From positions 1,491,501 through 1,555,500 of the forward strand of contig NZ_CP113866.1 of assembly GCF_026914305.1 (NCBI RefSeq): a stretch of DNA of 64,000 nt, in the 5' to 3' direction. Source of the stretch: Caldicellulosiruptor acetigenus (GTDB taxonomy: Bacteria; Bacillota; Thermoanaerobacteria; Caldicellulosiruptorales; Caldicellulosiruptoraceae). Every line of letters begins with the position of its first letter. Within the stretch, counting starts at the first letter, position 1. The notes beneath the pieces were generated by a model. It searched no databases and had not been told where the DNA came from. It saw nothing but the letters and a program-made list of their open reading frames with translations. This document shows, in pieces, positions 1 to 64,000 of the stretch. The position numbers were made by a program, and so were the translations under genes.

Positions 1-114
1 TTTATAAAGATTGAAACTTGTGTAAACCGGAGAAAAAGCTATGGCGGAACTTCGCTGGAGAGTGTAAGAAAACAAATTGATAATCTAAAGGAATTTTTAA
101 AAAACTTAGAATAA
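1..114 (+). CDS. argH: Probable argininosuccinate lyase, C-terminal end (partial)
   Basis: The window opens inside a plus-strand reading frame of 37 codons ending in TAA. The visible tail carries the pattern CVNRRKSYGGTS followed by a lysine-rich helix. Argininosuccinate lyases end in this way, with a R-x-S-x-GGT segment followed by a short C-terminal helix. The enzyme splits argininosuccinate to arginine and fumarate. Only about 8% of the protein is present, so the call rests on this tail pattern alone; another member of the fumarase/aspartase superfamily is possible. It is followed by a good terminator, so it is the last gene of its unit. Confidence 0.55.
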   Translation, partial: FIKIETCVNRRKSYGGTSLESVRKQIDNLKEFLKNLE

Positions 115-137
115 TACATTGAAAATGAATTAGATTT

Positions 138-185
138 AAGGTGGGTGTTCAAGGTGGATGCTGGACACTCACCTTTTTTGTTTTT
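138..185 (+). terminator. Rho-independent terminator after argH
   Basis: Arms at 138-150 and 163-175 pair over 13 positions (two G-U type), with a 12-base loop, followed by a T-rich run at 173-185. It ends the upstream partial gene. Confidence 0.8.
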
Positions 186-235
186 TGCAGCCAGAATCTA
201 TTTAGATTTTCAAGAAAGACTATACAAAAGTATAG

Positions 236-264
236 TTGACAAAATATTATTAGTGGTATATAGT
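236..264 (+). promoter_or_regulatory. Sigma-A type promoter for the 315-1553 gene
   Basis: TTGACA at 236-241 and TATAGT at 259-264 are separated by 17 bases. This is a near-consensus vegetative promoter. It lies about 45 bases upstream of the start codon and after the previous terminator, so the downstream gene should be transcribed alone. Confidence 0.75.
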
Positions 265-314
265 TATAGCAAGAAAATCCAAAAATGTAGAAATTGAAAA
301 AGGAGAAAGCGACA

Positions 315-1553
315 ATGAGTAATAGAATTGATACACCCAAAATATTCATTTTAACAATCATTATTTGTGTTGTGTCTCTTTTTATATCCAACAAAGAAGT
401 ATTTTCAAGCCTGAAATCAGCTACTGCTCAAAGTAAAGAGATGTTTGAATACTTTCCCAAAAATGAAGGAAGATTTAGTGATATTCTTCTTAAAATTTTT
501 AAAAGAAATAAGGACGAAAATCTAATTATTGCTATCGATTCAAACAGATTTATTGGGCTTTCAAAAGAAGAAGATGCATATTTTGTCAAAGACATGAGAA
601 GTGGCAAGAAAACCATAATACACAAAATAACAAAGAAAAACTTTCTCAGCATAGCTGAAAACTGGGATGGAAGATACTTTTACTGGATAGAGGGTGAAAG
701 AAAAAAGGGATTTTTGCAGCAAAGCTGTCGATGGACACTGTATGCTTATGATATTACCACCAACAAAAAGTACTTGATTGATACATGCGGAGAAGGAAAT
801 TTGCCTGTGACAAGAGATATGAAAGCTAAATCATCAATCATGTGGAGAGATATATTTGGTCATAACGGGAAGGTAGTTTATGTAAAATACGAAAAAGGAA
901 ACAATGGAATTGTTTATCAAGTGATAAAAGTATGCGATGTTGCAACCAAAAAATACTTTGTAGTTGACAAGGTCCCTGAAAGAGAAAATAGGTTTATCTA
1001 CCCTCCTTCCATTTACGATAGTAACATTGTATGGTGCGTATCTGAACTTGTAAGTACTCATTCCATGGCAACAGAAGATGGAGAGATATACTTGTACAAT
1101 TTAAAGACCAACGTCAAAAGAAAAATATCGCCAAACAGCGAGCTTGTAATGCCAAGGATATATAAAAACTACGTTGTTGCCCTTCGACTACCAAATAGTA
1201 TACACTCTCAAACCCAAATAGTTTTATGTGACATCTCAAAACAACCATACAAATGGAAAATTATTGTATACCCTTCCCTATACCCTACAAAAAACAACAC
1301 AATTTTTACCTTCGCCGACCCCTATATTTCTGGTGGATATCTTTCATGGTATGGCAACTATTTAAAGGATGGAATTTATATCTTTTCGCTAAAAGATTTA
1401 AAATATTACAAAATTCCATATCTCAAAGTTCAGAAAGAATATTCCAATAACATCATGCTATACTCAGAGTCACCTGCAACTTCCCTGTTCTTGAGAAGTT
1501 ATGAAAAGGATAACTCTTTAAATTCTTATAGCGAATATTTGATTTTGAAATAG
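315..1553 (+). CDS. Exported beta-propeller-like protein of unknown function
   Basis: This is a 412-residue protein I do not recognise. I chose ATG 315 because AGGAG at 301-305 is 9 bases upstream; an in-frame TTG at 294 lacks a site. Residues about 8-26 form one hydrophobic segment, an uncleaved signal anchor or signal peptide. The rest is rich in aromatic residues and shows repeated strand-turn patterns such as GRYFYWIEGE, GKVVYVKYE, GEIYLYNLKT and GYLSWYG followed by YIFSLKDLK. These resemble the blades of TolB/WD-type beta-propellers, although no repeat is exact. The gene is monocistronic, with its own strong promoter and a terminator on each side. A role outside the membrane is inferred from topology; no catalytic motif is visible. 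Confidence 0.6.
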   Translation: MSNRIDTPKIFILTIIICVVSLFISNKEVFSSLKSATAQSKEMFEYFPKNEGRFSDILLKIFKRNKDENLIIAIDSNRFIGLSKEEDAYFVKDMRSGKKTIIHKITKKNFLSIAENWDGRYFYWIEGERKKGFLQQSCRWTLYAYDITTNKKYLIDTCGEGNLPVTRDMKAKSSIMWRDIFGHNGKVVYVKYEKGNNGIVYQVIKVCDVATKKYFVVDKVPERENRFIYPPSIYDSNIVWCVSELVSTHSMATEDGEIYLYNLKTNVKRKISPNSELVMPRIYKNYVVALRLPNSIHSQTQIVLCDISKQPYKWKIIVYPSLYPTKNNTIFTFADPYISGGYLSWYGNYLKDGIYIFSLKDLKYYKIPYLKVQKEYSNNIMLYSESPATSLFLRSYEKDNSLNSYSEYLILK

Positions 1554-1568
1554 AAAATCATAGAAAAA

Positions 1569-1610
1569 GAAAGGTGGCACATTTGTTTGTTGTTGCCACC
1601 TTTCTTTTTT
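1569..1610. terminator. Bidirectional terminator between the propeller gene and rplY
   Basis: A perfect 11-bp stem (1569-1579 with 1594-1604) is followed by T residues on the plus strand and preceded by an A-rich run that gives TTTTT on the minus strand. It can end both convergent units. Confidence 0.85.
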
Positions 1611-1652
1611 GCAATTTCATTCAGGTCCTATTTTTTAATCCTTTCTGTTTGA

Positions 1653-2249
1653 TTATGCATTTGAAGAAGTCTCTTCTTGCTTCTCCTCTGGCTCTTCTGT
1701 AATCTCGCTTACATCAATTACCGCAACAACTTCATCCAAGTCTTCTGTTATTTTAATTCCTTCTGGAAGTTTTATATCTCTTAACTTTATAGCTGTTGGT
1801 TTTTCATAGCCCATCAGGTCAATTACCAAGTGTTCAGGAATATCCTTAGGAAGCCCTTCTATCTCTACTGTGTCCATTTGTCTTTGCAGCACAAGTCCTC
1901 TTGACTTCAAAATCTCTGCGTTTTCAAATATAATTGGCACCTCAACATAAATAGGCTTGTTTTCAGAAAGTATCTGAAAATCCACATGAATTATATTCCC
2001 TTTTGTATAATGGGTCTGAACCTCTTTTATAAGAGCAGTTCTCTCTTTCCCATCAATTGAAATCTTTATTTTACCAGCCAAACCTTTTTGATGATATAAT
2101 TTTTCAAACTCCTTTTTAGAAACGTATCCAGGAAGGCTCTTTATGTCATCACCATACGCAACAGCAGGGATATATCCTTCTTTTCTGAGTTTATTTAAAT
2201 TGCTCTTTGTAAATACGTCCCTTCTGTTGTAGACAAGTACTGGTTCCAT
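1653..2249 (-). CDS. rplY: 50S ribosomal protein bL25 (CTC/TL5 type)
   Basis: At 198 residues it is the long two-domain form (CTC/TL5). An N-terminal 5S rRNA-binding beta-barrel (about 1-95) contains RKEGYIPAVAYG and HVDFQ. A C-terminal TL5 domain (about 100-180) contains VEIEGLPKDIPEHL. An acidic Glu-rich tail follows. The protein binds the loop E region of 5S rRNA in the large subunit; in Bacillus the long form is a general stress protein. The start is ATG with GGGAGG ten bases upstream. A separate promoter overlaps the end of the preceding gene. Confidence 0.95.
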   Translation of the reverse strand: MEPVLVYNRRDVFTKSNLNKLRKEGYIPAVAYGDDIKSLPGYVSKKEFEKLYHQKGLAGKIKISIDGKERTALIKEVQTHYTKGNIIHVDFQILSENKPIYVEVPIIFENAEILKSRGLVLQRQMDTVEIEGLPKDIPEHLVIDLMGYEKPTAIKLRDIKLPEGIKITEDLDEVVAVIDVSEITEEPEEKQEETSSNA

Positions 2250-2297
2250 AAAGAAGCAACCTCCCTTCGCATATTAAATTTTTGCGCAGTATTATAT

Positions 2298-2327
2298 ATT
2301 ATACACTATCTTTGCTGTTGCTGTCAT
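2298..2327 (-). promoter_or_regulatory. Promoter for rplY inside the end of the upstream gene
   Basis: On the minus strand, ATGACA (2322-2327) and a perfect TATAAT (2298-2303) are separated by 18 bases. The site overlaps the last codons of the DUF624 gene and lies about 50 bases upstream of rplY. Confidence 0.6.
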
Positions 2328-3243
2328 CATCTTTGTCGGAAGAAAGTTCAGTATTTTCTTGACTTTCGAGCTGCTCTTCATTTTCCTTTTGGGGATTGAG
2401 ATATATCCCGAAGATGTAGTTTGTGTAGAAATTCTGGGCAAGCCCAATTATGCTTACCCATATTAAAGGATAAAGAAGTAGCAGTGGCATAAAAGGTATC
2501 ACGAATAAAAGCAGTAGGAAAGGAAGTAGCCATAATGTTGCCAATAACAAAAACATTCCAATAGTATGAGGAAGTTTTAAAATGGTGAAGATAAAAGCAT
2601 TTTTATAAATGTGTCTCACTTTCAGGTTGTATGTTACCATCATGGGATAGATGTATATGTGCATCATGAAATAGATAAAAAGTGTAAATACCAAAAAGTA
2701 TTTTATAATTTCTACGCTGGGATATTTAAGACTTTGAACTGAATAAAATTGTATAGCTACAGAAAATATCCACAACACCAACAAATCTGTTACAAAACTT
2801 ATTATTCCTTCCTTGAGGTTCTTTTTCGTATGTTCAAAAAAATCGCTTGTAACCCATGCATGTTCTTCTCTTGCAAAGTTTCTCACAATATACGTAAATC
2901 CTGCAGTTGTTGGCCCTATGCCAAACACCATAAACCCACTTAAAAGTGTCAATCCAAAAGCTGTCATCAAAAAACCCTGCAGTGACTGAATATCTTTTAC
3001 ATTTCCAGCTCCTTTTGTTACAGACTGAATAATAGGATAAATATAATTTGCAATAACAAGATAAAGCAATATCAGTATCGGCAATGAAACAAGAAAGTAC
3101 AAAATATTTAGCCAGCACAGTTTCCAGAACTTCCTTGCAAGCACTTCAAAAAACACTATAAACTTTGATTTTGGAGGCTCGTTTTCCGGCACACCCGGAC
3201 CAGGCTTTGTATAGTCAAAAAATCCAAAAAATCCTGCCACCAA
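2299..3243 (-). CDS. DUF624 (YesL-like) polytopic membrane protein
   Basis: The 314-residue protein has about five membrane segments (around residues 43-65, 93-118, 140-165, 180-200 and 225-285). The FFEVLARKFWKL-x-x-LN-x-LYFL-x-SLPI pattern near the N-terminus is typical of the DUF624/YesL family, whose function is unknown; some members sit next to sugar transporter genes. The C-terminus is an acidic, hydrophilic tail of about 30 residues rich in E, D and S. The start is TTG (GTG three bases on is an alternative) behind a GGGGG site. It lies 11 bases after carD and is probably cotranscribed with it. Confidence 0.7.
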   Translation of the reverse strand: MVAGFFGFFDYTKPGPGVPENEPPKSKFIVFFEVLARKFWKLCWLNILYFLVSLPILILLYLVIANYIYPIIQSVTKGAGNVKDIQSLQGFLMTAFGLTLLSGFMVFGIGPTTAGFTYIVRNFAREEHAWVTSDFFEHTKKNLKEGIISFVTDLLVLWIFSVAIQFYSVQSLKYPSVEIIKYFLVFTLFIYFMMHIYIYPMMVTYNLKVRHIYKNAFIFTILKLPHTIGMFLLLATLWLLPFLLLLFVIPFMPLLLLYPLIWVSIIGLAQNFYTNYIFGIYLNPQKENEEQLESQENTELSSDKDDDSNSKDSV

Positions 3244-3254
3244 AAACTTCCCCC

Positions 3255-3761
3255 TTACTCTGCCGTCTCAAGCTCAAATAAAATACTGTCAACCATCCTC
3301 TCAACTTCTTCAATGTCAAGACCTTTCGCAAGTCCAAGCTCGCTTACTAAAATCTGTTTTGCAGTGTTGAACATCATCTTTTCGTTTGTCGAAAGTCCTT
3401 TTACCTTTTCTCTCATTGCAAGCATCTTTAAAACTTCTACGACACAGTAAATATTTCCGCTCTTTAGCTTTTGCTGATTTTCTCTTATTCGCTTGTTATA
3501 ATTTCCGCAGCTATTTATGTCAACCTTAAAACTGTTGTCTTTCAAAAGCTCAAATACCCTGTTTGCTTCCTCTTCAGAAATCACGTTCCGAATACCAATC
3601 TCTGATGCGCTTTTGACAGGAACTAGTACCTTCATTCCATTGTACAATATCTTTACCACATAATACTTCTGAACACTATCGAAAACCTTCTCCTCAACTA
3701 TCTCAACTATCCTGCCTGCTCCATGCAAAGGGTGTATTATAGTATCTCCCACCTTATACAT
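3255..3761 (-). CDS. carD: CarD/CdnL-family RNA polymerase-binding regulator
   Basis: The 168-residue protein has an N-terminal RNA polymerase-interacting domain (about 1-60) opening with VGDTIIHPLHGAGRI and including YYVVKI and VLVPV, the CarD/TRCF fold. A helical C-terminal DNA-binding domain (about 65-165) contains KEKVKGLSTNEKMM. Family members bind the RNAP beta subunit and stabilise open complexes at housekeeping promoters, notably rRNA promoters. The start is ATG behind GGTGG. The gene has its own near-consensus promoter and leads the carD, DUF624 (and possibly rplY) unit. Confidence 0.9.
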   Translation of the reverse strand: MYKVGDTIIHPLHGAGRIVEIVEEKVFDSVQKYYVVKILYNGMKVLVPVKSASEIGIRNVISEEEANRVFELLKDNSFKVDINSCGNYNKRIRENQQKLKSGNIYCVVEVLKMLAMREKVKGLSTNEKMMFNTAKQILVSELGLAKGLDIEEVERMVDSILFELETAE

Positions 3762-3805
3762 TCATTGCCACCCCATGCTATCTTACAATAACTTTACATA
3801 AATAA

Positions 3806-3834
3806 AGTATATCCAATTTAAAAGTTTTTGTCAA
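3806..3834 (-). promoter_or_regulatory. Sigma-A type promoter for carD
   Basis: Minus strand TTGACA (3829-3834) and TATACT (3806-3811) are exactly 17 bases apart, in the 82-base gap between the LCP gene and carD. No hairpin terminator is visible in this gap, so read-through from the polysaccharide operon is possible. Confidence 0.75.
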
Positions 3835-3843
3835 AAATTCTTC

Positions 3844-5181
3844 CTATCTGTCTTGACTATAAACATCGCTGTTTACATCTGAGGCTGCAGACGATGAAAA
3901 ACCACTTTGGACTGAAGAATTCTGATCTTGATTTTCGTACAAGCTTTGTTGACTATTTGTGGGTGGCAAAGTTTGCTGACCTTCCAGTGCTTGCGAAGAT
4001 TGCTGGGTCTGGGCAGTAGTATCCCCAGTTGAAGGATTTTCTGAATTTTGTGCAGGCAAGGAAGTATCAATTGAACTACTTTGCTTAGTTTGTCCTTCTG
4101 TTGTTTTCTGATGTTCTTGGTCTATAATCTGTGGATTTTTTTTCACGGTTTTTTGGGAAGAATTACTGGTTTTATGTTTTACAATCCGCGGTGTATATTT
4201 AAATCTGTCAGGAAGCTGAAGGTCTATTTCAATGTCATAGCCAAGTAGGTCCTTTACAAGCTTTTTTATCCCTTCATAATCTGGTTTCCAGTAGCTTACT
4301 CCCGCATAGTTAAAATAAGTGCCAGGAATGCTCTCAAATACTATATCTTCTTTGTTCATGCTCTGGGCAAAATAAGCAAGCGATGTTATCTGCTGAAGAG
4401 AAAGATTGGTAAAAAAGTGTTTTCTTATCTTCCAATATATTTCTGGCAATTTTATTATCTTATTGCTTTCTTTAAGCTGCTGGAAAACTGAAAGAATTAA
4501 TTCTTTGTCTCTTTTAATTCTGTCTATGTCGCCACCAGGAGTTTTTCTCCAAAGAGCATAATAGAGAGTTTCTATACCATTCAGTTTCTGATACCCCGGT
4601 TTTAAATCAATGTCCACCCACTTTGTCTTTACCCTCACTGGCACCTCAACATTGACATAAACACCGCCCAATATGTTTACAACCTTTCTTATAGCATCAA
4701 GGTCAAATCCAACATAATAATCAATTGGCATCCCACCCAAGAGCTTGCTCACAGTTTCCATTGTGTATATAAAACCTTCTTTTTTCTCTCCTCCTCCATA
4801 ACCAAATGCACTGTTAATCTTGTCCCATTTTTCAACTTTGTAAATTTGCGTAAGTGTATCTCTTGGAATAGAAATTCCTCTAACTTTTTTATCTTTGAAA
4901 TTAATGTTTATAAACAAAATTGTGTCTGTTCGGTGCATATCGTACACTGTCCTGTTGCTTGCCTTGTCAAGTCCAACAATCAAGATGTTCACACTACTAT
5001 CATCAAAAGGATATTTTAAAGAAGAGTTTTTTGATACCTGTGATTTTTTCGTGAAAACCTTCTCAATATGTTTTGCATCAATAACAAAAACCTTGTAAAT
5101 GTACCCACCCACAGCTACACATATAAGCAAAATTGAAATTATAATTGAAATCACAATTTTTTTATTTCTTGCCCTGTTCAT
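3844..5181 (-). CDS. LytR-CpsA-Psr (LCP) cell wall polymer ligase
   Basis: LCP enzymes move undecaprenyl-linked glycopolymers onto peptidoglycan outside the cell. The 445-residue call uses ATG 5181 (AAGGAG 13 bases upstream); ATG 5235, which overlaps the upstream gene, is an alternative. One membrane anchor lies at about 8-28. The LCP domain follows at about 60-290 with NILIVGLDK, MHRTDTI, ISIPRDTL and DRIKRDKELI, the acidic and arginine residues that bind the polyprenyl pyrophosphate. The last 105 residues or so are a low-complexity Q/S/T/N-rich tail, probably a wall-spanning extension. As the final gene of the polysaccharide operon, it most likely attaches that polymer to the wall. Confidence 0.88.
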   Translation of the reverse strand: MNRARNKKIVISIIISILLICVAVGGYIYKVFVIDAKHIEKVFTKKSQVSKNSSLKYPFDDSSVNILIVGLDKASNRTVYDMHRTDTILFININFKDKKVRGISIPRDTLTQIYKVEKWDKINSAFGYGGGEKKEGFIYTMETVSKLLGGMPIDYYVGFDLDAIRKVVNILGGVYVNVEVPVRVKTKWVDIDLKPGYQKLNGIETLYYALWRKTPGGDIDRIKRDKELILSVFQQLKESNKIIKLPEIYWKIRKHFFTNLSLQQITSLAYFAQSMNKEDIVFESIPGTYFNYAGVSYWKPDYEGIKKLVKDLLGYDIEIDLQLPDRFKYTPRIVKHKTSNSSQKTVKKNPQIIDQEHQKTTEGQTKQSSSIDTSLPAQNSENPSTGDTTAQTQQSSQALEGQQTLPPTNSQQSLYENQDQNSSVQSGFSSSAASDVNSDVYSQDR

Positions 5182-5218
5182 ACCAATCTTGTTTCTCCTT
5201 CCCCGCACTTTTTCAATA

Positions 5219-6313
5219 CTATACAATTCTTTCATAAAATTGAAAAAGCTTTTTCTCCTCATTTGCCCAGTTGTACTTTTCCATAAATGCCTTGTAACCA
5301 TTTAAACCTTTCTTTATTATCTGGTCTCTGTTGTTGTAAAAAAACAATATGGCTTGACAGATAGACTGAATATCTGTAGGGTCAACTAAAACTCCACAGT
5401 CTGCTTCTTCAACTATTCTTCTCCAAAGTTCAAAGTCTGAAGCAACGACAGCTACCTTTGCAGCCATGTATTCAAAAAGTTTCAAAGGAAGTGAAGTTTT
5501 ATACCGCGAAAGAGGCAAAAGCGTCACAAACCCAACATGCGCATTTTTTAAAATTCCAGGAATGTCTTTTTTAGGCACTCTTCCCCATATCCTTATCTTC
5601 TCATCTTCGTATTTTTTTATCTCTTCAAAGTATTTTTGGTTTTCAGCAGGTCCCACGATGTCTAACTTTATGTCAAGTTCGTGCAAACTTTTCACTGCCA
5701 AAATCAAGTTTGTTATTCCTCTGCTCTGCGAAACACTTCCTATATATATGAGGTTTAATGTCCCATCAATGGTGCTATCTTTTTCCTCAAAAAACGTCTC
5801 AGCAACAGGATAATTTTTGATAACCTCCTTGTTCTTGCAGTTGAATTTTGAATATATGTCTTCTGTAACAGTTACAACACCGTCTAAAAGCTTGCTTATA
5901 GTCTTTTCAGCAAGATTAAAAAAAATCGAAAATAATGTACTAAACGGCTCTGGAAAATATTTTCTATCTTTGAAGGCTAAAGGATAGTCCTCATGCACGT
6001 CATATATCACTTTTTTTTTCAAAAAAAACTTAAAGTACAAGGACAAAACCAAAAGGTCAGGGTCATGAAAGTGAATGATATCAGGTTTAAACTCATTAAT
6101 TATCTTTATGATTCTTAAATAATTTTTATATCTTTTTGAGCGGGGCAATTTTGGAAGTCCAAAAATCTTTATTCGGTCCACTTCAAAAAATTGCTTGTCT
6201 GCAACAGCACATAGGGCTGTTTCATACTTTTTCGAAAGACTCTTTGTTATTTTGCTAAACACTCTTTCGTCATCCCATGGATGAGCAGAAGACAAAACCA
6301 GCACCTTTTTCAA
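5219..6313 (-). CDS. GT4-family glycosyltransferase
   Basis: This is a retaining GT-B glycosyltransferase that should add a sugar to the lipid-linked repeat unit at the cytoplasmic face. The N-terminal half has SSAHPWDDERVF and IIHFHDPDLL; the C-terminal half has LIYIGSVSQSRGI, IWGRVPKKDI and PLKLFEYMAAKVAVVASDF, the glycine/acidic E-x7-E-like region that binds the sugar nucleotide. I chose TTG 6313 (GGAG ten bases upstream, 364 residues). TTG 6319, which overlaps the preceding stop, is the alternative. Donor and acceptor cannot be read from the sequence. It is the only glycosyltransferase in this locus. Confidence 0.88.
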   Translation of the reverse strand: MKKVLVLSSAHPWDDERVFSKITKSLSKKYETALCAVADKQFFEVDRIKIFGLPKLPRSKRYKNYLRIIKIINEFKPDIIHFHDPDLLVLSLYFKFFLKKKVIYDVHEDYPLAFKDRKYFPEPFSTLFSIFFNLAEKTISKLLDGVVTVTEDIYSKFNCKNKEVIKNYPVAETFFEEKDSTIDGTLNLIYIGSVSQSRGITNLILAVKSLHELDIKLDIVGPAENQKYFEEIKKYEDEKIRIWGRVPKKDIPGILKNAHVGFVTLLPLSRYKTSLPLKLFEYMAAKVAVVASDFELWRRIVEEADCGVLVDPTDIQSICQAILFFYNNRDQIIKKGLNGYKAFMEKYNWANEEKKLFQFYERIV

Positions 6314-6315
6314 GC

Positions 6316-7599
6316 TCAATACTCTCCTTTTTCTTCTTTTGTCTTTGCCAAAACAAAGAGTGAAAGTGCAAATACAAACCACATTACCCTCATCTCAATC
6401 ATCTTTGATGAACTTACGCTTGATATAAAAAAGGCAGAAATAGAGCTCATTAAAGAGATTGCAGACAGACTTAAAGTACTACTTTTCTCTCTTATTTTGA
6501 AAAGATTATAAAGCAGATAAAATATCCAAACAAGATACAAGATAAATACTACTGCTCCGTAACTCACAAGAACATCCAAAAACCAATTATGAAGTTCAAC
6601 ATTTACAGTATACTGTTTTACCTTTTCCATCAAAACCCTGCTGTTGCCTGAACCAACACCAAAAAAGAGATAGTCATACAAGAATGAAAGACCATATACA
6701 ACCAAAAGTTCTCGTCGCACATTAGATGAAAGAGAAGTCTGCGAAAAATCAGTAAGCGAAGAAATCTGAATCTTTATCATTTCAACTACCTTATTAAACG
6801 CTCCAAAGTCCAGTCTAAAACCTATTATAAACACTAAAAAAACTAAAAATATAGCCCCATACTGTAGAAGACTCTTTTTCTGGTCTTTACCAGCCAAAAG
6901 AAAATAAACAAACAAAGCTATTAAAAATCCTATGTAATTTGCTCTGCTTGTGGTAAGAATCAAAAGTGGGATAGCCAAAACTGCACCTAAAAAAGCTGCC
7001 CACTTTTTGAAAAAATTATTATCACTCTTGTTTATCGCAACAGCAAAAATAAAAGGCAAATATAAAACCAAATAAGTTGCAAAATCGTTTGGATTTGCAA
7101 AAAAGGTTGAAGGCGTTCTATGAAGATTATATAAAGGTACCTTAGATGTCCACAAATGTTTGTCAGTCACTACTTCTAAATAGCCTACAGCAAGATGAAT
7201 GATAAATGAAATCAACATTATGTTTTCAAATACATCCCATCTAAGATATCTTGAGTAATACATAAATATCAGTATCACAAATATATTGATAGTTAAAAAA
7301 ACCTGATCTCTTGCTGCACTTTTTACATCCTGAGCCCATAAAAAACTTAAAAGTGAGTAGGCACACCATCCTATTAGAAAAAAAGTCGAAAAGTTAAGAA
7401 AACTTTTCAGCTCAATCCCATTTAACATCAAATCGATAAAAATAAGAAAAAATAAAAATGCTAAAAATATTCTATATGCAAAAAGGTAGCTCAACTTTGG
7501 ATACGCGAGTGTACTCCCAAAAAAACCACTCAAAAAGGTCAAGTACAAAATAGCTGGAATAACCCGCTGCTTCAATTTAACTCTAAATGCATTCTCCAT
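6316..7599 (-). CDS. O-antigen ligase/polymerase (Wzy_C) family protein 1
   Basis: The 427-residue protein has about eleven to twelve hydrophobic segments. The Wzy_C signature is a large extracytoplasmic loop followed by VELHNWFLDVLVSYGA, with upstream SRANYIGF and TPSTFFANPNDFA. Members polymerise oligosaccharide repeats on undecaprenyl pyrophosphate or ligate finished chains. The start ATG (GGTGGAG eight bases upstream) overlaps the upstream gene by 17 bases. It shares little sequence with the adjacent homologous gene at 7583-8773, so this is not a recent duplication; one may polymerise and the other ligate. Confidence 0.82.
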   Translation of the reverse strand: MENAFRVKLKQRVIPAILYLTFLSGFFGSTLAYPKLSYLFAYRIFLAFLFFLIFIDLMLNGIELKSFLNFSTFFLIGWCAYSLLSFLWAQDVKSAARDQVFLTINIFVILIFMYYSRYLRWDVFENIMLISFIIHLAVGYLEVVTDKHLWTSKVPLYNLHRTPSTFFANPNDFATYLVLYLPFIFAVAINKSDNNFFKKWAAFLGAVLAIPLLILTTSRANYIGFLIALFVYFLLAGKDQKKSLLQYGAIFLVFLVFIIGFRLDFGAFNKVVEMIKIQISSLTDFSQTSLSSNVRRELLVVYGLSFLYDYLFFGVGSGNSRVLMEKVKQYTVNVELHNWFLDVLVSYGAVVFILYLVWIFYLLYNLFKIREKSSTLSLSAISLMSSISAFFISSVSSSKMIEMRVMWFVFALSLFVLAKTKEEKGEY

Positions 7600-8773
7600 C
7601 TATAGCTCTCCACCTTTTAAATCTGCAAATAGGCAAGAAAAGATAAAATGTATATAGCATGTTAATTAACAGCATCCTACTATTTGTAATTTCAGCCATA
7701 TCAAACATCTGAAAAATGGTAATAAGAATAAATCCAATAAGAATATTTCTATCATATTCTTCTTTGTGTTTAAAAAAATTATATGCAGAAAGAAAAACCG
7801 AAAAATAAACTATAAAAACTAAAATCATATATCCTATTATACCATATTCAATAAGGGCATTTAAAAACAAATTATGTGCTGAATGAAGGGCCACTATACC
7901 AGGCGCTTTTAACTTTCTAAAAAATAGCTCAAATTGGCCTGCACCAATTCCTTCAAACGGGCTTCTGTGTGAAAAATATCTCAAAACAAACTCAATCACA
8001 AAAACTCTCTGCCCTACAGCTGTTTTAGGATTTGTTATATCACCCAATTTGGGAATTCTATATAGAATCTTGGGTAGAAAAATAGTCAATATACCAGCCA
8101 GTGCCAAGAAAACCTTTAAGATATTTTTTCTAATAAGGTAAATATTTATGAGAAGAAACTCAAATATATATACTACAAACCCTGTCCTTGAACCAGAAAG
8201 TAAGATTTCTACAAATATTAAAAGTGATATCAAGAGTTTTGACTTTTCATCTTTCAACTTGTTTCTCACAAGTGGGTAAACCATAACTAAAAAAAACGCA
8301 AATGTGTTTGGATTAAAAAAGATTGAAATAGTTCTCTCTCTAAAAGTTTTGAAAGCTATATAGTACAAAAATTCAAAAATACATACAACTGAAGCAATTG
8401 CTAATAAAAACAACCATATTTTTTCTATTTTCAAAATGCAATCTTTGTTACATGAAATGAGGAAGATATAAAATATTGCTGGAAATACAAAAGCATTTAT
8501 TACACCTATAATCGCCTTGTCCTTAGCTAAACTGACATTTAGTAACAAGAGAGAAATCAATGCAAGGCTCACATAAAAAAATATAGGAACAAAATTCAAA
8601 ATGTCAAATTTAATTTTTGGTTTATAGACATAAAAGGATATAAAAAATAGCGCCAACAAAAATAAATATACAGGAATATACGAATACCTAACAAACTGCA
8701 CAGTAGCAGCAGCACCTGCAGCAAGCAAAAGCTCATATTTATTGATTTTCAAGTAACTGATCAGCCGGTACAT
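7583..8773 (-). CDS. O-antigen ligase/polymerase (Wzy_C) family protein 2
   Basis: The 396-residue integral membrane protein has about ten to eleven membrane segments. The signature is [18 protein letters not shown] near residue 300, with [13 protein letters not shown] and [12 protein letters not shown] upstream, typical of Wzy_C proteins. The role is repeat-unit polymerisation or chain ligation at the outer membrane face. The ATG has GGGAG seven bases upstream and overlaps the acetyltransferase gene by 35 bases, which suggests translational coupling. Confidence 0.82.
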
Positions 8774-9479
8774 CTTTTATCTCCCTTGCAGGATTTCCCA
8801 CAACAATCTTCCTTGGCATGACATCTTTCGTAACAACACTGCCAGCACCAACAAACCCTTCTTCTCCAATCACTTTTCCGGGAAGCACGGTGGCATTTGC
8901 ACCAATTCTGCCACCTCGTTTTACTGTAACACCTTTGAAATATTTTGCCCTGTCCTTACCTCTTCCCGCAAAATTGTCATTTGAGGTAACAACACACGGT
9001 GCAATAAACGCCCAATCCTCAATTGTTGAAAGAGCAGTAATATATGCATTTGTCTCTATTTTGCAATAACTTCCAATAGTTGTCTTGTTTTCTATGCTAA
9101 CACCACGACCTATAATGGTATACTCACCAATTGTCACATTTTCTCTTATTGTCACAAGGTCGGCTATAAAGACATTGTCTGAGATTACAGCACCCCTGTA
9201 GATTATGCTGTTTGCCCCAATCTTGACGTTGTTCCCAATCCTAGCAGGTGGAAGAACAATCTCTTCTGTTGTTTTGCTCGCAAAAGCCTTTTGAGGAGAT
9301 TTTCCTATAATTGTACCATCAGAAATTTCGACATTGTCACCTATAATGCTTCCTTTTTTTATAATTACATTGTGACCAATTTTGCATCCGCTACCTATCT
9401 TAACATCATCTTCTATCACAACAAAATAACCCATTTCAACATCTTCAGCTATCTTTGCTTTCTCACTTATAAATCTCAT
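8739..9479 (-). CDS. Left-handed beta-helix N-acetyltransferase (WbpD/WlbB-like)
   Basis: This 246-residue protein is built almost wholly of hexapeptide repeats ([LIV]-G-x4), for example [32 protein letters not shown] and [18 protein letters not shown], ending with the conserved [10 protein letters not shown]. In context it probably acetylates the 3-amino group of UDP-2-acetamido-3-amino-2,3-dideoxy-glucuronate using acetyl-CoA. It is longer than WbpD (about 190 residues) because it has additional N-terminal coils. The start overlaps the stop of the upstream dehydrogenase gene in an ATGA. Other sugar acetyltransferases share the fold, so the substrate is inferred from neighbours. Confidence 0.8.
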
Positions 9480-10600
9480 CTTACCAACCTCTGCCTTTCA
9501 TAAAGCTTTTTCATGTCTATTGTTGAAAAGTTAGTAAGTGGCAGTTTTATTGGTCTTTTTTCAATTGCCGATTTGTAAATACCAAGAATTATCTCAAGTG
9601 ATTTTTTCCCCTCTTCTCCTGTAACAAGCGGGTCTTTTCCGCTTTTGATGGCTTCAATAACATCCCTGAAAAGAGGAGTGTGACCAAACCCATATACATT
9701 GTCTGGATTTTCTGTAAACTTTTCTAAAGCCTCTTTTTCATCCTCATCAGGCACACGCCACACAACAATCTTGTTGACTGACGTACCACCAAGCACTGCT
9801 GTGCCTGTTTGACCAAATACGCTGAGCGTCTCTTCCAAATTTGAAGGCCAAACACAGGTAGTTCCTTCAACAATTCCTCTTGCTCCACTTTTGAATTTCA
9901 AGATGGCAAACCCTGTATCCTCTGCTTCAATAGGTCTTAAAAATGTTTCTATGTCACCATAAATCTCGTCAACCTCAGAACCTATTATCCATTGCAAAAG
10001 GTCAATGTTATGGGTACACTGGTTCATAAGCGCACCACCGTCTTGTTCCCATGTGCCTCTCCAGCTATCTTGCCTGTAGTATTCATCGTTCCTATTCCAT
10101 CTAATACTTGCAACAGCATACAGTATCCTGCCAAATTTGCCACTGTCAATAGTACTCTTCAGTTTTTGTACACTCTTGTTAAACCTGTTTTGCAGACATA
10201 CACCAAGTACCTTTTTCTTTTCTCTTGCTTTTTTAATCATCAAATCTGCATCTTCTATTGAAAGTGCCATGGGCTTTTCTACAATCACATGCTTGTTAAA
10301 ATCCAAAGCAACAAGCGTCTGCTCAGCATGGCATCCGCTGTATGTTGCTATGTCAACTATGTCACATTCTTGTTCTTTTAACATCTTTATATAATCTGTG
10401 TATATGGGTATATCCTTTTTTATTTCAATTCCTTTGCTCGCAAGCAGCTCATAATACTTTTGTCTTGTCCTTAAAGCTTTCTGGCTATCTAAGTCACAAA
10501 ATCCCACAACCTCAAGCTGGTCATAATTGTTGGCATAAGCCTCAGCATGTTTGAACGATATTCTCCCACATCCAACAAGGCAAATCCTTAACTTGTCCAT
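9476..10600 (-). CDS. Gfo/Idh/MocA dehydrogenase, WbpB/WlbA-like (UDP-GlcNAcA 3-dehydrogenase)
   Basis: WlbA/WbpB enzymes oxidise C3 of UDP-GlcNAc-uronate to give the 3-keto sugar for transamination. The 374-residue protein has the Rossmann start [17 protein letters not shown], the family EKP motif (IVEKPMAL) and the WlbA hallmark NRFNKSVQ, then [21 protein letters not shown] and [11 protein letters not shown] 10600 was chosen because GGAGG lies eight bases upstream; an in-frame ATG at 10615 lacks a site. It sits between the 6-dehydrogenase and the acetyltransferase and is coupled to the latter through ATGA. Confidence 0.85.
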
Positions 10601-10629
10601 CAACAAATCCTCCATTATATTGAATTTTT

Positions 10630-11943
10630 TTATAGTTTATAAACTTTGTCTGATTTTATACCTTTTGTAGCATTTCTGGTATCAAAAATAAGGTTTGCAT
10701 TCTCTACAATAAAGTTATAATCATATTTTGAATGGTCTGTTGTGATAACAACTATATCATATTTTTTGAGCGACTCTGCTGTAAAATCCACCGAGAAATA
10801 CTGTTTGCCATTATAAGTAAAACTCGGTACATATGGGTCATTGTATTCTACCTCTGCATTCTCTTTTTCAAAAATCTCGATAATTTTCAATGCAGGTGAC
10901 TCTCTTATATCATCAATATCCTTCTTGTATGCCACACCTAAAATTAAAATTTTTGAGCCGTTCAAAGGTTTTTTGAATTTATTGAGGATTTTCATAACTC
11001 TTTCAACCACATATTCTGGCATATAGTTGTTTATTTCACCGGCTATTTCAATTAGCCTTGTATGATAATCATATTCGCGCGCTTTCCAAGTGAGATAAAA
11101 TGGGTCAATCGGTATGCAATGACCACCAAGCCCAGGTCCGGGATAAAATGCCATAAATCCATATGGTTTTGTTTTTGCTGCTTCAATGACCTCCCAAATA
11201 TCAATGTTCATCCTTTCGCACAAAATAGCCATTTCGTTTACAAGCGCAATGTTTATATTTCTGAAGGTGTTTTCCAAAATCTTTTCCATTTCTGCAACCC
11301 TTGGAGAGCTGACCTTAAATACCTCTCCTTCTAACACATTCTCGTAAAGCCTTGCAGCTATCTCAGTACATGTTTTTGTCACACCGCCTACAACCTTTGG
11401 TGTGTTCTTTGTGTTATACACCTTGTTGCCCGGGTCAACTCTCTCAGGTGAAAAAGCTAAGAAGAAATCCTCACCGCATTTTAGCCCACTTTCTTCCAAA
11501 ATAGGTTTTACCACTTCTTCTGTTGTCCCTGGATATGTAGTACTCTCTAAAACAACCAACATTCCTCTGTGAAGGTATTTTGCAATCTCCCTTGTAGAAT
11601 TTACAACGTACGAAATATCTGGCTGTTTGTATTTATCAAGTGGAGTGGGAACACATATAGCAACAGCATCAACATCTCCAATTTTGCTGTAGTCAGTTGT
11701 GGCAAATATTCTACCTTCTTTTACAAGGTCAGCAAGTTCTTTGTCCACAACATCACCTATATAATTTTGGCCTCTGTTTACCATATCAACTCTCTTTTGC
11801 TGTATATCAAATCCGATAACTTTATATCCTGCTTTTGCCTTTTCGACAGCAAGCGGAAGCCCTACATACCCAAGCCCCACAACTCCAATCACTGCTGTTT
11901 TGTTCTCAATCTTCTCAAGAAGTCTTTGTGCAATCTCATTCAT
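10630..11943 (-). CDS. UDP-N-acetylglucosamine 6-dehydrogenase (WbpA/WecC type)
   Basis: This is an NAD-dependent nucleotide sugar dehydrogenase making the uronic acid by two successive oxidations of C6. Its 437 residues show GVVGLGYVGLPLA (NAD site), AICVPTPLDKYKQPD, LESTTYPGTTEEV, FSPERVDPGN, then GPGLGGHCIPIDPFYLTWKA with the catalytic Cys in GGHCIP, and ILGVAYKKDIDDIRESP. A HexNAc substrate rather than glucose is inferred from the WbpA-like style and the flanking WbpB/E/D homologues. The start overlaps the aminotransferase stop in an ATGA. Confidence 0.88.
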   Translation of the reverse strand: MNEIAQRLLEKIENKTAVIGVVGLGYVGLPLAVEKAKAGYKVIGFDIQQKRVDMVNRGQNYIGDVVDKELADLVKEGRIFATTDYSKIGDVDAVAICVPTPLDKYKQPDISYVVNSTREIAKYLHRGMLVVLESTTYPGTTEEVVKPILEESGLKCGEDFFLAFSPERVDPGNKVYNTKNTPKVVGGVTKTCTEIAARLYENVLEGEVFKVSSPRVAEMEKILENTFRNINIALVNEMAILCERMNIDIWEVIEAAKTKPYGFMAFYPGPGLGGHCIPIDPFYLTWKAREYDYHTRLIEIAGEINNYMPEYVVERVMKILNKFKKPLNGSKILILGVAYKKDIDDIRESPALKIIEIFEKENAEVEYNDPYVPSFTYNGKQYFSVDFTAESLKKYDIVVITTDHSKYDYNFIVENANLIFDTRNATKGIKSDKVYKL

Positions 11944-13052
11944 TGTAAACTCCCTCCAAATTGATTTATTGAAGTTGTTATATACTCTATCTCTTCATCT
12001 GTCAATTCAGGAAACATTGGAATTGCAAATGACTTTTTGCAAAGCTTTTCGGCAATTTCAAAGTCGCCTTCTTTATATCCCAAAAAGCTCAAGGCTTTAG
12101 TTAAATGTAGTGGTACAGGATAGTATATACCTGTTGCAATTCCTTTCTGGGCTAAATATTCCATAAGATTTTCTCTCTTTTCATGTTGGAGAATATACAG
12201 ATGATATATGTGTCCAAACTCAAAACTATTGCACTTTTTGGGAGTGACAAGTCCATCAAGCTTAAGCTCTTGAGAAAACTTTTGAGCTATTTCTATTCTT
12301 CTTCTATTCCAACTGTCAATATATTTGAGTTTAACAAGAAGTATTGCTGCCTGCACTTCGTCAAGCCTGCTGTTAAATCCTATCATCTCATTGAAATACT
12401 TCTTTTTAGAACCATGCTGTCTGAGCATCCTTGCTTTTGAGGCAATCTCGTCAGAATCTGTTACAATCAGACCACCGTCGCCAAACCCGCCTAAGTTCTT
12501 TGTAGGAAAGAACGAAAAACATCCTACATCTCCAATTGTGCCTGCTTTTTTCCCTTCAAATTCAGCACCAAATGCCTGGCAGGCATCTTCGATAATATAC
12601 AAGTTATACTTTTTGGCAATTTGTACTATTTTCTTCATGTCGCACACTTGACCAAATATATGGACAGGAATAATAGCTTTTGTGCGCTCAGTAATCTTTT
12701 CTTCTATCTTTTCAGGGTCTATGTTGTACGACAGAGGGTCAATGTCAACAAAAACTGGTCTTGCACCCACTCTTACTATTGCCTCAGCTGTCGCAAAAAA
12801 GGTAAAAGGAGTTGTTATAACCTCATCACCTTGTCCTATACCCACGCTTTCAAGTGCTATGACAAGGGCATCTGTTCCATTCCCAACACCTATCGCGTGG
12901 TTTACATTCAGATACTCAGCACACTTTTTCTCAAACTCTGCAACTTTTGGCCCTAAGATATATTGTCCACTTTCAAATACCTCTTTTACGCTGTCTAATA
13001 TTTCTTGGGAAATATTTTGGTACTGTCTTTTCAAATCAATAAGCGAAATCAT
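11940..13052 (-). CDS. DegT/DnrJ/EryC1/StrS aminotransferase (WbpE/WlbC-like)
   Basis: This PLP-dependent sugar aminotransferase is expected to convert the 3-keto sugar nucleotide to the 3-amino sugar with glutamate as donor. It is 370 residues long. Visible motifs are GNGTDALVIAL, TPFTFFATAEA, IIEDACQAFGA (Asp that binds the PLP pyridine) and FSFFPTKNLGGFGDGG with the PLP lysine in PTKN. It ends with an acidic helix overlapping the next gene by ATGA. It is the first enzyme gene of the diacetamido-uronate block on the transcript, 43 bases after the Wzz-like gene. Confidence 0.88.
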   Translation of the reverse strand: MISLIDLKRQYQNISQEILDSVKEVFESGQYILGPKVAEFEKKCAEYLNVNHAIGVGNGTDALVIALESVGIGQGDEVITTPFTFFATAEAIVRVGARPVFVDIDPLSYNIDPEKIEEKITERTKAIIPVHIFGQVCDMKKIVQIAKKYNLYIIEDACQAFGAEFEGKKAGTIGDVGCFSFFPTKNLGGFGDGGLIVTDSDEIASKARMLRQHGSKKKYFNEMIGFNSRLDEVQAAILLVKLKYIDSWNRRRIEIAQKFSQELKLDGLVTPKKCNSFEFGHIYHLYILQHEKRENLMEYLAQKGIATGIYYPVPLHLTKALSFLGYKEGDFEIAEKLCKKSFAIPMFPELTDEEIEYITTSINQFGGSLQ

Positions 13053-13095
13053 TTTAAGTGCTCATCTCCATTCTAATTTTGATATTTAGAAAAAA

Positions 13096-13881
13096 TTATA
13101 AATTCTGGATAATATATTTTCTCTCTCTATATATTACATACAAAATTGCCGCAATCACACCTGCCAGCATTCCAGCAACAACTCTCAATGCCTTTTCGAA
13201 CTTGCTGCCAGCAGACTCGTATACCTTTACTTTCCCATATTGATAGATAGCACTTTTCAAATCAATCACTTTGTTGTAATGTTCATTTACCCACTTTATA
13301 AGACTTATAGCAGCTGAAATCTGGCTTAGTTGTTCTTGTTCACTTGAAGTCAAACTGGTCTTTTCATATTTGCTTCTTTCAAGCAAAAGCTCATCCAAAA
13401 GTTTTTGAGCAGCTTCTGACTTACTTTTCAAATCTGAGATTACCTGGTTATCTAAACTTTTGAGATATTCATTTAGCATATTCTGAGCAGCAGTCTGTGA
13501 ATCTGCAACAGCTTTTATAACGACATAGTTTATACCGCTCTTTGAAGCTTTAGGTTCAATAAAAACCCCAAACCTCTCATCTTCACCATATCTGCTTGTG
13601 ACATAATCAATAAAAGGAGGGTTTAGCGCTACCATCTCTAAGTATTCCTTGTTCAAATCCAATGCAGTCACGTTAGAATACAAACCCTGTACCATATTGG
13701 AAACGTTGGGTGATGAAGTATTGAAGTTGAACGGATTTAAAAGATTGTTATCAAGTCTTAGGTTTGTCTCAGCCGTCCACAATGTTTTTGTAAAAAATTG
13801 TACAACCACAGCCGACAGTATCAAAAATAAGATAATTATTGCTGTTATTTCTTTAATCCTTTTTTTAAATATATAAATCAT
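13096..13881 (-). CDS. Wzz/YveK-like polysaccharide chain-length protein
   Basis: The 261-residue protein has the co-polymerase topology: a membrane segment near each end (about 11-31 and 232-252) and a large extracytoplasmic domain with a predicted coiled coil around 150-215 (KSKSEAAQKLLDELLLERSKYE). It lacks the kinase domain and tyrosine tail of fused forms, and no Wzc/CpsD-type kinase gene is nearby. Such proteins set the chain length made by a Wzy polymerase, which fits the two Wzy-like genes downstream. The N-terminal IYIFKKRIKEI matches the usual basic start. Confidence 0.75.
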   Translation of the reverse strand: MIYIFKKRIKEITAIIILFLILSAVVVQFFTKTLWTAETNLRLDNNLLNPFNFNTSSPNVSNMVQGLYSNVTALDLNKEYLEMVALNPPFIDYVTSRYGEDERFGVFIEPKASKSGINYVVIKAVADSQTAAQNMLNEYLKSLDNQVISDLKSKSEAAQKLLDELLLERSKYEKTSLTSSEQEQLSQISAAISLIKWVNEHYNKVIDLKSAIYQYGKVKVYESAGSKFEKALRVVAGMLAGVIAAILYVIYRERKYIIQNL

Positions 13882-13900
13882 TTTTCAACTTTTCTCCTTT

Positions 13901-14788
13901 CTATCTCTGGGTGATGAGTTTCAATGTGCCATCTGGGAACATCAGCGCAGCAATGTTGCCATTTTGTTCTGTTGTAAATATTTTAACTTTAAATTTCTCC
14001 AATCTCCTTATTGTGGATGAGTGCGGATGACCGTATGGATTGTCTTTTCCCACACTTATGATAGCCACTTTAGGATTTACCTTTTCTAAAAATAAACTTG
14101 AAGTTGCAGCATAGCTTCCATGATGAGAAACCTTCAAAACATCTGCCTTTATATCGTGAACATTCCTTACTATGTCATATTCTACATTCTTTGAAATATC
14201 GCCAGTAAATAACACCCTTTTTCCCGCAAATTCAAGCATGACAACCACACTTGAATCGTTCAAATCATCATAATCTTTAAGAGGAGATAAAAAAGTCAAT
14301 GTAACACCATTTAATTTCAGTCTATCAAACGGCCTTGCGATTGAAATTTTTAGGTTCTTTTTCTTCAGTGCGTTTAGCATATCTTCAAATGTCTGAGTAT
14401 TTGTTGTTTTATTAATTGTATAGAATCTTTCTATGTCATATTTAGAAATAATCTTGTCCATATTGCCAATATGGTCCTCATGCGGATGAGTTGCAATTAC
14501 CACATCCAATTTTTTGACATTTAATCTATCTAAGGTTTGTAAAACATCCTGCTCAGCAGAATTCGGTCCTGAGTCAATCAATACAAACTTATTTCCTGGT
14601 GTTTTTATCAGTATACTATCTCCCTGACCTACATCTAAAAAAAATACACTACATACTTGCTTATCTAAAAACTGTGCTGAGTTTGTTTCCCAAAAGTTTG
14701 AATTTTGAAATAAATACGAACATCCACTTAAAAAAAGAAAGAAAATAACTGTTATTAAAACAACAGCTACCGAGAGTTTGCTTTTCAT
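13901..14788 (-). CDS. Lipoprotein metallo-beta-lactamase-fold hydrolase (ComEC C-domain-like)
   Basis: The 295-residue protein starts with a lipoprotein signal (hydrophobic core to about 19, lipobox LSGC) and is probably anchored outside the cell. The remainder matches the stand-alone ComEC/Rec2-type MBL domain: FFLDVGQGDSILI, LIDSGPN, ATHPHEDHIGN (metal ligands), VLFTGDI and KVSHHGS, then SVGKDNPYGHPH. Relatives are predicted phosphodiesterases or nucleases; no ComEC channel domain is present. It lies 19 bases before the wzz-like gene and 32 after etfA, so it may belong to either unit. Confidence 0.85.
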   Translation of the reverse strand: MKSKLSVAVVLITVIFFLFLSGCSYLFQNSNFWETNSAQFLDKQVCSVFFLDVGQGDSILIKTPGNKFVLIDSGPNSAEQDVLQTLDRLNVKKLDVVIATHPHEDHIGNMDKIISKYDIERFYTINKTTNTQTFEDMLNALKKKNLKISIARPFDRLKLNGVTLTFLSPLKDYDDLNDSSVVVMLEFAGKRVLFTGDISKNVEYDIVRNVHDIKADVLKVSHHGSYAATSSLFLEKVNPKVAIISVGKDNPYGHPHSSTIRRLEKFKVKIFTTEQNGNIAALMFPDGTLKLITQR

Positions 14789-14820
14789 TACTTAAACTTC
14801 CTCCAGTACACCTCAAAAAA

Positions 14821-15825
14821 TCAGCAGCCTTTGAGCCTACTTTTAAAAGCTTTTATAAAACTTTTCATAACAGAGGTAGCATCTGCTACAATCCCGTAAT
14901 GAGCAATTTTAAAAATCTGCGCATCTTTGTTTTTGTTAACTGCTATTATGAGTTTTGGACTGCCAATCCCACAAATATGATGGGCTGCACCCGAAACTCC
15001 AAAAGCAAAATATATCTGTGGTGATACAACCTTGCCACTTTGACCAATTTGATATTCTTTGTCAATCCAGCCCATGTCAACAAGCGGTCGCGTGACACCC
15101 ACCGCACCATTTAAGAGATTTGCAAGTTCAAAGGCATATTTTAAATTTTCCTTGTCTTTGATTCCTCTTCCTACACCAATAACTATTTTAGCACTTTCAA
15201 GTTTGTTATCAATATTCTGAGCTAAATTTTTTTCAATAATCTTAATTTTGCCAGAAAAAGGTTTAAGCCCTTCAAAGAGACTTTCAACAATCTCTACTTT
15301 TTTATCAACAGCCTCAAAAGAACATTCAGCTACGTTTTTTATTTTTAAGGTAGCAAAGACAATAGAAGAATTTTTGACCAAAATCTTAGCATTTATATTT
15401 CCTGTATATGCAGGCTTCAAAAAACTGTAGTTGTGAGTACCCTCATCAAAAATAAGGTCTGTACAATCAACAGCAAACCCACATGAAAAGCGTGCAGCAA
15501 CTCTTGCTAAAATTGACTTTATAAAATCGCTTGATGTTGAAATGACGGCATGAGGTTTTATTGTATTTATATGCTGGGTTATAGCTTCGATGTAAGGCCA
15601 TTCCCAGTCTGAAAAAAGTTCATTTTTACAGATTACAATTTGACTTAATGGAAGTGTTCTCAAGTAATTTATATCTTTATCTTCCACTTTTCTGTTCGAA
15701 TATAGGTACAAAACAATCTTTTTATCTTTAACTGCAATTCTGCTATCAATGAAAGAAAGAAGAGAAGCAAGTTGTGAGATTTCATCAATATGATAAATTG
15801 CCGGTACAAATATCACGTGTTCCAT
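14821..15825 (-). CDS. etfA: Electron transfer flavoprotein, alpha subunit
   Basis: The 334-residue protein has an N-terminal Rossmann-like domain and the diagnostic C-terminal FAD domain (about 205-325): VIGVGRGIKDKEN, RPLVDMGWI, QIGQSGKVVSPQIYFAFGVSGAAHH and the AVNKNKDAQIF and AHYGIVAD segment. Together with EtfB it passes electrons between flavoprotein dehydrogenases and other carriers. Whether this pair is of the bifurcating kind cannot be decided by eye. It lies 35 bases after etfB in an acyl-CoA dehydrogenase, etfB, etfA unit. Confidence 0.92.
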   Translation of the reverse strand: MEHVIFVPAIYHIDEISQLASLLSFIDSRIAVKDKKIVLYLYSNRKVEDKDINYLRTLPLSQIVICKNELFSDWEWPYIEAITQHINTIKPHAVISTSSDFIKSILARVAARFSCGFAVDCTDLIFDEGTHNYSFLKPAYTGNINAKILVKNSSIVFATLKIKNVAECSFEAVDKKVEIVESLFEGLKPFSGKIKIIEKNLAQNIDNKLESAKIVIGVGRGIKDKENLKYAFELANLLNGAVGVTRPLVDMGWIDKEYQIGQSGKVVSPQIYFAFGVSGAAHHICGIGSPKLIIAVNKNKDAQIFKIAHYGIVADATSVMKSFIKAFKSRLKGC

Positions 15826-15860
15826 TTCTCTTTTTAGTCCCCCTTATGAAATTGAAGTTT

Positions 15861-16649
15861 TTATAAGAATCTCGTAACAAGGTCAGCTATACACTCTATT
15901 TGAGCATCTTCAATCCCATCATAGATTTCACATTTAACATCTTCAAAGCTTTGTTCAACAAAGCTATCGACCGAGGTCTTTGAACCTTCTGCTCCAACCC
16001 TATCAAAATCAAAGTTTTCAAAATCATCCACACTTAAAATTTGAGGAGTATATGAAAGAGCTTTTATCATGAAGCTTAGTTTTGGAAGCCTAAGAAAAGC
16101 GCTATCTTTCTTGACAGAAATCAGCGCAGGCAGTTTTACCTCAAACCTAAATAGTAGATTTTTTAATTTTCTTTCAACTTCAATGCGCTCAATATTCAAA
16201 ACCTTTATATTACTTGCAAATGCTATGTGAGGAATATTGAGATATTCTGCTATCTGAGGTGGGACAATAGATGTCTCACCATCTAAGGAGGACTCACCAC
16301 ACAGTATCAAGTCAAAATTGCCAAGCTTTTCAATAGCCTTTGCCAGTGCATACGCAGTAGAATACGCATCAGAACCAGCAAGTCTTTTATCGCTCAAAAG
16401 CACACAGCTGTCACAACCAACCTCTATAAGTTCTTTTATTTTGCTTTCACACTCAGCAGGCCCCATTGAAAGGGTTGTGATATGAACATCTTTATAAACA
16501 TCTTTTATTCTAAGAGCAAATTCTAAAGCGCTAAGGTCTGCAGGATTGTTCATCAAATATTGAGCATTTCTCTTTATTGTTTTAGTCTGAGCATTATACT
16601 CCACTTTTTCCGGGTCTACTACTTGTTTTATACACACAAGAATTTTCAT
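15861..16649 (-). CDS. etfB: Electron transfer flavoprotein, beta subunit
   Basis: The 262-residue protein starts MKILVCIKQVVDPE and continues with NNPADLSALEFALR, TTLSMGPAE, GSDAYSTAYALA, LILCGESSLDGETSIVPPQIAEYL and LPALISVKKD, the usual EtfB pattern around the AMP or second flavin site. It partners with the adjacent EtfA. Here it would carry electrons from the acyl-CoA dehydrogenase encoded immediately upstream. Confidence 0.93.
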   Translation of the reverse strand: MKILVCIKQVVDPEKVEYNAQTKTIKRNAQYLMNNPADLSALEFALRIKDVYKDVHITTLSMGPAECESKIKELIEVGCDSCVLLSDKRLAGSDAYSTAYALAKAIEKLGNFDLILCGESSLDGETSIVPPQIAEYLNIPHIAFASNIKVLNIERIEVERKLKNLLFRFEVKLPALISVKKDSAFLRLPKLSFMIKALSYTPQILSVDDFENFDFDRVGAEGSKTSVDSFVEQSFEDVKCEIYDGIEDAQIECIADLVTRFL

Positions 16650-16681
16650 CTTTCAAAAACTCCCCCTAAAGTCTTAAAAAT

Positions 16682-17827
16682 TTAATACTCTTTTATGATT
16701 TCAGACGCGATAATATTTCTCTGAATTTGATTTGCACCTTCAAATATCTGAGTTACTTTAGCATCCCTCATCATTTTTTCAACCGGATAGTCTTTAACAT
16801 ATCCATTTCCGCCCATAATCTGAACAGCATCAGTGGTAACCTTCATAGCAACATCAGAAGCAAAAACCTTGCACGCTGAAGACTCCTTTGAAAAATCCTT
16901 TGCACCACTGTCTATCATCCTACATGTTGAATAAAGCATAGCTCTTGCAGCTTCGATGTTTATGTACATGTCAGCCAGCATATGCTGGATTGCCTGAAAG
17001 GATGAAAGAGGCTGTCCAAACTGGACTCTTTCTTTTGCATACCTGACTGCGTGCTCATATGCACCTTGGGCAATCCCAACAGCCATTGCAGCCACCCCAG
17101 GCCGTGTCCTGTCAAACGTCTTCATTGCAACAATAAATCCTGTACCCTCACGACCTAAAAGATTTTCTTTGGGAACTTTACAATCTTCAAATATAAGTTC
17201 TGTAGTAGAAGATGCTCTTATGCCCATCTTGTCCTCTTTTTTGCCACAATAAAACCCTTCATATCCCTTTTCTACAATGAAAGCCGAAATTCCGCGTGGT
17301 CCTTTTGATTTGTCGGTTACTGCAAATACTACATACACGTCAGCTTCACCGCCGTTTGTTATCCAGTGCTTGCTTCCGTTTAAAATATAATAATCTCCTT
17401 TTTTCTCTGCAGTTGTCTTTATGCTGCTCACATCACTTCCAGCATCAGCTTCTGTCAATGCAAACGCGGCTATCAACTCTCCTTTTGCTATCTTAGGTAA
17501 ATACTTTTTCTTTTGTTCCTCTTTACCATAAAGAATTATAGGATATGCACCCAGAGCTGTTGCAGCGTATGATACTGCAACACCTGCACAATTTCTTGAA
17601 AGCTCTTCTACAACAAGGCACATTTCCATAACACCGCCACCAAACCCACCGTACTCTTTAGGAATGTATACACCAGTGAGCTCTGTGTATGCTAAAAGGT
17701 CCAATATATCTTTTGGGAATATGCCTTCTTTGTCATATTTTATTGCAACCTTTGACACGTATTCATCTGAAATCCTCTTTGCAAGTTTCTTTATAATCTT
17801 CTGTTCTTCGCTTAAAAAATATTCCAC
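16682..17827 (-). CDS. Acyl-CoA dehydrogenase (short-chain, Bcd-like)
   Basis: This 381-residue FAD enzyme oxidises acyl-CoA to trans-2-enoyl-CoA, or runs in reverse with Etf. Motifs include [18 protein letters not shown] (FAD/substrate), [39 protein letters not shown] and [14 protein letters not shown] with the catalytic glutamate in EGAN. The length and style match butyryl-CoA dehydrogenases of clostridia. No thiolase, crotonase or 3-hydroxyacyl-CoA dehydrogenase gene lies nearby, so the substrate is open (butyryl-, isovaleryl- or another short acyl-CoA). The start is GTG behind GGGGG. A good promoter lies about 40 bases upstream. Confidence 0.92.
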
Positions 17828-17868
17828 CTTAAAAATTCGCCCCCTACTTTTTCAGTATCCTTCTTCAT

Positions 17869-17898
17869 AGTTTATCAGATGAAATTCTCTATTGTCAA
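17869..17898 (-). promoter_or_regulatory. Probable promoter for the acyl-CoA dehydrogenase-etfBA unit
   Basis: Minus strand TTGACA (17893-17898) and TAAACT (17869-17874) are 18 bases apart. The same divergent gap holds an imperfectly extended inverted repeat, AACAAT-A-ATTGTT, at about 17938-17950, which could be an operator for either direction. Confidence 0.5.
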
Positions 17899-18016
17899 AC
17901 AACCATAAATATTTTTCATTAATGTGACTATTTTGTAACAATAATTGTTGTATTGCGTGATTATTTTTTGATATCATACTTCATATAAAAAAACTGTCCT
18001 GGGGAAGGACCACAAA

Positions 18017-19219
18017 ATGAAGGTTGCTGGAATAGTAGTGGAATACAACCCTTTTCACAATGGCCACCTGTACCATCTGCAAAAAACAAGAGAAATAACA
18101 AATGCAGACATAGTTGTGGGCGTAATGAGCGGTAACTTTATTCAAAGAGGAGAACCTGCAATTGTAAACAAATGGGCAAGGACAAAGATGGCCATTTTAA
18201 ACGGGGTAGATGTCATTTTTGAACTGCCGTTTGCATATGCCTGCAACAGTGCCGAAATATTTGCATACGGTGCAATATCCATTTTAAACCAGCTCGGCGT
18301 TGACTTTATTGTTTTTGGCTCAGAATGTGGTGATATAGATAAGCTTAAAGAAACTGCTAAACACTTGGCATTTGAAGAAGATGATTTCAAGTCAAGTTTG
18401 AAAAGTTATTTGAAAGAAGGGTATTCCTTCCCAAAAGCTCGTGAACTTGCTCTTATCAAAACATGTAAAACCAATATTGAGTTTTCTTCTAACAACATAC
18501 TTGGAATTGAATATATCAAATGGATTTACAGGTTAAGTTCAAAGATTGAACCATTGACTATAAAGAGGATAGGTGCATCTTACAATGACCCCAACCTCAC
18601 ACAAGACACATACGCTTCAGCTACTGCTATAAGAAGAAACATAAATAACCTGCAGGCAATCAAAAACAAAATGCCATCTGCTTCTTATGAAATACTGATA
18701 GAAGAATTTGAAAGCGGAAGAGGACCTGTATTCCTTGAGGATTACTTTAAGCTCTTTATCTACAACGCCATCGTTGTACCAGATTTTTTGAAAAACAAAA
18801 TTGATGTCAAAGAAGGGCTTGAAAATAGATTTGAAAAGTACATTTTCAATTCTCCATCAGCTAAAAATCTTCTTGAGAATGTAAAAACTAAAAGATATAC
18901 CCTTACAAGACTTCAGAGAATATTCATACACGCTATTGTAAGAAACAATTTTGACCAAAAAACTCTTCTTTCCATTACACCTTATGTAAGAGTTTTGGGA
19001 TTCAACCAAAAAGGAAAAGAATATTTAAATAAGATAAAAGACAAAATTGAGTATATCACAAAACTAAATCAGCAGTGGTTAAAAAACCCTCAATACAAAG
19101 AGCTTCTTGAACTTGAAATAAGGTCTTCAATGCTGCATGCCCTGCAATATAGAGATTTTCACAAATATCTGCAGACAGAATTTAAATCATCTCCTATCTA
19201 TATCAGTTCAAGAAGCTAA
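18017..19219 (+). CDS. tmcAL: tRNA(Met) cytidine acetate ligase
   Basis: TmcAL (formerly YlbM/DUF795) makes N4-acetylcytidine at the wobble base of elongator tRNA-Met from acetate and ATP. The 400-residue protein opens with GIVVEYNPFHNGHLYHL, the nucleotidyltransferase HxGH-type site, followed by MSGNFIQRGEPAIVNKWART and ELPFAYACNSAE; RIGASYND and ASATAIRR mark the central domain. GGAAGGA lies upstream of the ATG. Its 3' end overlaps that of the convergent patatin gene by 12 bases. Confidence 0.95.
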   Translation: MKVAGIVVEYNPFHNGHLYHLQKTREITNADIVVGVMSGNFIQRGEPAIVNKWARTKMAILNGVDVIFELPFAYACNSAEIFAYGAISILNQLGVDFIVFGSECGDIDKLKETAKHLAFEEDDFKSSLKSYLKEGYSFPKARELALIKTCKTNIEFSSNNILGIEYIKWIYRLSSKIEPLTIKRIGASYNDPNLTQDTYASATAIRRNINNLQAIKNKMPSASYEILIEEFESGRGPVFLEDYFKLFIYNAIVVPDFLKNKIDVKEGLENRFEKYIFNSPSAKNLLENVKTKRYTLTRLQRIFIHAIVRNNFDQKTLLSITPYVRVLGFNQKGKEYLNKIKDKIEYITKLNQQWLKNPQYKELLELEIRSSMLHALQYRDFHKYLQTEFKSSPIYISSRS

Positions 19220-19966
19220 ATTCTTTAAGTTTTCTAACTCCTCTTCTGCCCTTTTCTTTCCTCTTTGATACGCCTTTTCCACATCAGCAAGGGTATATGG
19301 ATTTATATCCTCAAGATTAATTTTTATGAGATAATCAAAGTACCCATGCTTAAGTCTGAGTATCTCTTCACCCATGATATCAATGGTAGTCATTATCATT
19401 TCAAAGATATTTTTAGGTTCTTTGAGCGAACTTTTACCTGAAACGTCCACACCAACTACAAACTCGCAACCATTTTCTTTTAAAACCTTTCCCGGTACTT
19501 TGTCTACTACCGCTCCATCAACCAGCACAGTATCCCCTATTTTATATGGTGGAAGAACACCAGGAATAGATATGCTGCTTCTTACAGCATCATATAAACT
19601 TCCCTCGCTGAAGACCACCTGCTCACCCTTTAAAAGGTCTGTTGCAACAACATAAAACGGATATTTCAAATCAGAAAACCTTTTATCTCTCAAAAAAAGC
19701 TTTAAAATCTCTTCAATATTTTTACCTGAAATGAGAGCATTTTTTCTTACTTTAAAATCTATGAGTATGTCATTTCTTATTTGTTTTGCTACCTTATATA
19801 TAAGACCAAGGTCATATCCAAGACAGTAAAATGCGCCTATAACAGCACCAATGCTTGAACCTGAAAAAGCTTCAAATTTAAACTCCTTTTCCAGCACTTC
19901 TATAACCCCTATATGTGCAAACCCTCTCATTGCACCAGAACCAAGCGCAAGCGAAACTTTTTTCAT
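19208..19966 (-). CDS. Patatin-like phospholipase (RssA/YlbK type)
   Basis: The 252-residue patatin-domain serine hydrolase has the oxyanion loop GSGAMRGFAHIGV, the nucleophile elbow GSSIGA (Gly-x-Ser-x-Gly-like) and the Asp of the catalytic dyad in VDGAVVDKVP. Members hydrolyse lipid acyl groups; the substrate of this bacterial subgroup is unknown. The location beside ylbM (tmcAL), ylbJ and coaD matches the Bacillus ylb neighbourhood, where ylbK is the patatin. ATG start. The gene is convergent with tmcAL. Confidence 0.88.
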   Translation of the reverse strand: MKKVSLALGSGAMRGFAHIGVIEVLEKEFKFEAFSGSSIGAVIGAFYCLGYDLGLIYKVAKQIRNDILIDFKVRKNALISGKNIEEILKLFLRDKRFSDLKYPFYVVATDLLKGEQVVFSEGSLYDAVRSSISIPGVLPPYKIGDTVLVDGAVVDKVPGKVLKENGCEFVVGVDVSGKSSLKEPKNIFEMIMTTIDIMGEEILRLKHGYFDYLIKINLEDINPYTLADVEKAYQRGKKRAEEELENLKNLAS

Positions 19967-20033
19967 TTTAACCTCCGTACAGTAATAATATTTTAATTAG
20001 AATACCATTTAGCTATGTATTGGAGCAGAGTAC

Positions 20034-21011
20034 TTGAGAGAGATATTTAACCTTACCGTAATAATATTATGTATACTTTACTTTTTATCTATGTTTTTAA
20101 ATCCTCAACTTATCATTCAGTCAACAACAAAATCAGCAATCATATGGTGGGAAAAAGTCCTGCCTTCTATTTTCCCATATTTTTTAGTTATAAATGTACT
20201 CATTGAATCAAAGCTTATAAGCTATCTCTCAAATATCTTCTTTTTGCCCTCCAAAAAGATATTCAAACTTTCATCAAATGGGTTTTTAGCAATGATAATA
20301 GGAATGTTAACAGGATATCCAGTTGGCGCTAAAATGGTATGTAACTTATATAGCCAAAAATTAATCAGTAAAAACGAAGCTGTAAGGCTCCTTTATTTTG
20401 TAAATAACTCTGGTCCTCTTTTTATCATTGGAACGGTTGGAATCAATCTTTTGGGTTCCAAAAAATATGGATATATGCTATTTTTTGCTCATATACTCGC
20501 AAGCCTGATAATAGCTTTGTGTACTTCTCGATTTGCACAAAGTGAAATACTGTCAGCTTCCGCACCTTACAAATTTTTGAACTTTGACATTGGAAAGGTT
20601 CTATCAAAATCAGTCAAAGACTCAGTTGAGTCCATACTCATTATAGGTGGTTTTATAACTCTCTTTTTCAACTTGAATAACGTTCTCGAATATTTCAAAA
20701 TTTATCATTCAATATGTAGCCTCTTCAGATTTACAGGTGCAGATGATACTCTCATAAAAGGACTTTTATATGGCTTGTTTGAAATAACAAACGGTAGTGT
20801 GCAAATTAATACAAACTCTCTCCCTGTCTGGCAAAAATTGATAGCATCTGAGCTTATTATTTCCTGGGGTGGACTTTCGGTGCATTTTCAAACTATATCC
20901 TTTTTGAGCGTAGCAGGTTTGCAATCTTTCCACTATATCATTGGAAAATTGATCCAGTGCGCTTTAGCTACAGCTATCATTTGTGTGTTTCCAATAATTT
21001 TACAACTATGA
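20034..21011 (+). CDS. ylbJ: Sporulation integral membrane protein YlbJ
   Basis: The 325-residue membrane protein has about eight hydrophobic segments and nucleoside-recognition (gate) domain features: WWEKVLPSIFPYFLV, MIGMLTGYPVGAKM, YFVNNSGPLFIIGTVG and LLYGLFEITNGS. YlbJ is needed for spore cortex formation in Bacillus and is made in the mother cell. The start is TTG with GGAG eight bases upstream. The last six bases overlap the convergent gene at 21006. Confidence 0.88.
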   Translation: MREIFNLTVIILCILYFLSMFLNPQLIIQSTTKSAIIWWEKVLPSIFPYFLVINVLIESKLISYLSNIFFLPSKKIFKLSSNGFLAMIIGMLTGYPVGAKMVCNLYSQKLISKNEAVRLLYFVNNSGPLFIIGTVGINLLGSKKYGYMLFFAHILASLIIALCTSRFAQSEILSASAPYKFLNFDIGKVLSKSVKDSVESILIIGGFITLFFNLNNVLEYFKIYHSICSLFRFTGADDTLIKGLLYGLFEITNGSVQINTNSLPVWQKLIASELIISWGGLSVHFQTISFLSVAGLQSFHYIIGKLIQCALATAIICVFPIILQL

Positions 21012-21464
21012 GTTTTTCTGTCTTATTTGGTCAATATTATCATTCAGTTCTTTTACAATATTTTCAATAGTTTTCTTTGTCTGCTCTAAAAGCTCAATGG
21101 TATAACTTTGGGCCATGAGTCTATATTCTTTTGCATGTTCTTTTGCTTTTTGAATAATCTCCTCTGCCCTCTTCTCTGCCAATTTGACAATCTCTGTCTC
21201 ATCCACAAGACCTTTTACCTTGCTCTCCGCATCATTTATGATTGCTTCTGCTTCCTTTTGAGCTCTCTCTAAAATCTTCTTCCTCTCTTCTTTTGCCCAC
21301 TTGACTTGAGAAAGTTCCTGCGGCAGCAAAAGCCTTATTTCTTTTATTATCTCTAAAAGCTCATCCTTTTCCACCATAACCTTTGATGTAAACGGTATTG
21401 ATTTGCTATTTTCTATTATTTCCTCCATTCTCTCTAAAAGCTCTAATATGCTCAGCTCACCCAT
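21006..21464 (-). CDS. Coiled-coil protein next to coaD (ATP synthase B-like helices)
   Basis: The 152-residue, highly charged protein is almost entirely helical. Residues about 50-145 look like a long coiled coil (ERAQKEAEAIINDAESK, EKRAEEIIQKAKEHAKEYR). This type is common next to coaD in clostridia and is often labelled ATPase or DivIVA-like from low-complexity similarity; the function is unknown. ATG 21464 shares its A with the coaD stop (TGATG), and GTG 21467 is an alternative start. GGAGG is ten bases upstream. Confidence 0.7.
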   Translation of the reverse strand: MGELSILELLERMEEIIENSKSIPFTSKVMVEKDELLEIIKEIRLLLPQELSQVKWAKEERKKILERAQKEAEAIINDAESKVKGLVDETEIVKLAEKRAEEIIQKAKEHAKEYRLMAQSYTIELLEQTKKTIENIVKELNDNIDQIRQKNS

Positions 21465-21970
21465 CACTTATTTTCCTCCGTTTCTGCATATTTCTTATTC
21501 AATTTTTTCATTACCTTTTTAGCAATCTTTTCAGGGACTAAGTCTTCTATACACCCGCCAAATCTTGCAACTTCTTTGACCATGCTTGAACTGAGGTATG
21601 AGTATTTGCTATTTGTCATCATAAAGATTGTTTCAATCGAAGGTTCAAGTTTTTTGTTCAAAAGTGCCATCTGAAATTCATATTCAAAGTCGGACACTGC
21701 CCTCAATCCCTTTACTATAACCTTGGCATTTTCCTGTTTCATGAAATCAATTAAAAGACCTTTAAAAGCTTTTACCTCTACATTTGGCAGATGCTCCGTT
21801 GTCTCTTTTAAAAGTTCAACCCTCTCTTCAATGTCAAACACAGGAGTTTTATTTGGATTGACCAGAACAGCCACAATTAATTTATCGAAAATTTTCGAAG
21901 CCCTTTCAATTATATCAAGGTGACCATTCGTAACAGGGTCAAAACTTCCCGGATATACTCCTATCTTCAA
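21464..21970 (-). CDS. coaD: Phosphopantetheine adenylyltransferase
   Basis: CoaD joins 4'-phosphopantetheine and ATP to give dephospho-CoA, the fourth step of CoA synthesis. The 168-residue protein has [16 protein letters not shown] (the T/HxGH nucleotidyltransferase site), [22 protein letters not shown] and [13 protein letters not shown]. The start is TTG, overlapping the rsmD stop (TTGA). The rsmD-coaD pairing is widely conserved. Confidence 0.96.
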
Positions 21971-22521
21971 CTTCTCTTACCCCCAAAACAGAATATTGTG
22001 ATTTTAGTATCACCATACTCTCTTTCTCTCAAGATAGAGAGGTTTTCATCTTCATACCGGAACTCTAAATTAGATTCAACAATTATAAGACCATTTTCAT
22101 TGATTCTGTTATTTTCTATTATTTCAGAAATACACTCTTTTGCATAATCAGACCTGTACGGTGGGTCTAAAAAGATAATATCAAATACTGGACAGTTTTT
22201 AGACTTCAAAAATTTTAATACATCACCTTTTATTATCCTTGCCCTTTTCAACAAATCCAAATTTTTAAGGTTTTCCTTTATTAGATTAATACACCTCATA
22301 TCTTTTTCAACAAATGTAACTTCTCTGACACCTCTTGATAAAAACTCAATCCCCACATTTCCTGTCCCTGCAAAAAAATCAGCTACAATAAGCTTTTCAT
22401 TCAAAAAAGGTGCTATCATATTAAAAATAGCCTCTTTTACTCTATCTGATGTGGGTCTTAACCCTTCAATATTTGCACTTTTTAATCTTCTACCCTTTTG
22501 CTGGCCGCTTATAACCCTCAT
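21967..22521 (-). CDS. rsmD: 16S rRNA (guanine-966-N2)-methyltransferase
   Basis: The 184-residue SAM enzyme has the RsmD pattern: [44 protein letters not shown] (motif I), FVEKD and [13 protein letters not shown] (catalytic DPPY). It methylates the exocyclic amine of G966 in the small-subunit rRNA. It directly precedes coaD on the transcript with a four-base overlap. Confidence 0.95.
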
Positions 22522-22575
22522 CTTTTAAGCAACTTCTTACAATTTGTTTATATATTGATTATATAAAAATCCCTC

Positions 22576-22620
22576 TAAAAAAACAACAACGAAGAGACTC
22601 AAAAAGTCCCTTCGTTGTTG
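22576..22620 (-). terminator. Strong terminator after the SASP gene
   Basis: Arms at 22584-22594 and 22610-22620 pair perfectly, with an additional inner stem, and the minus strand continues into TTTTTTT (22583-22577). A second, weaker hairpin lies between it and the SASP stop (about 22621-22651). Confidence 0.9.
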
Positions 22621-22644
22621 GTAAATTTTAAACACCTCGCGGGG

Positions 22645-22842
22645 TTATTTACCTGCTGCTCTATTTTCATAATCCTGAATCATTCTCTTTACCATATAAC
22701 CACCAATTGAACCTGCCTGTTTTGCTGTCAAATCACCATTGTAACCTGGTTTCAACGGAACACCAATTGAGCTTGCTACCTCTGCTTTTAACTGGTCAAG
22801 AGCCTTAGTTGCTTCCGGAACAAGCTTTCTATTTCTTGCCAT
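22645..22842 (-). CDS. Alpha/beta-type small acid-soluble spore protein
   Basis: The 65-residue protein matches alpha/beta SASPs: MARNRK-x-LVPEA near the N-terminus, the GPR protease-site region with LKAEVASSIGV, and LTAKQAGSIGGYMVKRMI at the C-terminal DNA-binding helix. SASPs coat and protect DNA in the dormant spore. ATG 22842 was chosen because GGGGG lies nine bases upstream. A CATATTA box at 22891-22897 resembles a sigma-G -10 element, though no clear -35 partner is visible. The gene is monocistronic with a strong terminator. Confidence 0.93.
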   Translation of the reverse strand: MARNRKLVPEATKALDQLKAEVASSIGVPLKPGYNGDLTAKQAGSIGGYMVKRMIQDYENRAAGK

Positions 22843-22940
22843 GGCCTTCAACCCCCTTTTTTTGTTTGAGACTTTTCTTTTTTCACTATTTAATATGCTC
22901 TCTTTTTAAAAACATTATAACAAGAAATTTTTGAAAAGGG

Positions 22941-24980
22941 TTAAAGGCCAATATTTTCTATATTATTGTAAAATTGTTTGTTAATTTTTTCTAAAAGTTT
23001 GTTATCAACAAGTTTGAGTCTAATCGTCTCTTCTGCAGCAATTCTTGCTTGCTTTAAAATATCCATATCATTTATAATATCGGCTACTTTAAAGTTCATG
23101 ATACCATGCTGTTTTGTCCCAAATAAATCACCAGGTCCTCGGAGTTTTAGGTCCATTTCAGCAATTTCAAATCCGTTCTGACTTCTGGTTATAGCTATCA
23201 TCCTTTTTTTGGCAATCTCTGAATCGCTTTGATTAAACAAAATACAGTACGACTGGTGCTCGCCTCTGCCAACTCGCCCCCTTAGCTGATGCAGCTGAGC
23301 AAGTCCAAATCTTTCAGCATTCTCAATTACCATAACTGTGGCATTTGGAACGTTTATTCCAACCTCAACAACTGTGGTTGAAACTAATATATGGATGTGT
23401 CCATCTTTAAAATCATTTAAGATTTTGTCTCTCTCTTTTGCAGAAAGTTTTCCGTGTAAGCAACCAACATTGTAGTCTTTAAAAAATCCTTCTTTCAAAG
23501 ATTTTGCAAATTCAACTGCTGATTTTGCATTCAAAGTTTCTGACTCTTCAATCAGAGGACATATCCAGTAAACCTGTCTCCCCTCATCTAACTGTTTTTT
23601 TATGAAATTGTACACCCGCTGGCGAAAACTCTCATCAACAGCGTATGTCAAAATCTTTTTTCTGCCGGGAGGTAACTGGTCAATAATAGAAATATCAAGG
23701 TCTCCATACAAAACCAAACTCAACGTCCTGGGTATTGGAGTTGCTGTCATAACAAGAATGTTCGGTGAACTTCCTTTTTTTGTGAGTTCTACCCTTTGGA
23801 TAACTCCAAATCTGTGTTGTTCATCAGTGATTGCCAAGCCAAGGTTTTTAAATTTTACCTCATCTTGGATAAGTGCATGGGTTCCAATGACCATTTTGCA
23901 AAGTCCATGTTCAAGCTCTTTTAAGATTATTTCCTTTTCTTTTTTTGGAGTTGACCCAATTAGAAGTCTTACATTGAATTTATTACCAAAGTACTTTTTA
24001 CATTCGTTATAATGCTGCAAAGCTAAAACCTCTGTTGGTGCCATCAGTGCAACCTGATATCCCGCTTTTATTGTTGCATATGCGCTTGCCAAAGCTACAA
24101 CCGTTTTCCCGCAGCCAACATCGCCTTGGATGAGTCTATTCATCTGTTTTGTACTTTCTAAATCCTGTGCAATCTCTGCCAGCACTCTTTTTTGTGCCTC
24201 GGTCAACTCAAACGGAAGGAGCTTTTCAAACTCTTTTAAGCTACTTTGAGCATTTTCAATTTTTATTCCTTCATTTTTTTCTATGTTTTCTTTTAAAAGC
24301 AAAAGGGAAAGCTGAAGAAGATAAAATTCCTCAAACACAAGCCTTTTCCTTGCAAGTTCTAAGCTCAATTTGTTTTCTGGAAAATGAATATTTTTTATTG
24401 CAAAATTGATATCACTCAAATTATATTTTTGTCTTATATAAGGCGGAATTATATCTATAAGCATTCCATCAACTTGATGCAGAAGATTGTTCACAATATT
24501 TCTAATCACCTTTTGAGAAAGACCTTCTGTAGAATTGTATACAGGAACAATCCTGCCTGTATGAAGAAGTTGTTGATCATATTTTTCAAATTCAGGATTT
24601 TTAACCTCAATATAAAAGCCTTTTCTCTCTATCTTCCCAGAAAAGCAGAATATCTCTCCTTCTTTCAAAACGTTTTTTATATAGTCCTGGTTAAACCATA
24701 CTGTTGTAACAACGCCTGTACTATCTTCAACAGGAATTTTTATTACCTTTACTGACCTTGTCTCTATCTCCACAGGCTTGCCAGCAACCTTTGCAACAAA
24801 TGACTCTATCTCTCCATCGCAAAGCTCTCTTATTTTCTTTAGCCTACTATAATCAAGATATTTTCGTGGTATGTGCCAGAGCAAATCCTCGGCTTTTTTT
24901 ATACCCAGCTTTTTAAATAGCTTTTCTCTGTTTTCTCCAACACCTTTTAAGAATCTTATGTCTTTTTCAAGAACATTCAT
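22941..24980 (-). CDS. recG: ATP-dependent DNA helicase RecG
   Basis: RecG remodels stalled forks and Holliday junctions. The 679-residue protein (ATG 24980, seven bases after the fakA stop) has the N-terminal wedge/OB domain (about 1-230). Helicase motifs follow: GDVGCGKTVVAL (Walker A), MAPTEVLALQH, DEQHRFGV (Walker B), MTATPIPRTL, STTVVEVGINVPNA and QLRGRVGRG. Length matches the family. It lies downstream of fakA, as in the Bacillus yloV-recG region. Confidence 0.95.
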   Translation of the reverse strand: MNVLEKDIRFLKGVGENREKLFKKLGIKKAEDLLWHIPRKYLDYSRLKKIRELCDGEIESFVAKVAGKPVEIETRSVKVIKIPVEDSTGVVTTVWFNQDYIKNVLKEGEIFCFSGKIERKGFYIEVKNPEFEKYDQQLLHTGRIVPVYNSTEGLSQKVIRNIVNNLLHQVDGMLIDIIPPYIRQKYNLSDINFAIKNIHFPENKLSLELARKRLVFEEFYLLQLSLLLLKENIEKNEGIKIENAQSSLKEFEKLLPFELTEAQKRVLAEIAQDLESTKQMNRLIQGDVGCGKTVVALASAYATIKAGYQVALMAPTEVLALQHYNECKKYFGNKFNVRLLIGSTPKKEKEIILKELEHGLCKMVIGTHALIQDEVKFKNLGLAITDEQHRFGVIQRVELTKKGSSPNILVMTATPIPRTLSLVLYGDLDISIIDQLPPGRKKILTYAVDESFRQRVYNFIKKQLDEGRQVYWICPLIEESETLNAKSAVEFAKSLKEGFFKDYNVGCLHGKLSAKERDKILNDFKDGHIHILVSTTVVEVGINVPNATVMVIENAERFGLAQLHQLRGRVGRGEHQSYCILFNQSDSEIAKKRMIAITRSQNGFEIAEMDLKLRGPGDLFGTKQHGIMNFKVADIINDMDILKQARIAAEETIRLKLVDNKLLEKINKQFYNNIENIGL

Positions 24981-24987
24981 TTTACCA

Positions 24988-26628
24988 TCACATCTCAGCC
25001 ACAATAATTAATTGATAAATTTCATTTCCACTTTCATAGCTCTCAATGTCAATTTTCGGGTATCTTTCTTGTATGTTTTTAACAAGCACCTCTATATCTT
25101 CTAAGGCTACATCTTTGCCATAGTAGATACTCAAAATCTGGGTTGTAGAATCAACAATCTTTTCGACACAAGCCAAAGCTACTTTTAACATATCTTTGTC
25201 ACATGCAATTATTTCCTTTTTGGAAATCCCTATAAAATCGCCTTCTTCAATCTCAAACCCGTTTATTTTTGTATTTCTCACTGCCTTAGTAACTTCTACA
25301 ACCTTTACTGAGTCTATAGCTTCCTGCATGAGCTTTATATTTTCTTCAACACTCTTGTTCAAATCAAACTTTATCATTGCAGCAATGCACTCAGGAATGT
25401 TGGTTGTCTTCATAATCACTACATTTTTATTTGTGTTAATAAGCTGCAAAGAAAGCTCTGCAGACATAATCACGTTTTTATTGTTCGGGAAAATAAATAC
25501 ATTTTTAGCTGGTACATTCTTTATAGCATTTACAAAGTCCTCAGCGCTTGGATTCATAGTCTGTCCGCCTTCAATTATAAAATCAACACCCAAGCCTTTT
25601 AATATTTCATTGAATCCTTCTCCCTGTGATATAGCTACAAAACCATATTCTTTTGTAATAACTTCAGCCTGTGTTTGAACTTCTGTATCAGGGTTTTCTC
25701 TTTTACTTATAAACTCCTGGTGCTGATATTTCATATTATCAATCTTTATATTTATAAGCTCACCATACTTCAAAGCCTTCTCTAATACCCTGCCAGGTGA
25801 ATTTGTGTGAACGTGTGTTTTGAGAATGTCGCCATCCTGGATTACAATAATTGAATCACCAATTGTCTCAAGATATTCCTTAAATTCTTTTTCAATATTC
25901 TTTTTCAAACCGGTAATAAAAAACTCTGTACAGTAAGTAAACCTAATATCCTCAGGTTTAAAAGTGAGGGCTGTATAAACTTCCTGCTGTGATGGCTCTT
26001 CAAATACCATCCCTTCTTTTAAGAATTTATACATCCCTTCAAAAATTATGACAAGACCCATACCGCCACTGTCAACTACATTTGCCTCTTTCAAAATATG
26101 AAGCATCTCTGGTGTCTTTGCAAGCCACTTCTTTCCGCTTGAAACGCACACTTCCAGCAAATCCTCTATTTCGCTCACAATGCCTTCTGCCACTTCTTTT
26201 TCAACATCCTCTGCAATCCCGCGTGCAACTGTGAGCATAGTCCCTTCTGTAGGTTTCATCACTGCTTTGTAAGCACTTGCAGACGCAGATTTTAAACAAG
26301 CAACAAATGTTGGTATATCTATAACATCTTTGCCTTTTAACTCTTTGGCAAATCCGCGCAAAAGCTGAGAAAGAATAACTCCAGAATTGCCGCGTGCACC
26401 TTTTAAACTGCCAAAAGCAACTGCATTCATAAGTTTGTCCACATTTTCAAAAGTCTTCCCGTTTATCTCTTTTATGCTGCTGTCAAGAGTCGCAGACATA
26501 TTGGTACCTGTGTCACCGTCTGGTACTGGAAAGACGTTTAAAGAGTTTATCTTATCTATGTGCAATTTTAAATAATTATTTGCAGCTTTTAACATATCTT
26601 TTAACACATCTGCAGTTAAAAATTTCAT
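24988..26628 (-). CDS. fakA: Fatty acid kinase catalytic subunit FakA (YloV, DAK2/DegV domain)
   Basis: FakA phosphorylates fatty acids held by FakB carrier proteins. The 546-residue protein has an N-terminal DhaL/DAK2 kinase domain (about 8-205) with NVFPVPDGDTGTNM, GARGNSGVILSQL and DSGGMGLV, a middle linker domain, and a C-terminal DegV-like domain (about 320-545). GGAGG is eight bases upstream of the ATG. The asp23-fakA-recG order is conserved in Firmicutes. No fakB gene is seen in the window. Confidence 0.92.
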   Translation of the reverse strand: MKFLTADVLKDMLKAANNYLKLHIDKINSLNVFPVPDGDTGTNMSATLDSSIKEINGKTFENVDKLMNAVAFGSLKGARGNSGVILSQLLRGFAKELKGKDVIDIPTFVACLKSASASAYKAVMKPTEGTMLTVARGIAEDVEKEVAEGIVSEIEDLLEVCVSSGKKWLAKTPEMLHILKEANVVDSGGMGLVIIFEGMYKFLKEGMVFEEPSQQEVYTALTFKPEDIRFTYCTEFFITGLKKNIEKEFKEYLETIGDSIIVIQDGDILKTHVHTNSPGRVLEKALKYGELINIKIDNMKYQHQEFISKRENPDTEVQTQAEVITKEYGFVAISQGEGFNEILKGLGVDFIIEGGQTMNPSAEDFVNAIKNVPAKNVFIFPNNKNVIMSAELSLQLINTNKNVVIMKTTNIPECIAAMIKFDLNKSVEENIKLMQEAIDSVKVVEVTKAVRNTKINGFEIEEGDFIGISKKEIIACDKDMLKVALACVEKIVDSTTQILSIYYGKDVALEDIEVLVKNIQERYPKIDIESYESGNEIYQLIIVAEM

Positions 26629-26649
26629 AGTCCAATCCTCCTCAGCTAA

Positions 26650-27000
26650 TTAAAGACGAATACCATCTACAAAGATATTTATAGCTCCCGGTTTTAGACC
26701 TGTGTATTTTTCAATAGCATATGAAACTCTTTCTCTGATATTTTCAGCAACAACAGGAATTCTTGTACCGTACTCCACAATTATGTGAATATCAATGTTA
26801 ACAACACCATTTTCTGCCAAAACCTTTATGCCTTTTTGCAAATTTTCCCTGCCAAGAAGTGTAACTATCCCGTCTGCTACACTCTTTGATGCCATACCAA
26901 CAACACCATAGCTTTCCATACACGAAAGCCCAATTATTGTAGCAATGCAATCATTGGTAATCTCTATCTTTCCAAATTCATTTTCAAAATAAACGCCCAT
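26650..27000 (-). CDS. Asp23/Gls24-family envelope stress protein (YloU-like)
   Basis: The 116-residue protein shows the family pattern: an N-terminal strand GKIEITNDCIATIIGL, then ESYGVVGMA, VNIDIHIIVEYGTRIPVVAENIRE and ending in VDGIRL. Members are linked to cell envelope homeostasis. ATG 27000 was chosen because AGGAG lies nine bases upstream; the in-frame ATG at 27009 abuts that site. It lies 22 bases before fakA, the usual yloU-yloV pairing. Confidence 0.9.
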   Translation of the reverse strand: MGVYFENEFGKIEITNDCIATIIGLSCMESYGVVGMASKSVADGIVTLLGRENLQKGIKVLAENGVVNIDIHIIVEYGTRIPVVAENIRERVSYAIEKYTGLKPGAINIFVDGIRL

Positions 27001-27012
27001 AATCTTCATCTC

Positions 27013-27597
27013 CTATCTTTTTACAATCTTCGATAACCTTTTATAAAGGACAAAAGTAACCACTGAAATAACTGTACCTTTTACCAAATTAAATGGAATT
27101 ATTGAAAACAAAATCAATGTAAACTTATCTGTCACAAGACCATTTACCTTCGCAGCAATTTTTACTATCTCTGAGATTGGAAATTTTAAAGCTTTTTCGT
27201 AAAGAGGAAGAAGCACAAAATAGTTTAGCAAGCCTGCCCAGACAGAAAATGCAATGGTAGAAATAATAAGAGCTACTGCAGCACCTTTTTTAGTTCTATT
27301 CTTGCCATATATGTATCCCGCAATGTACACAAAAAAGCCGCCAATCATAAAGTTAGCAAACTCGCCTATCCCGGCCGTTTTGGTAACAAACAGATGAAGT
27401 ACATTTTTCAAAAATTCAACACCCACACCCCAAACAGGTCCAAGAGCAAACGAAATTATCAATGCTACACAGTCACTAAAATCAAGCTTTAAAAAGTCCG
27501 GAAATATCCCTAAAGGAAACTCTATAAGCATTACAACAAATGCTAAAGCACCAAAGATTGAAACCTTAACAAGATTTTTTAACTCAACCTGTTTCAT
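27013..27597 (-). CDS. ribU: ECF transporter S-component, RibU-like (riboflavin)
   Basis: The 194-residue membrane protein has about six hydrophobic helices. The N-terminal FGALAFVVMLIEFPLGIFPDFL-type region followed by KLDFSDCVALI and GVGVEFLKNVLHLF is characteristic of RibU, the riboflavin-binding S-component that works with the shared EcfAAT energy module (not in this window). A riboflavin specificity is inferred from this pattern. No FMN riboswitch lies upstream; the gene is only 26 bases after rsuA and appears to be read as part of that unit. Confidence 0.8.
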   Translation of the reverse strand: MKQVELKNLVKVSIFGALAFVVMLIEFPLGIFPDFLKLDFSDCVALIISFALGPVWGVGVEFLKNVLHLFVTKTAGIGEFANFMIGGFFVYIAGYIYGKNRTKKGAAVALIISTIAFSVWAGLLNYFVLLPLYEKALKFPISEIVKIAAKVNGLVTDKFTLILFSIIPFNLVKGTVISVVTFVLYKRLSKIVKR

Positions 27598-27622
27598 TTA
27601 TCAGCTGCTCTCCTTTCTTGTC

Positions 27623-28321
27623 TTATTCAAAAACTAAGTAAGCTTCTTCTCTGTCTATAACCTTGTATTCACCCGGTTTTAAATTTTGGTCTAAATTAAG
27701 ACCTCCTATTCTCAGACGTTTTAAGTCCACCACCTTATTTCCAATTGCTTCGAACATCCTTTTAACCTGATGATATTTACCTTCATATATGCACAATTTT
27801 ACTGTGGTACTATCAATAATAGTATATTTTGCAGGAAGTGTCTTATAACCATCATCTAAAATAATACCATTTTCAAACTCTTTCAGCTTTTCCTCATCCA
27901 CCTCTTTTTCAAGCCTTACTAAATACTCTTTTTCAATTCTTTTTTTGGGTGAGATAACTCTGTGCGTATATTCACCATCATCTGTAATTATCAAAAGACC
28001 TTCTGCGTCTTTGTCAAGCCTTCCAACTGTATGCAAATCTCGATACTTTAAATCATCAGAAATAAGTGAGAACACTGTAAGTGATGCCGGGTCGTCATTT
28101 GAGCACACATAACCTTTCGGTTTGTTCATCATGATATAAATCTGTCTACTGAACTTTGCAACCCTGCCATCGACTTCTACTACATCTTCTTCGGGATTAA
28201 TCTTAAAATCAACTTCTACTATTCGTTTCCCATTTACAGTCACAATTCCTTCTCTTATTAACTTTTTAACCTGACTTCGTGAACCAAAACCACAGTGAGT
28301 CAGAAACTTGTCAAGTCTCAT
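27623..28321 (-). CDS. rsuA: 16S rRNA pseudouridine synthase, RsuA/RluB family
   Basis: The 232-residue protein has an N-terminal S4 RNA-binding domain (RLDKFLTHCGFGSRSQVKKLI) and a pseudouridine synthase domain with the catalytic aspartate in HTVGRLDKDAEGLLIITDDG. EGKYHQVKRMF and RLRIGGL follow. Similarity of layout favours RsuA (pseudouridine 516 of 16S rRNA), but RluB cannot be excluded by eye. ATG 28321 fits the S4 start; an ATG at 28339 has no site. It lies next to two rRNA methyltransferase genes. Confidence 0.88.
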   Translation of the reverse strand: MRLDKFLTHCGFGSRSQVKKLIREGIVTVNGKRIVEVDFKINPEEDVVEVDGRVAKFSRQIYIMMNKPKGYVCSNDDPASLTVFSLISDDLKYRDLHTVGRLDKDAEGLLIITDDGEYTHRVISPKKRIEKEYLVRLEKEVDEEKLKEFENGIILDDGYKTLPAKYTIIDSTTVKLCIYEGKYHQVKRMFEAIGNKVVDLKRLRIGGLNLDQNLKPGEYKVIDREEAYLVFE

Positions 28322-28323
28322 TT

Positions 28324-29691
28324 TTATTCCAATCTCCATCCTTTTGGGAAATAATTTTTTATTATATGTCCCTCTGCTTTACCCCATCCAAGAGTAAAGC
28401 CATCTACACATATCCCTACAAATCCATTTAGATTTTCTTTGTTCTCTATCGTCTCGCCTTTTAAATACCTCCACAGCCTTTCGTCGTCTTGAGAAAAGTT
28501 AATAGCAACCTTGAGATTTTCGCACTTTAAACTTGCAATCAAATGAGCAGAAGGATAAAATCTTCCTTTATAAACTTCTCCAAGCAAAAGACCATTTCGA
28601 AGCGGTGTTATTTTATCAAAAGGTCCTTCAAAACCCAAATATAGTTTGCTTGCTTTTTTATAAAACACCCTATCCTTGAAGTAACTCAAGTCTATGTTTA
28701 AGTATTTATTACAAAACTTTTCAAAAATTTTTAAATCCTCTCTATCCACCTCAAATCTTTGTGGCTGGAAAGTCCACTCAGCTCCGCTTTCTCTTACCTT
28801 TTTTAGCTTGCAAATAAAATGTCCTTCACCTTTGACCCTATGCGGGTATATTCTTGCAGCTTTTTTCAAATTTTCATTGCCGTTTATCTCGATCCCATCC
28901 GAAAAGCCCTCATATTTTTTTATCTCAACAACTTCATAGTTTTTATGTTTTTTTAAAAACCAGTCAATAATTCCTTCATTCTCTTCTACTTCAAACGTAC
29001 AAGTGGAATATACTATCTCGCCATCCACTTTTAAAAGCTCATCTACCTCTGTCATGATACTTCTCTGCAGATTGACATACTTTTCAGGGTGATTAGAAGT
29101 CCATTTTTTAGCTGCCGTCGGGTCTTTGCGAAACATTCCCTCACCAGAACAAGGTGCGTCAACTAAAATCTTGTCAAAATATGCGCCATAGCTTTCAGCT
29201 ATCTCTTTCGGCTTGTTGTTCAGGATTACAATATTTGTGAGCCCAAGATTTTCAACATTCTTCACAAGTGCCTTGATTCTTGATGGCTTTACATCATTGG
29301 ATACAAGCAAGCCATTTTGACCAAGCCTTGCTGCTATCTGAATGCTCTTTCCCCCAGGTGCGGCACACAAGTCCAAGACTTTTTCGCCTTCTTTTACATC
29401 CAAAGCCTCAACCGGAAACATGGCAGATGGTTCCTGTATATACACAAGCCCAGCAAAATAGTACGGGTGTTTGCTTAGCCTTATCTCTTCGGTGTAGTAA
29501 AAACCATCTTTGCACCATGGAACTTTTTCAAATTCAATTCCCATTTTCTTTATAAACTCTTCAACTGAAACTTTGGCAGTGTTGACCCTAAAGCCTTTAT
29601 AACTGTCAAAGTCGTATACTTTTATAAACTGGTCAAACTCCTCTTTTAAAATTTCTTTCATCTTTGACAAGAATTCTTCTGGCAAGTTCAA
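28324..29691 (-). CDS. RsmF/RsmB-type RNA cytosine-C5 methyltransferase
   Basis: The protein has the NOL1/NOP2/Sun pattern: DLCAAPGGKSIQIA (SAM motif I), VDAPCSGEGMFRKD and YSTCTFEVEENEG, with the two catalytic cysteines in PCSGEG and STCT. A C-terminal domain of about 150 residues (YLGFEGPFDK, PSAHLIAS) resembles that of RsmF/YebU. I chose TTG 29691 (455 residues) since AAGGAGG lies between it and the previous stop; an upstream ATG at 29742 has no site. It should make m5C in 16S rRNA; the exact position is not deducible. Confidence 0.88.
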   Translation of the reverse strand: MNLPEEFLSKMKEILKEEFDQFIKVYDFDSYKGFRVNTAKVSVEEFIKKMGIEFEKVPWCKDGFYYTEEIRLSKHPYYFAGLVYIQEPSAMFPVEALDVKEGEKVLDLCAAPGGKSIQIAARLGQNGLLVSNDVKPSRIKALVKNVENLGLTNIVILNNKPKEIAESYGAYFDKILVDAPCSGEGMFRKDPTAAKKWTSNHPEKYVNLQRSIMTEVDELLKVDGEIVYSTCTFEVEENEGIIDWFLKKHKNYEVVEIKKYEGFSDGIEINGNENLKKAARIYPHRVKGEGHFICKLKKVRESGAEWTFQPQRFEVDREDLKIFEKFCNKYLNIDLSYFKDRVFYKKASKLYLGFEGPFDKITPLRNGLLLGEVYKGRFYPSAHLIASLKCENLKVAINFSQDDERLWRYLKGETIENKENLNGFVGICVDGFTLGWGKAEGHIIKNYFPKGWRLE

Positions 29692-29717
29692 TTTAAAGTT
29701 AGACCTCCTTGTAAATC

Positions 29718-30887
29718 TTATAAAACCTGAAAAATAAAACATTTGAGGTACAAAGACTCTTCATAGTTGATAAGATATGGATGGTCTTTTGCCTGCGTTC
29801 TGTACTCAATGAGTCTTAATATCTTTTTTGCATCTTTTGCAGCATCTTTAATAACCTCAAAAAACAGGTCTGGTTTCATATAATGTGAACATGAACAGGT
29901 CACAAGAATTCCACCCTTTTTGAGTATCTTCATAGCTCGCAAGTTTATCTCTTTATAACCCCTTTTTGCATTTTCCAAGGTGTGTATGCTTTTTGCAAAT
30001 GCAGGAGGGTCAAGTATTATCATATCGTATTTTTCTTTCTTGTCGTCAAGTTCATTTAGATAGTCAAAAACATTTGCAACCACAAACTCACATTTTGATT
30101 CAACGCCGTTTAACTTAGCATTTTTTACTGCTTGTTCAATGGCTGTATCTGAAATATCAACACCTATGACTTTTGATGCACCGAACTTAGCAGCGTTTAT
30201 TGTAAATCCTCCTGTGTGACAGAAACAGTCCAAAACCACTTTATCCTTTACAAAGTTTCTTATTGCAACCCTGTTCTCTTTCTGGTCCAAGAAATATCCT
30301 GTTTTTTGTCCATTTTCTATATCTACTATCATCTTAATACCATTTTCCTCTATCTCAACTTCAACAGGCGAGCTGCCATATAAAAATCCTTTTCTCAAAT
30401 CAAGTCCTTCAATTTCTCTTACCCTTGCATCATTTCTCTCATATATAGCTTTGGGATTGACAACCTCAACTAATATTTCTACCAGCTTATCTTTATATCT
30501 GTCAACACCTTTTGACAATGTCTGCATCACAAGAACATCGCCAAACTTGTCAACAATAAGTCCAGGCAGGAAATCAGCCTCAGCAAATATGAGCCGGCAA
30601 TTTTGTGTATAGCCTATACTTTTTCTGTAATCCCAGGCATCTTGAACTCTTTTTCTAAAAAAGTCAATATTAATCTCCTCATTTTTTCGTGTAAGAAGTC
30701 TTACAAGTATTTGAGACTTGGAATTTATAAACCCCTTTCCAACAAACTTTCCTTTAAAATTTAACACATCAACAATATCCCCATCCTCGAACTCCCCATC
30801 TATCTTCTGTACTTCATGCCTGAAAACCCATGGATGACCGCTTTCCACTCTCAGTCCTTTCCCTTTTGCCAAAAACACTTTTGCCAT
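29718..30887 (-). CDS. rlmI: 23S rRNA (cytosine-C5) methyltransferase, RlmI family (PUA-linked)
   Basis: The 389-residue protein begins with a PUA domain (GHPWVFRHEV, about 1-75), then a central domain with EADFLPGLIVDKFGD and the Rossmann methyltransferase: VLDCFCHTGGFTINAAKFGA, VIGVDISD, IILDPPAFAKS and TCSCSHYM. RlmI makes m5C1962 in E. coli 23S rRNA; the residue targeted here is inferred from family. It is third in a run of rRNA modification genes. Confidence 0.88.
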   Translation of the reverse strand: MAKVFLAKGKGLRVESGHPWVFRHEVQKIDGEFEDGDIVDVLNFKGKFVGKGFINSKSQILVRLLTRKNEEINIDFFRKRVQDAWDYRKSIGYTQNCRLIFAEADFLPGLIVDKFGDVLVMQTLSKGVDRYKDKLVEILVEVVNPKAIYERNDARVREIEGLDLRKGFLYGSSPVEVEIEENGIKMIVDIENGQKTGYFLDQKENRVAIRNFVKDKVVLDCFCHTGGFTINAAKFGASKVIGVDISDTAIEQAVKNAKLNGVESKCEFVVANVFDYLNELDDKKEKYDMIILDPPAFAKSIHTLENAKRGYKEINLRAMKILKKGGILVTCSCSHYMKPDLFFEVIKDAAKDAKKILRLIEYRTQAKDHPYLINYEESLYLKCFIFQVL

Positions 30888-30908
30888 ACTCTAAACAACA
30901 CCTCTTTT

Positions 30909-31505
30909 TTAGTTTATTTTCTTTCGTACAAGGTACTCATATACAAGATAAGTAGAATAATACCTGAACTTGCCCCAATCACCCCAAAAACCTTTTTGTT
31001 CTTTCAAGATATCACTAAGATTTTTTAATCCATCCAAAGATACTTTTATTGCCTCTGAAATCTCACCATCAGTTTTTGCAAGATTATCTTTTTCACACTT
31101 TTCAATTAAAAATACAAACGAATAAAAATCGAGATGTTCTTGCAAGCAGACAAGATTATACTTTATCGCTCCAATTAGTAAAAAATCTTTAATATTCAGT
31201 GCAAGCTCTTCTTTTACTTCTCTTTTCAAAGCCTCATCCACATCCTCGTTAAGACCGATGCCACCAGAAGGTATCCTGTAAACTTTATCAGGATACTCTT
31301 TTTGCCTAACAACAAGCACTTCTTCACCATCTTTTATTGCAAACACCACTTCACCTATTCTATCAACATTTATTTTGCTTTTAACATATTCAAAGAACTC
31401 TCTATCTTCTATTGTTACAGTAACCTCTCTTACAATCAAATCTGAAGCAATTGGTATTTTTTCTAAATCAAACCTGGCTTGAAAGAGCTCTTCTAAACCT
31501 TTCAT
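30909..31505 (-). CDS. Nudix hydrolase
   Basis: The 198-residue protein carries a full Nudix box, starting GGIGLNEDVDEALKREV and continuing KEEL, which fits G-x5-E-x7-REVxEE. The family cleaves nucleoside diphosphates linked to a moiety X; the substrate is not deducible, although the central RIPSGGI recalls ADP-ribose or sugar-nucleotide hydrolases. The ATG is behind GGAGGAGG and overlaps mobA by 38 bases, so the two are probably coupled. Confidence 0.88.
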   Translation of the reverse strand: MKGLEELFQARFDLEKIPIASDLIVREVTVTIEDREFFEYVKSKINVDRIGEVVFAIKDGEEVLVVRQKEYPDKVYRIPSGGIGLNEDVDEALKREVKEELALNIKDFLLIGAIKYNLVCLQEHLDFYSFVFLIEKCEKDNLAKTDGEISEAIKVSLDGLKNLSDILKEQKGFWGDWGKFRYYSTYLVYEYLVRKKIN

Positions 31506-32064
31506 TTGCCTCCTCCAAATCAGATTGAGTATTTATATTTTTAAAACTTTCAAAACAAGGGTCAAACCTCAATATTTCGTTGAGCTCAATCTTTTTTATG
31601 TTTGAGCTTTGTAAGATAGCAGAAAGAGAAAATATACCCTTGTCTATAAAATCCAACGCTTTTTCCAAAAATGCTTTGCTATATACACAAAAAAGAGGCT
31701 CAAAATAGCCATTGTAATAAGGAACAACTGCATCGTACCCATCAAACCCAAGCATGTACTCTACAAGTTCTTTTTTGGCAAACGGCATATCGCATGCTAT
31801 TATAAAATTCTTGTTTGTTCTGCTTACCATCAAACTTGTTAAGACCCCTGCAACAGGAGCATCTATTTCAATTATATCTTTTATTACTTCAAAACCTTCA
31901 AACTCTATATACCCGTTTTTTACAACAATAAACTTTTTGTCAAAAAGGCTCCCTATAATCTTGTCTATTATCTGTACAACCCTTTGATTACCAATCTTAA
32001 GATATAATTTGTCAAATCCAAGCCTTTTTGACTTCCCACCCGCCAAAATAAATAGATTTTTCAT
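31468..32064 (-). CDS. mobA: Molybdenum cofactor guanylyltransferase
   Basis: MobA adds GMP to molybdopterin to make the guanine dinucleotide form needed by DMSO reductase-family enzymes. The 198-residue protein has LAGGKSKRLGFDK (nucleotide site), IDAPVAGVLTSL, ACDMPFA with the metal-binding Asp, and VVPYYNGYFEPLFCVYS. It starts inside the stop of the molybdopterin oxidoreductase gene (ATGA), and that enzyme is its obvious client. Other cofactor synthesis genes are not in the window. Confidence 0.9.
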   Translation of the reverse strand: MKNLFILAGGKSKRLGFDKLYLKIGNQRVVQIIDKIIGSLFDKKFIVVKNGYIEFEGFEVIKDIIEIDAPVAGVLTSLMVSRTNKNFIIACDMPFAKKELVEYMLGFDGYDAVVPYYNGYFEPLFCVYSKAFLEKALDFIDKGIFSLSAILQSSNIKKIELNEILRFDPCFESFKNINTQSDLEEANERFRRALSSQV

Positions 32065-33992
32065 GTTGCCACCTTTTTCACAAATACAAAATTTGAATTA
32101 AATGCTGCTTGACTGTCCATCTCTGCCGTTTTGGAAAAAATGCAAGAGTTTATTGTCTCAATATTCTGGTTCTGAAACCCTTCTTCAACTATTATATACC
32201 CTCTTTTTATACACTGTCTCAGCACTGCTTCAGCAACAAAACTTCCACAGCCATTGTAAAGAAGCACTTTATCTCCATTTCCAATTCCAAGTCTCTTTGC
32301 ATCCTCAATATTAAAAATAGCAACTGGTCTTCTTTCAAAAAACTCCTGAGAATGCAATGTTTTTTGAGAATGAACGGTCACAAGTCTGAGCTGGTTTTTT
32401 AACGCTCTTTCTTCATCTATAGATGGCACAGCTACACCCATCTTTTCGTCTTCAAATTCAAATTTTTTGCTCTTTGTTGCAAATAGTTTATCTTCCCACG
32501 GAACTTCCATTTTGGTTGCACGCACAAAATGCTTCTCAAATTTAATGTTCAAAGCTTTCTCAAAATGAGCCTTTACATATTCTACCCATTCTTTTTCTGA
32601 TTTTATAGGAAAATCTAAATCAAGCCTTTTTGCAAGCTCGTTTATTATTTCAACCTCAGATTTTGACTTACCGATATTTTCAATAACCTTCTCAGAAACC
32701 CCAATATAATCATGCCACATATTCGGCACAAACACATCCTCTTTCTCAAGAAAACTTGCAGCAGGAAGTATAATGGTTGCTGCCTGTGTTGTTGCTGTCA
32801 AAAACATGTCAACCACAACTACAAACCTCTTTTGAAGTTCTCTGAACACCAAATCTGAGTCAGGACACTGTGAAACAGGATTTCCGGCAGATATATAAAC
32901 CATTTCAACAGGCGGGTTTTGCTGGTCTTTTAGATATTCACCGAGTTTTGCTTTGTTATAAAAACGCTTATTCACAGCCTTGGTATCGTTTTTGAAAATG
33001 GAAGCTATATTTTGAGTGAACCTGTGAGCAAAGTTTGAACCTCCACCTTTTATGCCAACATTACCTGAGATTGCAACAAGATAGTCAATTGTCCTAATTG
33101 TATTTACTCCATTTGTATATCTTTGCGGACCATAGCCAATAAAAGTTGACACAGGTCTTTGAATGTAAATATTTGCAATGTTTTCTATATCTTTTTTATT
33201 CACACCGCACTTTTTCTCTATCTCTTCATATGTTAGTCTACTTGCAATCTCCTTTACCTTTTCAAATCCAATGGTATACTTTTCGATAAATTCTCTGTCT
33301 TCCTTCCCATTTTCCAATATATATTTTATTGCTCCATATGCAAGGTGAGAGTCAGACCCAGGATTTATAATCAGACCAATATCAGCTACCTTGAATGTTT
33401 CGGTAGGGTAAATGTCAATCACCACTACTTTTTTACCCTGTTTTTTGGCCATATGGACAAAATAAAAAAGGTGAAGATTTGTCCACAGAGCGTTTCTTCC
33501 CCAAAGAACAATCCAGTTAGAATTAAAAATATCAAATGGTGAATGACAAAGCGAATTTCCAAAATCTATTTTCTGGGCAAGAAGACCTGCTCCCCAGCAC
33601 AAACTCCCTTCAGAGTATGTCGCACCACCCAAATAATCAAAAAATAGCCTTTCAATATTTCTTAAATACCCTTCGTACCCATCTCCACTATAGTATAAAA
33701 TGGCACTTGAGTTGTACTTTTTTAAAATCTCTTTTATTTGCTCTGCAATCATGTCAAGAGCTTGGTTCCACGAAATCTGGTGAAATTCGTTTTTAACCCT
33801 CAAAAGAGGAGTGGTTACCCTCTCTTTTGAATAAACCTTTTCAAGCAATCTATAACCTTTTGGACACAAAAAACCATTAGTGATAGGGTGGTCCTTACTA
33901 CCGTACAGCTTTACTGCTTTCCCATCTTCAACCTGAGCAACAATCGCACAACTGTCAAAACAGTCAAGTGGACAAAATGTCTTTTTTTTCAT
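32061..33992 (-). CDS. Molybdopterin-dependent oxidoreductase (DMSO reductase family), catalytic subunit
   Basis: The 643-residue protein has an N-terminal [4Fe-4S] site, CPLDCFDSC and, about 27 residues on, FLCPKG. Molybdopterin domains follow: ILYYSGDGYEGYL, WGRNALWTNLH, IDIYPTET, NPGSDSHLAYG, ISAGNPVSQ and a C-terminal MGD-binding domain from about 540. A Cys in GSLCWGAG is where the Mo ligand may lie. There is no Tat signal, so it is probably cytoplasmic. No ferredoxin-type beta subunit or membrane anchor is adjacent, only mobA. The substrate is unknown; the closest general class is the uncharacterised YoaE-like or formate-dehydrogenase-like proteins. Confidence 0.85.
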   Translation of the reverse strand: MKKKTFCPLDCFDSCAIVAQVEDGKAVKLYGSKDHPITNGFLCPKGYRLLEKVYSKERVTTPLLRVKNEFHQISWNQALDMIAEQIKEILKKYNSSAILYYSGDGYEGYLRNIERLFFDYLGGATYSEGSLCWGAGLLAQKIDFGNSLCHSPFDIFNSNWIVLWGRNALWTNLHLFYFVHMAKKQGKKVVVIDIYPTETFKVADIGLIINPGSDSHLAYGAIKYILENGKEDREFIEKYTIGFEKVKEIASRLTYEEIEKKCGVNKKDIENIANIYIQRPVSTFIGYGPQRYTNGVNTIRTIDYLVAISGNVGIKGGGSNFAHRFTQNIASIFKNDTKAVNKRFYNKAKLGEYLKDQQNPPVEMVYISAGNPVSQCPDSDLVFRELQKRFVVVVDMFLTATTQAATIILPAASFLEKEDVFVPNMWHDYIGVSEKVIENIGKSKSEVEIINELAKRLDLDFPIKSEKEWVEYVKAHFEKALNIKFEKHFVRATKMEVPWEDKLFATKSKKFEFEDEKMGVAVPSIDEERALKNQLRLVTVHSQKTLHSQEFFERRPVAIFNIEDAKRLGIGNGDKVLLYNGCGSFVAEAVLRQCIKRGYIIVEEGFQNQNIETINSCIFSKTAEMDSQAAFNSNFVFVKKVAT

Positions 33993-34014
33993 AAGAGTTT
34001 GCCTCCAAAAAACT

Positions 34015-34851
34015 TTAATCTACAAAGTCAAGGCTAATATCAAGGCTTTTTACTGAATGGGTAATGCTACCAACAGAAATAATATCAACACCTGTCTTTG
34101 CAATCTCCTCAATGTTATCAATATTTATATTTCCCGATGCTTCTATTAAAACTCTTCCTTCAGCTTTCTCAACAGCCTTTTTCATCTCATCAACCGTAAA
34201 ATGGTCAAGCATAATTATATCTGCACCCGATAGCAATGCCTCTTCAAACTCCTGCATATTACGCACTTCTACTTCAACCTTCATTGTATGTGGAACATTC
34301 TCTTTCGCCCTTTTTACAGCCTCTGTTATACTCCCAACAGCCTTTATGTGATTATCCTTAATTAGCACCGCATCAGACAAAGAATATCTGTGATTTTTCC
34401 CACCACCGACAAAAACAGCATATTTATCAAGCATTCTCAAAAGAGGAATGGTCTTTCGAGTATCAGTCACAGTCGCCTTGTACCCTTTTATCTTTTGTGC
34501 AAGCATATTTGTAAATGTTGCAATGCCGCTCATCCTTTGAAGAAGGTTTAAAGCAAGTCTTTCACCCATCAAGATTGCTCGTGTATTTCCTTGTATTTTG
34601 GCCAAAACATCACCTTTTTGAATATAGTCTCCATCAGTTTTTAACTTTTCAAATTTTATGTTTGAGTCTAATATCTCAAATACCCTCTTTGCCACATCTA
34701 TTCCACATAAAATTCCATTCTCTTTACTGAGAAAAACAGCACTTGAGATACTTTCCTGTGGAATCAAAAGCTGTGTTGTAACATCCCCATATGGCATATC
34801 CTCTACAAGTGCATCCTTAATAATTTTATCAATCACCAAAAAATTCAGCAT
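34015..34851 (-). CDS. nadC: Nicotinate-nucleotide diphosphorylase (quinolinate phosphoribosyltransferase)
   Basis: NadC converts quinolinate and PRPP to nicotinate mononucleotide. The 278-residue protein has MPYGDVTTQLL, LLQRMSGIATFTN, TDTRKTIPLLR, GGGKNHRYSLSDAVLIKDNH, IMLDHF and IEASGNINI, all standard. The ATG immediately follows the nadB stop (TAAATG). This is the last gene of the nadA-nadB-nadC de novo NAD unit. Confidence 0.96.
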   Translation of the reverse strand: MLNFLVIDKIIKDALVEDMPYGDVTTQLLIPQESISSAVFLSKENGILCGIDVAKRVFEILDSNIKFEKLKTDGDYIQKGDVLAKIQGNTRAILMGERLALNLLQRMSGIATFTNMLAQKIKGYKATVTDTRKTIPLLRMLDKYAVFVGGGKNHRYSLSDAVLIKDNHIKAVGSITEAVKRAKENVPHTMKVEVEVRNMQEFEEALLSGADIIMLDHFTVDEMKKAVEKAEGRVLIEASGNINIDNIEEIAKTGVDIISVGSITHSVKSLDISLDFVD

Positions 34852-36477
34852 TTAAAAGATTTCCTCCCATCCATAAATGTTTGAGTATACCAAATGCTTC
34901 TTCCAGTTAACATCGTCCTGGTACGGGAAATCTTTTCTGTAATGAGAACCCCTGCTTTCTTTTCTCATCAGTGCAGCATTTGCCAAGATGTACCCTATCA
35001 TAAGCATGTTATAATATTCTATCTCTTTTTGCGTGCTGAGTCTCATTGTATTCAATATTTCTAACCTCGAGACAATGTAATCTATCAATTTTTCAAGTCC
35101 TTCTTTTGTTCGCACAATCCCTGCATGTTCACTCATTTTACTTCTCAAACCTTCAATCTCGGTAGCTACGTTCAAATCAAACTCCTTTTTACTCAAACTT
35201 CTATGGCAGATTGCTATATGTTTTACATTTTTTTGTGACCTGCTGTTGATATATTGAGCTATTCTTCTTCCAAAAACAAGACCTTCTAAAAGTGAATTTG
35301 ATGCAAGCCTGTTTGCTCCATGAACACGTGTCCCTGCTGCCTCACCACATACAAAAAGGTTTTCTACAGTGGTTCTGCCAAACTCGTCAGAAAGCACCCC
35401 GCCCATACTATAATGCTGCGCAGGTGCAACAGGAATTCTCTGTTTTGTAATATCGATACCAAGTTCCAAACATTTTTGATATATATTGGGAAATCTCTTT
35501 CTTATAAAGTTAGCATCAAGATGAGTAATGTCGAGAAATACGTTTTCAGAGCCTGTCCTTTGTAGCTCAAAGTATATACTACGAGAAACAATATCTCTTG
35601 GTGCAAGCTCTGCAAGAGGATGGTACCTTACCATAAACCTTTCACCAAAACTATTAAAAAGAAGACCACCTTCTCCTCTTACTGCCTCTGATATTAAAAA
35701 ACTTTTGTTCTTTTCATGATAAAGCACAGTGGGATGAAACTGCACAAGTTCCATATCCACAACCTTTGCTCCACATCTCACAGCTGCAGCACAGCCATCG
35801 CCTGTTGTCACCTCAGGGTTTGTTGTGTATTTGTACAAATATCCATAACCACCAGATGCCAGAACAATGTTTTTTGCAAATAAAATGACATTCTTATTCT
35901 TTATCTTTAGCAAAACTCCTATGGCAGTGTTCTGCTCATCGGTGAGTATATCAACCAGAAAAGCATTTTCAAATATTGTAACGTTTTCATATGACTTAAC
36001 TACAAGTCCTAAATGCTCAGACACAATTCTTCCTGTTGCATCTCCACTTGCATGGATAATCCTTCGTCTACTGTGTGCTCCTTCCTGACCTAAAACAATC
36101 TCACCTTCGTCATCTAAATCAAACGGAATATTCATCTTAAGCAGAATATTTATATTTTCAATAGCCTCATCAACCAAAATTCTTACCATGTGCGAATCAC
36201 AAAGACCGCTGCCTGCTCTTATTGTATCCATATAGTGTATGTCAGGACTGTCATCATGGCTAAGTGGCGCTGCAATCCCACCTTGGGCTAAATTGGTATT
36301 GCTAACCTGCATGGTTTCTTTTGTGACAAGTGCCACTTTGAGCTTTTTATCCAAATTAACTGCCGTATATAGCCCTGCAACACCTGTTCCAATAATTACT
36401 ACATCAAAATTTAAAACTTCATCACTACCAGAGTCAAATTCAATGCAAAACCTTTTAAACTCTGCCAAACTAACCAT
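34852..36477 (-). CDS. nadB: L-aspartate oxidase
   Basis: NadB oxidises aspartate to iminoaspartate with FAD, using fumarate or another acceptor in anaerobes. The protein has VVIIGTGVAGLYTA (FAD), NTNLAQGGIAAPL, SHMVRILVDEA, GGYGYLYKYTTNP, FHPTVLYH, SEAVRGEGG, HYSMGGV and GANRLASNSLLEG. About 541 residues from ATG 36477; TTG 36483 and TTG 36468 are in frame, the last having the best-placed GGGGATGG, so the exact start is uncertain. It is linked to nadA and nadC. Confidence 0.95.
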   Translation of the reverse strand: MVSLAEFKRFCIEFDSGSDEVLNFDVVIIGTGVAGLYTAVNLDKKLKVALVTKETMQVSNTNLAQGGIAAPLSHDDSPDIHYMDTIRAGSGLCDSHMVRILVDEAIENINILLKMNIPFDLDDEGEIVLGQEGAHSRRRIIHASGDATGRIVSEHLGLVVKSYENVTIFENAFLVDILTDEQNTAIGVLLKIKNKNVILFAKNIVLASGGYGYLYKYTTNPEVTTGDGCAAAVRCGAKVVDMELVQFHPTVLYHEKNKSFLISEAVRGEGGLLFNSFGERFMVRYHPLAELAPRDIVSRSIYFELQRTGSENVFLDITHLDANFIRKRFPNIYQKCLELGIDITKQRIPVAPAQHYSMGGVLSDEFGRTTVENLFVCGEAAGTRVHGANRLASNSLLEGLVFGRRIAQYINSRSQKNVKHIAICHRSLSKKEFDLNVATEIEGLRSKMSEHAGIVRTKEGLEKLIDYIVSRLEILNTMRLSTQKEIEYYNMLMIGYILANAALMRKESRGSHYRKDFPYQDDVNWKKHLVYSNIYGWEEIF

Positions 36478-36491
36478 CCCCAATTTACAAA

Positions 36492-37412
36492 TTAACCCAT
36501 CTCAAGCATCTTAGCAAGTGCTCTTTTCGCACCTTGCATAATTTCTTCTTCAACTTCTATCTGGTATCTCTCATACAACAGAGCATCTCTTACCGATTGC
36601 AAAGTATTCTTCTTCATATTAGGACAAATCATCCCTGGATGAAGAATATAAAACTTCTTGTCGGGATTCAGCTTCTTTAAACTGTACAGCACTCCCATCT
36701 CTGTTCCGATAATAAACTCTTTTTCTTTTGAAGCAGTAGCAAAATCTATTATCTGTTTTGTACTTCCGACAAAGTCAGCAAGCTCAACCACTTCTGGTCT
36801 ACACTCAGGATGGACCAAAACCAAAGCATTTGGATGCGCAGACTTCGCTTTTTCAACATCTTCTTTTTTTATCTTGTAATGGGTAATACAGAATCCTTCC
36901 CATAAAATGATGTCTTTTTCAGGCACCTGTTTTCTAACAAAACTTCCTAAGTTTTTGTCTGGCAAAAAAATTATTTTGTCATTGGGAAATTCCCTTACAA
37001 TTTTCACAGCATTTGATGAAGTACAGATAACATCTGATTTTGCTTTGACAGAAGCAGGAGAGTTAATATAACACACAATTGAATAATCAGGATATTTCTT
37101 TTTTAAATTTTCAACATCTTCTGCAGTCACCATATCAGCAAGAGGACATCCAGCATCTATCTCTGGCAACAGTACCTTTTTATGTGGTGAAAGTATCTTT
37201 GCACTCTCAGCCATAAAGTGAACTCCACAAAACACTATAACTTCTTCAGGACGCTCAGCACACACTTTGCTAAGATAAAAAGAGTCGCCCACAAAATCAG
37301 CAATCTCCTGCACTTCATCAATTTGGTAATTGTGAGCAACTATCAAAGCGTTCTTTTCTCTTTTGAGCTTGTAAATTTCATTTTTAAGCACTTCTATATT
37401 CAATAATATCAC
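36492..37412 (-). CDS. nadA: Quinolinate synthase
   Basis: NadA condenses iminoaspartate with dihydroxyacetone phosphate to quinolinate. The 306-residue protein has the three [4Fe-4S] cysteines in [19 protein letters not shown] and [10 protein letters not shown], plus [19 protein letters not shown] and [15 protein letters not shown]. It is first in the nad unit, directly behind a near-consensus promoter. The start is GTG 37412; TTG 37403 is an alternative. Confidence 0.96.
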
Positions 37413-37441
37413 TCGCTTTTCTTGGTAAGATTTTTATCATT

Positions 37442-37470
37442 AATATACCATTTAAGAAGACCAAAATCAA
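37442..37470 (-). promoter_or_regulatory. Promoter for the nadABC unit
   Basis: Minus strand TTGATT (37465-37470) and TATATT (37442-37447) are 17 bases apart and about 30 bases upstream of nadA. I see no clear NiaR or NrtR operator. Confidence 0.65.
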
Positions 37471-37486
37471 CATACACAAAAGATTC

Positions 37487-37903
37487 TTAGCTTCCATTGT
37501 AAAAGTCAAGATACCCTTGCAGAATATAAACTGCTGCAACCTTGTCAATTACCTTTTTCTTTCTTTTCCAGTTCAGTTCTTCATTCATTACCCTTTCAAC
37601 AGCTTTTGTTGAAAATCTCTCATCCCATTTTACAATCTCTACATTGTATCTGCTTTTAATCTTTTCAGAAATCTCATCAATTTTTTTGAGCTTTTCATCT
37701 TTCTGATCAGGATGCAGCTTAGAAAGAGGATAGCCTATTACAACCTTTTCTATACTGAATCTTTGAAATATACTATCAAGCTCCTCAAACAAATCTTTAT
37801 TTCGTAGCTCAATTGTCATAACCGGCTGAGCAGTAATTTTGAGTGGGTCTGAAATTGCAACACCAACTCTGCTGTTTCCTATGTCAAGACACAGAATTCT
37901 CAA
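37487..37903 (-). CDS. ruvX: Putative pre-16S rRNA nuclease / Holliday junction resolvase (YqgF)
   Basis: The 138-residue RNase H-fold protein has the catalytic Asp in LCLDIGNSRVGVAISDP, Glu region VIGYPLS, then WDERFSTKAVERVM and the Asp in KVIDKVAAVYILQGYLD. YqgF processes 16S rRNA ends. The start is TTG with GGTGG seven bases upstream. In most Firmicutes this gene follows ireB directly; here two other genes lie between them. Confidence 0.93.
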   Translation of the reverse strand: MRILCLDIGNSRVGVAISDPLKITAQPVMTIELRNKDLFEELDSIFQRFSIEKVVIGYPLSKLHPDQKDEKLKKIDEISEKIKSRYNVEIVKWDERFSTKAVERVMNEELNWKRKKKVIDKVAAVYILQGYLDFYNGS

Positions 37904-37936
37904 TTCGCAACCACCCTTCTACCTTTCCAATTTGCT

Positions 37937-38884
37937 TCATATTACTTTTAAAGCAAAAAGCTTACAATAACTGCTGCAGTATCCACAGCAAAGACACTTA
38001 GAATGGTCAACAACTACCTTTCCATCTTTCACAGACAATGCATTTTGGTGGCAATGCAAAATGCACTCTCCACAACCTTCACACCAGCTTTCAACATGGA
38101 GCTTTTTGGTTTTTACATTCTCTAATAATTCTTTGGTCAAGTAAACCTTCTTTTCTTCAAAGCATCTAATATTATGGTCAACTTCAAATATACTTTGCAT
38201 ACCAATTGCAACAGAATGAAGATAAGGAAAGTCAAATATAAACTCAAGCGCTTGCTTGAAATTAGAAAGGAGGTTGCCTCCACCAAATATTTTCATAGCA
38301 AAAATTCCTTTGCCTTGTATGTAGGCTTGTTTTATTGCCTCAGCCATCTCATCAACTGTACCATCTACAATTCCGATTCCTTTGTAGTTAAATATTGGAT
38401 GAATAACTTCAATTTCTGGATATTTGATGGCATCTTTTACCGCCTTTACATAGTGGGTAGAAATGCCAAAATGTTTGATATACCCTTTTTCTTTTGCTTT
38501 TAAAAAATACTCAACTGCTTCATAATGTCCTTTGAAAGTATGCTCACCTTCCTGTTCATGGAGCATAAATAGGTCTATGTAATCAACATCCAGCTCTTTC
38601 AAAGCCTTATATAAAGAAAACTCTGCTGATTTTTTATCATAAGCATATGATTTTGTAGATATCACTGGTCGTATCCCGCTTATCTGAATTGACTTTCTTA
38701 TATACTCATATGTCTCATACAGCTCAGCAGTATCAACAAAATTTATGCCTTTTTGGTACGCGTACGCTAAAAGCCTTGCTCCATCTTCAATAGATAATCT
38801 TTTTTGAAGCGGTCCAATGGTAAGAGTACCAAAACATATTCTGCTCACATAAAGTGATGTATTTCCAAGTTTAATTGTTTGCAT
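37937..38884 (-). CDS. Aldo/keto reductase with C-terminal 2x[4Fe-4S] ferredoxin domain
   Basis: The 315-residue protein has an AKR TIM barrel (about 1-255) with the catalytic set VDTAELYETY (Asp, Tyr), STKSYAY (Lys) and FMLHEQEG (His). A ferredoxin tail (about 265-310) has WCEGCGECILHC and CLCCGYCSSYC. Such fusions are common in strict anaerobes, where electrons may come from ferredoxin rather than NADPH; the substrate is unknown. Its start overlaps the upstream membrane protein gene by 14 bases. Confidence 0.88.
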   Translation of the reverse strand: MQTIKLGNTSLYVSRICFGTLTIGPLQKRLSIEDGARLLAYAYQKGINFVDTAELYETYEYIRKSIQISGIRPVISTKSYAYDKKSAEFSLYKALKELDVDYIDLFMLHEQEGEHTFKGHYEAVEYFLKAKEKGYIKHFGISTHYVKAVKDAIKYPEIEVIHPIFNYKGIGIVDGTVDEMAEAIKQAYIQGKGIFAMKIFGGGNLLSNFKQALEFIFDFPYLHSVAIGMQSIFEVDHNIRCFEEKKVYLTKELLENVKTKKLHVESWCEGCGECILHCHQNALSVKDGKVVVDHSKCLCCGYCSSYCKLFALKVI

Positions 38885-40379
38885 AATCTTTCACCAGCTT
38901 TGCAAGGTATATATCCAAGTTTAAAAATCCTAATAAAAGACCAGCAATTATCGTACCTGAATCGTTCAAAAGCCATGCAAACATAGTGATTATAATAAAC
39001 AATTTTATCTTTTCTCTTTCAAGTGAGCTCAAAACCAAAATTTTATTTTTGGTCAAAGCTAAGATACTTAAAATCACAAGGCAACTAACAAGCAAAATTG
39101 TCAATGGATAGGATATAAAATAAGAAAGGTTCATGAGCGTTTTTCTTTTTATTGTATCAAGCAAAACATCAGTGTTTGAAAAAACATTAAATAGATAGCT
39201 ATTCTTGAAGATAACAAAAACTATCAAGATTGCAGCTGGTAACAACAAAAAAATCATCTTTTTTTTATTTCGTGAATTTATAACTAAAAACAAAATAAGA
39301 CCTAAGAGGATGGAAACAAGCCCACCAAAATTTATACCATAATATGGAATCGCCAAAAATATAGCCAAGGCCCCAAGTATTATATAAACATTTTTTAAAG
39401 GAATTTTAGTTGCAACCGAAAATACAAATGCAAAGCCCAACAAATAAGCAAAAAATTCATTGCCTATGCCATAAAATCTATTTGCAAATGAAGGATGATA
39501 TCCCGCAGTAGAAATAAGTTGCAAATAGTTGTCATAAAAAATAGCCTGAATCAAAATAGAGAGGATTCCAGCCAGAGCAACTCCAGCTTGAGTTTTTTCT
39601 AAACTGAAGTATGATAATATTAACGAGGTTGCAAAAAACAGTAATAAAAATACAAAAAGATGGCCAATAAACTGAACTATTATCGGTGAGTAGATAATAA
39701 AAAGGTACGAAAGCAACGCAGTGGTAGGAAATAATTTTAAAATATACATACGCATAGCGTTTGGTAAACCTATTTTAAAACCACCAAAATAAATTATTGC
39801 TTCTAAAATTGAGAATATAATAATAACAGCAAAAAGCACTATTAAATACCTATTAAGATACATAAGCTGATAATTCAATATCCAAAAAAACTTCCACAAG
39901 TATTGTAAAAAGTCATTTGCTACTAACATTTTAGCATCTTTTTTAAGCTTGCCTTCTAATATATCCATAAACTCGCTGTCCAGTACAAGCCCAGCTCTTT
40001 TAGTGTGAACTGATTTGAAAGTAAAAAAGCCTTCATCAGAAAGGTTATTGAGCACAAAGATTAACCTGCCATCACCACTGTATAAAAAAAATAGTCCCTC
40101 TTTTTTCTTTTTCATCTGTGATAGATTACTAATATTTGTCCCTTTTTTTTCAAGATATTCTTTAATCTTTTGACTTCTTACTTCATCTTTTAAAACTACA
40201 ATCACTGCCCAACCTTTTTTGCTGCTTGAAATAACTTCTTTTACAGTAGCAAAAAAATATTTATCAATAAACTCTTCCCCTTTAAACTTGTAGAAACTGA
40301 ATGCAAAAGCTGAGCTGAAAATTAAGCTACTCAATGTTATTATCAATATAAAACTTAACAATTTCTTCCAATATTTCAT
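38871..40379 (-). CDS. Uncharacterised polytopic membrane protein with a GIGNE motif
   Basis: I do not recognise this 502-residue protein. It has an N-terminal signal-like helix (about 6-27), then an extracytoplasmic domain of about 130 residues (to about 155) without membrane segments. At least nine hydrophobic helices follow. Between helices are two polar patches that look functional: [19 protein letters not shown] (about 300) and [12 protein letters not shown] near the C-terminus. The R-x-x-G-I-G-N-E and N-D-S-G pattern suggests a conserved polyprenyl- or glycan-handling membrane family, which is inference only. ATG 40379 (AAGGAG 11 bases upstream) lies inside ireB, giving a 53-base out-of-frame overlap. 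Confidence 0.6.
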
Positions 40380-40581
40380 CTCTTTCAATTCTCCTTATTA
40401 TAGAGCGGGCATTCTTATGATTAGTAATATAAGTTGGGTCGCCCGATATTAAGTATCCTACAAGCTGGGCAATTGGATTGTAACCCTTTTCTTTCAGTGC
40501 ACTGTAAACCTCACTCAATATTTCTTTAACCTTTTTTTCCATACTCTCTTCAAATGAGAAATGTTGAGTTTTATCGTTCAT
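40327..40581 (-). CDS. ireB: IreB-family regulatory phosphoprotein (UPF0297/YrzL)
   Basis: The 84-residue protein matches UPF0297: [41 protein letters not shown] and [15 protein letters not shown]. In Enterococcus, IreB is phosphorylated by the PASTA kinase IreK and affects cephalosporin tolerance. It usually lies beside ruvX and alaS; here ruvX is two genes downstream and alaS is not present. AAAGGTGG is eight bases upstream of the ATG. Confidence 0.93.
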
Positions 40582-40609
40582 TTCTTATACCACCTTTTAA
40601 TTAATTTTT

Positions 40610-40647
40610 AAGCCCTCATCCACAATTTTAACTCTGGATGAAGGCTT
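40610..40647. other. Hairpin between the TrmH-type gene and ireB
   Basis: Arms at 40610-40622 and 40635-40647 pair over 13 positions with one G-T pair and a 12-base loop. The minus strand continues AAAAATTAATT, not T-rich, so this is not a standard terminator. It sits 30 bases before ireB and could be a processing or stability element. Confidence 0.5.
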
Positions 40648-40652
40648 AAATT

Positions 40653-41465
40653 CTATCTTTTTCTCAATTCATACAACACAATTGAAGCTGCCACCGCTGC
40701 ATTTAAAGACTCTGCTTTGCCAGCCATAGGAATTTTTATCTTTCTTGTTGCCACCTTTGCAAAAGAATCGCTAACTCCTTCAGACTCATTACCAATAACA
40801 ACACAAAATCTTTTGTCAGGAACAATTTTTGAAATTTCAATATCACCATACGGCGTTGTTACATAAACTGCAAAGCTATTATCTTTTAGGATTTTGATTA
40901 ATTTTCCCTCTTCAGCCTCTCTCATAATCTGCAGATGAAAAAGTGAACCCATTGTGGCACGTATTGTCTTGGGATTGTAGATATCAACTGTTCCCTTTGT
41001 TGTTACAACAGCATCAAATCCAAATGCATCAGCACATCTAATTAATGTTCCCAAATTGCCAGGGTCCTGTAGCTTGTTAGCTACAACTACTCTTCTCAGA
41101 TTTTTTATAAAATTTATGCCTTTGTCAACAAAGTTGCACTCAGCTAAAATACCTTGTGGTGTAGAAGTTGTAGTAATGTATTCAAATAACTTATCAGGAA
41201 CCTCAATAACTCTTTCTATTTTCCCATCTTCTAAAAGACGCTTGCACTCCCAGTAAAATTCTTGATACCTATCTTTCGCCTGTTGAGAAAATATCACCAA
41301 GTTTATACATTCAATCTGATAGTCAATAGCTTCTTTTACAAGTTTTAAACCTTCAATTATGAAAGACCTAAACTCTTCTCTGTACTTCTTATCATGCAGC
41401 TTTTTTACTCTCTTTATACATTCGTTCTCTCGACTGCTTATAAACTCAACTTTTTTTGTGGACAT
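40653..41465 (-). CDS. TrmH/SpoU-family rRNA 2'-O-ribose methyltransferase
   Basis: The 270-residue protein has an N-terminal RNA-binding L30e-like domain (to about 105) and the SPOUT trefoil-knot domain: QDPGNLGTLIRCADAFGF (motif 1), IRATMGSLFHL, VIGNESEGVS (motif 2) and IPMAGKAESLNAAVAASIVLYEL (motif 3, split here only for description). It methylates a ribose in rRNA or tRNA; the site cannot be inferred. It lies 45 bases after rplT, a frequent arrangement in Firmicutes. Confidence 0.9.
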   Translation of the reverse strand: MSTKKVEFISSRENECIKRVKKLHDKKYREEFRSFIIEGLKLVKEAIDYQIECINLVIFSQQAKDRYQEFYWECKRLLEDGKIERVIEVPDKLFEYITTTSTPQGILAECNFVDKGINFIKNLRRVVVANKLQDPGNLGTLIRCADAFGFDAVVTTKGTVDIYNPKTIRATMGSLFHLQIMREAEEGKLIKILKDNSFAVYVTTPYGDIEISKIVPDKRFCVVIGNESEGVSDSFAKVATRKIKIPMAGKAESLNAAVAASIVLYELRKR

Positions 41466-41510
41466 CTTACCAATAGCCCTTGTTCAAAAAAAAATCAAAA
41501 TTTAAATACT

Positions 41511-41870
41511 TTACTGAGCATTTATTTGCTTTTTGGCAATTTCAACCAGCTCAGCAAATGCTTTTTGGTCATTTACAGCCATATCTGCTAAGACTTTCCT
41601 ATTAAGACTAATCCCTGCTTTCTTAAGCCCATTTATAAACTTGCTGTACGAAAGACCATTTTGTCTTGCTGCTGCATTAATTCTTGTTATCCACAGCCTT
41701 CTAAAATCTCTCTTTTTAAGCCTTCTACCTATATATGCATATCTTAAAGACCTCATTACAGCTACATGCGCTTGTTTAAAAATCTTGCTTTTTGCACCAA
41801 AATAACCCTTTGCAAGTTTTAGCCATTTTTTATGTCTCTTTCTTGCCCAAACACCATTTTTTATTCTCAT
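41511..41870 (-). CDS. rplT: 50S ribosomal protein bL20
   Basis: The 119-residue basic protein shows [26 protein letters not shown]-type sequence, [23 protein letters not shown] and [10 protein letters not shown]. bL20 is an early assembly protein of the large subunit and in Firmicutes represses its own operon by binding the infC leader. Last gene of infC-rpmI-rplT. Confidence 0.98.
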
Positions 41871-41902
41871 TTATATCTCTACCTCCTGCTCAAAATTGTT
41901 GT

Positions 41903-42100
41903 TTATAGGTACGGCAAAAGCTTTTTGACTGCTTTAACGTTAGTAGCATCAACAACCACCGTCTTTTTCAAATTTCTCTTTCTCTTTCTTGACTTACCGC
42001 TCAAAAGATGACTTTTACCTGCTTTCTTTCTCAAATATTTCCCACTTCCGCTAATCTTAATTCTTTTTGCAAGACCTCTATGCGTTTTTAGTTTCGGCAT
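41903..42100 (-). CDS. rpmI: 50S ribosomal protein bL35
   Basis: The 65-residue basic protein starts MPKLKTHRGLAKRIKI and has KAGKSHLLSGKSRKRKRNL. ATG 42100 is the family start. It lies 27 bases after infC and 32 before rplT in the conserved operon. Confidence 0.97.
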   Translation of the reverse strand: MPKLKTHRGLAKRIKISGSGKYLRKKAGKSHLLSGKSRKRKRNLKKTVVVDATNVKAVKKLLPYL

Positions 42101-42127
42101 TAAAAAACTCCTCCCCATCAAAAATTT

Positions 42128-42643
42128 TTATTGCTGTTTTGGCGCAATGACCGCTGTAAGGTTCTTACCATCCAATTTGGGCTTTTTCTCAACAACTCCG
42201 TACTCTTTTATCTTTTCTATGAACTTGTTTATAATCTCTTCACCTATTTCTGGATGCAAAACTTCACGACCTCTAAAGCGAATGGACACTTTTACTTTGT
42301 CTCCATCCTGCAAAAACCTTATTGCATTTTTAACCTTTACGTTAAAGTCGTGTTCTTCAATTGTGGTTGTAAGCCTGATTTCCTTTACGTTAATAACCTT
42401 CTGATTTTTCTTTGCCTCTTTCTCTTTTTTGGCAAGTTCAAACTTATACTTGCCATAATCCATTATCTTGCACACAGGCGGATTAGCATGAGGAGCAATC
42501 TTAACCAAATCAAGCTTCTTCTCCTCAGCAATTCTTAATGCCTCTTTAATGCTCATAATTCCAAGCTGAACACCGTTCTCATCAATAACTCTTACCTCTT
42601 TGTCTCTTATCTGCTCATTAATGAGCAAATCTTTGTTATTTAT
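42128..42643 (-). CDS. infC: Translation initiation factor IF-3, apparent AUA start
   Basis: IF-3 binds the 30S subunit, prevents premature joining and checks initiation codons. The protein has LINEQIRDKEVRVIDENG, KIAPHANPPVCKIMDYGKY, IRLTTTIEEHDFNVK and VKVSIRFRGREV. The Shine-Dalgarno AGGAGG (42653-42658) is nine bases from an in-frame ATA at 42641-42643, which would give a 171-residue protein beginning I/M-NNKDLLINEQ. The first conventional codon, TTG 42628, is 24 bases from the site, too far. Non-AUG starts (AUU) are known for infC and let IF-3 repress its own translation, so AUA here is plausible. Confidence 0.96.
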   Translation of the reverse strand: MNNKDLLINEQIRDKEVRVIDENGVQLGIMSIKEALRIAEEKKLDLVKIAPHANPPVCKIMDYGKYKFELAKKEKEAKKNQKVINVKEIRLTTTIEEHDFNVKVKNAIRFLQDGDKVKVSIRFRGREVLHPEIGEEIINKFIEKIKEYGVVEKKPKLDGKNLTAVIAPKQQ

Positions 42644-42660
42644 ATTAAAACACCTCCTGG

Positions 42661-42829
42661 AAATAAATAACCCTAATTCCTAATTTAAACAAAAAGTGGA
42701 TAGAAGCATAGCCTATCCACTCCCTTAACTCTTTTTGAGCCATATTAAATGGCTCAAAAAGCATTATTGACCCTCCGAGTCATTTCTCGGAAAGGTGAGA
42801 AGCGATAGACTTCTACTTCTTTTTCACCT
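42661..42829 (-). promoter_or_regulatory. infC-rpmI-rplT leader (L20-leader-like) with attenuator hairpins
   Basis: The roughly 170-base leader between the promoter and infC is full of hairpins on the minus strand. These are a GAAGC/GCTTC-type 5' stem near 42793-42829, a CCGAG/CTCGG stem (42775-42790), a perfect 12-bp stem with five-base loop (42732-42760) and a 9-base-loop stem (42696-42703 with 42713-42720). The last is followed by TTTTT and looks like a terminator 45 bases before the infC ribosome site. This layout fits the L20-binding attenuator described for Firmicute infC operons. Family membership was judged by eye. Confidence 0.7.
42688..42720 (-). terminator. Conditional terminator in the infC leader
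   Basis: GTGGATAG/CTATCCAC arms (42713-42720 and 42696-42703) followed by TTTTT on the minus strand. It would stop transcription before infC when excess bL20 favours its formation. Confidence 0.7.
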
Positions 42830-42834
42830 CTATA

Positions 42835-42864
42835 AGGATACCACATATACTTTGGGAATGTCAA
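42835..42864 (-). promoter_or_regulatory. Promoter of the infC operon
   Basis: Minus strand TTGACA (42859-42864) and TATCCT (42835-42840) are 18 bases apart. Transcription would begin near 42828, at the start of the structured leader. Confidence 0.65.
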
Positions 42865-42887
42865 TATCAAAAAACAATTTTAAAAAT

Positions 42888-43718
42888 CTATAAATTCAGG
42901 CTCAAATTCATACTCCCCGTTCTATACCCATCTAAATCTAAGGTAACATACAAAAAGCCTAACTCCTTAAATTTATTCCTAACACTCTCTATCACATTGA
43001 TATTTAAGAACTTCTCCATCTCATCCTTACCTATTTCAATTCGTGCAAGTTTGTCTTGATGATACCTTACCCTCACCTGCTTAAACCCAAGTCCAAGTAA
43101 ATACTCCTCAGCTTTTTCTATCATGCTCAATTTTTCTTTTGTTATTCTTTCTCCGTAAGGTATGCGTGAAGAAAGACATGCAAAGGCAGGCTTATCCCAT
43201 GTTGGAAGGCCCAACTCTTTTGACAATTTCCTAATATCCTCTTTTGTAAGCCCAGCAACTTTAAGTGGACTTACAACGTTAAGCTCACATGCCGCCTTCA
43301 TGCCAGGTCTAAAATCGTTCAAATCATCAAAGTTTGAACCATCCGCAACATACTCAATTCCATGTGCCTTTGCTACTTTCCATATCTTTTCAAATAGCTC
43401 TTTTTTGCAGTAATAGCATCTATCAACAGGATTTTTATTGAATCCCTCAATTTCAAGCTCTTCTGATTCTATAATTATATGTTTTGCACCTATTTGTTTT
43501 ATGAATGTTATTGCATCATTGAGTTCTCTTTTTGGATAGGTTGAGGATGTTGCAGTCACGGCAATAACTCTATCTCCCAAAACATCATAAGCAACTTTGA
43601 CTAAAAAGGTACTATCAACTCCACCTGAATAAGCAACTGCAAGGCTTCCTAAGCTTTTGATATAATTTTTTAATTTTTCATATTTCTCTTGTAATGTTTC
43701 ATCTATTATGATATCCAT
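42888..43718 (-). CDS. larE: ATP-dependent sacrificial sulfur transferase LarE
   Basis: LarE supplies sulfur to make the nickel-pincer nucleotide cofactor of lactate racemase and related racemases/epimerases. The 276-residue protein has the PP-loop SGGVDSTFLV, TATSSTYPKREL, VDRCYYCKKELF, DGSNFDDLNDFRPG and AFACLSSRIPYGE. The CYYC pair plus the later Cys match LarE forms that carry a [4Fe-4S] cluster instead of sacrificing a cysteine sulfur (inference). No larA, larB or larC lies in the window. Confidence 0.9.
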   Translation of the reverse strand: MDIIIDETLQEKYEKLKNYIKSLGSLAVAYSGGVDSTFLVKVAYDVLGDRVIAVTATSSTYPKRELNDAITFIKQIGAKHIIIESEELEIEGFNKNPVDRCYYCKKELFEKIWKVAKAHGIEYVADGSNFDDLNDFRPGMKAACELNVVSPLKVAGLTKEDIRKLSKELGLPTWDKPAFACLSSRIPYGERITKEKLSMIEKAEEYLLGLGFKQVRVRYHQDKLARIEIGKDEMEKFLNINVIESVRNKFKELGFLYVTLDLDGYRTGSMNLSLNL

Positions 43719-43852
43719 AAAATTACCCTCCTGTATGTTATTGTACTATATTATTTAGATAGATTTAGTATAAATTTATTTTACACATATCATTTAATTC
43801 TATCAACATCTTTTTAAATGCTTTAAATTAATTACAAGATGTTTGTAGCTTA

Positions 43853-45133
43853 TCATTTCCTTTTTGAAGAGCAAAATTCCTGAGCAATTTCAACGAACCT
43901 TTCTACATCATTTTCGCTATGTGCCACAGATAAGAACATTGCTTCAAATTGAGAGGAAGGAACATAAATATGGTTTTTTATCATATATTCTGCAAAACTT
44001 CTGAACAAGTCTAAATCGCTCATCTTTGCCATCTTGAAATTTTCTACCTTTTCAACTCCAAAGAAGATTGTTAGCATTGAACCCATTCTATTGATGCAAA
44101 AAGTTAAATTGGAATTAGAAAAAACTTGTGTCAACTCTCTTTCAAGCTTTTCGCCTAATATCTCCATGTTACTATAAAAATGAGGATTTTCTTTAAGCTT
44201 TTTAATAGTAGCGTACCCTGCACTCATCACAATTGGATTGCCCGACATTGTGCCAGCTTGAAAGACATTTCCCTGTGGTGCTAAACACTGCATAATCTCT
44301 TTCTTGCCACCAACCGCGCCACAAGGAAGTCCTCCACCAATTATCTTGCCAAAAGTTACTAAGTCTGGTTCAACATTATATATAGCTCTTGCACCTTTTA
44401 ATGAAAGCCTAAAACCGGTTATTACTTCATCGAAAATCAGAAGACTGCCATGGAGGTTACAAATTTCTCTTAAAGCCTGTAAAAATTCTTTTTTTGCAGG
44501 CACAACACCCATATTCCCCGCAATGGGCTCAATTATAACAGCTGCTATCTCATCTTTGTTTTCTGTAAAAGCTTTTTCAACTGAATCTAAATTGTTGTAT
44601 TCAACAACTATTGTATTTTGCACAATGTCTTCATCAATTCCTTTTAATTTAAGCTCAGCTATCGCTGACCCTGCCTCTTTTAGAAAGATGTCATGATGAC
44701 CATGATAACAACCTGCAAACTTAACTATTTTTTTCTTCCCAGTATAGCCTTTTGCAAGTCTTACAGCAGTCATTGTAGCTTCTGTTCCCGAATTAACAAA
44801 TCGGACCATATCAATTTGGGCTGTCTCACATACAAGCTTTGCCATCTTATACTCTATTTCGGTTGGTGCTCCAAATGCTATTTGCTCCACCACCACTTCT
44901 TTTATGCTATTTACAACATCAGGGTCACAATGTCCTAATATCATTGCCCCCCAGGACAGGACAAAATCAATGTATTTATTACCATCCACATCAAATATAA
45001 AGCAGCCTCTTCCTTTTGATATGACAGGTGGGGTAATATTCAAATTTTTAAATGCACGAATTGGACTGTTAACACCACCAGGTATATACCTTTTGGTTTT
45101 GTCAAATATCTCTTTACTTTTGTCAAGTCTCAT
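43853..45133 (-). CDS. hemL: Glutamate-1-semialdehyde 2,1-aminomutase
   Basis: HemL converts glutamate semialdehyde to 5-aminolevulinate using PLP. The 426-residue protein has PGGVNSPIRAF, VNSGTEATMTAVRLAKG, CYHGHHDI, IFDEVITGFRL and the PLP lysine in TFGKIIGGGLPCGAVGG. It is the last gene of the hem operon, two bases after hemB. Together with HemA it forms the C5 route to tetrapyrroles. Confidence 0.97.
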   Translation of the reverse strand: MRLDKSKEIFDKTKRYIPGGVNSPIRAFKNLNITPPVISKGRGCFIFDVDGNKYIDFVLSWGAMILGHCDPDVVNSIKEVVVEQIAFGAPTEIEYKMAKLVCETAQIDMVRFVNSGTEATMTAVRLAKGYTGKKKIVKFAGCYHGHHDIFLKEAGSAIAELKLKGIDEDIVQNTIVVEYNNLDSVEKAFTENKDEIAAVIIEPIAGNMGVVPAKKEFLQALREICNLHGSLLIFDEVITGFRLSLKGARAIYNVEPDLVTFGKIIGGGLPCGAVGGKKEIMQCLAPQGNVFQAGTMSGNPIVMSAGYATIKKLKENPHFYSNMEILGEKLERELTQVFSNSNLTFCINRMGSMLTIFFGVEKVENFKMAKMSDLDLFRSFAEYMIKNHIYVPSSQFEAMFLSVAHSENDVERFVEIAQEFCSSKRK

Positions 45134-45135
45134 GC

Positions 45136-46113
45136 TTACAGCTCCTTTCGATTTAATATCTTTGCAGCCTCTAAAGCATGGTATGTTATAATCGCATCCG
45201 CCCCTGCCCTCTTAATTGCAGTCAATATCTCAATTACAACCTCTTCTTCATTCAAAAAACCTAATTTGCCTGCACTTTTTACCATGGCATATTCTCCACT
45301 AACATTATATGCTATAATTGGAATGTTGAATTTTTCTCTGGCAGCAGAAACTACATCAAGAGAGGTGAGGGCTGGTTTTATAATTACTGCATCAGCACCT
45401 TCTAAAATGTCAGCTTCTATCTCGCGCAGAGCTTCTCTTTTGTTTTGATATGGCATTTGATAACTTTTTCTGTCACCAAAAGCAGGCCTTGAGTTTGCTA
45501 CCTCTCTAAATGGTGCATAAAGTGAGGAAGCAAACTTTGCACTGTAAGGAATTATTGGAACATACTCAAAACCATGGATGTCAAGTTTCTTTCGGATGGC
45601 AGCAACTCTTCCATCCATCATATCAGATGGGCAAATTACATCTGCCCCTGCTTTTGCATAAGATAATGCTATTCTACTTAAAACCTCTATTGTCTTATCA
45701 TTATCTATTTTATCACCTTTCAAAATACCACAATGTCCATGTGATGTGTATTCGCAAAGGCATACATCGGCAAACACCAATATATCTTCGGAGTATTCTT
45801 TTATTCTCCTTATTGCCTGCTGGACTGCTCCATCATCTCTTGTGGCATAGCTCCCCATTTCATCCTTTTGGGAAGTTACGCCGAATAAAATTAAACCTCC
45901 AATGTCAGCTTTCTTGACCTCTTCTAAGACTTCTTGAAGTCTGTCAACAGATACCTTCACTATACCATCTAATCCCGGCATTCTTTCAAACACGTTTTTA
46001 CCATCATCAATAAACAAGGGAAGAATAAACTCTTTGCTATTAAGTCTTGTCTCACAAAAAAGTTCTCTTAAAGCCTTTGTCTGTCTTAATCTTCTTAATC
46101 TTTTAAACTCCAT
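45136..46113 (-). CDS. hemB: Delta-aminolevulinic acid dehydratase (porphobilinogen synthase)
   Basis: HemB condenses two 5-aminolevulinates to porphobilinogen. The 325-residue protein has the zinc-site cysteines in DVCLCEYTSHGHCG, ICPSDMMDGRV, YSAKFASSLYAPFRE and active-site lysine in VIIKPALTSLD. The catalytic-site cysteines indicate the zinc-dependent type. It overlaps the upstream cobA-hemD gene by 11 bases. Confidence 0.97.
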   Translation of the reverse strand: MEFKRLRRLRQTKALRELFCETRLNSKEFILPLFIDDGKNVFERMPGLDGIVKVSVDRLQEVLEEVKKADIGGLILFGVTSQKDEMGSYATRDDGAVQQAIRRIKEYSEDILVFADVCLCEYTSHGHCGILKGDKIDNDKTIEVLSRIALSYAKAGADVICPSDMMDGRVAAIRKKLDIHGFEYVPIIPYSAKFASSLYAPFREVANSRPAFGDRKSYQMPYQNKREALREIEADILEGADAVIIKPALTSLDVVSAAREKFNIPIIAYNVSGEYAMVKSAGKLGFLNEEEVVIEILTAIKRAGADAIITYHALEAAKILNRKEL

Positions 46114-47578
46114 TTTTGACCACCTCTAAAATTTTATTTACTATTCCCTCATCATTTGCCTCATCACAAGCGATACTTTTAATACCGAAACTTTCCAATG
46201 TCTTTTTTGTGTGTTCACCTATTGAAATAACTATTTTATTAAAAAGCATATCAGTCCCATAGCATTCTACAAAGTGTCTAAACATTCCCGAACTTGTAAA
46301 TACATATATATCTGAATCATAAACTGCATCATTTGGGTTTTTAGTAAACTCCATTGAATATGCAAAGATGGTGTCAACTTCAAATCCCAAACTTGTAAGG
46401 GCATTTTTAAGATAATCTCCTGCTATTTTAGACTGAACTGTTAATATCTTTTTGCTCTTATCAACTTCATTTTTGAAAATTCTGATTAATCCATCCGATG
46501 AATGTTCATCTGGAATATATTTTACCCCAAATCCTCTCTTTTGTAGTGCAAGGGCAGTTTTTTTACCAATTGCAGCAAAGTCACCTTTTATGTTTCTTAT
46601 ATCTATCTTTTTCTCAATCAGATAATCGAAAAAACTATCTACACCATTCACACTTGTAAACACCAATATATCATACTCAGGCAGAAAGCTTATAATTTTG
46701 TCAATCTCCTCTTTGTGGTGAACAAGTCTTGAGCAGCAGCCATCAACAACGTCTGCACCAAGACTTGATAGCAAACTTTTTATATTTCCAGAAACACTTT
46801 TTGGACGTGTGATACAAATTCTTTTTCCATATAAAGGTAAACTTTCATAAAAGGAAAGCTTATTTCTAAACCTTATAACTTCACCTATTACAAATACCAT
46901 CGGTGATGCAACCTGATTTTTGAATTTTCCACTTGCAAAGTCTTCTAAATACCCGCTAATTACCTTTTGCCGACCAGTTGTTGCATTAATCACTGCTGCA
47001 GCAAGGGTTTTAGGTTCCTTGCCATGTGAAATTAATTTTTGTGAAATATTTTCAACACTTTCCGCTGACATGAGAAATACTAAAGTCCCGTCAAGTTTAG
47101 AAATTACATTCCAATTCAGCTCTTCATCGTTGCACGTATGCCCAGTAAACACATGAAATTCACGTGCAAGCTTTCTATATGTGATAGGAATGCCTGCAAA
47201 AGTAAGAGCAGAGCAAAATGAGCTAATACCTGGAATAACTTCAAAGGATATATTATTTTCAAATAATTTTTCTGCCTCCTCTGCACCCCTTCCAAATATA
47301 TAGGGGTCACCACCTTTTAGCCGAACAACATTAAAACCCTTTTTTGCATAGTCTATCATGAGTTTTATAATCTCATCCTGAGAAAGAGTATGGTTTTTTG
47401 GCTCTTTGCCACAGTAGACATAAATTGCCTCATCTTTTGCAAGTCTCAGCAAATTTTTATTTACTAACCTATCGTAAATTATTACATCAGCAGTTTTTAT
47501 AGCGTTCAAACCTTTTAGTGTTATCAAGTCCTCCATGTATGGACCAGCACCAACAATATATACCTTTCCAGTTTTCAA
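46103..47578 (-). CDS. cobA-hemD: Uroporphyrinogen-III C-methyltransferase / uroporphyrinogen-III synthase fusion
   Basis: The 491-residue fusion has an N-terminal SUMT/CobA domain (about 1-240) with YIVGAGPYMEDLITLKG, VYCGKEPKNHTLSQ, VVRLKGGDPYIFGRGAEEA, PGISSFCSALTFAGIPIT and TLVFLMSAES. The C-terminal HemD domain (about 245-490) contains RICITRPKSVSG, FTSVNGVDSFF and FTSSGMFRHF. One polypeptide thus closes the tetrapyrrole ring and methylates C2 and C7 to precorrin-2. TTG 47578 has AAAGGAGG eight bases upstream. The fusion is common in clostridia. Confidence 0.93.
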   Translation of the reverse strand: MKTGKVYIVGAGPYMEDLITLKGLNAIKTADVIIYDRLVNKNLLRLAKDEAIYVYCGKEPKNHTLSQDEIIKLMIDYAKKGFNVVRLKGGDPYIFGRGAEEAEKLFENNISFEVIPGISSFCSALTFAGIPITYRKLAREFHVFTGHTCNDEELNWNVISKLDGTLVFLMSAESVENISQKLISHGKEPKTLAAAVINATTGRQKVISGYLEDFASGKFKNQVASPMVFVIGEVIRFRNKLSFYESLPLYGKRICITRPKSVSGNIKSLLSSLGADVVDGCCSRLVHHKEEIDKIISFLPEYDILVFTSVNGVDSFFDYLIEKKIDIRNIKGDFAAIGKKTALALQKRGFGVKYIPDEHSSDGLIRIFKNEVDKSKKILTVQSKIAGDYLKNALTSLGFEVDTIFAYSMEFTKNPNDAVYDSDIYVFTSSGMFRHFVECYGTDMLFNKIVISIGEHTKKTLESFGIKSIACDEANDEGIVNKILEVVKNGV

Positions 47579-47627
47579 TATATTAACCTCCTTTGGAAAA
47601 TTAACTTCATACAAGTCTTACCATAAA

Positions 47628-48500
47628 CTAACTTTCAAGCATCTTACTTAGCTTATTTGCAAGAGACAAAAAATCATCTTTGTTACCCTCAATACTTGCT
47701 TTTACTAATTTATCACCTCTTAAAAGGGAAGCAAATGCATAAATTTTATTCTGGTCTGTTTTGCAAAAAACGCCAATCGATGAATGACACCCTCCTCCCA
47801 AAAACTTCAAAACAAGCCTTTCAAATTGGGTTTGGATATATGCATCAGCATCGTTTATTTTGCTTAAGATGCTTTTATAGGGACTATCTTTAAGGCATTC
47901 AATGCATATTGCACCTTGACCAGGGCAAGGTGTAATTTCATTTATATCAAAAATATAACTTACATAAGAATCTAACTTTAATCGTTTTAATGCAGCATAG
48001 GCAAGCACGATACCATCAAGGCCTTCTGATTGAATCTTTGAAAGTCTTGTCTCTATATTTCCTCTTATGTTAATAACTTGTATATCCTCTCTTAAATTCT
48101 TTAAATGCACTTCTCTTCTCAAACTGCTTGTTCCAATTTTTGCGTTTGATTTTAGCTGGTAGAATCCCAGACCATCTTTTGACACAAGTACATCCCTGGG
48201 ATCCTCTCTTTCAACAACTGCCACAATCTCAAAATTGCTATCCATTTCACAAGGCAGGTCTTTTAGACTATGCACAGCTAAATCTATTTCTCTTGATAAA
48301 AGTGCAAGTTCAATCTCCTTTACAAATACACCGGGGCTTTTAAACTCTTTTAGACTTTTTGTTTTATCAATATCTCCTTTTGTTTTTATAGGAACAAATT
48401 CACATTCAATACCTAAAGTCTGCTTGATTTTTCTTGCTACAATATCAACTTGAATTCTGCTGAGTCTGCTGTCCCTTGCGCCAATTCTTAACTTTTTCAT
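47628..48500 (-). CDS. hemC: Hydroxymethylbilane synthase (porphobilinogen deaminase)
   Basis: HemC polymerises four porphobilinogens. The 290-residue protein has RIGARDSRLSRIQVD, IDLAVHSLKDLP, GTSSLRREVHLK, INIRGNIETRL and the cysteine that carries the dipyrromethane cofactor in FLGGGCHSSIG. It begins in the stop of the upstream Met8-like gene (ATGA). Confidence 0.97.
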   Translation of the reverse strand: MKKLRIGARDSRLSRIQVDIVARKIKQTLGIECEFVPIKTKGDIDKTKSLKEFKSPGVFVKEIELALLSREIDLAVHSLKDLPCEMDSNFEIVAVVEREDPRDVLVSKDGLGFYQLKSNAKIGTSSLRREVHLKNLREDIQVINIRGNIETRLSKIQSEGLDGIVLAYAALKRLKLDSYVSYIFDINEITPCPGQGAICIECLKDSPYKSILSKINDADAYIQTQFERLVLKFLGGGCHSSIGVFCKTDQNKIYAFASLLRGDKLVKASIEGNKDDFLSLANKLSKMLES

Positions 48501-49171
48501 CTTGTCACCTCAGAATCCCAAACATCTTCGTAAAACAATTTTATAATCTTATTAGCATATCCTTTTTTGAAAAAATAATAAAAGTCATCTGAACAAACGA
48601 ATTCCAATATTTGGTCTTTTTGCGGATGATGTTTCAATTTACTTCTCAAATCAGTTACCCACTTTGAGAATATAGAATAAAACTGAAGATAACTTAGAAT
48701 TTTCTGGGCAAGATATTTTGATAGCTTTGGATTTCCTCTTCTTATTGACAAGCTAAAAACAAATTCATCAGTTCTTTTTTGAGCACCAAGTCTTAAGTTT
48801 CCAAGCCTGTAATCTGAGCACACCAAATATAGTTTATTTAGTCTTTTGCAGTGCCAGATAATTCTTTTTTCAAGCTTTCTATTTGACACCCCAATTACAA
48901 CTATGTGCTTATCCTTTAAAAAACTTTTGCAAAACTTCCCTCTTTTGAGCTTAAGATATCCACTTTTCAACTCTCTGAAGCCTATATCAAACCTTGGCGA
49001 TAAAACTTCAACCTTGCAACCAGCTCCTAAAAAGGTTTTGGTTTTTATCAAAGAAGCTTTCCCTGCCCCTATAACTCCCACCTTAATATTATTTGCTACA
49101 AGTCCAATATGCATAAGATTTTCAAAGCTTGAATCTACTTCAAGAATATTCTCCTCATCAGATTTGAACAA
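48497..49171 (-). CDS. Divergent precorrin-2 dehydrogenase / sirohydrochlorin ferrochelatase (Met8/CysG-N-like)
   Basis: The 224-residue protein has a Rossmann start [18 protein letters not shown] followed by [12 protein letters not shown] middle region VCSDYRLGN then leads to [20 protein letters not shown], the layout of Met8p/SirC, which oxidises precorrin-2 to sirohydrochlorin and may insert iron. It is more diverged than usual: the NAD loop is GAGKAS rather than GGGxVA, and a 28-residue N-terminal extension overlaps the hemA end by 37 bases. The start TTG 49171 has GGTGAAA close by. Position between hemA and hemC supports a siroheme role. Confidence 0.78.
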
Positions 49172-50319
49172 ATTTCACCACTTCCTTCTTTGTGTGCCTC
49201 TCTTAAAACTTCAACTGCCCTATCAATATATAAATTTGCTATCCTTAGCAAAAGCACTTCAATTTTTTCTCTCTCTTGGTTGTCAAAATCTTTTAACTTC
49301 TTCACTTGCATTTTACACAGCTGCTCTGCATGTTTCTTCATGTCCATAATTAAGTTTTTGTACTGCCTAAACTCAAGCCAATCAATAAATTCATCAACAT
49401 ATTTATCAATTATATGGTAGTTCTCTTGCATCTTTGAAATTCTAAATTCTTTGTTAACAGTATCCATCTTATGAACTTGGTCTATATCAATCACTTTAAC
49501 GTTCGGAAGTTTATATACCTCAACATCAACATCTCTTGGCACAGCAAGGTCAAATATGAGTAAACTTTTTCCCTCTGGTATATCATCTTTGTGGACAACT
49601 GGATGTGGGGCAGATGTTGAACATATTAGACACTGGGCTTCTAAGATTGCCTCCTTTTTATCATAATACCCAAACTTTTCAGGATTTAGCTTAACGAATT
49701 GGTCAATTTTTTCATTTTTTCGTCCTATCAAAAACACTTTGTCGACATCTGAATTTTTAAAGTAGTTGCAAAATAAAAATCCAATATTTCCAAGTCCAAT
49801 TATAGCAACTTTTTTGATATTTGACTCCTTTATAACTCTTCCAACAACTGATGCAATTGTAATGGGATGCTCATTTAACCTTGACGTTGTTCGAAACTCT
49901 TTCGAACATCTTAAGCTCAAATCAAAAAGTCTGTCAAGGACTGGGTTTTTACCGCCAGCTGAATCTGAAATCTCTTTTGCTTCTTTTACTTGAGCTACAA
50001 TTTGTTCTTCTCCAACTATAAGCGAATCAAAACCACATACAACTTCAAATAGATGTTTTATACAATCTTTGTCTTTGTAAATATAAAATAAAGGCATATA
50101 TTTCTTATCCCAGGCAAGTTCAGTGAATATTTCTTCTATGTCAATATATTCCTCTGAAAAGAAGTATATTTCTGTTCTGTTGCAAGTACTGAGAATTATG
50201 ACTTCGTTTGCTAATTTTTTCAAGTCTATAAGCTTTTCTTGTAGCTTGGTCTTTGTCAGAGAAAACTTTTGTCTGATATCAATATCTACTTTGTGATTGA
50301 TTCCAATGACCCATAGCAC
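49135..50319 (-). CDS. hemA: Glutamyl-tRNA reductase
   Basis: HemA reduces glutamyl-tRNA to glutamate semialdehyde, the committed step of the C5 pathway. The 394-residue protein has [15 protein letters not shown], the nucleophilic cysteine in [39 protein letters not shown] (NADPH) and DLAVPRDVD. The start is GTG 50319 with GGAG ten bases upstream. It opens the hem operon behind an unusually long leader. Confidence 0.96.
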
Positions 50320-50394
50320 AAAACATCATCTCCGAAGGTTTTTGGATTATTAAGAGTTCTTATTAAAAAAGCCCTATGTGATTCTTGGTATAAG

Positions 50395-50505
50395 TTATTT
50401 TATTCTTTTCAATCTATCACTTTGATTAATCTCTGGAATTCTTTTGCTCTGTGTAATATGATTGCTATTAATTTCTTTTATATCCAAATATATCAGCCCC
50501 ACCAT
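50395..50505 (-). CDS. Possible 36-residue small ORF in the hemA leader
   Basis: ATG 50505 opens a frame of 36 codons ending TAA, beginning MVGLIYLDIKEINSN and ending in a basic stretch. AAGG lies nine bases upstream of the ATG. It may be a leader peptide, a small protein or the remnant of a lost gene; nothing in the sequence decides, and it could be chance in AT-rich DNA. Confidence 0.2.
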   Translation of the reverse strand: MVGLIYLDIKEINSNHITQSKRIPEINQSDRLKRIK

Positions 50506-50540
50506 CGGTTAAAACCTTAATTCTTTTGGATATTAAATTG

Positions 50541-50593
50541 CCCTCAAGAGAAATTCTATCATGTTGCACATCTTAGTGCAATTCTCTTGAGGG
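50541..50593. repeat. Compound inverted repeat in the hemA leader
   Basis: Outer arms CCCTCAAGAGAA (50541-50552) and TTCTCTTGAGGG (50582-50593) are perfect complements. An inner 6-bp hairpin TTGCAC/GTGCAA (50564-50569, 50576-50581) stacks directly inside the right outer arm, leaving an 11-base bulge on the other side. Neither strand has a following T-run, so it is not an ordinary terminator. It may be a folded RNA element, a protein-binding site or the end of a decayed mobile element. Confidence 0.75.
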
Positions 50594-50733
50594 ACCAGCA
50601 AGCTTGAGTAAACACAGTTGCTGTAGACTATAAAAAGATGTTGAAGTTACTCCCTGATGGCTTAAGCTTCTTTCAAATCTACCGTGTTTTTATTTTTCTG
50701 AGGAGAATCTTTAGAGGAGTTACTTTACCTTTT

Positions 50734-50762
50734 AGGATACTCGATGTCCAAATTAATATCAA
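50734..50762 (-). promoter_or_regulatory. Candidate promoter for the hem operon
   Basis: Minus strand TTGATA (50757-50762) and TATCCT (50734-50739) are 17 bases apart; the -10 matches that of the infC promoter. Transcription would begin near 50727, about 400 bases before hemA. Confidence 0.5.
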
Positions 50763-50780
50763 TTTTCTTCTTAGCCTCTC

Positions 50781-51050
50781 TTAAAAAAGTTCTCCTTCCC
50801 TGGTAAGCTCATAATATGTGTGATTTCGATGCTCAACACTTTTTCGTCGACGATGGTAATATTTAACTATTCTTCTTTCCACTCGCTTGATGAGCCCTCT
50901 CTCCTCCAGACTTTGAAGCCGATTCCTGCTTTCCTCCAAGGATAAACCCAGACGTATCGCCAGAAGTTTTGCATATTCCGGTCCAAGCTTTTTGAGGTAG
51001 GCAAGGATTGTTAAATCAAGAAGTTCATCTTGGTCATGCTTGACCGGCAT
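50781..51050 (-). CDS. DUF2250 winged-helix DNA-binding protein
   Basis: The 89-residue protein has a clear wHTH pattern: TILAYLKKLGPEYAKLLAIRLGLSLEE (described here in two parts, helix and recognition helix), then RLQSLEERGLIKRV and a C-terminal basic wing ending HTYYELTREGE. This matches DUF2250, a small predicted regulator mostly known from archaea and anaerobes. AGGAG is upstream of the ATG. It lies downstream of the TatD-like gene and may control the neighbouring sulfur genes; this is inference. Confidence 0.75.
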   Translation of the reverse strand: MPVKHDQDELLDLTILAYLKKLGPEYAKLLAIRLGLSLEESRNRLQSLEERGLIKRVERRIVKYYHRRRKSVEHRNHTYYELTREGELF

Positions 51051-51096
51051 ACTTTCATCTCCTTTATTATGGATTTACCACTAAGTAGTTTGGTTT

Positions 51097-51858
51097 TTAA
51101 ATACTAAAAATTTCCTCAGCATTGTATCTTGCAATTCGATCAATAATTTCTGGGTAAGCTCGATTCAATTCTAAGTACCGCACCGTCTTGGGTACACTTA
51201 GTAGATCATTGGGTTTGAGATTACTGTAATCGCTATTTAGTACACCTCGTTGGAAACGTTCCAGATGATTCAGCAACAGTTGAGAAGTAAGCCCATCCTG
51301 GCGAATTGTAAGACCGGGCACAGCACCAAAATCTTCGATTAAGTCAATAATATCTAAATTAGCATGGTCTATTATCACTTTTCGGGGTTCAATTCCTACC
51401 TTAGCAGCAATCTCAATTGTTTTCTCGGTAATTTCAACCCTGTTGTCTGGCGGAGTATGAAGGATTACTGGAACCCCATATTCCTTGGCAATCTTCAATT
51501 GTTCATGGAGGACCTGCTGCTCCCGCTGGTTTCCCTCATGCAGCCCAATCTCACCAAGCCCAACAACACCACTCATTTTAAGGTAGTCTGGAAGAGCGTC
51601 GATCACTCTGGTCCAATCGTCCGGTATTCCCATGGGGTGAATTCCAATGGTAACGTAAAGCTTAATACCATTTTTAGCAGCAATATTCATAGAAAGAGTT
51701 AACATCTGATGAAAATGATCAAAGAGTGTTTCGGCATGTTTTGCCCCAAAAAATAGGGAACAACCAATAATTTTCCTTACCCCTGCTAATGACATATTTT
51801 CCCATCCTTCGAACGGGAGTAACGAAACATGCACATGAGAATCTACAATTTCTTTCAT
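51097..51858 (-). CDS. TatD-like metal-dependent hydrolase (archaeal-type, COG1099-like)
   Basis: The 253-residue TIM-barrel hydrolase has metal-binding DSHVHVSLL, YVTIGIHPMGIP, GLGEIGLHEG (Glu ligand), PVILHTPP and VIIDHANLD (His ligands) and an Asp in LNSDYSN. The style is closer to the COG1099 group than to housekeeping TatD DNases, which have FHETGLDY-type motifs. Substrate unknown: nuclease or small-molecule amidohydrolase. ATG 51858 has GGTG ten bases upstream; ATG 51867 abuts that site. It lies between a DUF2250 regulator and a DsrE-like gene. Confidence 0.78.
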   Translation of the reverse strand: MKEIVDSHVHVSLLPFEGWENMSLAGVRKIIGCSLFFGAKHAETLFDHFHQMLTLSMNIAAKNGIKLYVTIGIHPMGIPDDWTRVIDALPDYLKMSGVVGLGEIGLHEGNQREQQVLHEQLKIAKEYGVPVILHTPPDNRVEITEKTIEIAAKVGIEPRKVIIDHANLDIIDLIEDFGAVPGLTIRQDGLTSQLLLNHLERFQRGVLNSDYSNLKPNDLLSVPKTVRYLELNRAYPEIIDRIARYNAEEIFSI

Positions 51859-51901
51859 CAATCTCATTCACCTGCCTTATTTTAGATTTAAGACATATAA
51901 A

Positions 51902-52288
51902 TCAAGGCTTGATATAGGCATATCCTTCTGCCTGTTTTCTGACAATTTCTGTTATGCCAGCTGGTACAACTGTGACAAAATCGGGAAGGCTCTCTTCATC
52001 GACAAGCTGCCCTTTGAGAGCATTCCGGCATGCTACAAATTTTACTCCCACCTTTGATAATTTCTCCATCTGTTCCAAAAGCGATCCATTAATTGATCCA
52101 TCGCACAAACCACCGCCTTCAGCTGGCTGGCATCTATTTTTAAAAATAGAAACTGCCTCACCATTAATCACTACTTCAATGTTAGCATTATCTTGCCCAA
52201 CATCATTTAAAAAATTAGTGATATTTCCGAGTACTATCTGCCACCTGCTTAACTCATTGATATGGAAGAGAACCTTTAATCCATTCAT
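51902..52288 (-). CDS. DsrE/DsrF-like sulfur-relay family protein (COG1416-like)
   Basis: The 128-residue protein opens with LKVLFHINELSRWQIVLGN and has VEVVINGEAV-like and FVACRNALKGQ segments. It ends VTVVPAGITEIVRKQAEGYAYIKP (two pieces: VTVVPAGITEIV and KQAEGYAYI), the classic COG1416 pattern. The Cys in ACRNALKG is at the DsrE sulfur-carrying position. Two more Cys lie in RCQPAEGGGLC. ATG 52288 has AGGTG five bases upstream; GTG 52321 would add 11 residues. Likely involved in persulfide trafficking beside the sulfite reductase genes. Confidence 0.82.
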   Translation of the reverse strand: MNGLKVLFHINELSRWQIVLGNITNFLNDVGQDNANIEVVINGEAVSIFKNRCQPAEGGGLCDGSINGSLLEQMEKLSKVGVKFVACRNALKGQLVDEESLPDFVTVVPAGITEIVRKQAEGYAYIKP

Positions 52289-52367
52289 CCAAACACCTAC
52301 TTTCTGTTTAGTTTCAGCCACCTCGCTAAATGTGAAAAATATCTTTTCAAACCTCTCCTCTTTTACT

Positions 52368-53300
52368 TCACCTTAAAATACCATTTTTTCTAAGATACTC
52401 GGATAACTGGTCCCCATTGATAACTACCATATTGCCGTTTTTATTATATACCCATACTCTATCTTTCAAAACGACAACATTGTAATCTGCTTCCTTATCC
52501 ATAGCACATGCATTACCACAACCACTGATGGTTATATTTCCTTGTAAATTGCCTGAGGATACTATATGCTCAGCTATAGCATGGACATCCCCAACACCAT
52601 TTTTGCAATAGCGCGCACCTATGCATGTCTTGATTCCTTCACTATTCCATGCCAATGCTATTCTAAGGAATGGTAAAAACCCCATGCGGTTAATAACCTC
52701 AGCCAATCGTTCGTTTTGTGCAACCTGAATATAGCCATTAACAATACGTTTAACTGTATCGATTAGATATTCTTCCTTGATAACCACATCTAACCGAGTA
52801 CCTAACTGTGGCTGACGACCACCTTTGCCTCCGAGATAAATCCAATAGCCGTCTTTGACTGCAATGATGCCCAAATCATTTAGTTGTGCCTCAACGCATG
52901 AATTAGGGCAACCATTTACAGCAATCTTAAATTTTTTCGGCGTCGCAAGTCCTGCAAGGCACTGATTGATTTGCGCTGCCAGTGGTGTAACGTCGCGAAT
53001 TACACGTTTGCAATGCTCACAAGAACATACTTTAACATTTCGTACTACTGGCCCAATATCAGCCAAAGGCAGGCGAACCTTCTCCAACTCTTCAGCAATC
53101 TTGTCAAAATCCTCTGGCTTTATGCCAAAAATCATTATAGCCTGAGTAACTGTAAGCTTCGCACCTCCGTATTGTTTGCTTAGCCTCCAGATAGTCTCCA
53201 GCTGTTCTGGTTCAAGATACCCATTGACAGGATGGATTACAACAGCGTAACTACCATCTAACTGCTGTATAAACCCTTTATTGACGTACTTTTTCTCCAT
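52368..53300 (-). CDS. Nitrite/sulfite reductase-like hemoprotein with two siroheme/[4Fe-4S] signatures
   Basis: The 310-residue protein starts with a ferredoxin-like half domain (about 15-80). A first NIR_SIR iron-sulfur region follows with CSCEHCKR and NGCPNSCVEAQLND (about 93-150), then YLGGKGGRQPQLG and ERLAEVINRMG. Residues about 228-275 carry a second signature: CIGARYCKNG and SGCGNACAMD, that is C-x5-C and C-x3-C. The usual form has one set in this length, so the second may be a duplicated half module lacking its ferredoxin-like part. Each quartet could hold a siroheme-coupled [4Fe-4S] cluster. The gene lies between asrC and a DsrE-like gene, separated from asrC by a terminator. Confidence 0.8.
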   Translation of the reverse strand: MEKKYVNKGFIQQLDGSYAVVIHPVNGYLEPEQLETIWRLSKQYGGAKLTVTQAIMIFGIKPEDFDKIAEELEKVRLPLADIGPVVRNVKVCSCEHCKRVIRDVTPLAAQINQCLAGLATPKKFKIAVNGCPNSCVEAQLNDLGIIAVKDGYWIYLGGKGGRQPQLGTRLDVVIKEEYLIDTVKRIVNGYIQVAQNERLAEVINRMGFLPFLRIALAWNSEGIKTCIGARYCKNGVGDVHAIAEHIVSSGNLQGNITISGCGNACAMDKEADYNVVVLKDRVWVYNKNGNMVVINGDQLSEYLRKNGILR

Positions 53301-53357
53301 AACTACTCCCCTCCTTGAAAATTTTGGTAAAATATTTAAAACAAAGGGCAGAAGATG

Positions 53358-53390
53358 ATAAAAAAGAGTGGACTACTATTATAGCAGCCC
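53358..53390 (-). terminator. Probable terminator after asrC
   Basis: Arms at 53381-53390 and 53370-53379 pair with two G-U pairs (the central few bases form the loop). Minus strand T residues (53365-53361) follow four bases later. It would separate asrABC from the downstream reductase-like gene, at least partly. Confidence 0.55.
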
Positions 53391-53420
53391 ATAGGTTTTA
53401 GATTATTCAGAAGATGAATG

Positions 53421-54434
53421 TTAACGCTGGTTTACAGGTTTTAAGTTAAAGTTAGATCTATATTCGGTTTCTGTCCACAAAACTCTTTGAGCTACCATAG
53501 CTTCTGGGTTTAGTTGGACATCTTTTAATATCATTTCTTTAAATTTCTCATATCCCACTCTATCAATAAGGTGTCCGCCATGGAGATATTGAGGTTTATT
53601 ATTCAACACATAAGCAGAAAATGCCTCCCAGTTTTTAAGTACACCCAAAACCACATCTTCTGTAACCCAGTTTAAGAAGATTTTTCCCATACGAGGTGTT
53701 TGCTTTCCTGTTCTGCCGCCGATCAATACCCTGTAAAATTTTTTAGGGTTCCTGGTCCAAGCCCCGGTTGGGCACACAAGAACACATTCGCCACAGCCGA
53801 CGCAACAGCAATTGTCTTTGACGATTTTGCCTTTTTCAACAGATAAAACACCCGTTGCATGGCGTGCACATGCTTCCACACATTTTTTACACCCTATACA
53901 GCGCTCATAATCGTATTCTGTTTTTGTGATACCAATTATACCAAAATCATTAAAGTGAGCTTTGCCACAGTCATTGGGGCATCCTGATATACTTAACTTT
54001 ATGTGATAATCGCTGGGGAATATAATCTTTTCTATTTTCCTGGCCAGGTCGGTTGTGTCAATGTTAGCATATATGCAATGACGATTGCCTATGCAAGCCA
54101 TTATATTACGAGCACCTATGGTCGGATATCCGTTGTCATTAACTTCCATTTCAACACCGCATAACTTTACTTCTATATCCTCAATATAAGACCTTATATA
54201 TTTGTTAACCGCCTCTATATTTTCATACTTAATACCAGGAATTGAAATTGTCTGCCTCATCCCTAAGTGAATTTCACCATTTCCCCACGTTTCCGCTATA
54301 TGTTTGAACAATGGAAAATATTTAGCGCTTATTACACCACCAGGAACACGCATTTGAAGCATAAACTCACCACTTACTTTTGACTGACGATAGCAGTTTC
54401 TGCGAAGTTTTTCTACATCAATATCATAACCCAT
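53421..54434 (-). CDS. asrC: Anaerobic sulfite reductase, subunit C (siroheme)
   Basis: AsrC is the catalytic siroheme subunit reducing sulfite to sulfide in six electrons. The 337-residue protein has GEIHLGMRQTISIPG, the siroheme/[4Fe-4S] set CIGNRHC and SGCPNDCGKA, then an inserted ferredoxin with CIGCKKCVEAC and CVGCGECVLVC, and RVLIGGRTGKQTPR. GGAGGGGG precedes the ATG. It follows asrB by 18 bases in the order asrA-asrB-asrC. Confidence 0.95.
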   Translation of the reverse strand: MGYDIDVEKLRRNCYRQSKVSGEFMLQMRVPGGVISAKYFPLFKHIAETWGNGEIHLGMRQTISIPGIKYENIEAVNKYIRSYIEDIEVKLCGVEMEVNDNGYPTIGARNIMACIGNRHCIYANIDTTDLARKIEKIIFPSDYHIKLSISGCPNDCGKAHFNDFGIIGITKTEYDYERCIGCKKCVEACARHATGVLSVEKGKIVKDNCCCVGCGECVLVCPTGAWTRNPKKFYRVLIGGRTGKQTPRMGKIFLNWVTEDVVLGVLKNWEAFSAYVLNNKPQYLHGGHLIDRVGYEKFKEMILKDVQLNPEAMVAQRVLWTETEYRSNFNLKPVNQR

Positions 54435-54452
54435 TATAATTCCCCCTCCTCA

Positions 54453-55244
54453 TCAGTCCAGTAAATTTTTCGCCTTGGTATAATTAAAAACAGGGCCTTC
54501 TAAACAAACATATGTTTCATTTATCTTACAATGACCGCACTTGCCAACACCACAGGACATTCTTCTTTCAAATGATACCCAGATTTTCTCTTCAGATACT
54601 CCGTTTTTTAAACATTCTAAAGCGGCGAAGTGCATCATAACATGAGGTCCTACGATTACTACATTATAGTCCTCAAATGAATTGAATGGTATTTTCTTAA
54701 TGTGTTCGGTAACAAGGCCAACTTCAAAACCTTCTATTATATTTCTATCAAGAGTATAGATCGTGTTAAATCTTGTTCTAAAATTTTTTAGATCCTCTTT
54801 AAACAAAATATTCTTTTCATCCCTGAATCCAGCAATAAAGTACAGGGATTTTATTTCATTTGGATTTTCGTAAAAATACTTTAAAAAACTTCTAACAGGA
54901 GCAACTCCAGTACCACCGGCAATGACAACCAAATGTTTGCCCTTAAATTCCTCTATCGGAAATGAATTACCGTAAGGTCCGCGCATAAATATCTTATCAC
55001 CGGGCTTTAAATTGAATATCTCATTGGTAAGCTTTCCTACTTTCCTTATAGTAAGCTCCACCCAATTTTCACCCATAGAACTTACTGATATAGGAGCTTC
55101 TCCAATTTTAGGTATAGATACCTGAAAAAATTGCCCATGTTTAACTTTTGCGCTGGTTTCTACTCTAAAGGTATATACGTCTTCTGTTTCGGGAATAATG
55201 TCTATTATTTTATGTGGATGGGGAAGCATTATATTTTCGCTCAT
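54453..55244 (-). CDS. asrB: Anaerobic sulfite reductase, subunit B (FAD/NAD(P)H)
   Basis: The 263-residue flavoprotein of the ferredoxin-NADP reductase type has FQVSIPKIGEAPISVSS (FAD), MRGPYGNSFP, VIAGGTGVAPVRSFL (NAD(P)H) and a C-terminal [2Fe-2S] set, SCGVGKCGHC and YVCLEGPVF, as in PyrK-like proteins. It passes electrons from NAD(P)H to AsrA/AsrC. The ATG abuts the asrA stop (TAAATG). Confidence 0.95.
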   Translation of the reverse strand: MSENIMLPHPHKIIDIIPETEDVYTFRVETSAKVKHGQFFQVSIPKIGEAPISVSSMGENWVELTIRKVGKLTNEIFNLKPGDKIFMRGPYGNSFPIEEFKGKHLVVIAGGTGVAPVRSFLKYFYENPNEIKSLYFIAGFRDEKNILFKEDLKNFRTRFNTIYTLDRNIIEGFEVGLVTEHIKKIPFNSFEDYNVVIVGPHVMMHFAALECLKNGVSEEKIWVSFERRMSCGVGKCGHCKINETYVCLEGPVFNYTKAKNLLD

Positions 55245-56318
55245 TTATTTTCCCTCCTCAGTTGATGGTGCTTGTTCTCTTGTTCGGCTAACTTCTCCTT
55301 TTTTAAGTTTTTCCACTTCATCATATAAACGATTAATAGTAGAAGAAAAAGATATTAGTTTAGGACATCTTTCCTCACAACGTCCACAGCCAACACACAT
55401 ATTCTCATCTTTAAAACGAACTTTGTAGTCGTAGATTTTGTGTAGGGTTCTAAACCTCATCCGCTCTCCAGCAGTTTTTCTAAAGCTCCATCCTCCCGCC
55501 ATTGTTGTGAAATCTTCGTGCATACAGCTTGTTTGAACCCTTCTTCTTTCACCTACTCTGCCATTTTCGGTATATATGATATCTAAGGTATTAAAACAGC
55601 TGCAGGTTATACACACTGCGCTGCACGCTCCACAGCTTATACATCTTGAATTATAACTTTCCCACATCTCAAGGTTGTAAATTTTTTCTAACAACTCTTG
55701 GCTATCAATTTCAGGGATATTAACTTTTGTTGGGTTAGAAGTAACAAACTCAGGTGTAAATTCTACTTCTCTTTCATTGGCAAATAAATTTATAAATTCA
55801 TGGTCTTTTACTTCTACCAATATGTTGTCCCCATCAAATCTAACTGCTAAACTGTAGTTGTCGGTTTTGTTAGAACCCATTGAGACGCAAAAACAACTAT
55901 CCCAACTTTCTTTGCATTCCATCAAAATAAACTTTACTTTTTCTCGTAAACGCTTGTAGTAGATATCTTCTGCTCCCCCATTTTTGAGAAAGATAGTGTC
56001 AAGTCGCCTAAAGCCATTTATATCACAGGAACGGGCAAATATTAGAATCTTTTTATCGTCTACTTTGCTTTCTCTATATTCATCTTCGGTAAAGTAGAAT
56101 AGTGCTTGGGTAATCGGATAGATCACTTCTTTTGGTGAAAAATGTGATTTCTCGTCATAGACTACATCCTCAATCGAGTTAATTTCTGCATATCGAATTA
56201 AATCTGTGTCTGAATAACGACCTCGCTTTTCAAAGCGTACAGGTGCATATATTCTATAGTCCTTTTGTAATACTTTTAAAATTTCATCCATTCTTTTAGT
56301 GCTTACACAATAACTCAT
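55245..56318 (-). CDS. asrA: Anaerobic sulfite reductase, subunit A (iron-sulfur)
   Basis: The 357-residue protein has the AsrA/hydrogenase-beta-like N-terminal region (YPITQALFYF, FARSCDINGFRRLD) and two C-terminal ferredoxin motifs, CISCGACSAVCITCSC and MCVGCGRCEERCP. It transfers electrons within AsrABC. GGGAG is seven bases upstream of the ATG. It is first in the asr operon and divergent from the LysR gene. Confidence 0.94.
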   Translation of the reverse strand: MSYCVSTKRMDEILKVLQKDYRIYAPVRFEKRGRYSDTDLIRYAEINSIEDVVYDEKSHFSPKEVIYPITQALFYFTEDEYRESKVDDKKILIFARSCDINGFRRLDTIFLKNGGAEDIYYKRLREKVKFILMECKESWDSCFCVSMGSNKTDNYSLAVRFDGDNILVEVKDHEFINLFANEREVEFTPEFVTSNPTKVNIPEIDSQELLEKIYNLEMWESYNSRCISCGACSAVCITCSCFNTLDIIYTENGRVGERRRVQTSCMHEDFTTMAGGWSFRKTAGERMRFRTLHKIYDYKVRFKDENMCVGCGRCEERCPKLISFSSTINRLYDEVEKLKKGEVSRTREQAPSTEEGK

Positions 56319-56342
56319 GCTCTCTCTCCCTTCAATATGTGT

Positions 56343-56356
56343 TAACCTAAAGGTTA
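56343..56356. promoter_or_regulatory. Short inverted repeat 25 bases upstream of asrA
   Basis: TAACCT-AA-AGGTTA, a perfect 6-bp palindrome with a two-base centre, between the presumed asr promoter and the asrA ribosome site. It is placed where a repressor could block transcription; no binding protein is assigned. Confidence 0.4.
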
Positions 56357-56393
56357 TTTACAATCACTTTGTCAAATAATTAACTTTATCATA

Positions 56394-56423
56394 AGTATAA
56401 CACCTGTAAAAATCCCAGTCCAA
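56394..56423 (-). promoter_or_regulatory. Candidate activator-dependent promoter for asrABC
   Basis: Minus strand TATACT (56394-56399) is a good -10, whereas the -35 region TTGGAC (56418-56423) matches poorly at 18 bases spacing. A 9-bp inverted repeat abuts the -35, the usual arrangement for LysR-activated genes. A TTGACA at 56369-56374 has no good -10 partner. Confidence 0.4.
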
Positions 56424-56459
56424 TAAGAAATGGTTATAACATTAATAATGATTTCTTAT
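56423..56459. promoter_or_regulatory. Inverted repeat, candidate LysR-family operator
   Basis: ATAAGAAAT (56423-56431) and ATTTCTTAT (56451-56459) are perfect 9-bp inverted arms with 19 bases between, in the 304-base divergent gap between asrA and the LysR gene. The rest of the gap holds the asr promoter, a small palindrome ATGGTACCAT near 56574-56583, and no other recognised element. Confidence 0.5.
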
Positions 56460-56622
56460 ATATCTACAAATACCAATTTTTACATGTCCATATTAAAAGT
56501 CCAAAGTATAACTCACTCTCGTAAGAAGACAACACTAAAAACGTTCATTTTGTCTTTGTTATTAGTAAAACAATATGGTACCATTATACTTGATAACATT
56601 ATGATTATATGAGGTGACCGGT

Positions 56623-57510
56623 ATGACCCTTAGAGATATAGAAATTTTCGTTACTGTTTGTGAGCTAAAAAGTATGTCTGCTGCCGCAAAAAAGCTCTAT
56701 ATGTCACAACCTGCTGTAAGTCAAGCTATATCACAAATAGAAGGAGAATTTCAGATCAAACTCTTTGACAGAATAGGCAAAAAACTTAGCCTTACCTACC
56801 CAGGTGAAATACTTTATAGTTACGGAAGACGCATACTCAATCTTGTTAGGGAAGCAGAAAATATCCTTTATGATGTGAGAAATATGAGGATGGGAAGACT
56901 AAATGTGGGAGCCAGTACCACAGTAGGAATTTATCTGCTTCCGAAAATAATTGGTGATTTCAGAGAAAAATTCAGTGTGGATGTTTACTTTACAATCGAC
57001 AACACAGCAGGAATAGAAAAGCTAATACTTGACAATGCTATAGATCTTGGTATTGTAGAAGGACCAGTACACTCAAGGGATATTATTGTAATACCATATA
57101 TAGACGATGAATTGTATCTTGTATCCTCAAAAAACCACAGATGGGCAGAGAAAGGAATTATCTGCCCCGAAGAAATTGAAAATGAAGATATAATTATGCG
57201 AGAAAAGGGAAGCGGAACGAGGGAAGTTTTTGAAGAAACAATGGCGAAAAATAATGTGAGGTACAGAATAAAATATGTTCTTAACAGTACCGAAGCAATA
57301 AAAAAGGCTGTCGAAGCTAATATAGGTGTTTCGGTCATTTCTAAGCTGGCTGTGGAAAAGGAAATAAGAGATGGCAGACTTGTGAAAGTTAATATTGAAA
57401 ATATTAGATTTGAAAGAAAGTTTAGTATCATTTATCATAAAGATAAGTTCAAATCAAACTTATTTGAAGAGTTTATAAAACACCTTTATGATTACACCGT
57501 AAATAAATAA
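56623..57510 (+). CDS. LysR-family transcriptional regulator (CysL-like position)
   Basis: The 295-residue protein has the N-terminal LysR helix-turn-helix: IEIFVTVCELKSMSAAAKKL, SQPAVSQAISQIE and LFDRIGKKLSLTYPGE. The C-terminal periplasmic-binding-like effector domain spans about 90-290 (NVGASTTVGIYLLP, GIVEGPV, VEANIGVSVIS). ATG 56623 is five bases after GGTGA; GTG 56614 is an alternative. It is divergent from asrABC and convergent with cysN, so it probably senses a sulfur or nitrogen signal and activates sulfite or sulfate assimilation, like Bacillus CysL for cysJI. The effector is unknown. Confidence 0.9.
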   Translation: MTLRDIEIFVTVCELKSMSAAAKKLYMSQPAVSQAISQIEGEFQIKLFDRIGKKLSLTYPGEILYSYGRRILNLVREAENILYDVRNMRMGRLNVGASTTVGIYLLPKIIGDFREKFSVDVYFTIDNTAGIEKLILDNAIDLGIVEGPVHSRDIIVIPYIDDELYLVSSKNHRWAEKGIICPEEIENEDIIMREKGSGTREVFEETMAKNNVRYRIKYVLNSTEAIKKAVEANIGVSVISKLAVEKEIRDGRLVKVNIENIRFERKFSIIYHKDKFKSNLFEEFIKHLYDYTVNK

Positions 57511-57563
57511 GATTAAAAAAAAAGTATCCACCACCCCCTTCTTATTAAGAGATAAAATAATGT

Positions 57564-59258
57564 CTATATTCCGAATTTGAATGTTCTATTTTTAGATATA
57601 TCAAACCAGTTGTTGGCAAACATGGTTAAAAAGAAGTTATCTTTTTCATTTAATTGAACTAATTCGGCCTTAAAATTTTTAAATTCCTCGACTGAATTTA
57701 CTTTCACATAAAAACCGTCTGCTGTTATAATTGGCAGTTCACTGTAGGTGTACCCATCCAAGTTTATCAAGTCACTCAAGCAACCTTTTCTAATTTTTGC
57801 AATAAGTTTTTTGTTCAAATCAATAATATCAAAGCTGTCAGGATAAGAATAAGTCTCACCTTCAATAGGAACAGCATCTCCTACTTTGAATGTTCTGGGG
57901 TGATTAGAATATTTTCTGATAATACCTTCGGGTAGCAAATAGTAATACTCATCAAAGCAGCTAACTACCATTTCTATATCTTCTTTTACAAGCTTAGTTA
58001 CCTCTTCTTTCAAATCTGCTAAACCTGCTACAATCCCTCCACCAGAAACATCATAACCATCTACCAAAACAAATCTTCCTGTTGAAGAATTTGCTTTAAA
58101 TTCATCAAAGCAAATCTTTTCCTTTGTTTTGATAGTTACTTCTGCAACATCGTTTGTTCTAACTTCATTAGCATTTTCGATAGTCTCAAGAGTTGTCGCG
58201 TCAATAACTTTATCTATTGAAATAATTTCGCATTCTGTCTCTTGTGTTACAAGCTTTAGCTTATATGTTTTGTTTCTTACAAGATTCTTTTTCCCAAGCC
58301 AAAACAGATTTGCCCTGAATGTATCTGAAACATATAAAGTGTTATCATCTTTATGAACAATAATCTCTCCCCTTTTGTTAAAAAACTCATCTTCAATAGT
58401 AATCCCTACAGACATTCCTGCCATAACTTCATTCTTGTTATTGTTTTCTGGCCAAAATTCAATTGATTTAACTTTGCTAACCTTTCCTTCTGGCAGGATT
58501 TTTATTTCATCTCCCGCTTTTAATCTTCCAGACTCAAGTCTACCAGCTATGATTCTCCTCTGGTCAAACTTGTACACATCCTGTATAGGAAATCTCAAAG
58601 GTTTGTCTTCCAATTCTTTGTCTTTTTCAAAAAGGTCCAAAGCCTCAAGTAAAGGCTCTCCTTTGTACCACGGCATTTTATCAGACTTTCTTGTTATGTT
58701 CTCTCCTAAAAAGGCTGATACTGGAATGTACTTTTGGGGATATACATTGAGCTTGTCCAAAAAGCTGGATATTTCGTATTTGATTTCTTTGAACTTTTCT
58801 TCTGAAAAGCCTATCATGTCCATTTTATTAACTATAACATACACTTTTTGTATTCCCAATAAGGATAGAATATAAGCATGTCTTTTTGACTGTTCTTGCA
58901 CACCTTCAGCAGCATCAATAACAAGAAGTGCTGCTTCTGCATTTGCAGCACCTGAAATCATGTTTTTGAGAAATTCCTTATGCCCTGGCGCATCAATAAT
59001 CAAATAGTCCCTTTTTGGGGTTGAAAATTTTATCTGGGTCGTGTCAATTGTAATTCCTTGTTTTTGCTCTTCTTCTAATGCATCTAAAAGGTATGCATAT
59101 TCAAAGGGTCTACCTTTTTCTTTGCATATTCTCTTTACTCTTTCTATTGCAGCTTCAGGAACAGATTTGGTATCATAAAGAAGTCTTCCGATAATTGTAG
59201 ATTTACCATGGTCAACGTGACCTACTACTACAATCTTAAGTAGCTCTCTTGCTGTCAT
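57564..59258 (-). CDS. cysN: Sulfate adenylyltransferase subunit 1 (GTPase) with a C-terminal extension
   Basis: CysN couples GTP hydrolysis to APS formation by CysD. The 564-residue protein has the EF-Tu-like GTPase domain (about 1-215) with [20 protein letters not shown] and NKMDM, then two beta-barrel domains to about 410 ([41 protein letters not shown]). About 150 additional residues follow that do not resemble the CysC APS kinase of NodQ-type fusions: no P-loop is visible there. ATG 59258 has GGAGG 11 bases upstream. It lies 28 bases after cysD. Confidence 0.92.
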
Positions 59259-59286
59259 AACTCCAAATACCTCCTCATGCATAGTC

Positions 59287-60087
59287 TTACATGTACCCTT
59301 CTTTTCTCAGTTTTTGCATTGCATATGCATCTTCTTGGTCTTGAGCTCTTCCTGCTCTTTCATTAATTTTGGTATTTTTTAACTCTTCGATTATATCATC
59401 AATTGTTGTTGCGTTTGACTCAACAGGGAAGGTGCAAGGTGCACATCCAAGAGATCTATACCTCTTACCATTTTTAGCAAAATACAAATCGATGACCGGG
59501 ATGTTTTCACGTTTGATGTACATCCAAATATCAATTTCTGTCCAGTTAAGCAAAGGATGAACTCTTACATGGCTTCCTTTAGGAAAATCTGTATTGAACT
59601 GGTTCCAAAACTCGGGTGGCTGATTTGTATAGTCCCATTCAGAATCCTCATTTCTCAGGCTAAAGAACCTCTCTTTAGACCTTGAGCCCTCTTCATCCCT
59701 TCTGATACCAAGTATCAAAGCTTCAAACTTGTATTTATTAATTACCTGCTGGAGCGCATCTGTCTTTAGGGCCTTGCAGCAAACAAGCCTTCCCTTTTCA
59801 GGTCCCATCCCTTGTTTTAGTGCTTCTTCATTTATGTGGACAATTAAATCAAGGTTGTATTCTTTAGCCAATTTATCTCTGTATTTTATCATTTCTGGAA
59901 TTTTATATGTGGTGTCTATATGAATCAATGGAAACGGGCAATGTCCAAAAAATGCTTTTTTGACCAGCCACAAAAGGACTGTCGAATCTTTTCCTATTGA
60001 CCATAGCATTGCTATTTTGCTAAATTTGCTATAGGCTTCTCTCAAAATGTATATGCTTTCTGCTTCTAATCTATCTAAGTGATCCAT
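59287..60087 (-). CDS. cysD: Sulfate adenylyltransferase subunit 2
   Basis: CysD forms adenylyl sulfate (APS) from ATP and sulfate. The 266-residue PP-loop protein has [59 protein letters not shown] and [19 protein letters not shown] precedes the ATG. It lies 14 bases after aprB and upstream of its partner cysN. Confidence 0.96.
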
Positions 60088-60101
60088 TTTATTCTTCCCT
60101 C

Positions 60102-60416
60102 CTAATATGTGGTGTTATCATTAGGATTTTGGATAATTACTTCTTTTTCGCCACTTGGCTTTTCAAAAAACCAATAAAGTAAATCATTTTCTTTTTTCAC
60201 GTACATAATAGTTCTTCTTCCGCCAATATCTGCTCCTAAAAAGTATTTTATTGCTTGAAATCTACACTCCTTTACACATGCCGCACAGCCCCAGCAATCC
60301 CGTGGGTCTCTTATAAATGCTTTTTTATTTTCATCTATGATAATTAAATTACCTGGGCAAATTTCAGCGCATTTTCCACATCCAACGCATCTTTGTCTGT
60401 CAATCCTTATGCTCAT
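60102..60416 (-). CDS. aprB: Adenylylsulfate reductase, beta (iron-sulfur) subunit, short form
   Basis: The 104-residue ferredoxin-like protein has two [4Fe-4S] sets: [14 protein letters not shown] and [12 protein letters not shown] short C-terminal tail ([19 protein letters not shown]) that contacts AprA follows. It is shorter than the roughly 150-residue AprB of dissimilatory sulfate reducers. It supplies electrons for reducing APS to sulfite and AMP. ATG 60416 (MSIRID) is the family start, although the ribosome site GAGGT is close; ATG 60425 is the alternative. It overlaps aprA by 17 bases. Confidence 0.9.
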
Positions 60417-62091
60417 ATACCTCATCCTTTTTTACTAAGCTTCTAAAGATTATCTTGACTTTGCCGTCTTCAAAGCGGGAATTTACATACTTTAAAAAGT
60501 TCTCATCATCCTTATAAGGATAATCAACAAATTCTTGAAACGCTCTCCATCTTGTTTCTTTCCTTGCTTCTAAGTGATGTAGCAAAACTTTGCAAACATA
60601 GAGTCTGTCAATAAGTTCATAAATTTGCATGAGCTGATAAGTATTTTCTGCTCTTAAATTTTGGGCAAGTGAAAGAAGTTCCTCTATTCTTTCTTTTGCA
60701 ACTTGTAGCCCTTTTAGATTGTATGCATAACCTGTCGAAATCCCACCAGCATAAACATCCATTACTTTTTGCATAGCTTCTTCTAATTCTTCTGTGGTGT
60801 ACAAAGGAGAAGTATTGTTGAAAAATCTCTGCACTTCATTGAGTTTTTGCTCTATTGAGGATATATCTAAGGTTTCAAACTCTTTATCTTTTATATACTC
60901 CAATGCAGAATTTGCAGCTATTTCAGCCTCTGCAAAACAGCCTGTCACATACTTGTGAGGACACCCACCAACAACATCCCCTGCTGCAAATAGGCCTTTT
61001 AGGGTTGTTTGTCTCTTTGTGTCTACCCAATAACCACTTGCTGAATGTCCACCAACAATATATGGCTCTGAACCTTCAATTTCGACATTCTCAACCGATG
61101 GCCCTTTGCCACTGTCGATCCACTTAAGAGTTTGTGAAGGTGCCATGTGAAGGTAAGCTTTTATCAGTCTTTGCTCATCCTCTTTTGAAATCCCTACTGT
61201 TTTTAAATAACATGGACCTCGGCCTGCTTTTATTTCCTCAATTGTTGAGAATACTCTGTTGTATGTGGTAGGTCTTCCATATTTTCTTTCATAGCACTCA
61301 CCTTTTGAATTAACAAACTCTGCTCCTACCTCTTGAGCGATTGTTCCTGTTGGGGCTAACGTATCCTTGCAACGAAGCGCAATAAATCTAACTTCATAAC
61401 TTGTCATCTCACAACCTGCTCTAATTCCCATTGCATACCCAGAACCCACATTGAAAGGTGGATACCACATCTTGTGTCTTGAAAATCCAGGGTTGTTGGG
61501 CCTGTAGAGTCCCGCAGCACCACCTGTTGCACAGATTACAGCCTTGGCAGTGATAATGTAAAAAACATTGCTATTTATAGAGAATCCATATGTCCCTATT
61601 ACTTTATTGTCTTTGACGATGTAATCAATGATATTCACATGATTTAGCACTTTGATATTTCTTTTACTCTCAACTGCTTTTGCTAAAATTGGTTTTATAT
61701 TTTCGCCGTTAATTTTTATGTTTCTCTTACCTCTTGCCAAGTATTTCCCATTTGAATCTTTTAAAATGACAAGACCCATATCTTCAATCTTTTTAGTAAC
61801 CTCGTTTAATCTCAACGCAATTGTGTAGACCAAGTCTTCTCTTACAATATTTTCATAATCTTCTTTAACATATTGCAAATATGTCTCTGGAGTTTCACCT
61901 TCTGTGATATAGGCATTGAGAGCATTGACGCCTGCAGCAAGGCATCCGCTTCGCTTAATGTTTGCCTTTTCTACAATCAAAACATTAGCATTTGACGCTT
62001 TTTCGGCAATTGTTATTGCAGCAAAGCAACCAGCCGTTCCACCACCAATTATGAGTATGTCGGTTTTGAGCATCTTTACCTCAAAATTCAT
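60400..62091 (-). CDS. aprA: Adenylylsulfate reductase, alpha (FAD) subunit
   Basis: AprA reduces APS to sulfite at FAD. The 563-residue protein has ILIIGGGTAGCFAAI (FAD), NIKRSGCLAAGVNALNAY, CATGGAAGLYRPNN, EVRFIALRCKDT, GGHSASGYW and AAGDVVGGCPHKYVTGCFAEAEIAA, the last belonging to the succinate dehydrogenase-like fold. Placement with cysDN and metY, and no membrane complex genes, suggests an assimilatory role rather than sulfate respiration. ATG 62091 has AAGGTGAG seven bases upstream. Confidence 0.93.
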   Translation of the reverse strand: MNFEVKMLKTDILIIGGGTAGCFAAITIAEKASNANVLIVEKANIKRSGCLAAGVNALNAYITEGETPETYLQYVKEDYENIVREDLVYTIALRLNEVTKKIEDMGLVILKDSNGKYLARGKRNIKINGENIKPILAKAVESKRNIKVLNHVNIIDYIVKDNKVIGTYGFSINSNVFYIITAKAVICATGGAAGLYRPNNPGFSRHKMWYPPFNVGSGYAMGIRAGCEMTSYEVRFIALRCKDTLAPTGTIAQEVGAEFVNSKGECYERKYGRPTTYNRVFSTIEEIKAGRGPCYLKTVGISKEDEQRLIKAYLHMAPSQTLKWIDSGKGPSVENVEIEGSEPYIVGGHSASGYWVDTKRQTTLKGLFAAGDVVGGCPHKYVTGCFAEAEIAANSALEYIKDKEFETLDISSIEQKLNEVQRFFNNTSPLYTTEELEEAMQKVMDVYAGGISTGYAYNLKGLQVAKERIEELLSLAQNLRAENTYQLMQIYELIDRLYVCKVLLHHLEARKETRWRAFQEFVDYPYKDDENFLKYVNSRFEDGKVKIIFRSLVKKDEVYEHKD

Positions 62092-62127
62092 GAGCTTTCT
62101 CACCTTTCTTGAAAATAAAGATCATAA

Positions 62128-63357
62128 TCAAACCTTTTCAAGTGCCTGGTAAAAATCTTCTATTATGTCTTCTACATCCTCAAGGCCAACACAAATTCTT
62201 ATCATATCTTCATAAACACCCATAGCTTCTTTTTCTTCAACATCAAAGCTTGCATATATAGTTGATGCAGGATGCACAACAAGTGTTCTTACATCCCCTA
62301 TATTGGTTGAATTTATTGCATACCTCAATGAATCTATCACTTTAAAAGCATTCTCCTTTGTTCCAACTCTTATAGTCAATATTGCTCCGTACTTGCCACC
62401 AAACTGCTCTGTTGCAAGTTGATGATATATACTTTCTTCAAGCCCAGGGTAATTTACTGAAATAACCTTCTTATTTTCTTTTAGAGCTTTTGCAAGGCAA
62501 AGAGCATTTTCACATATTCTTTCCATGCGAACACCTAAAGTCTCAAGCCCGATAGTGGTTAAAAATGCATTAAAAGGTGATATACAGGCACCAAAATCCT
62601 TCAAGAGATTATTTCGAAGTCTTGCGATATATGCAAATTCACCATACTTTTTGTAATCTTTTAGCAACGGATACTTATCGTAATCAATTTTCGTGTTACC
62701 GCTTGCTACTACAATTCCGCCAATACAGCTGCCGCTTCCATTAATAAACTTTGATGTTGAATGAACCACTACATCAGCACCAAGTTTTATGGGTTTTACA
62801 AGATACGGTGTTGTGACAGTGCTATCAACAATAAGTGCAATGCCATGCTTATGTGCAAGCTCAGCAATTTGTCTGATATTTGGGACATCAAGTCTCGGAT
62901 TTCCTATTGTTTCGATAAAAATTACTTTAGTTTTGTCTGTTATATGCTTTTCAAAGCTCTCAAGGCTGCTATCTTCTGCAAATCTTGTCTTAATACCAAG
63001 GTTTTCAAATGATCTGAACAATGAATATGTGCCACCAAAAATCCCGCTTGCTGATACAATTTCATCTCCATTTCTTACTAAATTCAATATTGCTAAGGCA
63101 ACGGCTGCCATGCCAGACGATGTGGCAACAGCAGCAATGCCTTCTTCTAAAAATGCTATTCTTCTTTCAAATGCTTCAACTGTGGGATTGTTAATCCTTG
63201 TATATATAAAGCCCGGCTTTTTGCCAGAAAAAACCTCTTCCAACTCACGTGCAGTTTCGTATTGGAAAGAATTACATTGGTATATTGGAATGTTTGTTGC
63301 TCCCTTATCTTCTTTGGGGCCAATGTTTCCGTGAATTAAAGAAGTATTAAACCTCAT
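62128..63357 (-). CDS. metY: O-acetylhomoserine sulfhydrylase (MetY-like, Cys/Met PLP enzyme)
   Basis: The 409-residue PLP enzyme incorporates sulfide into O-acetylhomoserine to give homocysteine. Motifs include FIYTRINNPTVEAFERRIA, ATSSGMAAVALAILN, FIETIGNPRLDVPNI, the PLP lysine in VVHSTSKFINGSG, GVRMERICENA and VVHPASTIYASF. The length and the GSGSCIGG loop favour MetY over cystathionine gamma-synthase, though cysteine synthase activity is possible. The start overlaps the previous stop (TAATG). It consumes sulfide made by the operon. Confidence 0.9.
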   Translation of the reverse strand: MRFNTSLIHGNIGPKEDKGATNIPIYQCNSFQYETARELEEVFSGKKPGFIYTRINNPTVEAFERRIAFLEEGIAAVATSSGMAAVALAILNLVRNGDEIVSASGIFGGTYSLFRSFENLGIKTRFAEDSSLESFEKHITDKTKVIFIETIGNPRLDVPNIRQIAELAHKHGIALIVDSTVTTPYLVKPIKLGADVVVHSTSKFINGSGSCIGGIVVASGNTKIDYDKYPLLKDYKKYGEFAYIARLRNNLLKDFGACISPFNAFLTTIGLETLGVRMERICENALCLAKALKENKKVISVNYPGLEESIYHQLATEQFGGKYGAILTIRVGTKENAFKVIDSLRYAINSTNIGDVRTLVVHPASTIYASFDVEEKEAMGVYEDMIRICVGLEDVEDIIEDFYQALEKV

Positions 63358-63602
63358 TACAGCCCACCCTTTTTTACAAATATTGTATATGTCCCATCAT
63401 TGTTATTTATTACTTTCAAAATCTCATGTCCTTCTTCTTTTAAGCTTCTTGGGACATTTTGAATGGGCTCACCCTCGTTCATTCTTATTTCTATGATTTG
63501 CCCTACCTCCATATCCTCCATTGTAGCTTTTGCTTTTACAAACGTCATTGGACACACAAGATTAGTAATGTCCAGAAAAACATCAGCCTTGATATCACTC
63601 AT
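63357..63602 (-). CDS. TusA/SirA-like sulfur carrier protein
   Basis: The 81-residue TusA-fold protein has the sulfur-carrying cysteine in LDITNLVCPMTFVKAKATM and GEPIQNVPRSLKEEGHEI near the end. Such proteins pass persulfide sulfur between enzymes. In clostridial sulfate assimilation operons one often sits beside the sulfite reductase and MetY genes. GGGAG is eight bases upstream of ATG 63602; the start lies inside the previous gene by eight bases. Confidence 0.88.
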   Translation of the reverse strand: MSDIKADVFLDITNLVCPMTFVKAKATMEDMEVGQIIEIRMNEGEPIQNVPRSLKEEGHEILKVINNNDGTYTIFVKKGGL

Positions 63603-64000
63603 CAAAATCACTCCCTTTATTTTCTATTGCTTTTTCCAACTCTTTTTTAAATATATCCCATCCCACTCTCTCTAAGGTATTTCTAAACCTTTCGCCTTGC
63701 TTGCCATATTTTTTGTAAAACTTGAGTGTAGCTTGAATGACCTTGTGAACATCCTCTTTTGAAAACAGTATTGGCAAAATTTGTTTCGCAAGTGCTACAT
63801 TGTTCCCAAACATACCACCAAAATAGAGAAGATAGCCAGGCTTGCCTTTCCATGAATTAGTCGGGCACGACTTTACACACCTTCCGCAATAGGTGCACTT
63901 GTCTCTATCTATGGTAATCTTTTTGTTCTTCTCATCTATTTGTATTGCTTTTGCTGGACATACAGCCTGGCAAAGCCCACAAAATGTGCAGCTGCTCTCT
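63595..64000 (-). CDS. Siroheme sulfite/nitrite reductase with ferredoxin domain, C-terminal part (partial)
   Basis: The frame is open from the window edge to a TGA at 63595 (134 codons visible). It shows two [4Fe-4S] sets, CTFCGLCQAVCPAKA and CTYCGRCVKSCPTNSW. The NIR_SIR-type end KGKPGYLLYFGGMFGN then follows, with a helical tail (FRNTLERVGWDIF). This is the C-terminal half of a ferredoxin-containing siroheme reductase; the siroheme ligands would be beyond the edge. An internal ATG at 63813 is not the start. With aprAB, cysDN and metY it gives the sulfite to sulfide step. Confidence 0.82.
   Translation of the reverse strand, partial: ESSCTFCGLCQAVCPAKAIQIDEKNKKITIDRDKCTYCGRCVKSCPTNSWKGKPGYLLYFGGMFGNNVALAKQILPILFSKEDVHKVIQATLKFYKKYGKQGERFRNTLERVGWDIFKKELEKAIENKGSDFDE

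Follow-up and report, generated by a model that had tools for sequence, protein, structure and literature searches.

A sulfite-reductase-like protein of Caldicellulosiruptor acetigenus with two conserved cysteine quartets and a single ferredoxin-like half domain

In the window, i.e. the whole stretch of 64,000 nucleotides of C. acetigenus DNA analysed here, an ORF on the reverse strand (52,368–53,300; like all window features below) encodes a sulfite-reductase-like protein of 310 amino acids with two cysteine quartets, introduced here as SiRL. The assignment is based on the reading frame, on Pfam and NCBIfam matches and on orthologues. The ATG start codon is immediately preceded by a strong ribosome-binding sequence (AGGAGGGG). 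Directly upstream lie the anaerobic sulfite reductase genes asrA, asrB and asrC (53,421–56,318), of which asrC (53,421–54,434) scores 411 bits against the TIGR02912 cut-off of 324, while asrA and asrB were assigned from sequence and gene order. Sulfate-assimilation genes follow upstream, past asrA. A scan revealed an intrinsic terminator between asrC and SiRL (53,369–53,391; RNA fold z −3.9), and the genes starting with SiRL thus probably have their own promoter.

SiRL is the first gene of a cassette. It is followed by genes for a DsrE-like protein (51,902–52,321; Pfam DsrE, MTH1491-like by sequence), listed with 139 amino acids and having a conserved start 12 residues later, and a TatD-like metal-dependent hydrolase of 256 amino acids (51,097–51,867; Pfam TatD_DNase, closest solved chain AF_1765). 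Both are conserved neighbours, and the order SiRL-DsrE-TatD is kept in most loci. Next comes a DUF2250 winged-helix protein (50,781–51,050; Pfam DUF2250), which belongs to the cassette in loci of Caldicellulosiruptor's class and in genome G366. Owing to an in-frame TAA codon, it is shortened to 89 amino acids in the window, compared with 108 in relatives. Further downstream, Pfam matches identify tetrapyrrole genes (43,853–50,319) leading towards siroheme: glutamyl-tRNA reductase, an NAD-binding precorrin-2 dehydrogenase-like protein, porphobilinogen deaminase, a uroporphyrinogen methylase/HemD fusion, ALA dehydratase and an aminotransferase. A few bases past the right edge of the window (L002; G000:C1:1555503 onward), the genome encodes a further siroheme protein of 304 amino acids, AsrC/DsrB-like and with a ferredoxin insert.

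The composition of the cassette varies between genomes. In the Moorella and Desulfovirgula loci it does not adjoin other sulfite genes. Most Moorella-type loci, PH28 and G194 include a RACo-type ASKHA protein; the window's cassette has none, and one is present elsewhere in the genome. The cassette RACo-type proteins (L033 8,288–9,862, L034 1,296–2,909 and L065 3,841–5,403) lack the N-terminal 2Fe-2S domain and, provided that they function as RACo does, would depend on electrons supplied by another protein. In four other genomes the DsrE-TatD pair occurs without SiRL. At two of these loci (L145, L146), the neighbours are genes that we take to be thiG, thiH, thiF and thiE of thiazole synthesis, which suggests a sulfur-transfer role of the pair itself. 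Our literature search returned no papers on the SiRL cassette.

SiRL begins with a NIR_SIR_ferr ferredoxin-like half domain (residues 12–74; 53,079–53,267; PF03460, E 3e-14), followed by a NIR_SIR domain, termed domain 1 (residues 84–213; 52,662–53,051; PF01077, E 1e-30). With 53 and 106 bits (Pfam cut-offs 24 and 27), these matches place the protein in the NIR_SIR siroheme-[4Fe-4S] superfamily. No second half domain was found with Pfam. Quartet 1 consists of C92-x4-C97 (53,010–53,027) and C131-x3-C135 within GCPNSC (52,896–52,910). Quartet 2, formed by C226-x5-C232 (CIGARYC; 52,605–52,625) and C261-x3-C265 (CGNAC; 52,506–52,520), is located outside the Pfam matches, in a 97-residue tail that reaches only 14 bits and stays under the Pfam cut-off. 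The superfamily motif CX4-5CXnCX3C, as defined in PMC8351635, is present twice, and both copies are invariant: C92, C97, C131 and C135 in 36 of 36 aligned sequences, and C226, C232, C261 and C265 in all 13 complete C-terminal domains.

Pfam, profile comparison and invariance bear out the claim of the first-pass annotation that two cofactor-type cysteine sets and a single half domain are accommodated in 310 amino acids; two conserved sets with one half domain in so short a chain is unusual. That annotation had also named homologues lacking one quartet as evidence to the contrary; there are none among the complete orthologues, and only distant single-module relatives are without the second domain. 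No weight should be given to its remark that the first set is one residue shorter than C-x5-C. The C-x4-C spacing is among the listed canonical siroheme motifs (PMC8351635), and x4, x5 and x6 spacings occur in the 36-sequence alignment, with C-x6-C forms among single-module relatives, which rules it out as an anomaly. C94, the middle cysteine of CSCEHC, is not conserved, other genera having SSQYC.

The tail (residues 214–310, boundary approximate; 52,371–52,661) was identified as a shortened second NIR_SIR domain, domain 2, which has neither a half domain of its own nor the GG loop. In profile-profile comparisons it matched domain 1 of the same protein with 95% probability (E 2e-8), single-module relatives with 95%, group III-type reductases with 96% (E 2e-9) and AsrC with 94%; these similar scores leave domain 1 or another reductase as its possible source. 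A genome search with the tail alone picked up domain 1 of SiRL itself (30% identity, E 4e-4). The best curated match (NCBIfam) is the C-terminus of CobG (E 1.5e-8, positions 325–382 of 388), a region matched by 13 of the 13 orthologous C-terminal domains. Judged from these sequence comparisons, domain 2 is a true NIR_SIR relative and homologous to domain 1. Homology and invariance rule out quartet 2 as a chance motif, and a frameshift or misassembly is ruled out by the same layout in complete orthologues of several genera. AlphaFold2 predicted a confident fold for the whole chain including the tail (pLDDT 91, pTM 0.87; ligand-free monomer), the tail alone reaching 81. A sequence search for a solved relative of domain 2 was negative, and its fold matches in the PDB (NirA, aSir, IspG) are weak, none having E <0.001.

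SiRL is a protein of thermophilic, anaerobic bacteria. Orthologues were found in Caldicellulosiruptor, Moorella, Desulfovirgula, PH28_bin88 and further genomes, being 70–97% identical overall and 64–94% in domain 2. The next relatives share about 28–38% identity and have one domain only. Among 398 genomes of the phylum there are 10 complete two-domain proteins, all with E 1e-184 or better; the next matches, at 1e-41, are one-domain proteins stopping near residue 215–220, and no intermediate family members were found in this set. The two-domain family is therefore rare and sharply bounded. Plasmid records yielded one-domain matches only, none covering 80% of SiRL, and weak NirB-type matches to the tail. 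Codon comparisons indicate that both domains are under purifying selection (dN/dS 0.06–0.23 where synonymous sites are unsaturated), with domain 2 evolving faster than domain 1 in most of them. Few parts of the protein are as conserved as quartet 2 and its surroundings (TCIGARYC, NG, GDVH and SGCGN).

In our tree, the first module of SiRL is monophyletic (100/100) and groups with NirB/alSir-like single-module proteins, apart from AsrC and group III-type proteins; long branches between the groups leave the exact sister unsure. The Caldicellulosiruptor proteins are nested inside a group comprising Moorella, PH28 and G038 (96/80), which points to horizontal transfer; the cassette has apparently moved horizontally. 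Two genomes from a different family within Caldicellulosiruptor's class (L023 and L025; possibly Thermoanaerobacter) have decayed copies 3' of asrC; G366 also has a decayed copy, and G011 a truncated one. The remnants at L023 (1,510–1,650), L025 (2,650–2,790) and L066 (6,690–7,020) are flanked by asrC on one side and by the remaining cassette genes on the other. What has disappeared at these loci is the siroheme gene; L023 and L066 still have TatD and the regulator, L025 only the regulator.

To our knowledge, no siroheme protein has been described that combines two intact quartets and just one half domain in a single chain, and none turned up in the literature searched, largely open-access papers. 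Domain 1 resembles alSir and the group I Dsr-LP in size, half domain, quartet and three of the four sulfite ligands, and the absent first ligand corresponds to Dsr-LP subgroup 'a' (PMC3448663). The definition of that class, a single module without ferredoxin domain and with three or four Arg/Lys, applies to domain 1 only. Instead of ending after the module (about 220–240 amino acids), SiRL continues with a 97-residue NIR_SIR-type domain at its C-terminus, which has a quartet of its own; alSir was compared by description. Of the curated full-length profiles, that of the NirB siroheme module fits domain 1 best (134 bits, residues 13–216), but SiRL lacks the FAD/NADH and Rubredoxin-like parts, and its score is far below the TIGR02374 cut-off of 578, which excludes NirB. 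Among solved structures, F420-dependent sulfite reductase (Fsr) is the best match of domain 1 in both sequence and fold; SiRL has neither the F420 part nor the inserted ferredoxin domain of Fsr, and carries domain 2 instead. Two NIR_SIR domains are also found in aSir/CysI and DsrAB. DsrAB has two cysteine sets as well, distributed over two chains, whereas aSir combines one set with two half domains and SiRL both sets in one chain with a single half domain; assignment to the aSir type (CysI/NirA) is thereby ruled out. CobG (precorrin-3B synthase) provides the closest curated counterpart of domain 2 in its shortened C-terminal NIR_SIR region, yet it is an aerobic monooxygenase. With 69 bits against the TIGR02435 cut-off of 235 and a local match to domain 2 only, SiRL is not a CobG. 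The window neighbour AsrC belongs to the same superfamily, but to a separate clade, and SiRL lacks its ferredoxin insert; 53 bits against the TIGR02912 cut-off of 324 exclude this assignment too. SiRL is a conserved, novel form within an enzyme family that is already known.

For the active site, we compared SiRL with MjFsr, whose residues R355, R388, R423, C428, K460 and K462 have been described (PMC10229431); the MjFsr numbering in our alignment agrees with these published residues. By position, they correspond to V21, T52, R87, C92, K123 and K125 of SiRL, the pairing of R388 with T52 being inferred after moving a two-residue alignment gap. Domain 1 accordingly has three of the four sulfite ligands (R87, K123 and K125), the first arginine being replaced by V21, and the aSir-type arginine corresponds to T52, a position occupied by Thr, Ser or Ala. 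Domain 1 also has every position that is invariant among single-module siroheme proteins, including R87, K90, K125, R198 and quartet 1. Domain 2, in turn, has none of the anion-binding residues (E221, Q253-G254-N255). In Foldseek superpositions only the first module fits Fsr (TM 0.62, 2.4 Å), whereas matches over both aSir halves have an rmsd of about 22 Å, so the ligand-free monomer model does not put domain 2 in the aSir position.

We tentatively favour the reading, at a little under an even chance, that SiRL is a siroheme sulfite/nitrite-type reductase working as a dimer of first modules, with domain 2 holding a [4Fe-4S] relay cluster. It would belong to the oxyanion reductases with siroheme and [4Fe-4S], more precisely to their small single-module (alSir/NirB-like) class, and would have acquired a second, shortened NIR_SIR domain. 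Because each chain has one half domain, a pair can be completed only by another chain, and we infer an Fsr-like pairing between the first modules of two chains. The siroheme-cluster on quartet 1 of one chain would then face R87, K123 and K125 of the other, and domain 2 may carry a plain [4Fe-4S] cluster passing electrons to the active site, a task for which Fsr, Dsr and AsrC have ferredoxin inserts. Sulfite is the likely substrate, or else a similar oxyanion of sulfur (or nitrogen), and the DsrE-like partner may receive the sulfur once it is reduced. The asrABC, sulfate-assimilation and siroheme-precursor genes and the DsrE partner are the context of this proposal. On the other hand, plain sulfite reduction would be redundant, since asrC and another siroheme protein are encoded nearby. 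The absence of the first sulfite-binding arginine and of the aSir-type arginine also speaks against it, as does the position of the Moorella and Desulfovirgula cassettes away from other sulfite genes. Of the options in the first-pass annotation, one active and one relay centre is thus the most likely, two full cofactors are still in play, and storage or sensing found no support.

A different arrangement, rather unlikely in our view, would be a single-chain miniature of aSir or DsrAB, in which the two domains pair within the chain, the catalytic siroheme sits on quartet 2 facing R87, K123 and K125, and quartet 1 forms a structural second centre as in DsrA. Cysteines and anion ligands are split between the two halves of E. 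coli CysI. More generally, the cysteine-bearing half of aSir has no anion ligands and the other half retains them (PMC10229431). Domain 2, with cysteines and no ligands, and domain 1, with the ligands, fit this split, and quartet 2 has the canonical C-x5-C spacing; but there is no second half domain to partner the first, the model puts domain 2 elsewhere, and quartet 1 is fully retained, unlike in aSir. It is also unlikely that domain 2 is just a structural, cluster-stabilised appendage, taking no part in electron transfer, on an ordinary small sulfite/nitrite reductase. Single-module relatives are presumed functional without such a domain, and the faster evolution of domain 2 would agree with this, but the strong conservation around quartet 2 would not.

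We consider it quite unlikely that SiRL acts on a tetrapyrrole, or drives corrinoid or tetrapyrrole reduction with a RACo-type ATPase, instead of reducing an oxyanion. The affinity of domain 2 to the CobG C-terminus, the RACo-type ORFs in the cassettes of most Moorella loci, PH28 and G194, and the tetrapyrrole genes that come next in the window would fit. However, the CobG reaction requires oxygen (PMC7242693) and the hosts are anaerobic; the window's cassette lacks RACo even though the genome has one, the proximity of tetrapyrrole genes is not conserved at other loci, and SiRL as a whole is far under the CobG cut-off. That SiRL stores or senses siroheme or clusters, or is a non-catalytic relic, appears highly improbable: the first sulfite arginine is absent (V21) and the gene is prone to decay, as seen from the remnants and the truncated copy, but intact copies are strongly constrained and have R87, K123, K125 and both quartets, and across loci there is no link to a chelatase or apo-enzyme gene. 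Decidedly speculative, finally, is the idea that the cassette is an undescribed system with SiRL as its redox core. In it, the two-centre siroheme protein would work together with a RACo-type activator that hydrolyses ATP, a sulfur carrier (DsrE) and the TatD-like hydrolase, and the reduction, ATP-assisted or at low potential, would fall outside the known chemistry of sulfite and nitrite.

According to a published scenario (PMC10229431), assimilatory sulfite reductases arose when a single-module ancestor was duplicated and one cysteine set was then lost. SiRL, as a living single-chain protein in which both sets are kept and the second copy is reduced, would represent another outcome of such a duplication, and it can serve to test the role of a second NIR_SIR cluster. 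For siroheme proteins found next to RACo-type ATPases and DsrE-like carriers, its cassette offers a concrete case open to experiment. Another combination, a DUF1858/hybrid-cluster-associated redox disulfide domain fused to a single NirB-like siroheme module, was seen in a widespread Bacillota group (L110, L113, L114, L116 and L122).
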